Of a DNA stretch of 40,463 nucleotides, positions 1 through 40,463 are shown piece by piece. Under the pieces are notes generated by a model. That model was given only the letters and a program-made list of their open reading frames with translations. It was not told where the DNA came from and searched no databases. This DNA is from an uncultured Thiotrichaceae bacterium (GTDB taxonomy: Bacteria > Pseudomonadota > Gammaproteobacteria > Thiotrichales > Thiotrichaceae). A program made the translations under genes and the position numbers. How positions within the stretch are numbered: position 1 is the first letter of the stretch; each line of letters begins with the position of its first letter. Location of the stretch: contig CALAMO010000051.1 of NCBI GenBank assembly GCA_937925855.1, forward strand, positions 1 through 40,463. Reading direction: 5' to 3'.

Positions 1-132
1 CGGCAAACAATGAAGGAGGACGTTGAGCAGTATATTCGTTATTACAATCACGAGAGGTTGCATTCTGCGAATGATGATTTATCACCCGTAGAGTTTGAAA
101 TGTCTCAAATTAAAGTGTCAGGTTGGACTTGA
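1..132 (+). CDS. IS3-family transposase OrfB, C-terminal fragment (runs off left edge)
   Basis: The window opens inside this frame (codons from base 1, stop TGA at 130-132), so only the last 43 residues are visible. They contain YYNHERLHSA and LSPVEFE, the usual C-terminal end of the DDE integrase core of IS3-family OrfB proteins, where the final catalytic Glu lies just upstream and is not in the window. The protein would catalyse strand transfer of the element. The stop lies within the probable right terminal repeat, a normal layout for this family. The gene may be intact outside the window; I cannot tell. Family assignment is confident, the subgroup is not. Confidence 0.8.
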   Translation, partial: RQTMKEDVEQYIRYYNHERLHSANDDLSPVEFEMSQIKVSGWT

Positions 133-135
133 CCA
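116..135 (+). repeat. Probable right terminal inverted repeat of the IS3-family element
   Basis: The stretch ending in TTGGACTTGACCA starts inside the last transposase codons and ends in CA, as IS3-family ends do. Resolvase-like coding sequence resumes directly after it, placing the element boundary near 135. The matching left repeat is outside the window, so this is an inference from position and the terminal dinucleotide. Confidence 0.45.
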
Positions 136-482
136 GAACAATGGTCGATTTCTGGAACATCGTGCAAGAGATTGAAGATAAGGGCGCATCCGTTCAGGTT
201 TTGAATATGAATCTGGATACCGCCAGTTCACAAGGACGGCTAATGATGGGCGTATTGGCTTCAGTTGCTGAGTTTGAGCGTTCGTTGATTCGTGAGCGCC
301 AGCAGGATGGTATAGAACGCGCTAGGCGAGAGGGTAAGCACTTGGGGCGGCCTCAGATGGATGAACAGCTAAAAGCGGATGTAGTAGCGTTTGTGCAGGC
401 TGGGAACAGTAAACCGGCAACGGCTGAGAAGTTTGGCATTGGGGTTAGTACGGTTTATAAGTTGGTAAAAGAGTCAAGTTGA
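123..482 (+). pseudogene. Serine recombinase/resolvase, 5'-truncated by the IS3-family element
   Basis: The frame encodes the back half of a Tn3/Hin-type resolvase: LTRTM (the end of the usual DRLTR motif), the segment GRLMMGVLASVAEFERSLI (about residues 38-56, the E-helix region), RERQQDGIERARREGKHLGRP, then a C-terminal helix-turn-helix with GIGVSTVYKLV. The N-terminal 60-70 residues with the catalytic serine and arginines are missing. The open frame upstream of about base 135 belongs to the insertion sequence. It is therefore almost certainly inactive for recombination, although the DNA-binding part could still be made from the TTG at 123 or an internal start. Intact relatives are about 180-200 residues; 119 codons remain. 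Confidence 0.85.
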
Positions 483-519
483 ACACAATGGTGACTCTAA
501 AATCTATGGATAATAAAGT

Positions 520-1182
520 ATGGCAGTATCAGAAAAGCAAGAACCTAAACATTCAAGATTACATGAACAGGTTAGTTCTCAAATTGAGCCATTTTTTGAG
601 ACAACGCTCAGGCGTATGCAGCTAACAGCAGAGCAAATTCAATTGCAATCTAAAGAGGAACTTGCAAATAGCCTGTCAATCGTTGAAGACGCAATTAAAT
701 CACCAGCTTCATTTGGTGTACTCAAAGTCGCTGTGTCAGCGAAAGTAGGCCTTTACATAGTAGATTCATCGTCAAAGCATATTTATGAAGTTGGAATCTT
801 GCCTTTGTTACTTGAAAGTAAAAACTTGATTCTACAGAGACTTGCAGGTTTTGGGGCAGACATTTCCCAGGCTGAACGAATTTTGCATGACAAAACTGTT
901 GAAACCATGAAGAAAAGGATTGCCAAGCTAGATTTGATGGCTCGTCTTTCAGGTGGTTTAGTTCTTTGGGTTGCATGCTTGTTCTTGATAATCAAACTCC
1001 CCTCTGTCTTTAACTGGTCATGGTTCATTGGTCATCAGAACGTAACGGGTTTAAGTTTGCTTGCGCTGGTTGTGTGTACAGGTTTGATTTGGGCAGGATT
1101 AGAAGTATCGAGTAATCGTAGGTGGTTTGCACTTGGTTCCATAGTGATAGCAGCTTTGATAGGTGCCATCACAATTGTGTAG
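520..1182 (+). CDS. Unknown membrane protein with three C-terminal helices
   Basis: I do not recognise this 220-residue protein. Residues 1-140 are soluble and mostly helical, rich in Glu, Gln, Lys and Ser, with stretches that could form coiled coil (about 20-60 and 95-140). Three hydrophobic segments follow at about 142-163, 175-197 and 202-219, so the protein probably sits in the inner membrane with a cytoplasmic N-terminal domain. No enzymatic motif is visible. It starts 37 bp after the resolvase remnant and lies between that remnant and the tRNA-Thr gene, so it is probably island cargo. Composition is visibly more AT-rich than the core genes. The ribosome-binding site is weak. Unknown cargo of a mobile element is the most that can be said. 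Confidence 0.7.
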   Translation: MAVSEKQEPKHSRLHEQVSSQIEPFFETTLRRMQLTAEQIQLQSKEELANSLSIVEDAIKSPASFGVLKVAVSAKVGLYIVDSSSKHIYEVGILPLLLESKNLILQRLAGFGADISQAERILHDKTVETMKKRIAKLDLMARLSGGLVLWVACLFLIIKLPSVFNWSWFIGHQNVTGLSLLALVVCTGLIWAGLEVSSNRRWFALGSIVIAALIGAITIV

Positions 1183-1267
1183 CTTTCCAAAGAAGGAATT
1201 GTCATTAATTACATAACAATTCTGCATATTTCCCTATCTTTAGGAGAGTGTTGTAATTGTGTGTACC

Positions 1268-1288
1268 GGGTAGCACCGGGGTAGCACC
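1268..1288. repeat. Short tandem repeat GGGTAGCACC / GGGGTAGCACC
   Basis: Two adjacent near-identical copies (10 and 11 bp) lie just outside the tRNA terminator, in the strip where accessory DNA meets the tRNA-Thr gene. They may be a binding site for an integration protein or a by-product of integration. No function is established. Confidence 0.5.
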
Positions 1289-1291
1289 ATT

Positions 1292-1327
1292 AAAAAAGGG
1301 CTACAGCGTAAAACACTGTAACCCTTT
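1292..1327 (-). terminator. Intrinsic terminator of the tRNA-Thr transcript
   Basis: Read on the minus strand there is a stem GGGTTACAG / CTGTAGCCC with a 9-nt loop, followed at once by TTTTTT. It begins 8 nt beyond the CCA end of the tRNA, where a tRNA terminator is expected. One G-T wobble is present. The paired stem and U-tract are directly visible. Confidence 0.85.
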
Positions 1328-1335
1328 GATATTTC

Positions 1336-1411
<76 letters not shown>

Positions 1412-1424
1412 AAAGAAGCTGCGT

Positions 1425-1452
1425 ATTTTAGCGCGCTTTTTCGACTTTGCAA
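1425..1452 (-). promoter_or_regulatory. Sigma-70 promoter of tRNA-Thr
   Basis: On the minus strand, TTGCAA (1452-1447) is separated by 16 bp from TAAAAT (1430-1425). Initiation would fall a few bases before the mature 5' end at 1411. The spacer end is GC-rich. The promoter begins 5 bp after the trmJ stop codon. Both hexamers are close to consensus and the position fits. Confidence 0.7.
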
Positions 1453-1456
1453 GGGT

Positions 1457-2212
1457 TTATGACGACCTGCGCTGAAATTTTCTCCCTTGGAAAGCCGCAA
1501 GCATGCCGCGCAGCATACTGACTTCATTCTGCGTCGGTGCACTGCGCCCAAAAAGCCGCCGCATCCGCCGCATTAATAGGCGTGGGTTTTCCGGGTCGAG
1601 ATAGCGTACGTCCGTCAGCGTGGTTTCTAAGTGCTGATAAAATCCCTCCATCACCTCTGAGGTGGCGGGAATGTCGTCACGGTCGCCGGGCTGGAGGCTT
1701 GAGCTCTCCGGTTTGGCCTGTGTCGCCATGCGGCATTCATAGCAAAATAGCTGCACCGCCGCCGCAATATTCAACGAGAAAAATTCCTTAGCCATCGGAA
1801 TATGGGCGAGATAATGACAGTGTTCCAATTCTTCATTGCTCAGCCCAGAACGCTCACGCCCAAAGACCAAGGCAATTTTACGGCTCGGTAAGTGCTCTGC
1901 TACAAATTCCCCACACTGGCGAGCCGCTAACTGTGGCCAGCTAACCGTGCGCTCAGAGCGTGCGCTGGTACCAATTACCGTTTGGCAATCGGCAACAGCG
2001 GCGCTGAGCGTATCAAAATGTTGCGCTGCCACTAGAATATCGTCCGCACCGGACGCTAAAGCACTCGTTTCTGGTGAATTAAACTTATTGGGCTGGATCA
2101 GACGCAGGTCGTTAACGCCCATGGTTTTCATGGCGCGTGCTGCCGAGCCAATATTACCGGGGTGCGAAGTCTGAATCATGACAATGCACAGCGAGTCTAA
2201 AGGATTATCCAT
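1457..2212 (-). CDS. trmJ: tRNA (cytidine/uridine-32-2'-O)-methyltransferase TrmJ
   Basis: A 251-residue SPOUT-class enzyme that 2'-O-methylates position 32 in the anticodon loop of certain tRNAs, using S-adenosylmethionine in the cytoplasm. Visible motifs are NIGSAARAM (20-28, RNA/catalytic motif 1 with Arg26), FGRERSGLSNEEL (117-129) and FFSLNIAAAVQLFCYE (144-159). The last two form the trefoil-knot cofactor site. The helical C-terminal extension (about 165-251) is typical of TrmJ and separates it from the shorter TrmL. The third motif reads FFSLN where many family members have a small residue in place of the second Phe. It starts 26 bp after smpB and is probably co-transcribed with it. Confidence 0.93.
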   Translation of the reverse strand: MDNPLDSLCIVMIQTSHPGNIGSAARAMKTMGVNDLRLIQPNKFNSPETSALASGADDILVAAQHFDTLSAAVADCQTVIGTSARSERTVSWPQLAARQCGEFVAEHLPSRKIALVFGRERSGLSNEELEHCHYLAHIPMAKEFFSLNIAAAVQLFCYECRMATQAKPESSSLQPGDRDDIPATSEVMEGFYQHLETTLTDVRYLDPENPRLLMRRMRRLFGRSAPTQNEVSMLRGMLAAFQGRKFQRRSS

Positions 2213-2238
2213 GGGCCTGCCTCGCGCGGATGCGCCAC

Positions 2239-2715
2239 TTACTTCTTAAAGATACGTGATTTTTCACGATTCCAGTCACGCTCTTTCTCAGTCGCACGCT
2301 TATCGTGTTTTTGTTTGCCTTTACCTAAGCCTATTTCCAATTTGACGCGGTTATTTTTCCAGTACATTGCGGTGGGAACGACGGTATAGCCTTTGCGGTC
2401 AATTGAAGATTGCAGGCGGATGAGCTGGTGCGCATGCAATAACAGTTTACGGCTGCGGGTGGCTTCGGCGACGATGTGTGTGGAGGCGGAGAGCAGGGGG
2501 GTAATCACCGCATTAAGCAACCAGGCTTCGCCCGCTTTGAAAAACACAAAGCTGTCGCGCAGCTGGACGCGACCTTCACGGATACTTTTGACTTCCCAGC
2601 CCTGTAATACGAGGCCCGCCTCAAAAGTGTCGTCGATAAAGTACTCGTGGCGGGCGAGTTTATTGAGCGCGATTGTCTTGCCGCCATGGGAGGTTTTTTT
2701 CTTTTGCTTGGCCAT
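2239..2715 (-). CDS. smpB: SsrA-binding protein SmpB
   Basis: SmpB binds tmRNA and brings it to stalled ribosomes for trans-translation. The 158-residue product has the normal length. It shows the oligonucleotide-binding barrel ([22 protein letters not shown], split here as [13 protein letters not shown] then [13 protein letters not shown]), the conserved segment [19 protein letters not shown], and a basic C-terminal tail [20 protein letters not shown] that mimics an mRNA codon in the decoding centre. I chose the ATG at 2715 (MAKQKKK) as the usual family start; another ATG two codons upstream is possible and neither has a strong ribosome-binding site. It is divergent from ratA, as is common in gammaproteobacteria, and followed by trmJ. 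Confidence 0.95.
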
Positions 2716-2790
2716 TTGCATTACACTGTTCGCGAAACCAATAGATGATAAGCAGCCTGCTTAACGTTTTCAACTTAAAGGAACAAATGA

Positions 2791-3231
2791 ATGCCGGAAA
2801 TCAGTCGGAGCGCGCTGGTGCCCTATTCGCCGGAACAAATGTACGCGCTGGTGGATGGAATTAGTACTTATCCCGATTTTTTACCGTGGTGCAGTAGCGC
2901 ACAGGAACTGAGTCGCACAGCGGACTCCGTGAAAGCGAGCGTCGTTATTGCCAAAGGTTCGGTCAAAAAAGCCTTTACCACGCTGAATACTATGCAGCCC
3001 GGCGCCCAGATTGAAATGAGTTTGGTGGATGGCCCGTTTAAGCATCTGCATGGCTATTGGCGTTTTGAAGCCTTAAAGCCCGGTGCGTGTCGGGTGTCGC
3101 TCGACCTTCAGTTTGAATTTTCTAATAAGCTCATGGCCCTGGCGATTGGCTCGGTGTTTAATCAGGTGGCGAACACCTTGGTCGACTCTTTTGTCGCGCG
3201 GGCGCAGGCGGTATACGGTGTCAAAGCCTGA
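2791..3231 (+). CDS. ratA: RatA-family START-like protein (COQ10-type)
   Basis: A 146-residue START/polyketide-cyclase-fold protein. The family includes E. coli RatA, reported to interfere with ribosomal subunit association, and the mitochondrial ubiquinone-binding protein Coq10. Which activity applies here is not visible from sequence. Family features are the N-terminal SALVPYSPEQMYALV, YPDFLPWCS (28-36), VDGPFKHLHGYWRFE and the C-terminal helix with LVDSFVARAQ. A ribosome-binding site AAAGGA precedes the ATG at 2791. The next gene starts inside its 3' end, so the two are translationally coupled. The smpB-ratA-rnfH neighbourhood is widely conserved. The toxin label should be treated with caution. 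Confidence 0.9.
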   Translation: MPEISRSALVPYSPEQMYALVDGISTYPDFLPWCSSAQELSRTADSVKASVVIAKGSVKKAFTTLNTMQPGAQIEMSLVDGPFKHLHGYWRFEALKPGACRVSLDLQFEFSNKLMALAIGSVFNQVANTLVDSFVARAQAVYGVKA

Positions 3232-3562
3232 CTCTAGGGCTGCTGCGTCCTTATCAGAGCCCGTCAGCGTCATTCCAGTAGAAGTAATTTATCCGCTCGC
3301 AGCAGAGCAAATCTTATATACGCTTGCAGTGCCAGACGGTACGGTTGTGCAGGGTGCGATTGAACGCAGCGGCGTCTTACAGCGCTACCCGGAACTGGTG
3401 CTGGATGACCTGAGCGTGGGCATTTTCGGTAAGCTGACGACACTAGGCACTGTACTGCGCGCCAAAGATCGGGTTGAGATTTACCGTCCCTTACTGGCTG
3501 ATCCTAAAGAAGTGCGTAAACAGCGCGCAGCCGAAGGAGCACGGGCGCGCAAGCATCGTTGA
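3218..3562 (+). CDS. rnfH: RnfH-family ubiquitin-like protein (RatB)
   Basis: A small beta-grasp protein of the RnfH family (Pfam UPF0125). Its function is unknown, though relatives sit beside ratA or in rnf operons. The diagnostic parts are IPVEVIYPLAAEQ near the start, GIFGKLTTLGTVL in the middle, and RVEIYRPLLADPKEVRKQRA at the end. There is no ATG that fits. The likely start is the GTG at 3218, which gives 114 residues, overlaps ratA by 14 nt and has AGGCGG about 8 nt upstream. The N-terminus is then about 15 residues longer than in E. coli (96 aa). The overlap with ratA indicates coupled translation. Confidence 0.85.
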   Translation: MSKPDSRAAASLSEPVSVIPVEVIYPLAAEQILYTLAVPDGTVVQGAIERSGVLQRYPELVLDDLSVGIFGKLTTLGTVLRAKDRVEIYRPLLADPKEVRKQRAAEGARARKHR

Positions 3563-3674
3563 GGTTGGGGGTTAGCGCGCAACGGCGATCTGTGTGAAAC
3601 CGCCGGTTTGCTATAATATTAACTAATCCGCTGGCGTCCGTGTCAGGTGCTACTGCACTGGATGTGGTTTTTGC

Positions 3675-3980
3675 TTATTTAGTGATTAGGTCACTAACCA
3701 CACCGTTTTGGTCAAAAAATACGGTGATTCCAGTGCCTGCTGCTGTGCTATTTCCCTTTTTTTGGTAAAACACATAGTCCCAGCGGTCGCGGCGAAAATC
3801 ATCGGTCATTAGCGGTGTGCCTAGCAGTTCTTGTACCTGGGCCTGTGGCATTCCGGGTTTAACCTGGGCTACCTGCTCTGGGGTGATGAAATTGCCCTGT
3901 TGGATATCAACCTGATAGAGGCTGCAGCCGCTGTTCAGGGCAGCGATGAAAACAAAAACTGAAATTAAACGTATTATCAT
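3675..3980 (-). CDS. bamE: Outer membrane assembly lipoprotein BamE (SmpA/OmlA)
   Basis: BamE is a lipoprotein of the BAM complex that inserts beta-barrel proteins into the outer membrane. The 101-residue product has a signal peptide ending in the lipobox LNSGC, with the lipidated Cys at residue 19. It then shows the SmpA/OmlA domain: QGNFITPEQVAQVKPGM, VQELLGTPLMTDDF and RWDYVFYQ. Length and domain are normal. It is divergent from fur, a gene pair conserved across gammaproteobacteria, with the two promoters sharing the 79-bp interval up to the fur start. Confidence 0.94.
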   Translation of the reverse strand: MIIRLISVFVFIAALNSGCSLYQVDIQQGNFITPEQVAQVKPGMPQAQVQELLGTPLMTDDFRRDRWDYVFYQKKGNSTAAGTGITVFFDQNGVVSDLITK

Positions 3981-4059
3981 GATAGTTTTGTCGGTAGTTT
4001 ATTCGATGTTAAGTGGTTTAGCGCTTTAGATTGTGATTATACAGACTGGAGAGTACAGG

Positions 4060-4461
4060 GTGGAAGAGAAAGATATTAAGCGCGCCGGATTAAAGGTCAC
4101 CCAGCCCCGGGTAAAAATTCTTGATTTGCTGACTAACTCTGAAGAACACCATCTGAGCGCTGAGGATATTTACCGCATGCTGCTGGCAAATGATGAGGAC
4201 ATCGGGTTGGCGACCATTTATCGCGTGCTCACTCAGTTTGAAGCGGCGGGCTTGGTAAACCGGCATAATTTTGAAGGTGGGCAGGCTGTGTTTGAACTGG
4301 CCTCGGATGACCATCACGATCATATGGTGTGCGTGCGCAGCGGTAAAGTGGTTGAGTTCTATGATGAAATCATCGAGCAGCGCCAGCGCGAGATTGCGCG
4401 TGAGCATGGTTTTAAGATTACCGATCACTCTTTAATATTGTACGGTGAGTTCGTCGAATAA
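4060..4461 (+). CDS. fur: Ferric uptake regulator Fur
   Basis: Fur is the iron-responsive dimeric repressor of iron uptake genes. From the GTG at 4060 (ribosome-binding site GGAGAG six bases upstream) it has 133 residues. An upstream in-frame GTG at 4033 has no such site. The winged-helix DNA-binding part includes LKVTQPRVKILDLL (11-24) and GLATIYRVLTQFEAAGLV (49-66). Candidate metal ligands are His31, Glu79, HHDH (85-88), Cys91 and His123. The usual structural CxxC reads CVRS, so the second Cys is Ser94. Other Fur proteins are known to lack one or both of these cysteines, so function is expected to be retained. Divergent from bamE. Confidence 0.95.
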   Translation: MEEKDIKRAGLKVTQPRVKILDLLTNSEEHHLSAEDIYRMLLANDEDIGLATIYRVLTQFEAAGLVNRHNFEGGQAVFELASDDHHDHMVCVRSGKVVEFYDEIIEQRQREIAREHGFKITDHSLILYGEFVE

Positions 4462-4502
4462 GCTCCGATTTAGGCTAAATAGCGCATCAGAGGCACGAAT
4501 CT

Positions 4503-4531
4503 TTTGCATTTGTCATTGACACCGGTATAAT
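4503..4531 (+). promoter_or_regulatory. Promoter of rpsU-yqeY
   Basis: TTTGCA (4503-4508) is followed after 17 bp by a perfect TATAAT (4526-4531). The next bases, TGCGCGC, form a GC-rich discriminator of the kind often found at growth-rate and stringently controlled ribosomal promoters. The rpsU start lies about 80 bp downstream. Confidence 0.65.
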
Positions 4532-4616
4532 TGCGCGCTTACTGAAAACGGTGTGCCTACAACATTGGACTAGCTGCGCCTTTTCTCCAACCTGACAACC
4601 AGAGATACAAGATTTT

Positions 4617-4832
4617 ATGCCAAGCGTAAAAGTAAGAGATGCTGAGCCGTTCGAAATTGCGGTACGCCGCTTTAAGCGCACCTGTGAAAAAGCGGGTGTT
4701 GTCGCCGAAGTTCGGGCGCGTGAATTTTATGAAAAACCCACCTCAGTGCGTAAGCGTAAGCGTGCGGCGGCTGTCAAGCGTAATTTAAAGCGCATCTCTC
4801 GCGATCTGAATCGCAGAGTTCGTTTGTACTAA
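4617..4832 (+). CDS. rpsU: 30S ribosomal protein S21
   Basis: The 71-residue basic protein begins [20 protein letters not shown] and ends RVRLY, matching S21 in length and sequence throughout. S21 helps 30S subunits pair with the anti-Shine-Dalgarno region of mRNA. It is followed after 7 bp by the YqeY gene, as in the classic macromolecular synthesis operon, but dnaG and rpoD do not follow here. Confidence 0.97.
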
Positions 4833-4839
4833 GATCCCT

Positions 4840-5289
4840 ATGAGCCTGAAAAGCCAGCTGACGGAAGATATGAAGACAGCGATGCGCGCCAAGGATAAGG
4901 CGCGGCTGGGTGTTATTCGTCTCGTATTGGCTGCGATTAAACAGCTAGAGGTCGACCAGCGCATTGAGCTGGATGATGCGGCTGTGCTGGTGGTGCTTGA
5001 TAAAATGGTTAAGCAACGTCGGGAATCAATTCGCCAATACACGGATGCCGGTCGCAACGACTTGGTAGACCAGGAACAGGCCGAAGTTGAGGTCATTCAG
5101 ACTTATTTGCCGCAGCCGCTGAGTGAGGCTGAGATCGCACATTTAGTCGCGGATGCGATTAGTGCGACTGGGGCTGAGTCGGTAAAAGATATGGGCAAGG
5201 TGATGGGCGTCATTAAGCCCAAAGCACAGGGGCGTGCTGATATGAGTCAAGTCAGCGCGCTGATCAAAACACAGTTAGGCCGCGCCTAA
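4840..5289 (+). CDS. yqeY: GatB/YqeY family protein
   Basis: A 149-residue YqeY protein, similar to the C-terminal domain of the GatB subunit of Asp/Glu-tRNA amidotransferase. The free-standing form has no settled function but may bind tRNA. Typical features are the start SLKSQLTEDMKTAMRAKDK, RIELDDAAVLVVLDKMVKQRRESI, IQTYLPQPLSEAEI and DMGKVMGVIKPKAQGRADM. It is in an operon with rpsU. The end at 5289 is followed by hemE rather than dnaG. Confidence 0.93.
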   Translation: MSLKSQLTEDMKTAMRAKDKARLGVIRLVLAAIKQLEVDQRIELDDAAVLVVLDKMVKQRRESIRQYTDAGRNDLVDQEQAEVEVIQTYLPQPLSEAEIAHLVADAISATGAESVKDMGKVMGVIKPKAQGRADMSQVSALIKTQLGRA

Positions 5290-5411
5290 GCCTATCCCCC
5301 CTTATTCCCAGACGCTAAACTGCAGTTGTTAGTTGTTATAGGTCTGCCGGGTTTGAATTGCGCCACACTGTTAAAGCGCGCGTTCAGGCGGCGATAACAG
5401 GGAGCATCGAC

Positions 5412-5447
5412 TCAGTGTTAACCCTTAATTCAATGTTAACCCTCAAT
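5412..5447 (+). repeat. Tandem 18-bp repeat upstream of hemE
   Basis: Two adjacent copies, TCAGTGTTAACCCTTAAT and TCAATGTTAACCCTCAAT, match at 16 of 18 positions. Each contains the palindrome GTTAAC. They end 20 bp before the hemE start codon, so they lie in the leader or the promoter. They could be an operator or a local duplication. Confidence 0.75.
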
Positions 5448-5467
5448 GTGTCAACGGGAGAGCTAAT

Positions 5468-6547
5468 GTGAGTAATGCTGTGTCGCATCTGGATAATGAC
5501 CGCTTTCTGCGTGCCCTGCTGAAACAGCCTGTTGATACCACACCGATTTGGATTATGCGTCAGGCCGGGCGATACCTGCCGGAATATAAAGCGACCCGTA
5601 AACGTGCGGGCAGCTTTATGGATCTCTGTAAAAATGCCGATCTGGCCTGCGAAGTCACGCTACAGCCACTAGAGCGTTTTGAACTTGATGCCGCGATTTT
5701 ATTCTCAGACATTCTGACCATTCCTGATGCGATGGGGTTGGGCCTGTACTTTGCTGAGGGTGAAGGGCCGGTGTTTGAGCGTCCGCTGTGTAATCGTGCT
5801 GCGATTGAGGCGCTGGGCGTGCCTGATCCTGAAGGTGAATTGGCCTATGTGATGAATGCCGTGCGCACTATTCGTGCTGATCTGAACGGGCGTGTACCGC
5901 TGATTGGGTTTTCTGGCAGTCCGTGGACGCTGGCGACTTATATGGTGGAAGGCGGCTCTAGTAAGGACTTCGGCAAAGTAAAAGGGCTGCTGTATGACGA
6001 TCCGAAAGCAATGCATCTGCTGCTGGATAAGCTGGCGCAGAGTGTTACCAGCTATCTGAATGCGCAAATTGCTGCCGGTGCGCAGGCCGTTATGGTCTTT
6101 GATACCTGGGGCGGTACGCTGACGCCGCAGACTTACCGCGATTTCTCATTGAACTACATGCAGCAGATTGTGGCGGGCTTAAAACGCGAAAATGCCGGGC
6201 GGCGGGTGCCAGTGATTCTTTTTACCAAAGGTGGGGCGCAGTGGCTGGAATCGATGGCAGAAACAGGCTGCGACGGTTTGGGCCTGGATTGGACGATTGA
6301 TATTGCAGCGGCACAGCAGCGTGTTGGCGCAAAAGTCGCACTACAGGGCAATATGGACCCTTGCGTGCTGTACGCATCACCCGAGCGTATTCGGGCGCGG
6401 GCACATGAAATCGTAAAAGCATTCGCGCAGCCCACCGGGCATGTGTTTAACCTTGGCCACGGTATCCATCAGCACATTAACCCAGAGCATGTGAAGGTTT
6501 TGGTAGATGCGGTGCACGAAGCGGGATTTGAGCTGCGTGCGCACTGA
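5468..6547 (+). CDS. hemE: Uroporphyrinogen decarboxylase
   Basis: HemE removes four carboxyl groups from uroporphyrinogen III to give coproporphyrinogen III in haem synthesis (cytosolic, no cofactor). The 359-residue product has the family length. The signature [15 protein letters not shown] (26-40) supplies the substrate-binding arginines Arg31 and Arg35. [12 protein letters not shown] (79-90) carries the catalytic Asp81, and the second signature [17 protein letters not shown] follows. The start is the GTG at 5468 with GGGAG upstream; an ATG two bases earlier is out of frame. It is preceded by a tandem repeat and converges with the unknown gene at 6565. Confidence 0.96.
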
Positions 6548-6564
6548 CACCATGGCATGCCGGC

Positions 6565-7179
6565 TTATAGCACCTCAGCCAATAGCTGCTTCACCTTGGC
6601 CAAATTAGCGCGCTGTACGCCGCGCCCGGTTATTGGGCTGATGGGGACGCCCTGATTTTGACTGCTGTCTGGGAAAATCATGAGTTCGATTTCGACATCA
6701 TCCGCATAAAACCGCAGCAGGGGGTAATAATCCTGTTTCTTGCCGAAGCGCACTTTGCGTTCATGTGTCTGAAATGGGATACGTGCTTCGTTCATAAAAA
6801 AGATAATATCTTCCGCCCGGTTAGCGACCAGATAAAGCGTGACTGCGGAGTGTGGGCCGGAGGTGCCTGCCAGCGCTGCACCGGTTAGATAAGGTTTAAA
6901 GTCCTGCAAGAATGTCATGGCTTCCAGCGCAATTTCACGGTGCTGGCGCAGAATAGCCTCCTGTTCTTGTTCTGCAAACAGTTCAATATAAGCATGCAGT
7001 GCGCTTTCGATTTCCTCATTCGACGGTTGGTGTTTCCCGTTGGAGGCTGCCCCCATGCGCGTGGCGGCTTTTTGCTTAGCTAGGCGGTAATCGCGGTACC
7101 CCTCATCGTAAATTAGGCGTGCTGCTTCTTCTGCGACCAACTGGCGGGTGTTCTGTTCGGCTGGGTGTGGGGTTTTCAT
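6565..7179 (-). CDS. Conserved protein of unknown function coupled to ponA
   Basis: A 204-residue soluble protein I cannot assign a reaction to. It looks related to a proteobacterial family of about 200 residues, sometimes mislabelled UDP-N-acetylmuramate-alanine ligase; that is recollection, not a search. The N-terminal half is helical and charged (RLIYDEGYRDYRLAKQKAA, then an acidic helical stretch to about 95). The second half is alpha/beta and begins LTGAALAGTSGPHSAVTLYL, a Gly-Ser element resembling the start of minimal nucleotidyltransferases. However, the expected Asp-x-Asp is absent directly after it, although DDVEIELM occurs later. Its ATG overlaps the ponA stop by one base (TGATG), so it is translationally coupled to PBP1A. 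Confidence 0.75.
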   Translation of the reverse strand: MKTPHPAEQNTRQLVAEEAARLIYDEGYRDYRLAKQKAATRMGAASNGKHQPSNEEIESALHAYIELFAEQEQEAILRQHREIALEAMTFLQDFKPYLTGAALAGTSGPHSAVTLYLVANRAEDIIFFMNEARIPFQTHERKVRFGKKQDYYPLLRFYADDVEIELMIFPDSSQNQGVPISPITGRGVQRANLAKVKQLLAEVL

Positions 7180-9725
7180 CAGAAAATTTGTTCAGGTATT
7201 TCGACGGATTCGTTTTGTGTTTCGGCCAGTGGGGCTGTGTCCTCGGTCGCCTGGAGCGGTAGTTGCTGATCTGTGAACGTAGTAGCCATATTTTCTGCAT
7301 TATCCACGATGTCCACTGAGCTGGTAAACAGCTCCGTATTAATTATCTCGTCTTCTGCGTTTGGGGTAGGTGTTGACGCCATATCCAGTGGGTCAGTGAC
7401 AGTGACCGCCGTGCCATCGATGTTATTGGCTGCCTGTTGTAGTGTGTTGGCATAGCTTGGCCACGATTTCTCGGGCTGGTCATGCAGCAGCGCCTGCATC
7501 AGTGCTATCCACATCGGCAGCGCAATTTTGGTTGAGGTTTCTTTTTTGCCTAACTCGGCCATGTCGTCAAAACCCGCCCAGGCGACGGCTACGTAGTCTG
7601 GCGTAAAACCGGCGAACCAGGAATCTTTTTGGTCGTTGGTGGTGCCTGTTTTGCCGGCTATATCCTGACGCTTAAGCGTTCTGCCTGCCGCCGCTGCAGT
7701 TCCAAAGCGAGTAACGCCTTGCAGCATGTTGATCATTTGCTGTTGGGTGCGCGGGCTGATAATTCTGGGTGCTGCGGGCGCCTGATTTGCTGTGGTATCA
7801 GGAGTGATGGTCGGCATGGGGCAGTGCGTCAACTGGTCACCGCAGGCCTGCCGAGTGGTATGCGTGGCGTCATACAGTACCTGTCCCGTGTTGCTGACAA
7901 TGCGATTGATGAAATGGGCATCAACCTTAAATCCACCGTTGGCAAAGGCCGCATAAGCCGTGGCCATTTGTAGCGGTGTTGTCAATCCAGTACCCAGAGC
8001 CAGCGTCAGATTCGGTGGCAGGTTCTGCTTCTGATAACCAAAGCGCATGGCATAGTCGATGGTCTTGCTGATGCCGGTATTGCGCAATAGGCGAATAGCG
8101 ACCAAATTACGCGATTTGGCCAGTGCTTCGCTGATCGTGGTTGGGCCGATATATTTGCCGCTGAAATTCTTGGGCTGCCAGTTGTTACCGGGCACGGTAA
8201 TGGGGGCATCGTTGATGATGCTAGTTGCGGTGAAGGCACCGCTTTCCAGGGCGGCGGCATAAACGATTGGCTTGAAGCTGGAACCCGGCTGGCGCATCGC
8301 CTGTGTCGCCCGGTTGAACTGAGAGTGCCCGTAGTCAAAGCCGCCGATAATAGAGCGGATAGCCCCGTTTTTTGGCGCCATCACCAGCAGCGCACCATTA
8401 ATGTCGGGCATCTGCGCTAATTGCCAGCGATCAATGGCGCTGTCACCATCCGCCTGTGGTACGGCCATGTTACGGATTCGCACGATGTCGCCGGGTTTTA
8501 CCACGTCGCGGATGCTGCGTGGTTTTCGCCCCTGGCGATCCGTGTTAACAAAGGGGCGTGCCCATGCCATCGCCGCGAGATCCAGGTAAATAGTACTGCC
8601 GTTCATCGCCTGATCTAAAATCAATAGTTCAGCCTGCAACGCGTTAACGCCTATTACTAAGGCAGCCTGCATCCCTGCGATGGTGCGGAAATTGGCTAGC
8701 TTGTCGAGCCGTTCTTCCTGATCGGGATACTCAGCCAGATTAATATAATCTTCTGGCCCGCGATAGCCGTGGCGCTGGTCGTAAGCTAGAAGCGCCTGGC
8801 GCAGTGCGCTAACGGTATGCTGCTGGATTGTGGCGTCTAAAGTGGTGTAAACATGGTAGCCCTGTGTGTAAGCGTCACCCTGGTACTGTTTGACGATGGC
8901 GGCGCGCACCATTTCAGCTAGATACGGCGCATTGGCGGCTACCGCCGGTTTGTAAATCCGTGCCGTATTTTCTTCCAGAAACGCCTGTTCGTATGCGGCG
9001 AAATCAATATAACCTAAGTTTAGCATGCGTTTTAAGATGTAATCGCGGCGGGTCATGGCGCGCTCTGGGTTTGCGATTGGATTATAGCGTGAGGGCGCTT
9101 TCGGTAATCCGGCCAGCATTGCCATTTGGGCTAGGCTTAATTCCTCTAGCTTTTCTTTGCCGTAGTAGATTTGTGCAGCGGCGGCAATGCCGTAGGCGCG
9201 ATTACCCAGGTAAATCTTATTGAGATACAGTTCAAGAATTTCATTTTTACTGAGGTTGCGTTCCAGTTTAAATGCCAGGAGCGTCTCTTTTAACTTCCTT
9301 GCTAGCGTTTTCTCACGCCCAAGAAACGCATTGCGAGCCAGCTGCATGGTAATGGTGCTCGCACCTTGTGAAAAGCGTCCGGTAGTCGCGAAATTGTGTA
9401 AGGCGCGTGCAATGCCTTTGAGGTCTATCCCTTGGTGTTCATAATAACGGGCATCTTCAATAGCGATAAACGCTTGTCGCAGTCGCGGTGGAACTTGCTC
9501 GAACCGTACCGGTCTGCGGCGTTTGGCACCGTATTCTGCGATGAGTTGGTTATCATGTGAATAGATGCGGAGTGGCACCTGTAGTTCGATTTGGTGTAAG
9601 TCTGCGCTACTGGGCAGCTGTGGCGCATAAAAGAAGTAAAGCCCACACAGCGAACTTAGGGCCAGTACGCTAAGCGACAGCAAAGCACTGATCAAATAAG
9701 TGATGGTTTTAGCAAGATAATGCAT
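7179..9725 (-). CDS. mrcA: Penicillin-binding protein 1A, bifunctional
   Basis: A class A PBP that polymerises glycan strands and cross-links peptides in the periplasm, anchored by one N-terminal helix (about 7-33). The family-51 glycosyltransferase domain has AIEDARYYEHQGID (88-101, catalytic Glu90) and GASTITMQLARN (121-132). A PCB_OB-like insert follows at about 330-440. The transpeptidase has SxxK at Ser482-Lys485 (GSSFKP), SRN (538-540) and KTGTT (692-696). All catalytic motifs are present. The last 85 or so residues form an acidic, Thr/Asn-rich tail of low complexity. The 848-residue length is normal for PBP1A. It is divergent from pilM (the conserved ponA-pilM arrangement) and coupled to the downstream unknown gene. 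Confidence 0.95.
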   Translation of the reverse strand: MHYLAKTITYLISALLSLSVLALSSLCGLYFFYAPQLPSSADLHQIELQVPLRIYSHDNQLIAEYGAKRRRPVRFEQVPPRLRQAFIAIEDARYYEHQGIDLKGIARALHNFATTGRFSQGASTITMQLARNAFLGREKTLARKLKETLLAFKLERNLSKNEILELYLNKIYLGNRAYGIAAAAQIYYGKEKLEELSLAQMAMLAGLPKAPSRYNPIANPERAMTRRDYILKRMLNLGYIDFAAYEQAFLEENTARIYKPAVAANAPYLAEMVRAAIVKQYQGDAYTQGYHVYTTLDATIQQHTVSALRQALLAYDQRHGYRGPEDYINLAEYPDQEERLDKLANFRTIAGMQAALVIGVNALQAELLILDQAMNGSTIYLDLAAMAWARPFVNTDRQGRKPRSIRDVVKPGDIVRIRNMAVPQADGDSAIDRWQLAQMPDINGALLVMAPKNGAIRSIIGGFDYGHSQFNRATQAMRQPGSSFKPIVYAAALESGAFTATSIINDAPITVPGNNWQPKNFSGKYIGPTTISEALAKSRNLVAIRLLRNTGISKTIDYAMRFGYQKQNLPPNLTLALGTGLTTPLQMATAYAAFANGGFKVDAHFINRIVSNTGQVLYDATHTTRQACGDQLTHCPMPTITPDTTANQAPAAPRIISPRTQQQMINMLQGVTRFGTAAAAGRTLKRQDIAGKTGTTNDQKDSWFAGFTPDYVAVAWAGFDDMAELGKKETSTKIALPMWIALMQALLHDQPEKSWPSYANTLQQAANNIDGTAVTVTDPLDMASTPTPNAEDEIINTELFTSSVDIVDNAENMATTFTDQQLPLQATEDTAPLAETQNESVEIPEQIF

Positions 9726-9850
9726 AACAAAGAGCTGTTCTATGCGGCGGTGGGCCGCTGTTTATAATTATTAAGATTGCCGAATGCCCGTGGTATCGGA
9801 AGCGGTGTTTGAGCATTGAAACTAAGCGCCGCTGTTCCTCGAAAGGTGTT

Positions 9851-9882
9851 GTGTTTGCTTTCCGTTTATCCGAAACAAACAC
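9851..9882. repeat. Inverted repeat in the ponA-pilM promoter region
   Basis: GTGTTTG (9851-9857) pairs with CAAACAC (9876-9882). TTTC and GAAA inside extend the stem after a single unpaired C, leaving a 9-nt loop. It lies about midway between the two divergent start codons, so it may be an operator shared by both genes or a leader hairpin. No U-tract follows on either strand. Confidence 0.7.
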
Positions 9883-9974
9883 ATTCAACCGATGTCCAGA
9901 GTAGACTATTTTAAGGTTTAGAGCTAGCTTATTTGTTAGATAAATAATAAAAATAACCAGTCAGGTCTTATTAA

Positions 9975-11027
9975 GTGTTTTCATTCTTAAATCGTAAACA
10001 AAATCTGCTTGGCCTCGACATTAGTTCGTCGGCGGTGAAGTTAGTTGAAATGTCACGGAAAGGGCGTTCCTATCGCATCGAAAGCTATGCGGTTGCCCCT
10101 CTACCTGAAGGCGTTTCCAATGAAAAAGATATTATTGAGCCAGAACCGATTGGGGAGGCCATTCGTAAAGCGCAGCGTGAAAGCCGTAGCCGCCTGAAGC
10201 GCTGTGCGCTGGCGATACCGACTTCAATGGCGATCAATAAAATTATTACCATGTCGGCTTCCATACCCGAGGCGGAGATGGAAGCGCAAATTGCGATTGA
10301 GGCCGATCAGCATATCCCCTATGCAATGGAAGAAGTGAGTTATGACTTCGAGGTGTTGGGGCCGTCGATGAGTGACCCGGATATGCTTGATATTCTGCTA
10401 GCCGGTACCCGTTCTGAGAATGTTGAAGTACGTGTGGCTGCCGCAGAAATGGCTGGGTTGACCGTTGAAATTGTTGACACAGAAACGCATGCGTTGGAAA
10501 AAGTACTGCGTTGTTTGACGGATGAACTAGGGCGGTATGACTCTGTGGCTGTCGTCGATTTTGGCGCGACCATGACGAGTATCACGGTGTTTGAACAGGG
10601 GCGATTGACCTTTTCCCGTGAGCAGTCATTCGGTGGACGTCAACTCACTGAACAAATTATGCACCGGTATGGCCTGACCTGGCAGGAAGCAGGCTTGGCT
10701 AAGAAAGAGGGTAATCTGCCGGAAAACTATATGTCGGAAGTGCTGGAGCCCTTTAAAGATAATATGGTGGGCCAGCTGCACCGTTTCTTACAGTTCTACT
10801 ATGCATCCAGTCAGCATGATGGCGTCAGCCAGATATTGATCTCCGGTGGTTGCGCCCGTATTCCTGGTATTGATGAACAGATACAGTCTGTGATTGGCAC
10901 ACCGGTGAAAGTTGTTAATCCGTTTGCACAGATTGCCTTAGGTTCTCGTGTGAGTCCGGTACGATTTACCAACGATATGCAGGCGCTGTTGATTGCTGCA
11001 GGTCTTTCTCTGCGAGGACTTGATTAA
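9975..11027 (+). CDS. pilM: Type IV pilus assembly protein PilM
   Basis: PilM is the cytoplasmic actin-like ATPase of the pilus alignment subcomplex and binds the N-terminus of PilN. The 350-residue product begins at a GTG (MFSFLNRKQNLLGLDISSSA), which carries the phosphate-1 loop GLDISSSAVKLVE. Phosphate-2 lies at VAVVDFGATMTSITVFE, and the adenosine-region motif is ILISGGCARIPGI. All expected actin-fold elements are present. It heads pilMNOPQ; its stop overlaps the pilN start (TAATG). The promoter is presumably in the 249-bp divergent interval from ponA. Confidence 0.95.
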   Translation: MFSFLNRKQNLLGLDISSSAVKLVEMSRKGRSYRIESYAVAPLPEGVSNEKDIIEPEPIGEAIRKAQRESRSRLKRCALAIPTSMAINKIITMSASIPEAEMEAQIAIEADQHIPYAMEEVSYDFEVLGPSMSDPDMLDILLAGTRSENVEVRVAAAEMAGLTVEIVDTETHALEKVLRCLTDELGRYDSVAVVDFGATMTSITVFEQGRLTFSREQSFGGRQLTEQIMHRYGLTWQEAGLAKKEGNLPENYMSEVLEPFKDNMVGQLHRFLQFYYASSQHDGVSQILISGGCARIPGIDEQIQSVIGTPVKVVNPFAQIALGSRVSPVRFTNDMQALLIAAGLSLRGLD

Positions 11028-11611
11028 TGGCTGGTTTGAATCTACTACCCTGGCGCGATAAGGCGCGTGAACAGAAGAAAAAGCAGTTTTTTGCTGCGTT
11101 GGGCGGCGCGATGGCTGTGGCGGGCGTGCTGGTCTTTCTTGGGCATACCTACATGGGGTCTGTGATTGACTATCAGCAGCAGCGTAACCAGTTTCTACAA
11201 AATGAAATTGCTGTCTTTGATAAGCGCATCAGTAACATTAAAAAGCTAGATGCAACCAAGCAGGCATTGCTGAGTCGGATGCAGGTTATTGAGGACTTAC
11301 AGAGTACACGTCCGGCTATAGTACATCTATTTGATGAGATGGCGACCGCACTGCCCGGTGGAGTTTATCTGGAAAGTCTGAAACAGACCGACACAATGGT
11401 TAACCTTGAGGGTAAAGCAGAATCGAACGCTCGTGTTTCAAGTTATATGAATCGACTGGATCGCTCTCCTTGGTTAAGTTCTTCTGATTTGAACATCATT
11501 TCTGCGGCGCAGGATAGCAATGGTAGTCGGAATCTGCGGGACTTTAAGCTTGATGTTAGGCAGTTATTGAAGCAGGGAAAAGGGGACGGGGATGAATCTA
11601 CAGGAAATTAA
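11027..11611 (+). CDS. pilN: Type IV pilus assembly protein PilN
   Basis: PilN is a bitopic inner-membrane protein that links cytoplasmic PilM to periplasmic PilO. The PilM-binding motif LNLLPWRDK is at residues 4-12. One membrane helix follows at about 22-44, then a coiled coil (about 45-90) and a ferredoxin-like periplasmic domain with the segment LPGGVYLESLKQTD. The 194-residue length fits. It overlaps pilM by 1 nt and pilO by 20 nt, which implies coupled translation and matched amounts. Confidence 0.94.
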   Translation: MAGLNLLPWRDKAREQKKKQFFAALGGAMAVAGVLVFLGHTYMGSVIDYQQQRNQFLQNEIAVFDKRISNIKKLDATKQALLSRMQVIEDLQSTRPAIVHLFDEMATALPGGVYLESLKQTDTMVNLEGKAESNARVSSYMNRLDRSPWLSSSDLNIISAAQDSNGSRNLRDFKLDVRQLLKQGKGDGDESTGN

Positions 11612-12245
11612 TAATCTGGCGGAAGATCCAGGTGGCGTATCCTGGCCGATTAAAGCCGTTGTCTTGTTGGCGGTGATGCTGCTGATCCTGTTTCTAGGCT
11701 ACAAGCTGGTGATTACTAGTCAGTTTGAAGAGCTGGGCCGGGTTGAAAATAAAGAGCGGGAATTGAAAGCGAGTTTTGAAACCAAACAGTTTCGTGCCAG
11801 TCAGCTGGAAGCCTATGAAGAACAATTAGCCGAGATGCAGCTGTCATTTGGCAATTTGCTGCAACAGCTGCCGAGCCGTACCGAAATACCGTCACTGATC
11901 ATCGATATATCTGAGAAAGGCGTGTCGAACGGCTTGGAAATTGTCCTGTTTGAACCTTTGGCGGAAGTCTCGCAAGAGTTCTACGCAGAGAAGCCAATTA
12001 AGCTGATTGCATTAGGCACTTATAAAGAGCTGGCGACCTTTGTGAGTGATATTTCAGGTCTACCGCGTATTGTAACGATTCATAATATTGATTTGCGGGT
12101 GGTGGCTGAAGACAGTAATGAACCAGAGGCTGCCGCTAGTCTAGAGGATGATGTAGCCAAACGGTTGCGCATGGAAGCACTCATTAAGACTTATCGTTAT
12201 CTAGAGGATGGCGATCTTGAAAACGATGTCCTGGCGAATAAATAA
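11592..12245 (+). CDS. pilO: Type IV pilus assembly protein PilO
   Basis: PilO forms heterodimers with PilN and contacts PilP in the periplasm. The 217-residue product has a short cytoplasmic tail, one membrane helix at about 21-40 (VVLLAVMLLILFLGYKL), a coiled coil (about 45-85), and a ferredoxin-like domain ending with LPRIVTIHNIDLRV. An acidic C-terminal tail follows. The start overlaps the pilN end by 20 nt; AAAGGGGACGGGG provides a strong ribosome-binding site inside pilN. Confidence 0.94.
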   Translation: MNLQEINNLAEDPGGVSWPIKAVVLLAVMLLILFLGYKLVITSQFEELGRVENKERELKASFETKQFRASQLEAYEEQLAEMQLSFGNLLQQLPSRTEIPSLIIDISEKGVSNGLEIVLFEPLAEVSQEFYAEKPIKLIALGTYKELATFVSDISGLPRIVTIHNIDLRVVAEDSNEPEAAASLEDDVAKRLRMEALIKTYRYLEDGDLENDVLANK

Positions 12246-12264
12246 TGTTTAATTGGGTGTGCAA

Positions 12265-12822
12265 ATGACTAAGAAGAATTTTTGCTTGGGCTGCCGACCC
12301 GCTAGCCGAGTGCTGCCAGGGATATTGATGGCTGTGTTACTTAGTGCCTGTGATCGGAATATGGCTGACTTGGAGCAGTATGCGAGTACTATTAAAGCGC
12401 GTCCGGCCAAGCCGATTGAGCCGATTCCGGTGATTAAGCCCTATGTACGGTTTATTTACCCCGATCAAGATGCTGATCCGTTTGATGCTTCGGTATTGAC
12501 GCCGGACGACGACAAACAGCTCCCGGACTCGGTGGCAATTGATAGTAACCGAGCGCCTGAGTACCTGGAGAGTTTTCCATTAGACAGTTTGAGTATGGTG
12601 GGAACCGTGTTCAGGCAAGCTCAGTTATGGGCGTTGATCCGTGTGCCTAATGGTTCGGTGCATCGTGTCAAAAAGGGTAATTATATTGGTAAAAACCACG
12701 GTAAAATACTAGAGGTCGGAGAGGTGAGTATCCAGCTGACTGAAATAGTAGAAAATGGTTTTGGTGGTTATAAAGAACGTGATAATGAAGTCACTATTTC
12801 CACCCCTAATAAAGAAATATAA
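12265..12822 (+). CDS. pilP: Type IV pilus assembly lipoprotein PilP
   Basis: PilP is a lipoprotein that connects the PilN-PilO dimer to the N0 region of the PilQ secretin. From the ATG at 12265 it has 185 residues. The signal peptide ends in the lipobox LLSAC with Cys29 as the lipidation site. A proline-rich linker (KPIEPIPVIKPYV) and the C-terminal beta-domain with SLSMVGTVFRQAQLWALIRVP follow. The typical end motif LTEIVENGFGGYKERD is present. Residues 15-28 form a hydrophobic h-region. An in-frame TTG 12 bp upstream is less likely to be the start. Confidence 0.93.
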   Translation: MTKKNFCLGCRPASRVLPGILMAVLLSACDRNMADLEQYASTIKARPAKPIEPIPVIKPYVRFIYPDQDADPFDASVLTPDDDKQLPDSVAIDSNRAPEYLESFPLDSLSMVGTVFRQAQLWALIRVPNGSVHRVKKGNYIGKNHGKILEVGEVSIQLTEIVENGFGGYKERDNEVTISTPNKEI

Positions 12823-12857
12823 AAAAACATAAGCATTTCTGAAATAAGGTTGCAACA

Positions 12858-15377
12858 ATGAAAATAATAAAGCAAACCACCATTGGGTATTTTCTGGCGC
12901 TTGTTGCTCTGGCTATGCCTGTTTCCTTGTCAGCTGCTGGAAGCCAATTGAAAAATATAACAATCGGCGGCGCGGCTTCGGGCCAAACGGCAGTGAATTT
13001 GGATTTCAATGTGCCGGTCGCGCGTCCACACACGTTTATGCTGGATAATCCTCCGCGTATTGTGCTTGATTTTCCAAGTGTTGATGTCTTGCCGGGAGCA
13101 AGACGCAATAATATGGGGGCCGGTGTCGTTCGATCCGTGTATTCTGCCAATAATAAAGGCATGGCGCGGGTGGTGATCGCACTAGCGAGTATGGCCCAAT
13201 ACACCCTCCAGCAGCGCGGGGATGACCTAGTCGTCTTATTTTCTGGTCAGAACAGTGCAGCAAGGCCGCGTGTTTCTTCCTCGCAACAGGTTGCGAACAG
13301 ACCGCCTGCTCCTAATGCAAGCTATGACTGGTATCGTAACCCTAACGGGCAGGAAGCGGGGCAGTCGGCTAATCAGTACAGTGCACAGCAGCAAGTTCAA
13401 CAACAGGCCCAACAACGTCGGCGGCAGCCTGCCGCGCGGCAGCAGTACCATGCACAGCAACAGCAGGCTCAGCAACGTGCACAGCAGCAGCGAGTACAGC
13501 AACAGCAGGCCCAGCAACGTGCGCAGCAGCAGCGAATACAGCAACAGCAAGCCCAGCAACGTGCCCAACAACAGCGAGTACAGCAACAGCAGGCTCAGCA
13601 GCGTGCCCAGCAGCAACGGATACAGCAGCAGCGTGCCCAGCAGCAACGGGTTCAACAGCAGCGCGCCCAGCCACGCCACCTTAATGCCGCGCATGGTGGG
13701 GCAAATTCCTTGCGCTCCGTGGATTTCCGTCGTAATGCTGCGGGTGGCGGACGCATTATTGTGGTGTTGCCTAGCAGCAATGCCAAGGTCTCTGATGATA
13801 AGCGTGGCAACACCTTGAATTTAGTGCTGCATAATATGGATGTACCACAAAACTGGCAGAAGCGCTTGGATGTCATGGATTTTGCTACGCCGGTATCTTC
13901 CATTCAGATCACTCAGCGAGGGGGGAATGGCCAGGTAGCGATTGTCGCTAACCAAGGTTTTAACTATCGCACTGAGATGACGAAAAATGTTTATACCGTT
14001 CATATCGATAAGCTAAAGCCGTCGCAGAAAAAGCCTAAGCTTGGTGTGAATAAGCCTAAAGTGTTTAAAGGTGACAAGCTGTCGCTGAATTTCCAGGATA
14101 TTGAAGTGCGTGCCGTGTTACAGCTACTCGCTGATTTTACGAACAAGAACATCGTGGTGAGTGACTCAGTCGCGGGTAATATTACGGTACGCCTGAAGGA
14201 CGTTCCTTGGGATCAGGCACTGGATATTGTGCTGGAATCAAAAAATCTGGGGATGCGGCAAAACGGTAATGTTATTTGGGTTGCGCCCAACGATGAGCTG
14301 GATGCAAAAGAAGCCAGAGCGCTGGAAATTGCTAAACGTAAGGTCGCGCTGGAACCATTGGTAACTGAATACATTCCAATCAATTTCGCCAAGGCGGGTA
14401 ATTTGGTTGAGCTAATTGAGAAGCGTTCAGCCACTGAAGATGAGTCCTCGTCCTCGCATTCGTTGTTGTCAACGCGCGGCAGTATCTCGTTTGATGGCCG
14501 GACTAATACTATTTTGGTGAAAGATACGCCTTCTCAGGTCAATCAGATTCGCGACTTAGTTAAAGTACTGGATGTGCCGGTGCAACAAGTGCTGATTGAA
14601 TCGCGAATCGTTATTGCAAATGACGAGTTCGGCAAAGAATTAGGTGCACGTTTTGGCGCTTCACCCCGCTGGGTGAACGGTGATTCTATTGGTATCGCTG
14701 CGGGTAATATTGGTAGTGGTGGCACCGATAACTACTATGACTCAATTGCTAACTCTCAGTCATCAGGTGGGAATATAGAGTTGCCGGGTGTGAATGATCG
14801 CCTCAATGTTAATCTGCCCGTCGTCGGTGCTGCCGGCAGCTTTGGCTTCTCGATTTTGACGTCTGATTTCATGCTGGATCTAGAATTGTCTGCCTTACAG
14901 GCCGAGAGTAAAGGTGAAATTATTGCGACCCCTCGGGTGATTACTTCGGATCAGACTAAGGCACTGATTGAACAGGGTGTGGAAATTCCCTATCAGCAGG
15001 CCAGCTCTAGCGGTGCTACCAATGTCGCCTTTAAGAAAGCGGTATTAAGCCTGGAGGTGACACCACAGATTACGCCGGATGAGCATATTTCCATGGACTT
15101 GCGGGTTAACCAGGATACGGTGGGACAGGTGTTTGCTAACGTGCCGAGTATTGATACCCGTGAAGTGCAGACTCGCGTGCTGGTCGCCAATGGTCAGACC
15201 ATTGTGCTAGGCGGAGTGCATGAGGAAAATAAAATCAACGGTGTAACCAAGGTGCCAGTCTTAGGTGATTTGCCCGTAGTCGGTCAGCTATTCCGTAAGA
15301 CTAACAAGAGTGAAAACAAGCGTGAACTGCTAATTTTTGTGACGCCTAAAATTGTTGATAGCGAAACTAAAAATTAG
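12858..15377 (+). CDS. pilQ: Type IV pilus secretin PilQ, with Gln-rich linker
   Basis: PilQ forms the outer-membrane gate through which the pilus passes. The order is: signal peptide (1-26), first AMIN domain (about 30-130, peptidoglycan binding), a Gln/Arg/Ala-rich linker (176-272) with four perfect-length 14-residue repeats, second AMIN domain (about 283-390), N0/STN (FKGDKLSLNFQDIEVRAVLQ onward), an N1 domain, and the secretin barrel to residue 839. The end carries VPVLGDLPVVGQLFRKT, the secretin signature. Length is above typical because of the linker. It is the last pil gene and is followed after 65 bp by aroK. Confidence 0.95.
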   Translation: MKIIKQTTIGYFLALVALAMPVSLSAAGSQLKNITIGGAASGQTAVNLDFNVPVARPHTFMLDNPPRIVLDFPSVDVLPGARRNNMGAGVVRSVYSANNKGMARVVIALASMAQYTLQQRGDDLVVLFSGQNSAARPRVSSSQQVANRPPAPNASYDWYRNPNGQEAGQSANQYSAQQQVQQQAQQRRRQPAARQQYHAQQQQAQQRAQQQRVQQQQAQQRAQQQRIQQQQAQQRAQQQRVQQQQAQQRAQQQRIQQQRAQQQRVQQQRAQPRHLNAAHGGANSLRSVDFRRNAAGGGRIIVVLPSSNAKVSDDKRGNTLNLVLHNMDVPQNWQKRLDVMDFATPVSSIQITQRGGNGQVAIVANQGFNYRTEMTKNVYTVHIDKLKPSQKKPKLGVNKPKVFKGDKLSLNFQDIEVRAVLQLLADFTNKNIVVSDSVAGNITVRLKDVPWDQALDIVLESKNLGMRQNGNVIWVAPNDELDAKEARALEIAKRKVALEPLVTEYIPINFAKAGNLVELIEKRSATEDESSSSHSLLSTRGSISFDGRTNTILVKDTPSQVNQIRDLVKVLDVPVQQVLIESRIVIANDEFGKELGARFGASPRWVNGDSIGIAAGNIGSGGTDNYYDSIANSQSSGGNIELPGVNDRLNVNLPVVGAAGSFGFSILTSDFMLDLELSALQAESKGEIIATPRVITSDQTKALIEQGVEIPYQQASSSGATNVAFKKAVLSLEVTPQITPDEHISMDLRVNQDTVGQVFANVPSIDTREVQTRVLVANGQTIVLGGVHEENKINGVTKVPVLGDLPVVGQLFRKTNKSENKRELLIFVTPKIVDSETKN
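13455..13622 (+). repeat. 42-bp tandem repeat (four copies) inside pilQ
   Basis: Residues 200-255 are four consecutive 14-residue units, QQQQAQQRAQQQRV alternating with the same unit ending in I. A degenerate tail follows (QQQRAQQQRVQQQRAQ). The DNA copies differ mainly at synonymous CAA/CAG positions. The unit length is a multiple of three, so copy-number change would lengthen or shorten the linker without a frameshift. Confidence 0.95.
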
Positions 15378-15442
15378 GTCAAGCTATGATTAAACGTTAG
15401 CTGCCCCTTGATTCCCATGCCTACTGCTGGCATAAAAGCCGG

Positions 15443-15985
15443 ATGCAAAAAAATATTGTACTGGTGGGAATGATGGGGGCCGGTAAGTCTACCATTGGTA
15501 GGCAGCTGGCTCGACGCTGCAAGTTGGAATTTTATGATTCTGACCGGGTGATAGAAGCGCGTACCGGAGTAAGCATTGCGACGATTTTTGAGATCGAAGG
15601 TGAAGAGAGTTTTCGCGACCGGGAACAGCAAACCATTGCTGAGTTGAGCCAGCGCAGCGGTATTGTGCTGGCCACTGGCGGCGGCAGTATTCTGCGTGCC
15701 GCCAGCCGGGACTGCCTGAAGGCTGCCGGGCCGGTGATTTACCTGCGCACTTCGGCGGAGCAGTTATTTGCCCGCATTCGCCACGATAAAGCGCGCCCTT
15801 TAATGCAGACCACGAACCCACTGCAAACTCTGCGTGCTTTACTCAAGGCGCGTGAAAAGTACTATCTCGACGTGGCGGATATCGTACTGCCCACCGGTAA
15901 GCAGCGCACCTCAGCGATTGTACGCCACGCCTGCAATAAGCTGAAACACATACAGGAATCCCTCCATGCAAACGCTCACCGTTGA
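15443..15985 (+). CDS. aroK: Shikimate kinase
   Basis: AroK phosphorylates shikimate at the 3-hydroxyl with ATP, the fifth step of the chorismate pathway. The Walker A loop GMMGAGKST is at 9-17. The shikimate-binding Asp is in YDSDRV (31-36), and further substrate contacts come from FRDREQQ and the GGGS loop (LATGGGSI). The lid region has RHDKARPLM. At 180 residues it has the usual length. It follows pilQ and overlaps aroB by 20 nt, the conserved pilQ-aroK-aroB order. Confidence 0.95.
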   Translation: MQKNIVLVGMMGAGKSTIGRQLARRCKLEFYDSDRVIEARTGVSIATIFEIEGEESFRDREQQTIAELSQRSGIVLATGGGSILRAASRDCLKAAGPVIYLRTSAEQLFARIRHDKARPLMQTTNPLQTLRALLKAREKYYLDVADIVLPTGKQRTSAIVRHACNKLKHIQESLHANAHR

Positions 15986-17042
15986 TCTCGGTTCACGCAG
16001 TTATCCCATTCATGTTGGCAGTGGTTTATTAGCGGATAAAAACCTGCTGCTGCCGCATATTCATGGGCAAAGCTGTTTTACGGTCAGTAATGCGACGATT
16101 GCGCCGCTTTATCTGGACAAAGTCAGTGCGTCGGTGGCTGCACTGCGGCACTCCAGTGTGGTGCTGCCTGACGGTGAACACCATAAAAACCTGGACACGC
16201 TCAACCAAATATATAGCCACCTGTTGGCACAGCAGGCTGATCGTCAGTCAACGTTGCTGGCCTTGGGCGGTGGCGTGGTCGGTGACATTTGTGGTTTTGC
16301 GGCGGCGAGCTACCAACGCAGCATAGACTTCGTGCAGTTGCCCACCACTTTGCTGGCGATGGTGGATTCCTCGGTGGGTGGTAAGACCGGGGTGAATCAT
16401 GCGCTGGGTAAAAATATGATCGGGGCGTTTCATCAGCCACAGTGCGTGCTGATTGACACGGATACGCTGCATACGCTGCCGGATCGTGAGCTGAGCGCCG
16501 GGCTGGCGGAAGTGATTAAATATGGGCTGATTCGGGACCGTGAGTTTCTGGGCTGGCTGGATGACAATATGGACAGCCTATTGGCGCGGGACAGCGAGGC
16601 GCTCACTTATGCAATTTATCGTTCCTGCCAGCACAAGGCGGAAGTGGTCGCTGCCGATGAGTTTGAAGCCGGACAGCGTGCCTTGCTTAATTTGGGGCAT
16701 ACTTTTGGGCATGCCATTGAATCGGCTATGGGCTACGGTAACTGGCTGCATGGTGAAGCGGTCGCAACGGGCATGGTGATGGCCGCTGAGCATTCCATGC
16801 TCATGGGTTGGCTCCAGGCGGATGAGGTGGATTATATCCGCCAGCTATTACAAAAAGCTAAGTTGCCGGTGGTGCCACCGGCTGAGATGCGCGCGGAAGA
16901 CTTCATGCGTTATATGTCGGTGGACAAGAAGGTGCTGAACGGGACGCTGCGACTGATTTTGCTGCAAGCGATGGGCGAAGCGGTGGTGACTGCGGATTTT
17001 GACCAGGACGCGCTACATCGCGTGTTAAGCCGGTCATTGTGA
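15966..17042 (+). CDS. aroB: 3-dehydroquinate synthase
   Basis: AroB converts DAHP to 3-dehydroquinate, the second step of chorismate synthesis, using NAD and a divalent metal such as zinc. The 358-residue product shows the NAD-binding loop [15 protein letters not shown], then [21 protein letters not shown] (here [11 protein letters not shown] plus [11 protein letters not shown]), [15 protein letters not shown] with a metal-ligand Glu, and [11 protein letters not shown] with metal-ligand histidines. Length and motifs are complete. Start and stop overlap aroK and dgt, so aroK-aroB-dgt are coupled. Confidence 0.96.
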
Positions 17043-18187
17043 TGCCTGCGCCGTATGCGGTTCATCCACAGCAGAGCCGGGGTCGGCAATATGCTGAGCC
17101 TGCACCCGCTTATCGCAGTGAATTTCAGCGAGACCGTGATCGTATCATTCACTCCAAGGCATTTCGGCGGCTGGAGTATAAGACGCAGGTCTTTGTTAAT
17201 CACGAAGGTGATTTGTATCGTACCCGCCTGACGCACTCGCTCGAAGTGGCCCAAATTGCCCGTTCGGTAGCGCGGAGTATGGCGCTGAATGAAGATCTGG
17301 TGGAAGCGATTGCATTAGCACACGACCTGGGGCATACGCCGTTTGGCCATGCTGGGCAGGATGCCTTGAATAAATGCATGGCGGACTATGGTGGTTTTGA
17401 GCATAACCTACAGTCGCTGCGTGTGGTCGACTGGCTGGAAGATGCCTATGCCGATTTTTCTGGGCTGAATCTATGCTTCGAGACGCGGGAGGGCGTGCTT
17501 AAGCACTGCGCGCTGAAGCATGCGCAGGCGCTGGGTGAGGTTGGACAGCGTTTTCTCGATAAAACTCAGCCATCGTTGGAAGCGCAGCTGACGAATATTG
17601 CGGATGAGATTGCGTATAATAATCACGATATTGATGATGGCTTGCGTTCCGGGTTGATCTCACTGGAACAGCTGCAGGAGGTGGCCGTTTTTCAGCAGGT
17701 TTGGCAGGCAGTGAACGCCCGCTACCCGACATTGACGGGGCAGCGTTTGATTCATGAAATACTGCGGCGTCTGATTGACCTCATGGTGACAGATCTCACT
17801 GAAACCAGCCTAGCCGCACTGCGGGGCGCGCATATTGCTGATATAGACGGTGTGCATCAGCATGGTACCCCATTAATGCAGTACAGTCCGGCGCTGCGCG
17901 CGCAGAAAAATGAGCTGAAGCGCTTCCTGCGCCATAATCTGTATTTTCACCCCAGTGTCTATCGTTCAACTTGGCGGGCGCAGCAAATTATCGAAGCACT
18001 GTTTCAGGCGTTTATGCAGGATACGCATCTCTTACCGGCGGAGCACCGTCAGTTCGCGCTGCGCTATAGCGAGACAGCGGGTGAGAGTGGGCAGGCCCGG
18101 GCCATTGCAGATTATATCGCGGGGATGACGGATCGTTATGCGATGAAGCAGTATAGCGAGCTGTTTGATTTTTCGCGTCTAGTGTGA
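17042..18187 (+). CDS. dgt: Deoxyguanosinetriphosphate triphosphohydrolase-like protein
   Basis: An HD-superfamily hydrolase expected to split dNTPs into deoxynucleoside and triphosphate. Substrate preference cannot be read from the sequence, and this shorter class (381 aa) is often called dGTPase-like. Motifs include [21 protein letters not shown] (split here as [12 protein letters not shown] and [10 protein letters not shown]), His65 in LTHSLEVAQ, the HD pair His94-Asp95 in [13 protein letters not shown], and [11 protein letters not shown]. The ATG at 17042 shares a base with the aroB stop; a GTG one codon earlier is possible. It is the last gene of the run from pilM. Confidence 0.92.
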
Positions 18188-18280
18188 CATTTTTCGGTTG
18201 GTCTCTTTTCTTTGCCCGTTGTGTATGGGCTAAGGCATACTTTTAAGCCTGTGGCATACCATTTTTCATGTGAGTGAGCG

Positions 18281-18754
18281 ATGACCCCTGCGATTAATCT
18301 GTTGCAATGTGCGGGCTGTGACTTCCAGGTGCATGAGTACCGTCACAATCCTGGCAGCAGCGCTTACGGTCAGGAAGCCGCTGAATTATTGGGTGTTCCC
18401 GCTGAGCGGGTTTTTAAAACCCTGTTAGTGGCGCTCGATGGTAATGCGCGGCGTTTGGCCGTTGGCATTATACCGGTTGTTCGTCGCTTGGATGTGAAAG
18501 CACTCGCCAAAGCGATGGGGGCAAAAAGAGCAGAAATGGCCGACCCGATACAGGCTGAGCGTGTGTCGGGTTATCAGGTCGGGGGCATTAGTCCCTTGGG
18601 CCAGAAGCGGTTGTTGCCGACCGCGCTGGATCATTCAGCGCTTGAGCATGAGACGATTTTTGTCAGTGGTGGGCGGCGTGGTCTTGAAATTGAATTAGCG
18701 CCGGAGCATTTGTTGGCCTTGTGTAAAGCGGATGCCGCTGCACTGTGTCGTTGA
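18281..18754 (+). CDS. ybaK: YbaK/EbsC-type aminoacyl-tRNA deacylase
   Basis: A 157-residue trans-editing domain. Family members hydrolyse mischarged Cys-tRNA(Pro), and the same fold serves ProRS editing. The central signature is VFKTLLVALDGNARRLAVGIIPV with the catalytic-site Lys in FKTLL. YQVGGISPLGQKRLLPT carries the GGISP loop that shapes the thiol-sensing pocket, and the end has VSGGRRGLEIELAPEHLL. Length and motifs match YbaK well. It stands alone with an upstream gap of 93 bp after dgt. Confidence 0.92.
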   Translation: MTPAINLLQCAGCDFQVHEYRHNPGSSAYGQEAAELLGVPAERVFKTLLVALDGNARRLAVGIIPVVRRLDVKALAKAMGAKRAEMADPIQAERVSGYQVGGISPLGQKRLLPTALDHSALEHETIFVSGGRRGLEIELAPEHLLALCKADAAALCR

Positions 18755-18793
18755 CCGTGCCTTGAACCGTAATCGGTGCTGGAGAGACAATAA

Positions 18794-18846
18794 GTTAAGC
18801 ATAGGTTAAGCACATTTGCCTGGTATGGCCCAGTGTTGCCTATACT
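18794..18846 (+). promoter_or_regulatory. galU promoter with 11-bp-phased direct repeats
   Basis: TAAGTTAAGCA and TAGGTTAAGCA are consecutive 11-bp direct repeats (GTTAAG cores at 18794 and 18805, 5-bp gap). They end just before a weak -35 TTGCCT (18816-18821), which is 19 bp from a good -10 TATACT (18841-18846). A third GTTAAGC lies at 18851. One-turn phasing next to a poor -35 is the layout of OmpR/PhoB/PmrA-type activator sites. The minus strand reads CTTAAC-N5-CTTAAC. The regulator is inferred only. Confidence 0.55.
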
Positions 18847-18888
18847 GAAGGTTAAGCGCAGGGATACAAGCGATAAAAAGGATAAGAG

Positions 18889-19806
18889 ATGCTAGAACAA
18901 AGTAAACATAAAATTCGTAAGGCGGTTATTCCGGTAGCGGGTCTGGGTACTCGTATGCTGCCCGCAACGAAGGCGATTCCGAAAGAAATGCTCCCGGTGG
19001 TTGATAAACCGCTGATTCAGTACATTGTGACGGAATGTATTGAGGCGGGCATTAAAGAAATCGTGTTGGTGACGCACAATAGTAAGAACTCGATTGAAAA
19101 CCACTTTGATACCAGTTTTGAACTGGAGACTATGCTGGAAAAGCGGGTTAAACGTCAGCTATTAGATGAAGTGCGCTCGATCTGTCCGAAAGATGTCACG
19201 ATTATGCATGTGCGTCAGGGCGAAGCCAAAGGGCTGGGGCATGCCATCATGTGCGCGCACCCGGTGGTGGGTGATTCGCCCGTTGCAATTTTGCTGCCCG
19301 ACGTGCTGATTGATGATGCGGCGAGTAACTTGAAACAGGATAATCTGGCCGAAATGCTGCGGTTGTATGATGAGACCGGCATTAGCCAAATTATGGTGGA
19401 GCCGGTGCCCATGGACAAGGTATCGTCCTATGGCGTGGTGGATATTAATGGCCATGAAGTGGCCCCAGGGGGATCAGTCCCTATGTCTGCGATTGTAGAG
19501 AAGCCTGCGGTCGAGGATGCACCGTCTAATCTTTCTGTCGTAGGGCGTTATGTGCTGTCACCGCATATCTGGAACTGGCTGCGCAAGACCCCACTGGGGG
19601 CTGGCGATGAAATCCAGTTGACTGATACGATCGGCTTATTGATGCGCGAGTATCAGGTTAATGCCTTTCAAATCAGCGGTAAAAGTCATGATTGTGGCTC
19701 CAAGCTTGGCTATATGACAGCCAATGTTGAATATGGCGCCCGCCACCCACAAACCGGCGAACGTTTCATTGAATTTCTCAAAGGGTATGTGCGCACCTTG
19801 TCATAA
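18889..19806 (+). CDS. galU: UTP-glucose-1-phosphate uridylyltransferase
   Basis: GalU makes UDP-glucose from UTP and glucose-1-phosphate, supplying LPS, exopolysaccharide and UDP-glucuronate pathways in the cytoplasm. The 305-residue product has the nucleotide-binding signature [20 protein letters not shown] (16-35), [10 protein letters not shown], the LLPDVLIDD site for the metal Asp, [20 protein letters not shown], and [10 protein letters not shown] before the C-terminal dimer helices. Length is normal. A clear ribosome-binding site (AAGGATAAGAG) precedes the ATG. It is transcribed alone from a promoter with phased repeats. Confidence 0.95.
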
Positions 19807-19897
19807 TCTACGGCTGCGTTACTTTTTCTTGGCTGCGCCACCGCTATGAGTGTGTTTGTGCGTAGTCTAGTGTTATCTGCCTGGCTAGCCTTGTTTT

Positions 19898-21268
19898 ATG
19901 TCAGTTAATCCTGCCTTGCCAACCACCGGTTCGGCTTGGCTATGGCATGTCCTGATACTCGCCTGGCCAATTATACTGTCCGGCCTGTCTGTGCCGCTGG
20001 TAGGCTTAGTCGATACGGCGGTGATGGGACAGCTGGCCGCCCCTCACTATATGGCCGCAGTCGCTGTGGGCGCGGTGATTTTTAGCAGCGTGTTCTGGGT
20101 CTTTGGCTTCCTACGCATGGGGACAACCGGCTTCATTGCACAGGCAGCGGGGCGGCAGGATTCAGCGGCAATCAGCCTGCTGTTGTTGCGCTCTGCCTTG
20201 CTGGCGGTCGCGCTGGGCGTGCTGATAATTGGGTTGCAACAACCTCTGGCTATGCTGGCATTCTGGCTCATGGGAGCAGCAGAGGAAGTCACCGCCAGCG
20301 CGCAAACTTATTTCTATATCCGGGTGTGGAGCGCCCCGGCGACCTTTATCAATTATGTGGTGTTGGGTTGCCTGATTGGGTTGCAGCGGATGCGTGCCGC
20401 ACTGCTGATACAGCTCGTGTTGAATGTTAGCAATATGCTGCTCGATTTTTGGTTTGTGCTTGGCCTGGGCTGGGACGTGGCCGGGGTGGCGCTGGCTTCG
20501 CTGTTGAGTGAGCTGCTGGCCATGGGGCTGGGCCTGTGGTTATTACGTGATATTGCCTTTACCGTGCTTTATGGCGTCGATCAACCGGCTAATGGCGGTG
20601 CGTTATTGCGTCTCCTGTTAGAAAAGACGGCGCTGCTGCGGCTGTTTACGGTGAATCGTGACTTGTTTTTGCGTACCTTATTACTCACCGCCGGGTTTTT
20701 CTTTTTTACGTCGCAGGGCGCGCAGTTTGGCACCGTGGTGCTGGCGGCGAATGCGATCCTGATGAATCTGTTTAGCCTGTTGTCTTATGCGCTAGATGGC
20801 TTTGCTCATGCGGCAGAGGCGCTGGTGGGTGGGGCTTATGGTGCGGGTAATAAACGGGCCTTTCGGCATGCGGTTTACAGCAGCACGCTGCTGGCGTTTA
20901 TAATGGCGGGGTTGATCAGTGTGCTATATGCGCTGTTTGGCGGCTTGATGATTCAGGCGATTACCGACATTCCAGCGGTGGTCGCTGTCGCGCAGCAATA
21001 CCTGCCCTGGTTAGTGGCGATACCGGTGCTGGCGGTGTGGAGCTTTCAGTTGGATGGGATTTTTGTCGGCAGCATGCAAACTCAGTCAATGCGTAATACG
21101 GTGGCTGTCGCGCTGCTGTGCTATATCGTGGTGGCTTGGTTGACAGTGCCGGTCTGGGGGAATCATGCGCTGTGGGCGAGTATGGCCCTGTTTTTATTGC
21201 TGCGTGGTGTATTGTTGGCGCTGTTGTATCCACAGCTGCTGCGGCGTATTGGGCACGCGGCGTCTTGA
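19898..21268 (+). CDS. dinF: MATE-family exporter, DinF-like
   Basis: A 456-residue inner-membrane antiporter of the multidrug and toxin extrusion family with about 12 membrane helices. The N-terminal helix motif LSVPLVGLVDTAVMGQL is the DinF hallmark. FWVFGFLRMGTTGFIAQAAG and the second-half counterpart YALDGFAHAAEALVGGAYGAG support the same subfamily, as does FQLDGIFVGSMQ. The DinF assignment rests on these motifs; substrate is unknown. It starts 91 bp after galU. There is no nearby lexA, unlike E. coli. Confidence 0.88.
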   Translation: MSVNPALPTTGSAWLWHVLILAWPIILSGLSVPLVGLVDTAVMGQLAAPHYMAAVAVGAVIFSSVFWVFGFLRMGTTGFIAQAAGRQDSAAISLLLLRSALLAVALGVLIIGLQQPLAMLAFWLMGAAEEVTASAQTYFYIRVWSAPATFINYVVLGCLIGLQRMRAALLIQLVLNVSNMLLDFWFVLGLGWDVAGVALASLLSELLAMGLGLWLLRDIAFTVLYGVDQPANGGALLRLLLEKTALLRLFTVNRDLFLRTLLLTAGFFFFTSQGAQFGTVVLAANAILMNLFSLLSYALDGFAHAAEALVGGAYGAGNKRAFRHAVYSSTLLAFIMAGLISVLYALFGGLMIQAITDIPAVVAVAQQYLPWLVAIPVLAVWSFQLDGIFVGSMQTQSMRNTVAVALLCYIVVAWLTVPVWGNHALWASMALFLLLRGVLLALLYPQLLRRIGHAAS

Positions 21269-21364
21269 ATCATTGACATTAGGGCGCGGGGGGGCTCACT
21301 GCTGTGGCGCTCATTGCCGTAATTTACCATCGCTGTCCGCAGCGGTTTATGGCAGAATCACGCC

Positions 21365-22333
21365 ATGGCACATGATAAACACAGCTACAATTTTAATAAG
21401 TTACGCAAACGTCTGCGCCGTCAGGTGGGTTCGGCGATCCTTGATTACAATATGATTGAAGCAGGCGACCGCATTATGGTGTGCCTGTCCGGTGGGAAAG
21501 ACAGTTATACCCTGCTGGATATGCTGCTGGGCCTGCAAAAAAGCGCGCCCATAGACTTCGAGCTCTGCGCAGTTAATCTGGATCAAAAGCAGCCCGACTT
21601 TCCCGCAGAGGTGTTGCCTGCTTATCTAACAGCGCTGGACGTGCCGTTTGAGGTGATTGAGCGCGATACCTATGCCGTAGTTAAGCGCGTGATCCCAGAA
21701 GGCAAAACCACCTGTGGCCTGTGTTCTCGCCTGCGTCGTGGCACGCTCTATGGCTATGCGCAACAGCATGGCTTTACCAAAATTGCTTTGGGTCACCACC
21801 GAGATGACATGATTGAGACACTGTTTCTGAATCTGTTTTATGGCGGTAAGCTGAAAGCCATGCCGCCTAAACTGCGCAGCGACGACGGCCAGAATATGCT
21901 GATTCGACCCTTGGCTTACTGCAAGGAAAAAGACATTCAGCGCTATGCTGAGGCGCGTGAGTTCCCCATTATTCCTTGTAACCTCTGCGGCTCGCAGCCT
22001 AATCTCCAGCGGCAGGCGATTAAGCAAATGCTACAAACCTGGGATAAGCAGTTTCCGGGGCGGAGTGAGACCATTTTCGCTGCGATGCAAAATGTGGCAC
22101 CTTCACAGCTGGCGGATACGGCACTGTTTGATTTCAGCGGTTTGACGCTAGCGCGTTCAACGCCGGAGGCAGCTGCCGGACAGGACGCAATGCTTGCGCA
22201 ACAGCGCTGGCTGGATGAGGCGATAGATCCTGGCTTTGATTTAACAGCGTCGTTGGTGGCCCCAGTGTTGCCGACCTCGCCAGCACCTCAGCCTGTGGTT
22301 TTCGCGCCGAGTGCTCGCAGCAGCGTGGTTTGA
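21365..22333 (+). CDS. ttcA: tRNA 2-thiocytidine(32) synthetase TtcA
   Basis: TtcA is an ATP-dependent Fe-S enzyme that thiolates C32 of certain tRNAs. The PP-loop SGGKDS is at 42-47. The paired CxxC motifs are CGLC (117-120) and CNLC (205-208); three of these cysteines normally hold a [4Fe-4S] cluster. [28 protein letters not shown], seen here as [14 protein letters not shown] and [11 protein letters not shown], is a further conserved part. The last 40 residues after FDFSGL are Ala-rich and look variable. The 322-residue length is normal. TrmJ at the other end of the window modifies the same tRNA position. Confidence 0.95.
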
Positions 22334-22462
22334 TTGAGCCGTAGCATTTTGATTAACGTTGGGCCTGTGCGTCCCCGCATCCGTTATAAGACTGAAGTCT
22401 GATTTTGCCGCTATTGCTTCCATGCCATAATGGTGTTGTCCCCGGGCGAGAAGAGAATGAAT

Positions 22463-23470
22463 ATGATGACCGAATCCCGCAAGCCTGCATTAATTGACCG
22501 TTTTGGACGGCACGTTACTTATGTGCGTATGTCAGTGACGGATCGCTGTGATTTTCGCTGCGTGTATTGCATGGACGAAAAAATGACCTTCGTGCCGCGT
22601 GAACAGCTGTTAACGCTGGAGGAAATGGGGCGTTTGGGGCGGGCCTTTGTCAAGCTCGGGGTGCATAAGATTCGCCTGACCGGTGGGGAGCCGTTGACGC
22701 GGCGCAATGTGATGCAGCTGTTTAATGAGCTGGGTCAGTTGGAGGATCTGCGCGATTTCACCCTGACTACGAACGGTAGCCAGCTGCCAAAATACGCCCA
22801 GCAGTTGAAGGTGGCGGGGGTGACGCGGATTAATATCAGCCTGGACACGCTGGATGCGGAGCGCTTCCGCTCGCTGACCCGCATTGGCCAGATTGAGCAG
22901 ACCTTAAACGGGATTGATGCGGCGCTTGCGGCTGGGTTTGAGCGGATTAAGCTGAACGCGGTGATTCTGAAAAACCGCAACCATGATGAAATTATTCCGC
23001 TGGTGCAGTTTGCCTATGATAAAGGTATCGATATTAGCTTTATCGAAGAAATGCCGCTCGGCGTGATTACGGAGCATGACCGGGCCGAAGCGTATTATTC
23101 CAGCGATGAAATTCTGCGTGATCTGCGCACGCAGTTTGAGTTAGCGCCCATCGCCGTTAATACCGGCGGGCCATCGAAATATTATCAAAGCCCAGGCAGC
23201 AAGAGCCGCGTAGGTTTTATTTCACCGCATAGCCACAACTTCTGTGACGATTGTAACCGAGTGCGGGTAACCGCAGAAGGCCGTTTGCTGCTGTGTTTGG
23301 GCCAGGAGCACTCCATGGATTTACGCCGGGTGCTGCGTGCGCATCCGCTGGATGAAGCGCCGCTGCTGGCGGCAATTCAGGAGGCGATGAGCCTCAAGCC
23401 GAAGGGGCATGAATTTGATTTAAAGGCCAAACCTATTCTGTTTCGCCATATGAACGCCACCGGCGGTTAG
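22463..23470 (+). CDS. moaA: GTP 3',8-cyclase MoaA
   Basis: MoaA is the radical-SAM enzyme that starts molybdenum cofactor synthesis from GTP. The SAM cluster motif is Cys29-Cys33-Cys36 (TDRCDFRCVYCMDE), followed by IRLTGGEPL. The C-terminal cluster cysteines are in FCDDCNRVRVTAEGRLLLCLG, seen as FCDDCNRVR and LLLCLG. The C-terminal Gly-Gly, important for activity in the family, is present (NATGG). Several start codons are close together: ATGs at 22457, 22463 and 22466. I prefer 22463 because AGAAGAG lies about 7 nt upstream. It is followed by fdhD after 9 bp; other moa genes are not in the window. Confidence 0.93.
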   Translation: MMTESRKPALIDRFGRHVTYVRMSVTDRCDFRCVYCMDEKMTFVPREQLLTLEEMGRLGRAFVKLGVHKIRLTGGEPLTRRNVMQLFNELGQLEDLRDFTLTTNGSQLPKYAQQLKVAGVTRINISLDTLDAERFRSLTRIGQIEQTLNGIDAALAAGFERIKLNAVILKNRNHDEIIPLVQFAYDKGIDISFIEEMPLGVITEHDRAEAYYSSDEILRDLRTQFELAPIAVNTGGPSKYYQSPGSKSRVGFISPHSHNFCDDCNRVRVTAEGRLLLCLGQEHSMDLRRVLRAHPLDEAPLLAAIQEAMSLKPKGHEFDLKAKPILFRHMNATGG

Positions 23471-23479
23471 GCGATTATC

Positions 23480-24337
23480 TTGCTCTCTCAGCGGCCGGCG
23501 GCGCGCACTCACCCACAGCTCTCCAATGCCGGACTAAAGGCGACTGTTGCTGCTATTGCGGTCGACGAATGCGGGCAGTCGTGTGCAGGCTTTATTGCGG
23601 CGGAGCGTCCGCTGACGGTGTATCTGGATAAGCGCGAAGTGGTGACGCTGATGACCATGGGCTGCGAGCCGGAGCTGCTGGTATTGGGCTGGCTGCGCAA
23701 TCAGAACTTGTTGACTGAGTTAGCGCAGCTCCAGGCGATTCAAGTCGACTGGGACACCGACGCGGTGGCGATTACTACTACAACGGGGGTTGACGGGCTG
23801 GATGAAAAACTGGCGCGCAAAACAGTGACCACCGGCTGTGGGCAAGGCACAGTGTTTGGCAATCTGATGGCCAATGTGGAACGGCTGCGGCTGCCACGGG
23901 TTGAGCTGCCACAGTCCGTAATTTACGCCTTACTCAAGCGGCTTTCGGCGCATAATGAGGTGTATAAACAGGCCGGTGGTGTGCATGGCTGTGCCTTATG
24001 TGCGGGCGATGATATTCTGGCCTTTGTGGAAGATGTTGGGCGACACAATGCGGTGGATGCGCTGGCGGGCTATATGTGGCTGCATGACATTGACGGCGGC
24101 GATAAAATTTTCTATACCACGGGCCGCCTGACTTCTGAGATGGTAATCAAGGTCGCCCAGATGGGGATTCCGGTGTTAGTGTCGCGCTCTGGGATTACGC
24201 AGATGGGCTTGGCAATTGCGCAGCAGGTCGGAGTGATTCTGATTGCGCGGGCGAAGGGGCGGCATTTCAGGGTGTATCACGGGGCAGAGCAGATTGAATT
24301 TGATGCGGTGCCTGGCCTGAGTGAGCCTAAGTGCTAA
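23480..24337 (+). CDS. fdhD: FdhD-type sulfurtransferase for formate dehydrogenase
   Basis: FdhD transfers sulfur from IscS to the molybdenum cofactor and is needed for active formate dehydrogenase. The 285-residue product shows ERPLTVYLDKREVVTLMTMG, split here as ERPLTVYLD and VTLMTMGCEPELLVLGWL, then VEDVGRHNAVDALAGY, YTTGRLTSEMVIKVAQMGI and LVSRSG. The usual CxxC after TT reads TTGCGQG, with only Cys120, while a CxxC is instead present at Cys171-Cys174 (GVHGCALC). The start is uncertain: TTG at 23480 gives a full N-terminus but has no clear ribosome-binding site. It follows moaA closely, which fits a molybdoenzyme maturation pair. Confidence 0.88.
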   Translation: MLSQRPAARTHPQLSNAGLKATVAAIAVDECGQSCAGFIAAERPLTVYLDKREVVTLMTMGCEPELLVLGWLRNQNLLTELAQLQAIQVDWDTDAVAITTTTGVDGLDEKLARKTVTTGCGQGTVFGNLMANVERLRLPRVELPQSVIYALLKRLSAHNEVYKQAGGVHGCALCAGDDILAFVEDVGRHNAVDALAGYMWLHDIDGGDKIFYTTGRLTSEMVIKVAQMGIPVLVSRSGITQMGLAIAQQVGVILIARAKGRHFRVYHGAEQIEFDAVPGLSEPKC

Positions 24338-24345
24338 ACGCGCGT

Positions 24346-25278
24346 CTAACAGGCCGTATGTTCGGCCACCAGCTGTTTATACCAGTCCCTAATCTGGTGC
24401 GTTATTGGTCCGGCGGTACCGTTGCCAATCGGGCGGCCATCGATCTCAGCGACTGGGGTTTGCGCGCCGAAGGTGCCGGTGAGGAAGGCTTCCTCCGCAC
24501 TGTAAGCCTCATAAAGCGAGTAGTTTTTTTCAAATACGGGCACGCCGTTGGCCTGACATAGGTCGATCACCTTGCGCCGAGTGACACCATTCATGCAGTA
24601 ATCGCCGGTTGATGTCCACACCTCGCCTTTGCGCACAATAAAAAAGTTGCAGGCGTTGGTGGTGTTGACGAAGCCATAGGGGTCTAACATGAGCGCCTCA
24701 TCAGCCCCGGCAGCTTCGGCCTGCAAGCAGCCGATCACACAGTTTAATTTGGAATGCGAATTGAATTTGGCATCCTGTGAGTGCGGCAGACCCCGTACCT
24801 GTGGGACGCTGGCGAGGCGGATACCGCGACTGTGCAGGCGATCCACCGGTTTGGAATGTTCCATAATAATCACCACGGTGGGGCCAGAGCGTGACAGCGA
24901 CGGGTGCTGAAAGGGTTTGGCCTTCACGCCGCGCGTGACCATCAGGCGGCAGTGCACATCGGTGTGCATATTATTAGCGGCCATGGTTTGTTGTAGCGCA
25001 GTCGCGACCTGTTCCCGGCTCATGCCTATATCCAGTGCAACGGCTTTACAGCTGTCAAATAGGCGATCCATGTGCTCATCAAAAAACGCCCATTTGCCGT
25101 TATACAGGCGCATCCCCTCCCACATGCCATCGCCCAGCATAAAGCCGGCGTCATAAACCGAGACCTTGGCGGCATCGCGGGGGACGATCTGACCGTTGAC
25201 ATAGATTTTAATCGCCTGATTGCGCACGTCGGCTTCAGCATCGTGGGTGGTGATGGCAGTGTTGTCGTGGGTCGTCAT
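24346..25278 (-). CDS. Class IV PLP aminotransferase (branched-chain/D-amino acid type)
   Basis: A fold-type IV aminotransferase; the family includes branched-chain aminotransferase, D-alanine aminotransferase and aminodeoxychorismate lyase, and the substrate cannot be fixed here. Visible are VYDAGFMLGDGMWEGMRLY (41-59), RLMVTRG, the probable PLP lysine Lys171 in DAKFNSHSKLN (Lys177 is the alternative), GADEALMLDPYGFV, and GVTRRKVIDLC. The residue 34 positions after Lys171, a conserved Glu that holds the pyridine nitrogen in classic members, is Asn205. EAFLTGTFGAQTPV closes the domain. Length is 310. It converges with fdhD (8 bp apart) and is divergent from the AEC transporter. Confidence 0.85.
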   Translation of the reverse strand: MTTHDNTAITTHDAEADVRNQAIKIYVNGQIVPRDAAKVSVYDAGFMLGDGMWEGMRLYNGKWAFFDEHMDRLFDSCKAVALDIGMSREQVATALQQTMAANNMHTDVHCRLMVTRGVKAKPFQHPSLSRSGPTVVIIMEHSKPVDRLHSRGIRLASVPQVRGLPHSQDAKFNSHSKLNCVIGCLQAEAAGADEALMLDPYGFVNTTNACNFFIVRKGEVWTSTGDYCMNGVTRRKVIDLCQANGVPVFEKNYSLYEAYSAEEAFLTGTFGAQTPVAEIDGRPIGNGTAGPITHQIRDWYKQLVAEHTAC

Positions 25279-25375
25279 GCGTTAAGGCTCCGAGGGTGGC
25301 GATGAGTGTGCTTAGCGTTAAACCGCTGTTTGGCGGCCGCTGTCGTTTTTGAGGTGTGCTGTCCTTGCACAATAC

Positions 25376-25398
25376 GCTGGATTGTGGCTGAATCCAGC
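25376..25398 (+). other. Stem-loop in the leader of the AEC transporter gene
   Basis: GCTGGATT pairs perfectly with AATCCAGC across a 7-nt loop. It ends 39 bp before the transporter start codon. There is no following T-tract, so it is not a simple terminator; it could be a protein-binding palindrome or an mRNA leader hairpin. Confidence 0.6.
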
Positions 25399-25437
25399 CT
25401 CAATTATCCCTAATGATGGCTGCGCGGGTACTGATAC

Positions 25438-26340
25438 TTGAAGACCTCTTTCGATCTGCTGCAACTGCTAGCACAAATCCTGACCATACTCGCGCCCGCT
25501 GCTATTTTAGCGACTATTGGCCTCGTGTGGGCGAAAAAAGGGCCGGAATTTCCGGTTAAATTTGTCACTACGCTGACGTTGAATGTGGGCATGCCTGCGC
25601 TATTGTTCTCCACTTTAGCGAGCAGCAAAATTGAGCTAGATGCCGTGTGGGAAATCGCACTGGCGACGCTGCTGGTGCATCTGGTATTTACTGCGGCGGC
25701 GATTGCGCTGCTGCGCCAGGCGCAAAAAGACTGGCGGCTGTGTATTGCCTTGGTGGTGGGGAATACGGGGAATCTGGGGCTGCCGGTTTGTTTCTTTGCC
25801 TATGGTGAGGTGGGTTTGGCCTACGCCATGGTGTTCTTCTCGTTCCAATGCCTGTTATTATTTGGCTTGGGTGACATGGTGCTGGCGGGGCGTTTTAATC
25901 TGTCAGCGGTGGTGCGTTCGCCTATTTTACACGCGATCTGGCTCGGTATGTTGGTGCAGTATCTGGCGCTGCCGCTGCCAAAATTTGTGTTGGATACCAC
26001 GGCACTGCTGGGACAGCTCGTGGTGCCAGTGATGCTGATTACGCTGGGCGTGAGTTTGGCCGGAATGTCGGTTAAGAATTTACCGGAAACACTGAAGTGG
26101 TCGCTGATTCGGACGGGGTTGGCGCTGCTGGTCGGCTTTGCCGTGGTTGAGCTGGTCGGGTTGGAAGGCGTGGCGCGTGGGATTTTGCTTATTGAAACTA
26201 TGGTACCGGTGGCGGTGTTTAATTTTCTGATGGCCATTCGGCACGGGCGCGATAGCGCTGAGGTTTCTGGTTTGATCCTGGTGACGCACCTGGGCGCAAT
26301 TATTTACCTGCCTATCTTACTGGGATTTTTGTTGGTTTAG
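25438..26340 (+). CDS. AEC-family transporter (auxin efflux carrier type)
   Basis: A 300-residue inner-membrane carrier with about ten hydrophobic segments. The N-terminal half has LAPAAILATIGLVWAKKG and LTLNVGMPALLFSTLA, with the conserved N-x-x-x-P helix break. The second half has QLVVPVMLITLGVSLAGM and IETMVPVAVFNFLMA, both typical of bacterial AEC proteins that carry malate, malonate or other organic acids. The substrate is unknown. The start is a TTG at 25438; no better in-frame start is seen. It is divergent from the class IV aminotransferase across 159 bp, with a perfect 8-bp hairpin in the leader. Confidence 0.88.
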   Translation: MKTSFDLLQLLAQILTILAPAAILATIGLVWAKKGPEFPVKFVTTLTLNVGMPALLFSTLASSKIELDAVWEIALATLLVHLVFTAAAIALLRQAQKDWRLCIALVVGNTGNLGLPVCFFAYGEVGLAYAMVFFSFQCLLLFGLGDMVLAGRFNLSAVVRSPILHAIWLGMLVQYLALPLPKFVLDTTALLGQLVVPVMLITLGVSLAGMSVKNLPETLKWSLIRTGLALLVGFAVVELVGLEGVARGILLIETMVPVAVFNFLMAIRHGRDSAEVSGLILVTHLGAIIYLPILLGFLLV

Positions 26341-26439
26341 GCGATTGCAATTGCCGAAGACCCTGTACCAGCGGTGGGGCATAAATATGGGGTCTACCTA
26401 TAATAGACGAGTCCGCAGACTGATGCACAAGGAGCAATG

Positions 26440-27207
26440 ATGAAATACTTACGACGCTGTTTATTGATTTACGCCTGCTTGTTCACAGCGCACGTTAATG
26501 CAGAGAGCCGGGCGGTTCTGAGCTACCTGAATGCAAAAAATGCCAGTGAGGCCACGATTGCTAAGCAATTAAAGTCCGCTGGCGCTATTTCCGATGTGAT
26601 GGCGATTATTAATGATAATTTCCGACTGGAAACTGATCTGGTTTTTGTGTTTGGGGCTGACGATGGGCCGCTGTACGATCCCACTCTCAGCGAGATCTGG
26701 ATTCCCTACGCCTTTCTCGAAGAGGTTAAAGAGCGCTTTGTGGGCGCTAATTATGCGGCCAGCGGCGTGAGCGCTGATGATGCTACGATGGATTCCCTGC
26801 TGCACACGCTGTTCCATGAGCTGGCGCATGCCTTAATTGATCAGTATCAACTGCCGGTCATTGGTAAGGAGGAAGACGCCGCTGATGCGCTGGCCACGGT
26901 GCTGTTGATTCGCTATTTTGATCAGGGGCAGGAGCTGGCGATCAGTGCGGCTGACCTATTCGATCTGGAAAGTGAGGAGAGTGAGGACACGCTGACCGCA
27001 GAAAATTTCTGGGGCGAGCATAGTTTGGATTCACAGCGCTACTTCAGCACGCTGTGTCATGTTTATGGCAGTGCGCCGCAGCAGTACAGCGATTTATTAA
27101 AAGAGAGCGAGTTTTCTGCAGATCGGGCCGAGGGCTGTATTGAAGAATATGAGTCGTTACGGGCCAGCTGGTTGGAGCTGTTGGCGCCACACATGAGAAC
27201 GCACTGA
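26440..27207 (+). CDS. Secreted putative metallopeptidase, DUF4344 type
   Basis: The 255-residue product starts with a signal peptide (MKYLRRCLLIYACLFTAHVNA) likely cleaved before ESRA. A zincin motif HELAH (126-130 from this start) is followed by QYQLPVIGKEEDAADALA, where an acidic residue probably completes the metal site. This pairing is the hallmark of DUF4344, a family annotated as putative metallopeptidase without a known substrate. The rest is rich in Glu, Asp and Ser. I prefer the second ATG (26440) because AAGGAG lies 5 nt upstream; 26437 is only 2 nt from it. TATAAT at 26399-26404 is a possible -10, without a good -35. Confidence 0.85.
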   Translation: MKYLRRCLLIYACLFTAHVNAESRAVLSYLNAKNASEATIAKQLKSAGAISDVMAIINDNFRLETDLVFVFGADDGPLYDPTLSEIWIPYAFLEEVKERFVGANYAASGVSADDATMDSLLHTLFHELAHALIDQYQLPVIGKEEDAADALATVLLIRYFDQGQELAISAADLFDLESEESEDTLTAENFWGEHSLDSQRYFSTLCHVYGSAPQQYSDLLKESEFSADRAEGCIEEYESLRASWLELLAPHMRTH

Positions 27208-27267
27208 CTGAGTGGCATGCGCCGCTGTGATTCAGGTGATGCCATAGCTGCCATAGATTAGATTAAC

Positions 27268-27300
27268 GGGATTGATGGGATTGATGGGATTGATGGGATT
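27268..27300 (+). repeat. 9-bp tandem repeat GGGATTGAT before the dehydrogenase gene
   Basis: Three exact copies of GGGATTGAT and a partial fourth end just before the ribosome-binding site AAAGGGAG of the dehydrogenase gene (ATG 27317). Copy number could vary by slippage and shift the distance between promoter and start. The stretch is readable as Met-Gly-Leu repeats only if a TTG/ATG further upstream were the start, which I consider less likely. Confidence 0.9.
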
Positions 27301-27316
27301 AAAGGGAGCGTACACA

Positions 27317-28228
27317 ATGACAGATAAACGCCGTATCGGTCTGATTGGTGCTGGTCTGATGGGACATGGCATTGGTAAAAATATTCTGCAACACGGCTAT
27401 GCGCTCAGCGTGCTGGCGCATAAAAACCGAGAGCCGATTGATCATTTAGTCAGTCTGGGGGCGCAGGAGGTGGCTTCAGCGACAGCGGTGGCTGCAGCAT
27501 CAGATATTGTGATTTTATGCGTCACCGGCAGCCCGCAGGTGGAAGCGGTGACCCTGGGCGTAAACGGTTTACTGGCAGGTATACAGCCTGGCATGGTGCT
27601 GGTGGATTGTTCTACCGCTGAGCCAGCGTCCACTGCCAAAGTCGCGGCTGCGGTCACCGCCGCCGGGGGGCGCTTTATCGATGCACCGATGGTGCGCACG
27701 CCAAAGGAAGCTGAAGCGGGCAAGCTGGCGCTGATGACGGGTGGGGATAAGGCTACACTAGAAGAAATTCGCCCTGTCTTGACGTGCTTTGCGGATACGT
27801 TGATTTATGCTGGTGGGGTGGGTGCCGCCCACAAGCTTAAATTAATCAATAACTTTATCGGCCTGGGTGCTGCGGCAGTGGCGGCTGAGGGCATTGCCGC
27901 AGCGGCGAACGGCGGGGTGGAAATGCAGGCGCTGCGTGATGTGGTCATGGCTGGTGGTTCTAACTCAGTGATGTTTGAGCGGCTGATGACCGTGCTGCTG
28001 GAAGGCGATGAGTCGGTATTTAAGTTTGCGATTAACAATGCGCAGAAAGACCTGCGTTATTACACCACGATGACGCAGGAAGCCCCTGTGACGTCGTTTA
28101 TCGCAGAGAGTGTACACCAGACTTATGTGCTGGCGGGTAACTTGGGCTATGGCGAACGCTATGTGCCGAAGCTGGTGGATATGCTGGCGCAGATCAACCC
28201 GCCCACCGCCGAGGCAGAAACGCCATGA
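27317..28228 (+). CDS. NAD(P)-dependent beta-hydroxyacid dehydrogenase
   Basis: A 303-residue member of the 3-hydroxyisobutyrate/tartronate-semialdehyde reductase/6-phosphogluconate dehydrogenase-like family. The Rossmann loop IGLIGAGLMGHGIGKN is at 7-22. The substrate motif is DCSTAEPASTAKVAA (STAEP variant of the STxxP loop), and the catalytic lysine lies in AAHKLKLINNFIGLG. The exact hydroxyacid is not determinable. The ATG at 27317 has a strong AAAGGGAG site. Its stop overlaps the ATGATG start of the next gene (HAD hydrolase) by 4 nt, so the two are a coupled pair. Confidence 0.9.
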   Translation: MTDKRRIGLIGAGLMGHGIGKNILQHGYALSVLAHKNREPIDHLVSLGAQEVASATAVAAASDIVILCVTGSPQVEAVTLGVNGLLAGIQPGMVLVDCSTAEPASTAKVAAAVTAAGGRFIDAPMVRTPKEAEAGKLALMTGGDKATLEEIRPVLTCFADTLIYAGGVGAAHKLKLINNFIGLGAAAVAAEGIAAAANGGVEMQALRDVVMAGGSNSVMFERLMTVLLEGDESVFKFAINNAQKDLRYYTTMTQEAPVTSFIAESVHQTYVLAGNLGYGERYVPKLVDMLAQINPPTAEAETP

Positions 28229-28863
28229 TGCAATGGCAGGCGGAGTGGCAGTGTGCATTATTTGATTTGGACGGGACATTGGTGGCGAGTGAGCAGCTGA
28301 ATTGTCAGGCTTACCTTGATCTGATTCCCGAAATCACGGATACGCTGGACGTGCTGATTGCGCGCTATGAGGGCCAGAAGTTCGCGCATACGCTGCGTGA
28401 TATCGAGCGGCGCTATCAGGTGCGTCTGCCGGACGATTTTGAAGGACAATATCGCCAGCATTTGCAGGGCCTGTTTGCGTCCGAGTTGTTGCCGGTTGCG
28501 GGCGTGCCTGAATTATTGCGTGTCCTGCCGGTGCCGTGCGGTGTGGCCTCTAATGCGCCGGAGCAGAAGATTCAGCAGGCGCTAAAGGTAACGGGGCTTG
28601 CTCCGCATTTTGGCGAGAATGTGTTCAGTGCATATACGGTCAATGCCTGGAAGCCAGCGCCAGATTTATTCCTGCATGCGGCGGCGCAGATGGGTTTTGC
28701 AGCGGAGCAGTGTGTGGTATTTGAAGACAGTGCGCCCGGTGTGGCGGCGGCACAGGCCGCTGGGATGGCGGTGATTCACTATCAGCCGCAGGGTGAGCGT
28801 GTCAGCCGAGCGGGTTATGAGTGTATACAGAATATGCATACGCTGGTGCGTGCCTTGAGTTAA
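28225..28863 (+). CDS. HAD-family phosphatase (beta-phosphoglucomutase/YieH-like)
   Basis: A 212-residue haloacid dehalogenase-type hydrolase. Motif I is LFDLDGTLV (12-20, nucleophile Asp14 and acid Asp16). Motif II is around GVASNAPEQKI, motif III is Lys in NAWKPAPDLFLHAA, and motif IV is VVFEDSAPGVAAAQAAGM. The helical cap lies between motifs I and II. This arrangement (subclass IA) suits small phosphorylated metabolites, and YieH (6-phosphogluconate phosphatase) is the nearest type I can suggest. Coupling to the upstream dehydrogenase suggests a shared metabolic role. Confidence 0.88.
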   Translation: MMQWQAEWQCALFDLDGTLVASEQLNCQAYLDLIPEITDTLDVLIARYEGQKFAHTLRDIERRYQVRLPDDFEGQYRQHLQGLFASELLPVAGVPELLRVLPVPCGVASNAPEQKIQQALKVTGLAPHFGENVFSAYTVNAWKPAPDLFLHAAAQMGFAAEQCVVFEDSAPGVAAAQAAGMAVIHYQPQGERVSRAGYECIQNMHTLVRALS

Positions 28864-28888
28864 CGCTGAGGCGGTCAGGTATTTTAGA

Positions 28889-29200
28889 CTAAACCTCCAG
28901 GTCAAAGACCAGAATACCTGCCAGACCGCCCTCAGCGGCGGCTACCAGTTGTTGGCCTATTCGTTGATGCTGTGCATCGGCGAGATAGGCCGTGCGGGCA
29001 GCAGCATCGGCGAGGTCGAGCACAAAGCCACCATTGAAGCCCTTGTCCATGCCAGCTTCAACCGTGACATTGGCCCCGGCCACATAATTTAGCCAACCGG
29101 GTAGGTGATGGTGTAGCGCGTGGATGGCCGCATACAACTCAGCGCGCTGTTGGAGGGTGACGCTGTCTTTGAAGCGAATAAAAACACAGTGTTTAATCAT
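28889..29200 (-). CDS. Dabb-domain stress-responsive protein
   Basis: A 103-residue ferredoxin-like alpha/beta-barrel dimer (Dabb) protein. Landmarks are the start MIKHCVFIRFKD, a central helix with LYAAIHALHHHLPGWLNYVAG, seen as LYAAIHALHHHLPGW, FNGGFVLDLADAAARTAYL, and HQRIGQQLVAAAEGG. Functions in the family range from stress response to small-molecule cyclisation, so no specific role is claimed. I use the ATG at 29200 because family members begin with MIKH; an upstream ATG adds three residues. It converges with the HAD gene and is divergent from mreB. Confidence 0.87.
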   Translation of the reverse strand: MIKHCVFIRFKDSVTLQQRAELYAAIHALHHHLPGWLNYVAGANVTVEAGMDKGFNGGFVLDLADAAARTAYLADAQHQRIGQQLVAAAEGGLAGILVFDLEV

Positions 29201-29209
29201 AATGCGCAA

Positions 29210-30572
<1,363 letters not shown>

Positions 30573-30597
30573 GCCTAATTACGCAGTCTGAGTCATG

Positions 30598-30621
30598 GCA
30601 TGGAGCGAACACACTCCATGC
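30598..30621 (+). other. Stem-loop between mreB and mreC
   Basis: GCATGGAG pairs perfectly with CTCCATGC around an 8-nt loop, 25 bp after the mreB stop. The following bases are A-rich, not T-rich. It may protect the mreB 3' end after processing or attenuate read-through. Confidence 0.65.
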
Positions 30622-30729
30622 ATTACAGATAAAAAATAAGTACGCATGCAAATTCGCCGGGAATTTGAGCGCCATCAGTTGCTGGTGGAGCCAGCCTGTT
30701 TGGCTGAACGGGGGTGTGCGGCTTAGTTA

Positions 30730-30747
30730 AAGTAGGTGTTGCTACTT
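30730..30747 (+). other. Stem-loop at the mreC ribosome-binding region
   Basis: AAGTAG pairs with CTACTT across a 6-nt loop, ending 2 nt before the mreC ATG. The only purine-rich, SD-like bases (AGTAGG) lie in its left arm, so folding would hide them. This could limit mreC translation. Confidence 0.5.
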
Positions 30748-30749
30748 AA

Positions 30750-31790
30750 ATGTTAAAAGCGGAGCGCTTGCAACGAATACAGGACCGGGAGACGGTGATC
30801 TACGATATAGATCACCACGCTACGCCCGGCCTGTCCTTCCGCTTTATTGTGCTGGCCTTATTGGCGCTGACGCTGGTGGCGATGGATCACCGTGATTCGC
30901 CAGTGACTGCGCCGGTGCGTACCGTATTCTCTATTATCGCTTATCCGCTTCAGCTGGTGGTGGATGCCCCGTTTCGCGTCTATAACCTGACGGAGGGGTT
31001 TTTCGGGGATCAGCGGCGCCTATCACAAGAGAACGCCAAACTGCGCGAGCAGCTGCGTTTGTTTAGCGTAAAATACCGCGATATGAAAATCCTCGAACAG
31101 CAGAATGAGCGCCTGCGTGAACTGCTGAAAGCCGATAAGCGCCCAAACTATACCTTTAGCATGGCCTCTATTTTATCAGCCTCAGATGATCGTGGGCAGA
31201 GCGTGGTCACGCTGAATAAGGGGAGCCGCGACGGCGTGTTTGTCAAGCAGGTGGTCGTGGCTGAGGGTGGCAGTATTTTCGGGCAGGTGATTGACGTGAC
31301 GCCGTTTGGCGCGCAGGTGATGCTGATTACCGATATTCAGCATGCGCTGCCGGTGCGTAATCGCCGAACGGGTGAGCGGGCTTTGGCTAGCGGCACCGGT
31401 CAGCCGGGTCTAATGGAGCTGAAAAGCATTGTTGCTACGGGCGAGGTACGCGATGGTGATGTTTTTATTAGCTCTGGGCTGGATGGTCTATTTCCGGCTG
31501 ATTTTCCGGTGGCAAAAGTCTTACCTAGCGGGGTGAAGTATGTGCCGGGCGATCCATTTGCTAATATTAAAGCGCAGCCCATGGTGAATTTTGAAAACAC
31601 CCGTGAAGTATTGTTGTTGTGGCGTAATCTGGAGCCAGAGGCGATGATGGCTCCGCCTGAGCAGGCCACCGAGCAAGACGCTAACAACAACTCTGTTGAT
31701 GTCGATAAACGTGTGCCGGGCAGTCGCAGTCGCAGTCGCAGTCGCTCACAAGCCGTGCCGTCTATGGCTGCGCCATTGGATACGGTCTAA
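30750..31790 (+). CDS. mreC: Rod shape-determining protein MreC
   Basis: MreC is a bitopic inner-membrane scaffold of the elongasome whose periplasmic beta-barrels touch PBP2. The 346-residue product has a cytoplasmic N-terminus, a membrane helix at about 31-46 (FIVLALLALTLVAM), a coiled coil (about 90-128, QENAKLREQLRLF and QQNERLRELLKAD), and the beta-domain with VTLNKGSRDGVFVKQVVV and ISSGLDGLFPADFPVAKV. The C-terminal 45 residues are low complexity, including an SRSRSRSRS tract encoded by a hexanucleotide repeat. Stop and mreD start overlap (TAATG). Confidence 0.95.
   Translation: MLKAERLQRIQDRETVIYDIDHHATPGLSFRFIVLALLALTLVAMDHRDSPVTAPVRTVFSIIAYPLQLVVDAPFRVYNLTEGFFGDQRRLSQENAKLREQLRLFSVKYRDMKILEQQNERLRELLKADKRPNYTFSMASILSASDDRGQSVVTLNKGSRDGVFVKQVVVAEGGSIFGQVIDVTPFGAQVMLITDIQHALPVRNRRTGERALASGTGQPGLMELKSIVATGEVRDGDVFISSGLDGLFPADFPVAKVLPSGVKYVPGDPFANIKAQPMVNFENTREVLLLWRNLEPEAMMAPPEQATEQDANNNSVDVDKRVPGSRSRSRSRSQAVPSMAAPLDTV
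31722..31745 (+). repeat. Hexanucleotide repeat (AGTCGC x4) in mreC
   Basis: Four exact AGTCGC units encode alternating Ser-Arg near the C-terminus of MreC. Slippage would add or remove Ser-Arg pairs without a frameshift. Confidence 0.95.
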
Positions 31791-32278
31791 TGCCTGATAG
31801 TCTACCGCGCTTCACGGGTGCCATCTGGGTCACGATGCTGATTGCGGTGCTGATGAATAATCTGCCGCTGACTGCAGAGTGGGCTGTCTGGAAGCCTGAT
31901 TGGGTGGCACTGGCGCTGATTCACTGCGGACTAACGATTCGCCAGAAAAGCAGCTTGTTAATGGCCTTTTTCATGGGTCTGTTGACTGATGCATTGTCCA
32001 GCTCACTGATGGGGCAGTTCGCCTTTGGCTATGTGCTCGTCATGTACTTTTCAGTGCGGCTGGGTTTGCGCATGACGCCGGAAGCGTTTATTCAGCAGAT
32101 TGCACTGGTCTTTATTGTGGTGGGTGTGTTTTTACTGCTTAATCTGTGGATGCGCGGGGTCACGGGCTATGTGAATGAGGGCTTGTCGTATTGGGCACCG
32201 TTGCTGAGCAGCATGCTAGTCTGGCCGTTTTATCATTGGTTCTTGGGCTTCTTTTATGTGCAGCGCAAGGCCGCCTGA
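31790..32278 (+). CDS. mreD: Rod shape-determining protein MreD
   Basis: MreD is a polytopic inner-membrane protein of the MreBCD complex. The 162-residue product has about five hydrophobic segments, with the family landmarks WKPDWVALALIHCGL, FMGLLTDALSSSLMGQFAFGYV, seen as FMGLLTDALSSSLMG, and the helix LVFIVVGVFLLLNLWM. It overlaps mreC by one base. Length and hydropathy match gammaproteobacterial MreD. Confidence 0.93.
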   Translation: MPDSLPRFTGAIWVTMLIAVLMNNLPLTAEWAVWKPDWVALALIHCGLTIRQKSSLLMAFFMGLLTDALSSSLMGQFAFGYVLVMYFSVRLGLRMTPEAFIQQIALVFIVVGVFLLLNLWMRGVTGYVNEGLSYWAPLLSSMLVWPFYHWFLGFFYVQRKAA

Positions 32279-32404
32279 GAGAAACATTCAGCATGTTCCC
32301 TACTGCTTATTGTCCCGGTCGCTTGAGTTCTGCTACTGTTGCCACCACTTAATTAAATCCTTTTAATGGCAGTCACAGCACTGACCAAGGTGCAGGAGCG
32401 TTTC

Positions 32405-33391
32405 ATGACCATAAGCAACACCACCGGGCCGGAGCAAGGCGCAGGCAATAAGATGCCCGATGTGGCAAGTCAGCCTTATGCGGGGGCCAAAGGTGCGCTG
32501 AATTGGGTGGGGATGAGCGAGATTCAAATTCCGGTGTTTGTGCTCAATAATCGGGGGGAGAAAATTCAGACGCTGGCTCATGTGCAGGCTTATGTGAATT
32601 TAACCAACCCAGAAGATAAGGGCATTCACATGTCGCGTCTGTTCCTGGCGCTGGATGAGATGTTGGCCTTACATGAACTGACGCCCGCCTTATTGCAGCG
32701 GATGGTCGAGCGCTTCGTTGAATCACAGCATGGCCTGAGCGATGCGGCCTTCCTGCAATGCCGGTTTGATTATTTTGAAAAGCGGCCTTCGCTCAAAAGT
32801 GACAATGCAGGCTGGCGCAGCTATCCGGTGAAATTAACCGCTATCCAACGTGCGGAGACCTTTAGTGCGGAAATTGCGCTGGATATTCCGTATTCTTCGA
32901 CCTGTCCCTGTTCGGCGGCGCTGGCGCGCCAGCTGATTCAAGAGGGCTTTCGCGCTACCTTCGGTGCGCTGGACGCGGTGGAGACGGACGCGGTCTATCG
33001 TTGGTTGGGCACCCCAGAAGGTATTCGTGCGACGCCGCACAGCCAGCGCAGTATGGCCCAGGTCAAGATTAAGCCTGCCCATATCGATGAAAGCCTGCCG
33101 CTCACCGCGCTGATTGATCGGGTTGAGGATGCGTTACAGACGCCGGTGCAGTCCGTTGTGAAGCGGGAGGATGAGCAGGAATTTGCCCGCTTGAATGCCG
33201 CTAATCTGATGTTCTGTGAAGATGCGGCCCGCCGCTTGTTGAATGCGCTTTCGAATAGCGCTGAGATTGCGGATTTTTGGGTGCGGGTTAATCATCTGGA
33301 GAGTCTGCACGCGCATGACGCCGTGGCGGTCGTGGTTAAGGGCGTAGTGGGTGGTTATAGCGATGCTCCTGGCGAGTTCATCAGCAGCTGA
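32405..33391 (+). CDS. folE2: GTP cyclohydrolase FolE2 (type IB)
   Basis: FolE2 makes dihydroneopterin triphosphate from GTP for folate synthesis, a metal-flexible alternative to zinc-dependent FolE. From the ATG at 32405 (AGGAG 7 nt upstream) it has 328 residues. An ATG 13 codons upstream has no such site. Landmarks are the start region LNWVGMSEIQIPVFV, DKGIHMSRLF (71-80), and the active-site cysteine loop SSTCPCSAALARQL (164-177, Cys167/Cys169). PHSQRSMAQVKI and NHLESLHAHDAVAVV follow. All are typical of COG1469. It starts 127 bp after mreD. No canonical Zur operator is visible upstream. Confidence 0.94.
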   Translation: MTISNTTGPEQGAGNKMPDVASQPYAGAKGALNWVGMSEIQIPVFVLNNRGEKIQTLAHVQAYVNLTNPEDKGIHMSRLFLALDEMLALHELTPALLQRMVERFVESQHGLSDAAFLQCRFDYFEKRPSLKSDNAGWRSYPVKLTAIQRAETFSAEIALDIPYSSTCPCSAALARQLIQEGFRATFGALDAVETDAVYRWLGTPEGIRATPHSQRSMAQVKIKPAHIDESLPLTALIDRVEDALQTPVQSVVKREDEQEFARLNAANLMFCEDAARRLLNALSNSAEIADFWVRVNHLESLHAHDAVAVVVKGVVGGYSDAPGEFISS

Positions 33392-33398
33392 TCCCGAA

Positions 33399-35498
33399 CT
33401 AGTGGGCGGTGCTCGCCATACCTGCAAAGCGTTTGCGAGCCCAAGTCTGCATAATGCGGTCTGTTACCATTGCCAGCAGCGCCATGGATAAACCGGCAAT
33501 TAAACCGGCTCCGGTATCGGCTGCACTCAGTGACAAATACACCTGTTGCCCCAGCCCGGTGGTGCCGACCAGCGCGGCAATCACCAGCATGGCGAAGGCA
33601 TACATCACCGTCTGATTCAGGCCTACCATAATCGTAGGCAATGCGAGCGGCACTTTAATCTGCCAGAAGATTTGCCACGGGGTGGCGCCCTGTTCTGTGG
33701 CGACTTCCAGCAGCTCTGGCGATACTTGGCGCAGGCCGTTTTCGGTATAACGCACCGCGGGCACAAAGGCGTAGGCGATAATTGCCAGCAGGGCGGTAAA
33801 CTCACCGATCTGAAAGAACATGAGCACCGGGATCAGGAAGACAAATAGCGGAATCGTTTGGAAGGTATCGGCAATAGGGCGAATCACCGCCGAGGCGCGT
33901 TCGCGCGTGGCTGCCCAAACGCCGAGTGCCGATCCCAGCAGGAATGAGAGGATGACGGCTGCGCCACAGAGGTAGATCGACAGCATGGCGCGTTCCCACA
34001 TGCCGGTAACGAGAATAAATGTCAGCGCCAATCCGGTGAAGACCGCCGTTGCTAGATTACCGGCCTGCCAGGCGAGCAATATAATCGCCGTGCCGAATAC
34101 TAACCATGGCATGCCGGTCAAACCGAAGTACAGTAGGTAAGCCAGTGCAGCCAGCAGTAGCCCTTTGCGCCAGCCGCTACGCCAACTCAAGCCGAGTGCC
34201 AGCACGCCGCAAGCGATGGCATAGCTCCAGCGCATCAGTTGAGTGAAGTCAAAGCCCCAAGTGAAGGGCAGGATGGCCTGCGAAAAACCAATCCTGAGCG
34301 GGAGCAAATAATAATAAAACAGCGTATTTTTAATCGCGGTGAGCGCGTTGCCGTAGGCGACTACGATGCCTTCCAGCCGGGTATCAAGCCAAGTCGCGAC
34401 TGCTTTGGCCCAGGCCGGGTCAGTGATGCTGGGGTCAAAGCCACTGAGTTTAAACGCAGCGCACAACAGCAGCAAACCGCCGCCGCAGTACCCGATGCGC
34501 CCAGCCAGCAGCGGCGTGCGTTGGGTGCTGTCCTTACTGGCATAGGCCGCTGAAATACGGTCAATCACGACGGCGAGCAGTACGATAACGAAACCAGCGA
34601 GCAAGCTCTCGCCAAAGCGGGCTTTACGCATCGTGCTTAACACTTCCCAGCCAATATCATCAAACCCACCAATGACTGAGGCGATAATGACCATGCTCAG
34701 TGCGGCCATAATCGTCTGGTTAATGCCGACTTTAATTTGGGTCATGGCGGCGGGTAATTCAACCCAGAATAACTTCTGCCAAGCGGAAGAGCCTGCGAAG
34801 GTCGCGGCTTCTTTAATTTCGCCGGGAATGCGGCTCAGGCCGAGGTGCACATTACGCACCATGGGTGGGCAGGCATAAATCGCACTGGCAATCAGCCCAA
34901 CCACCGGGCCGAAGCCAAACAGCACCAGCAGCGGAATCAGGTAGGCAAACGTCGGCATGGTCTGCATCACATCCAGCGCCGGTGGCACTAGGCGCGCGCC
35001 TATTTTAGTCCGCTGTGCGGCAATGCCAATCAGCAGGCCCAATAGCAGCGACAGGGGCACCGCAATCCCGACCAGTGCGAGGGTATTCATCGCCTGTCGC
35101 CAGTAACCGGACAGGGCGATATATAATAAGGCGAGCAAACAGATAACCGCGAGTTTCGGCCCGGAAGCATGGAAGGCTAGGAGTAGCACCGCCAGCACTA
35201 ACACCGGCCACGGCAGCCACTGCAATACATCGCGCAGCGCCAGCATCGGCCATTCCAGCGTAGCGCTGAGTATGCGGGTCGTCGGCTTTAGCGCGGGTGC
35301 CAGCGCATCCATGGCCGCATTAATCCAATCGGCCAAGGGGAGTAGCCAGTCCACAGGCCAAGCTTTAAGCCAGGGCAGGACACTCATGAAAAAGGGCAGG
35401 GCAAGCGCCAGAGCGAGTAAGCCCAGCCAGGGGAGCGCCTGTGGGGGTAGGCTGCGCCGTGTTCCGCGTGCTGTTGGTGGGGTGGGCGGCTTTGCCAT
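33399..35498 (-). CDS. proW: Glycine betaine/proline ABC transporter permease, double-domain
   Basis: A 699-residue permease holding two binding-protein-dependent transport domains in one chain. The first (about 140-345) includes ALDVMQTMPTFAYLIPLLVLF and its EAA-like loop EIKEAATFAGSSAWQKLFWVELP, seen as EIKEAATFAGSSAWQKL. The second (about 500-695) includes ADTFQTIPLFVFLIPVL and ELLEVATEQGATPWQIFWQ. Each half carries the DV/DTFQTxP and EAA elements, so one molecule may replace the usual ProW homodimer. Membrane segments are numerous. It directly follows proV (the stop and start are adjacent), in the operon proX-proV-proW. Substrate class follows from ProV and ProX. Confidence 0.93.
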   Translation of the reverse strand: MAKPPTPPTARGTRRSLPPQALPWLGLLALALALPFFMSVLPWLKAWPVDWLLPLADWINAAMDALAPALKPTTRILSATLEWPMLALRDVLQWLPWPVLVLAVLLLAFHASGPKLAVICLLALLYIALSGYWRQAMNTLALVGIAVPLSLLLGLLIGIAAQRTKIGARLVPPALDVMQTMPTFAYLIPLLVLFGFGPVVGLIASAIYACPPMVRNVHLGLSRIPGEIKEAATFAGSSAWQKLFWVELPAAMTQIKVGINQTIMAALSMVIIASVIGGFDDIGWEVLSTMRKARFGESLLAGFVIVLLAVVIDRISAAYASKDSTQRTPLLAGRIGYCGGGLLLLCAAFKLSGFDPSITDPAWAKAVATWLDTRLEGIVVAYGNALTAIKNTLFYYYLLPLRIGFSQAILPFTWGFDFTQLMRWSYAIACGVLALGLSWRSGWRKGLLLAALAYLLYFGLTGMPWLVFGTAIILLAWQAGNLATAVFTGLALTFILVTGMWERAMLSIYLCGAAVILSFLLGSALGVWAATRERASAVIRPIADTFQTIPLFVFLIPVLMFFQIGEFTALLAIIAYAFVPAVRYTENGLRQVSPELLEVATEQGATPWQIFWQIKVPLALPTIMVGLNQTVMYAFAMLVIAALVGTTGLGQQVYLSLSAADTGAGLIAGLSMALLAMVTDRIMQTWARKRFAGMASTAH

Positions 35499-36611
35499 TT
35501 ATGAGTTCACTCCAGCGGGCGGTTGTGCTGACTGGCGATCGCTATTGCTCGTTGCCTTGCCCGGCGTATTGCCTAGGGCCATGGCTAGGCGCTCTGGGGT
35601 GATCACGCCGATTAGCTGGCCGTTCTGGTCGCGCACCGGCAGCTCACCGGCACGTTCCGCACTCCAAGAGAGCGCATCTTCCAGCGTCATATCCTGGCTC
35701 AGTGCCTGCCCGTTAAAGGTTGTTGTCGTGGCGGCGGGCGCAGCCTGCATGAGCTGGTCGACTTTGATAATTCGGGTGCGCGGTGCCTCTTTGACGAACT
35801 CGGCGACATAATCGGTCGCTGGATTGAGGACAATGTCCTGCGGCGTGCCGACTTGTACCACTTGGCCGTCTTTCATAATCGCGATGCGGTCTGCCAGCCG
35901 TACGGCCTCCATAAAATCATGAGTCACGAAGATAATCGTTTTATGAAACAGGGTTTGTAGGCGCAGTAATTCAGACTGCATCTGCCATCGAATCAGCGGA
36001 TCAAGCGCGCTAAACGGTTCATCCAAAAACCACAGCTCTGGATCAACCGCCAGTGAGCGGGCGATACCGACGCGCTGCTTCTGGCCGCCGGACAGCTGGT
36101 GTGGATAGGCGTTTTCACGCCCCTCCAAGCCGACTAGCTCAATCATTTCTTGCGCTTTACGCTGGCGTTCTGCTGGGTTAATACCCTGTACACGCAGCGG
36201 ATAAGCCACGTTATCCTGCACGGTCATATGCGGGAACAGCCCGAAGTGCTGAAAGACCATGCCCATCTTCTGGCGGCGGATCTGGCGCAGGGCCTTGGGT
36301 TTGGCGCTGAGGAAATCTGCACCGTCTAGCAGGAGTTCACCGGCGCTGGGTTCGGTCAGGCGCGACATGCAGCGCATGAGGGTGGATTTGCCAGAGCCGG
36401 ACAGTCCCATGAGCACAAAAAACTCACCGGGTTGAATTTGCAGATTGATGTGGCCGCTGGCAATAATGCCACCTTCGGCGCTGAGCGCTGTTGAACACTC
36501 AGCGGCCTGCTTCGCATTCGTCGGCGCGTACTGCTTGAGGCGTTCTTCGGCATTATCGCCGTAGACTTTCCAGAGATTTCTGCATTCCAGGGCGGGGGTG
36601 ATTGGCGTCAC
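35499..36611 (-). CDS. proV: Glycine betaine/proline ABC transporter ATPase
   Basis: The 370-residue ATPase has the OpuA/ProV layout. An N-terminal extension (residues 1-55) precedes Walker A GLSGSGKST (69-77), Q-loop VFQHFGLFP, signature HQLSGGQKQRVG (171-182), Walker B LWFLDEPFSALDP (193-205) and the switch His in IFVTHDFMEA. A CBS-like domain at about 285-345 (LPVRDQNGQLIGVITPERL) may sense ionic strength, as in OpuA. The start is a GTG at 36611 with GGAG six bases upstream; a nearby ATG is followed at once by a stop. A hairpin separates it from proX. Confidence 0.94.
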   Translation of the reverse strand: MTPITPALECRNLWKVYGDNAEERLKQYAPTNAKQAAECSTALSAEGGIIASGHINLQIQPGEFFVLMGLSGSGKSTLMRCMSRLTEPSAGELLLDGADFLSAKPKALRQIRRQKMGMVFQHFGLFPHMTVQDNVAYPLRVQGINPAERQRKAQEMIELVGLEGRENAYPHQLSGGQKQRVGIARSLAVDPELWFLDEPFSALDPLIRWQMQSELLRLQTLFHKTIIFVTHDFMEAVRLADRIAIMKDGQVVQVGTPQDIVLNPATDYVAEFVKEAPRTRIIKVDQLMQAAPAATTTTFNGQALSQDMTLEDALSWSAERAGELPVRDQNGQLIGVITPERLAMALGNTPGKATSNSDRQSAQPPAGVNS

Positions 36612-36625
36612 AGCATACTCCGTTT

Positions 36626-36650
36626 AAAAGCCCCCTGCGGGTGAGGGGGC
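36626..36650 (-). terminator. Hairpin with short T-tract between proX and proV
   Basis: On the minus strand GCCCCCT pairs with AGGGGGC around a 7-nt loop and is followed by TTTT. It sits between the proX stop and the proV ribosome-binding site. The U-tract is short, so partial termination is likely, leaving more proX than proVW transcript. It could also stabilise the 3' end of processed proX mRNA. Confidence 0.7.
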
Positions 36651-36662
36651 GTAGGTGTGGGA

Positions 36663-37619
36663 TTACTTAGCTGCTGCAATCCAGCCTTCCCAGGTTTCTT
36701 TATTATCGTCCAGCCACTTAGCGACTTCTGCTTCTACTTTGCCGCCACCTTGGTCAATGGCCGCCATCATATTCTGCTGGTCCTGGGTACCAACGCTGAA
36801 GTTTTCTAGGATTGCATGCGCCATGGGCCACTTCTCTTCAAAGCCAGACCACACTACTTTAAAGACGCGGGCCGGGGCGAAGTCGCAGTCATTTACCTCA
36901 TTCGGATTGCTACCCCAGGATTTGTCGTTAAAGCAGGCGTCTTCCGCTTTCGGCATATCGACCCACTCTACGTCGTATTCAGCTAAGGCCCAGTGTGGCT
37001 GCCAAAACACCATAAAGAGCGGACTTTTCTTGGCGATGGAGGACTTTAGCTCTGAGATCAGTGCGCCTTCACTGCCTGCTGGAATGGCTTTATACGGCAG
37101 ATCCAAACCTTTCATGCGATCCGCGCCGGGTGTGCCCCAGTCTGCGGGATAGTCAATCAAGCGGCCCTGTGGAATGGTTTCCGCCGTGGCAAACTTAGCC
37201 GCGCAGTCCTTCAGCGCTTCCCAGGCGGGGAGGCCCGGACACAGTGCTTTAACGTGCAGCGGATAGACAAAACCTTCGCGCGCTTCAAAGCCGGTCTCAC
37301 CGATGTCTTTAATTTTTCCGGCTTCGTCCATCTTCTTCCATAGATCGGGGGCGTTGCTGCTCCAGACTTCCATCGCACCGTGTAACTCGCCGTCGGCCAT
37401 CGCGGTGAACTGTGCGTCGTAGCCTGCGGTCACGTATTCCACGTCGTAACCGGCTTTTTTCAGTACTTCACCGGCAATATGCGCGCTGATATGCTGCCCG
37501 GTCCATTCGTTAATGGTGAGCTTAATGGTTTCATCTTTAGCGCCCATTTCTGCGGCTGAGACAGCAGACAGGCCCATCGATAGGGATAATAAGGTTGCGG
37601 TAATCGCTTGTTTCAACAT
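36663..37619 (-). CDS. proX: Glycine betaine/choline-type substrate-binding protein
   Basis: The 318-residue periplasmic protein has a signal peptide (MLKQAITATLLSLSMGLSAV, cleavage about 22-23) and the OpuAC domain. The segments LTINEWTGQHISAHIAG, VEYVTAGYDAQFTAMADGEL (seen as VEYVTAGYDAQF) and AMEVWSSNAPDLWKKM supply Trp residues of the kind that cage quaternary ammonium groups. PLFMVFWQPHWALAEYDVE, seen as FMVFWQPHWALAEY, adds more. The exact ligand (glycine betaine, proline betaine, choline) is unknown. A strong ribosome-binding site GGAGGAG precedes the ATG. It is first in proX-proV-proW. Confidence 0.93.
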   Translation of the reverse strand: MLKQAITATLLSLSMGLSAVSAAEMGAKDETIKLTINEWTGQHISAHIAGEVLKKAGYDVEYVTAGYDAQFTAMADGELHGAMEVWSSNAPDLWKKMDEAGKIKDIGETGFEAREGFVYPLHVKALCPGLPAWEALKDCAAKFATAETIPQGRLIDYPADWGTPGADRMKGLDLPYKAIPAGSEGALISELKSSIAKKSPLFMVFWQPHWALAEYDVEWVDMPKAEDACFNDKSWGSNPNEVNDCDFAPARVFKVVWSGFEEKWPMAHAILENFSVGTQDQQNMMAAIDQGGGKVEAEVAKWLDDNKETWEGWIAAAK

Positions 37620-37957
37620 GACAACTCCTCCAGTGGTCAGTACTCAGGGAAGGGGGTTCCCAGAATGGGTTGATGCTAGGTTTGCCATTTTTTTATGGCG
37701 CTACTCTGAAGACAGAATACCGCAATGGTTGAGCGCATGCCAAGCACTTCGCTGAAATCCAAATCTGCTAGCTCAATGGTTAAGGGCATCGACATGTCTC
37801 TTAATTGTTTAAACCCGAATCATCATAGCTTTTCTGATTTTGGTAAACTTTACCTTGATCCACGCAACAAATATCGGGCAAATTCAGATGTAAAATTCCA
37901 ATTCACGCTGAACCAACACTACGATTCGCGATTGAATTAGCGGCGGTTACTGCGGGC
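37620..37957. other. 338-bp gap between proX and the toxin fragment
   Basis: The left part is the proX leader on the minus strand, with a palindrome at 37684-37699. The right part changes to more AT-rich accessory DNA. From 37859 the toxin reading frame is already open, although no start codon lies there. A 71-codon open frame at 37725-37940 has no recognisable features and I do not call it a gene. Confidence 0.6.
37684..37699. repeat. Palindrome GCCAT-N6-ATGGC upstream of proX
   Basis: The bases GCCATTTTTTTATGGC form a 5-bp inverted repeat with an A/T centre, 65 bp upstream of the proX start. It could be an operator for an osmotic or choline-responsive repressor. No promoter hexamers are clear around it. 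Confidence 0.45.
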
Positions 37958-38872
37958 GTGTCGCTCGGGTGGCAAGCAGCCGCGAGCTCTGGGGCGGCGG
38001 TTAAAGCGGGTGCTTTAGCTGGTGGCGTCTCTGGACTGTTTATGACGGGAAGTATAGCGGGTGCTTTGAGGGGGGCATTCTCTGGTGGACGCTCCGTCGG
38101 GTTAGCTTACGGTATTGGTCATGTTTTGAGTATCCCCGGAGGGTCTGTTGGTAAAATGGTCGCACACGGTGCTGCTCAGGGTGGTGTATCACGCTTGCAG
38201 GGTGGAAAGTTTTCTTCTGGTTTTGTGGGTGGGTTTTTTGGGCATATGACGGGTGGTTTTGTTAAAGGCATTGGGAAACACCTGGGGTCTGTTGGCGTTG
38301 CGATGCGGACGACTGCGGCGGCGGTTGTCGGTGGGACGATTTCTAAGTTGACGGGGGGGAAGTTTGCAAATGGGGCGGCTACGGCAGCGTTTACGCATTT
38401 GTTTAATCACGAATCGGGGAGACGTCACTTTCATACAAAGCGGCAAACCGCAATTCTTGCATTAAATAGTGCATGGCAGCGTGCTGGCGGTGTAGCTGCT
38501 AGAGCTGAGTGGGGAGGTGGTATCTATCGTTATGCTGATGGTACATTCAATTACACGGAACCATTCACCAATGGTCAAGAAACAGGCATAATATTGGATG
38601 AGTTTACAATAACTGCACCGGCTGGAACTACTACCGTTGGTAGCTATCATACTCACCCAGTCCCATCTGGAGCTGGGTTCCCCAATTTCATTAATGCAAA
38701 TGGCTATAGATGGGGAGACATCCCTTCGGCAGATGCTCTTAATTGGCATTCTTATGTGGGGAATTCTGATAGTTCTATTATGCATTACGACCCGGGTACT
38801 GGAGCCGCTAATTGGGTGATACCCACTAATCCCAGAACAGAGATTGATATTTCTCGTGATTTTATGAGGTAA
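37958..38872 (+). CDS. Orphan polymorphic-toxin C-terminus (RHS-like segment plus DUF4329-like domain)
   Basis: The 304-residue frame has two parts. Residues 1-150 are a Gly/Ala-rich segment resembling the end of RHS proteins: AGALRGAFSGG, YGIGHVLS, VAHGAAQGGVSRLQGGKFSS and LTGGKFANGAATAAFTHLFN just before the junction. Residues 151-304 are a different, AT-richer domain with EWGGGIYRYADGTFNYT (184-200) and VGSYHTHPVPSGAG (227-240) followed by WGDIPSADALN. This resembles DUF4329, a domain found at toxin C-termini; the HTHP and Ser-x-Asp elements suggest a JAB-like metal site. No RHS core or delivery signal precedes it. The GTG start has no ribosome-binding site, so it may be a displaced 3' fragment. 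Confidence 0.65.
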   Translation: MSLGWQAAASSGAAVKAGALAGGVSGLFMTGSIAGALRGAFSGGRSVGLAYGIGHVLSIPGGSVGKMVAHGAAQGGVSRLQGGKFSSGFVGGFFGHMTGGFVKGIGKHLGSVGVAMRTTAAAVVGGTISKLTGGKFANGAATAAFTHLFNHESGRRHFHTKRQTAILALNSAWQRAGGVAARAEWGGGIYRYADGTFNYTEPFTNGQETGIILDEFTITAPAGTTTVGSYHTHPVPSGAGFPNFINANGYRWGDIPSADALNWHSYVGNSDSSIMHYDPGTGAANWVIPTNPRTEIDISRDFMR

Positions 38873-38876
38873 CGGC

Positions 38877-39539
38877 ATGTATAGATTAACGATTGTCTTA
38901 TTAAGTTTGTTTTTAGCTGCTGTCACGGGGTGTACCGAAATTCGCTCTGTTCCCCCTAAAGTTTCCGTAGCATTACAAGATCCCTGCGATATTAATTTAA
39001 ATCAGTATTGTGATGCGAAATACCAGTATTCTGGGGTTAATGAGGATGGAGCTCCCGAAAAGTGGTGTCTTGATGAACAGGGGAAACGGCATGGTCTTTC
39101 TGTGGAGGGAAAGCCAACATTCCGTATTGACTGGTATGCACATGGAGTTTTGCAAAGAACCCTCTTTGGTGGAAGTGGTGCCAAATCAAAAAGTGTTGGT
39201 CTTGTTGCTTTGGTAAGCAATCCCGAGAAATATCATGGTCAGCAGCTCAGGGTAAAAGGTTACTTCAAAAAACTCCATCCTACTTTTTCAGCTCTGCTTA
39301 TTAGCGACGGTTTTCCCGATCTGAAAAATGCTATTTGGGTTTCACTTCCTCAGTACTATCGAAGTACTCACGCACTTCAGGTGATCAATCGCAAAAATGT
39401 TGTTCTGGAAGGAACTTTCGACATGGATAACCGTGGTTATCAGGGCAACTATGCAGGATCAATATCTCTCATTAATCGCATTGAACCAACGGCGAATCTT
39501 GGTGGAGAAATTAAGTCAGAAAATCAGTTATGTTTTTAG
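38877..39539 (+). CDS. Lipoprotein, candidate immunity protein
   Basis: The 220-residue protein begins with a lipoprotein signal peptide (MYRLTIVLLSLFLAAVTGC, lipidated Cys19). Residues 20-105 are Cys-containing and unrecognised (DPCDINLNQYC, EKWCLDEQGKRHGL). Residues 106-210 look like a small beta-domain (VGLVALVSNPEKYHGQQLRV, seen as LVALVSNPEKYHG, then NAIWVSLPQYY and VVLEGTFDMDNRGYQGNYAG), an OB-like pattern seen in other uncharacterised lipoproteins. The gene starts 4 nt after the toxin stop, with GAGG inside the toxin end, so it is coupled to it. An envelope location would suit protection against a toxin acting or arriving in the periplasm. Immunity function is inferred. Confidence 0.7.
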   Translation: MYRLTIVLLSLFLAAVTGCTEIRSVPPKVSVALQDPCDINLNQYCDAKYQYSGVNEDGAPEKWCLDEQGKRHGLSVEGKPTFRIDWYAHGVLQRTLFGGSGAKSKSVGLVALVSNPEKYHGQQLRVKGYFKKLHPTFSALLISDGFPDLKNAIWVSLPQYYRSTHALQVINRKNVVLEGTFDMDNRGYQGNYAGSISLINRIEPTANLGGEIKSENQLCF

Positions 39540-39554
39540 AACCGAATGCTGGAG

Positions 39555-39715
39555 TCAACCAATAAGTGCAACGCGCTTCCCTGTAAAGACTTCATAAGGC
39601 GTTAAGCCACTTAAAATCTTACGGAGTATACTATTTAATCGCTCAATTTTAGCTTCAATTTCTGCCTCGTCTAATAGGCCCATATCGAACTTCTTAGGCC
39701 AGAACCGTCTAATCC
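39555..39715 (-). pseudogene. IS30-like transposase, C-terminal fragment
   Basis: The minus strand from about 39715 to the stop at 39557-39555 encodes some 53 residues ending a transposase. IRRFWPKKFD is followed by an acidic helix with a Glu-rich run (DEAEIEAKIE), then LNSILRKILSG and LTPYEVFTGKR. This matches the end of IS30-family DDE transposases (a Phe-Pro-Lys motif, then LN-R-RK-L-TP-EVF). The frame is interrupted at 39716 by the IS66-family element, so the gene is dead here. The element's own right end is probably near 39540, immediately after the lipoprotein stop. Family call is moderately confident. Confidence 0.75.
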
Positions 39716-39794
39716 GTAAGCGTCAAAACATCCCCATCTTTGTTTTCTGAGCATCACTGCTTATCGTATTGCTTTTTATAGCAGAATTGACACG

Positions 39795-40145
39795 ATGACG
39801 CGCGATGAGAAACAGGCCTTTTGGCAGCAACACATGAACCAATGGGAAAGCAGTGGCCAATCACAGTCGGCCTACTGTACCACCCACGGTTTAAAGTTAG
39901 GGACTTTCGGCCACTGGCGCACCCGGCTCAGTCGTTAGCATTTGGCCAGTCATGCAGCGGAAGGTCATAGAGATACTTTCCTACCTGTTCAGGCTAAGCC
40001 AATGGTTGCGGCGCCTTCAACGGGCGTGGGTGTTGATGAAGCCCGGGTGGATTTAGGCGTTGCTTCGATTCATTTGCCGGTGGCCCATCTCAGCGAACTG
40101 CTTCCCTTATTGTTGCGTTTTACCACCACTGGGGGTGCGCGCTAA
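39795..40145 (+). pseudogene. tnpA: IS66 accessory gene tnpA with in-frame amber codon
   Basis: The frame starts at ATG 39795 (MTRDEKQAFWQQHMNQWESS) and shows the HTH-like segment SSGQSQSAYCTTHGLKLGTF and WRTRL typical of IS66 TnpA. TAG occurs at 39936-39938 after 47 codons. The same frame then continues without further stops to TAA at 40143-40145, ending LPLLLRFTTTGG, which matches the usual C-terminal leucine-rich end of TnpA. The original protein would be about 116 residues. The stop is therefore a point nonsense mutation, unless it is suppressed. The TAA overlaps the tnpB ATG. Confidence 0.85.
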
Positions 40146-40463
40146 TGTTACGTCCTTCGGGGTCACTCACGGTCTATTTGTATTCGGGTGTGGTGGACAT
40201 GCGCAAGTCGATTGACGGTTTGTCTCTGCTGGTGGAACAGGGCATGAACCTATCGCCCTTTACCGCTCAGTTTCCTGAGTTTTTTGGTATCATGTCAACC
40301 ATGGAAGCCCCAGTCTTTAATGCCCCTGAAACCCTGGAAGAAGCGCAGCATCAGCTGGATGCGCTATGGGCGTATATTGGCAAAAACCAGCACAAGATGC
40401 AGCAAATGGAAGAACGCCTACGGTGGTTCATTCATCAGCGGTTTGGCAGTAGCAGTGAAAAGG
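40145..40463 (+). pseudogene. In-frame tnpB-tnpC fusion of the IS66 element (3' end off window)
   Basis: The frame opens with the TnpB start (SLTVYLYSGVVDMRKSIDGL through LSPFTAQ, about 42 residues), then changes to QFPEFFGIMSTMEAP and continues as the N-terminus of TnpC, the DDE transposase: LEEAQHQLDALW, a coiled-coil-like stretch, and RWFIHQRFGSSSEK at the window edge. The middle and end of TnpB (normally about 115 residues in all) are missing. An ATG at 40292 may be the original tnpC start. The deletion keeps the reading frame. TnpB is not functional, while TnpC may be expressed. Confidence 0.8.

Follow-up and report, generated by a model that had tools for sequence, protein, structure and literature searches.

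A phased direct repeat upstream of galU

Which regulator, if any, reads the short direct repeats that precede galU in an uncultured member of the Thiotrichaceae? The window analysed here is the whole of a 40,463-nucleotide stretch (contig CALAMO010000051.1 of assembly GCA_937925855.1, positions 1 to 40,463 of the forward strand), and an initial annotation had proposed that these repeats form a PmrA/QseB-type box through which a two-component system controls envelope modification. By direct reading, the heptamer GTTAAGC occurs three times on the plus strand upstream of galU, at 18794, 18805, and 18851, within an intergenic region of 134 bp. Copies 1 and 2 are spaced by 11 bp, head to tail, in the promoter region (CTTAAC-N5-CTTAAC in the minus-strand reading), with GTTAAGCA recurring at +11, and AGGTTAAGC is common to copies 2 and 3. 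The features of the region are as follows.

18281..18754, plus strand: upstream gene, aminoacyl-tRNA editing domain protein (PF04073), presumably YbaK-like
18794..18799, plus strand: half-site 1, GTTAAG (GTTAAGCA runs to 18801), by direct reading
18805..18810, plus strand: half-site 2, GTTAAG, 11 bp after half-site 1, by direct reading
18816..18821, plus strand: weak −35-like hexamer TTGCCT, by eye, absent from the consensus scan
18841..18846, plus strand: −10-like hexamer TATACT, by eye, absent from the consensus scan
18851..18856, plus strand: isolated half-site 3, GTTAAG (GTTAAGC to 18857), 46 bp after half-site 2
18878..18883, plus strand: likely ribosome binding site AAGGAT, by direct reading
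18889..19806, plus strand: galU, UTP-glucose-1-phosphate uridylyltransferase (TIGR01099; Pfam NTP_transferase)

The identity of galU is secure by its score against TIGR01099 (369.9 bits; cut-off, 326.8), and the layout described in the initial annotation was borne out in each of its parts: the first two GTTAAG/CTTAAC repeats are 11 bp apart, the pair adjoins a weak −35, copy 2 ending 5 bp short of TTGCCT, and the third GTTAAGC overlaps the expected start of transcription, as placed from the −10. The −35-like and −10-like hexamers are separated by a 19-bp spacer, and 30 bp separate the end of half-site 2 from the −10; a consensus promoter scan of positions 18100–19000, in which spacers of 16–18 bp were allowed, returned no promoter. 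The search for a terminator between the upstream gene and galU found a single one, which is inside the upstream gene.

Three other readings of the region were discarded. Sigma-54 promoters obey a fixed spacing between their GG and GC elements, and in TGGCCC...TTGC before galU these elements are one base too close. GTTAAGC fits the integron core GTTRRRY, but the region has no inverted repeat of the kind that an attI/attC reading would call for. As to an RNA element at galU, Rfam gives a single over-threshold match across the window, the tRNA found at 1339–1411.

The repeat is rare locally but the motif is not broadly enriched

When the window was shuffled 200 times with dinucleotides preserved, the exact galU pattern arose twice, and shuffling of the 134-bp intergenic region produced an 8-mer repeated at +11 in 24 of 20,000 cases and any 7-mer present three times in 16 of 20,000. 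As the motif was chosen after the fact and a few such cases are expected over thousands of intergenic regions, the rarity of the galU repeat, set against the number of intergenic regions per genome, is notable, not decisive. When up to two mismatches were allowed, the window held three matches, which is at chance level (shuffle mean, 1.87; 31 of 100 shuffles reached three).

The initial annotation had suggested a genome scan for the motif near envelope-modification genes. In the source genome (3.57 Mb), GTTAAG-N5-GTTAAG with at most one mismatch was found at 12 sites, compared with 10 for the reversed control, and no enrichment near such genes was seen at the sites whose surroundings were identified. 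Three of the 12 sites fall inside ORFs; the two exact ones (control, 0) precede galU and a gene resembling an ABC-transporter ATPase, and one of the remainder precedes rpoS. A longer pattern built from the galU repeat and searched with up to three mismatches matched galU alone in this genome. Across the nine genomes of the genus there were seven exact matches (control, five) and, at one mismatch or fewer, 84 matches compared with 123 for the control, counts above control being confined to the source genome and a second genome, G031. The motif is therefore not broadly enriched, which is one half of what the initial annotation had named as counting against its proposal, and chance alone could supply the galU site. 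From the control counts (five in the nine genus genomes and five in 16 genomes of a second group, g2), exact chance matches are expected at ∼0.3–0.6 per genome.

Two exact copies elsewhere are recorded here as separate observations. The second exact site of the source genome (locus L001, C12:116014-116030) lies ∼250 bp before the ABC-transporter-ATPase-like gene, and a GTTGAG begins 8 bp upstream of it. In G031, an exact GTTAAG-N5-GTTAAG (C46:50912-50928) is located between two genes that we take to be outer-membrane-assembly-like and Skp/OmpH-like.

A 17-bp element is conserved at rpoS

Four of the seven exact matches in the genus lie upstream of one and the same gene, rpoS, whose product passes both NCBIfam RpoS models in the source genome and in genome G025. 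A search for RpoS over the family matched 58 of 60 genomes, and upstream regions were taken from the best 30 of these 58, none of them from groups g3 or g7. The consensus at rpoS is the 17-bp RTTMAG-N5-RTTMAG (R = A or G, M = A or C). Among these best 30 of 58, an exact site proximal to the promoter is present in 21 upstream regions, namely 9 of 9 from the genus (g1), 11 of 13 from g2, and the one from g4 (21 of 23 for these three genera together, although members of a single family do not count as independent samples), and an exact site at any position, proximal or distal, is present in 23 of 30. The reversed control gave 0 of 30 exact and 1 of 30 at one mismatch. The two g2 exceptions carry GTTAAG-N5-GTTAAT and a degenerate copy; the source genome has ATTAAG-N5-GTTAAG in the same place; and none of the seven rpoS upstream regions from g5, g6, and g8, three other genera, within the same best 30 of 58 has the element within one mismatch.

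The proximal site is also fixed in position. In each of the 20 rows anchored on it, the second half-site is followed at a distance of 26 bp by an extended −10 (TGnTAnnnT, located by a simple pattern), and the element adjoins the place where a −35 would be; three further rows were anchored elsewhere. Farther upstream, a distal RTTMAG-N5-RTTMAG occurs without mismatch in 18 of 23 and with at most one in 21 of 23. Its distance from the proximal site is 80–84 bp in 18 of these 21 (84 bp in 11) and 93, 95, and 68 bp in the others, the proximal anchor of the 68-bp case having been set by hand; the copy of the source genome, with one mismatch, is the one 93 bp up. The five-base spacer is strongly preferred at the distal site: other spacers of the true pattern gave 0–2 of 23 exact and 0–3 at one mismatch or fewer, and the reversed control had no match in any of the 23, whichever of eight spacers was used. 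Constant spacing to the −10, together with a distal copy about eight helical turns up, suggests either an activator or a looping pair at rpoS.

The element was then traced in named genomes, where 80 rpoS loci (one too short to use) gave 13 of 79 upstream regions with the element at one mismatch or fewer and 0 of 79 with the control. The closest named RpoS matches are Thiotrichaceae, and the carriers of the element include Thiothrix, Thiofilum, and Thiolinea; from this comparison, group g2 is probably Thiothrix.

The same element precedes csrA

In g2, exact GTTAAG-N5-GTTAAG occurs 121–123 bp before the start codon of csrA in 10 of 16 genomes. Genome-wide, 24 exact matches were found in 15 of the 16 g2 genomes (control, five); 10 are at csrA, 11 at confirmed rpoS genes, one has the flank of the rpoS site of genome G045, and two are elsewhere, so that 22 of the 24 are accounted for by rpoS and csrA. 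Similarly, eight csrA genes from eight of the nine genomes of the source genus carry the repeat 114–123 bp before the start, six with no mismatch to RTTMAG-N5-RTTMAG and two with one. The copy of the source genome reads GTTCAG-TCTCA-GTTCAG. The conserved targets are thus rpoS and csrA rather than envelope-modification genes.

Just upstream of the csrA repeat in the genus (loci L222–L229), a near-dyad, TGTTGCTTTTTGtCAC-TTAA-TGGTAAAAGTACAACA, recurs with variation; it is perhaps another operator or the terminator of the upstream gene.

At galU the element was found in the source species only

We compared 250 bp of upstream sequence from 31 galU loci (30 of the family and one more), drawn from seven of the nine genus genomes (the source genome included) and from other genera; one locus, whose contig ends at the start codon, was left out, and 30 were usable. 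RTTMAG-N5-RTTMAG has a single exact match in the window, at galU (control, 0), and five matches at one mismatch or fewer (control, two). Among the 30 usable galU loci, this site is again the only exact case; with one mismatch allowed and both strands searched, 28 of the other 29 still lack a match. The remaining one, G031, has a one-mismatch match on the reverse strand, GTTAAGTGTATATTAAT, which is either chance or a hint of turnover. The element is therefore not conserved at orthologous galU promoters, in contrast to the 23 of 30 exact at rpoS. The galU site has the same orientation as the rpoS sites, but its distance to the −10 is 30 bp as opposed to 26 bp.

Two readings compete most closely at this point. 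The reading we prefer, with a probability of roughly 0.45, is that the galU repeat would be a species-specific recruit to a putative regulon whose core is rpoS and csrA. According to the other, the pattern is functional at rpoS and csrA but the galU repeat arose by chance or as a neutral, lineage-specific feature that no regulator reads, and to this we give somewhat less than an even chance. It would account for the absence of the site from the other galU loci compared (1 of 30 exact), for a spacing to the −10 unlike that at rpoS, and for the second exact match of the source genome (L001), which is equally unexplained, and it is in keeping with the 0.3–0.6 exact chance matches expected per genome. 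It fits less easily with a repeat that stands directly upstream of promoter-like sequence, in the orientation seen at rpoS and with a third GTTAAGC nearby, and with the rarity of three identical 7-mers (16 of 20,000 shuffles).

Comparison with known response-regulator boxes

The rpoS/csrA element looks like an OmpR/PhoB-family operator; it and the galU repeat were compared with described boxes. The PmrA box is CTTAAG-N5-NTTAAT, and the galU repeat shares its TTAA-N7-TTAA core and, read on the minus strand, differs from it by one base per half-site, as the initial annotation had it (PMC3973317). The differing base is a terminal C in both half-sites, and CTTAAK-N5-NTTAAK is not matched; the element at rpoS and csrA also differs from the PmrA box by its variant with C as the fourth base, and this form, GTTCAG at csrA, departs from the TTAA core. 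A search of the source genome with the PmrA consensus CTTAAK-N6-TTAAK gave four matches, as did the control.

Other boxes come as near. The ArcA box consists of direct repeats 11 bp apart from center to center, with extra repeats in most sites (PMC3798270), and in Shewanella the half-sites are of the GTTA type (PMC2262068); the galU repeat thus shares GTTA(A) repeats at 11 bp with the ArcA boxes of Escherichia coli and Shewanella. In E. coli, the rpoS promoter is moreover bound by phosphorylated ArcA, which represses it (PMC10948607). The family element differs from ArcA sites in having a G after GTTMA in almost every conserved half-site and in allowing C as the fourth base. For CreB, the cre/blr tag is given as TTCAC-N6-TTCAC (PMC4689548); the csrA form of the source genome, TTCAG-N6-TTCAG, has the same spacing and is one base per half-site away, whereas the proximal rpoS sites carry TTAAG rather than TTCAC. 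The resemblance to PmrA is not specific, because the ArcA architecture and the CreB tag are similarly close. Among the papers listed in searches of the open-licence literature, none described an RTTMAG-N5-RTTMAG element, which is weak evidence that the element is undescribed so far.

Candidate regulators

Twelve OmpR-type regulators were found in the source genome (96.6% complete). None of them is an equivalog of PmrA, QseB, or ArcA (NCBIfam cut-offs of 330, 345, and 334 bits, respectively), the best score against any NCBIfam model being 310.6 bits. The highest PmrA score, 187 bits, belongs to L055, a regulator related to PmrA, QseB, and TctD whose best PDB match is BasR/PmrA and whose DNA-binding domain is located as follows.

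C20:152980-153204, source genome: DNA-binding domain of the L055 regulator

Against the ArcA model, L052 scored 158.9 bits and L051 146.8 bits. The best NCBIfam model for L052 is CreB (232 bits; cut-off, 273), and no creD-like ORF was seen on reading its 7-kb contig. The recognition helix of L052 resembles those of ArcA and CreB, but this likeness is suggestive only, because that of the BaeR-like L051 is similar.

The small genome G031 (96% complete) has six OmpR-type regulators and has kept the element at rpoS and csrA. Five regulators of the source genome (L045, L049, L051, L052, and L053) have reciprocal-best matches there, and L045, L051, and L052 have them in all three genomes compared; the comparison took in all 12 regulators of the source genome, 6 of 6 in G031, 12 of 14 in G034, and 11 of 18 in G005 and is complete for G031 alone. 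None of the six regulators of G031 pairs with L055 as a reciprocal-best match. In the 300 bp upstream of the 41 OmpR-type regulator genes of these four genomes, approximate regions because the most upstream in-frame start codon was used, no exact site was found, and autoregulation thus gives no clue to the regulator; the PhoP-like gene L049 comes nearest, with a one-mismatch site upstream of it on the reverse strand. Separately, CTGTCATAAAACTGTCAT, which we take to be a complete PhoB-type Pho box, lies just before the L055 gene (PmrA/TctD-like), ending ∼50 bp before its start (locus position 1063).

We consider it very unlikely that the galU repeat is a PmrA/QseB box controlling galU for envelope modification. 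Consistent with that proposal are the shared TTAA-N7-TTAA core (PMC3973317), the presence of L055 as a PmrA/QseB/TctD relative, and a parallel in Legionella, where PmrBA positively regulates csrA transcription (PMC5338858), so that a response regulator activates csrA, a gene that also carries the element here. However, the OmpR-type regulators found all score below the PmrA and QseB cut-offs, L055 lacks a reciprocal-best match in the very genome where the sites are kept, the PmrA consensus is no more frequent than its control, the csrA variant GTTCAG leaves the TTAA core, and the galU site is not conserved. Of the initial proposal, the box layout of the OmpR/PhoB family is supported, and the 17-bp pattern is a conserved promoter element elsewhere in the family of organisms; the attribution to PmrA/QseB is not supported.

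A reader from outside the OmpR/PhoB family would also have to use direct repeats, as BosR of Borrelia reportedly does, and we regard such a reader as a distant outsider. BosR is reported to control rpoS through a novel DNA-binding mechanism, and the terms "rpoS promoter" and "direct repeat" both occur in that paper (PMC3037356). It also speaks for such a reader that none of the OmpR-type regulators could be linked to the site; against it, head-to-tail hexamers phased at exactly 11 bp, with the strong preference for spacer 5 at the distal rpoS site, usually point to OmpR/PhoB dimers.

A putative regulon of rpoS, csrA, and galU

In the preferred reading, that of a recruited galU, the repeat would be a head-to-tail, 11-bp-phased operator for dimers of an OmpR/PhoB-family response regulator. 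From the sites, their conservation, and their spacing, we infer that a single response regulator may read the rpoS, csrA, and galU sites and that galU may have been recruited in the source species when a copy arose beside its promoter; the supply of UDP-glucose would thereby be coupled to the stationary-phase and carbon-storage switches. That one response regulator directly wires rpoS (through two operators), csrA, and galU in this species is a tentative proposition, which we rate at a little under even odds. Because the spacing at galU is 30 bp, the same activating contact as at rpoS is disfavored there, and the galU site, if functional, is likelier to serve in repression or in a looser upstream role.

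Of these results, the conserved element of the rpoS and csrA promoters is the one to retain. If one regulator does act on both genes, it would govern, as a master switch of transcription, the general stress sigma factor as well as the carbon-storage regulator and would offer a single testable entry to the decision between growth and survival in Thiothrix-type sulfur bacteria, and galU would illustrate how a single lineage brings a metabolic gene under such a switch. In the search for the regulator, the conserved 17-bp site can serve directly as a probe.

Other repeats in the window

Three further repeats were observed in the window. At 5417–5447, just before an ORF at 5468, GTTAACCCTTAAT and GTTAACCCTCAAT form a 13-bp direct repeat with one difference, 18 bp apart. 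A tandem 9-bp repeat (GGGATTGAT) at 27268–27300 surrounds the TTG that is listed as start codon for the ORF at 27272. Finally, dense CAGCAAC/CAGCAGC repeats at 13455–13665, most of them spaced in multiples of three, fall inside an ORF of 839 amino acids (12858–15377).
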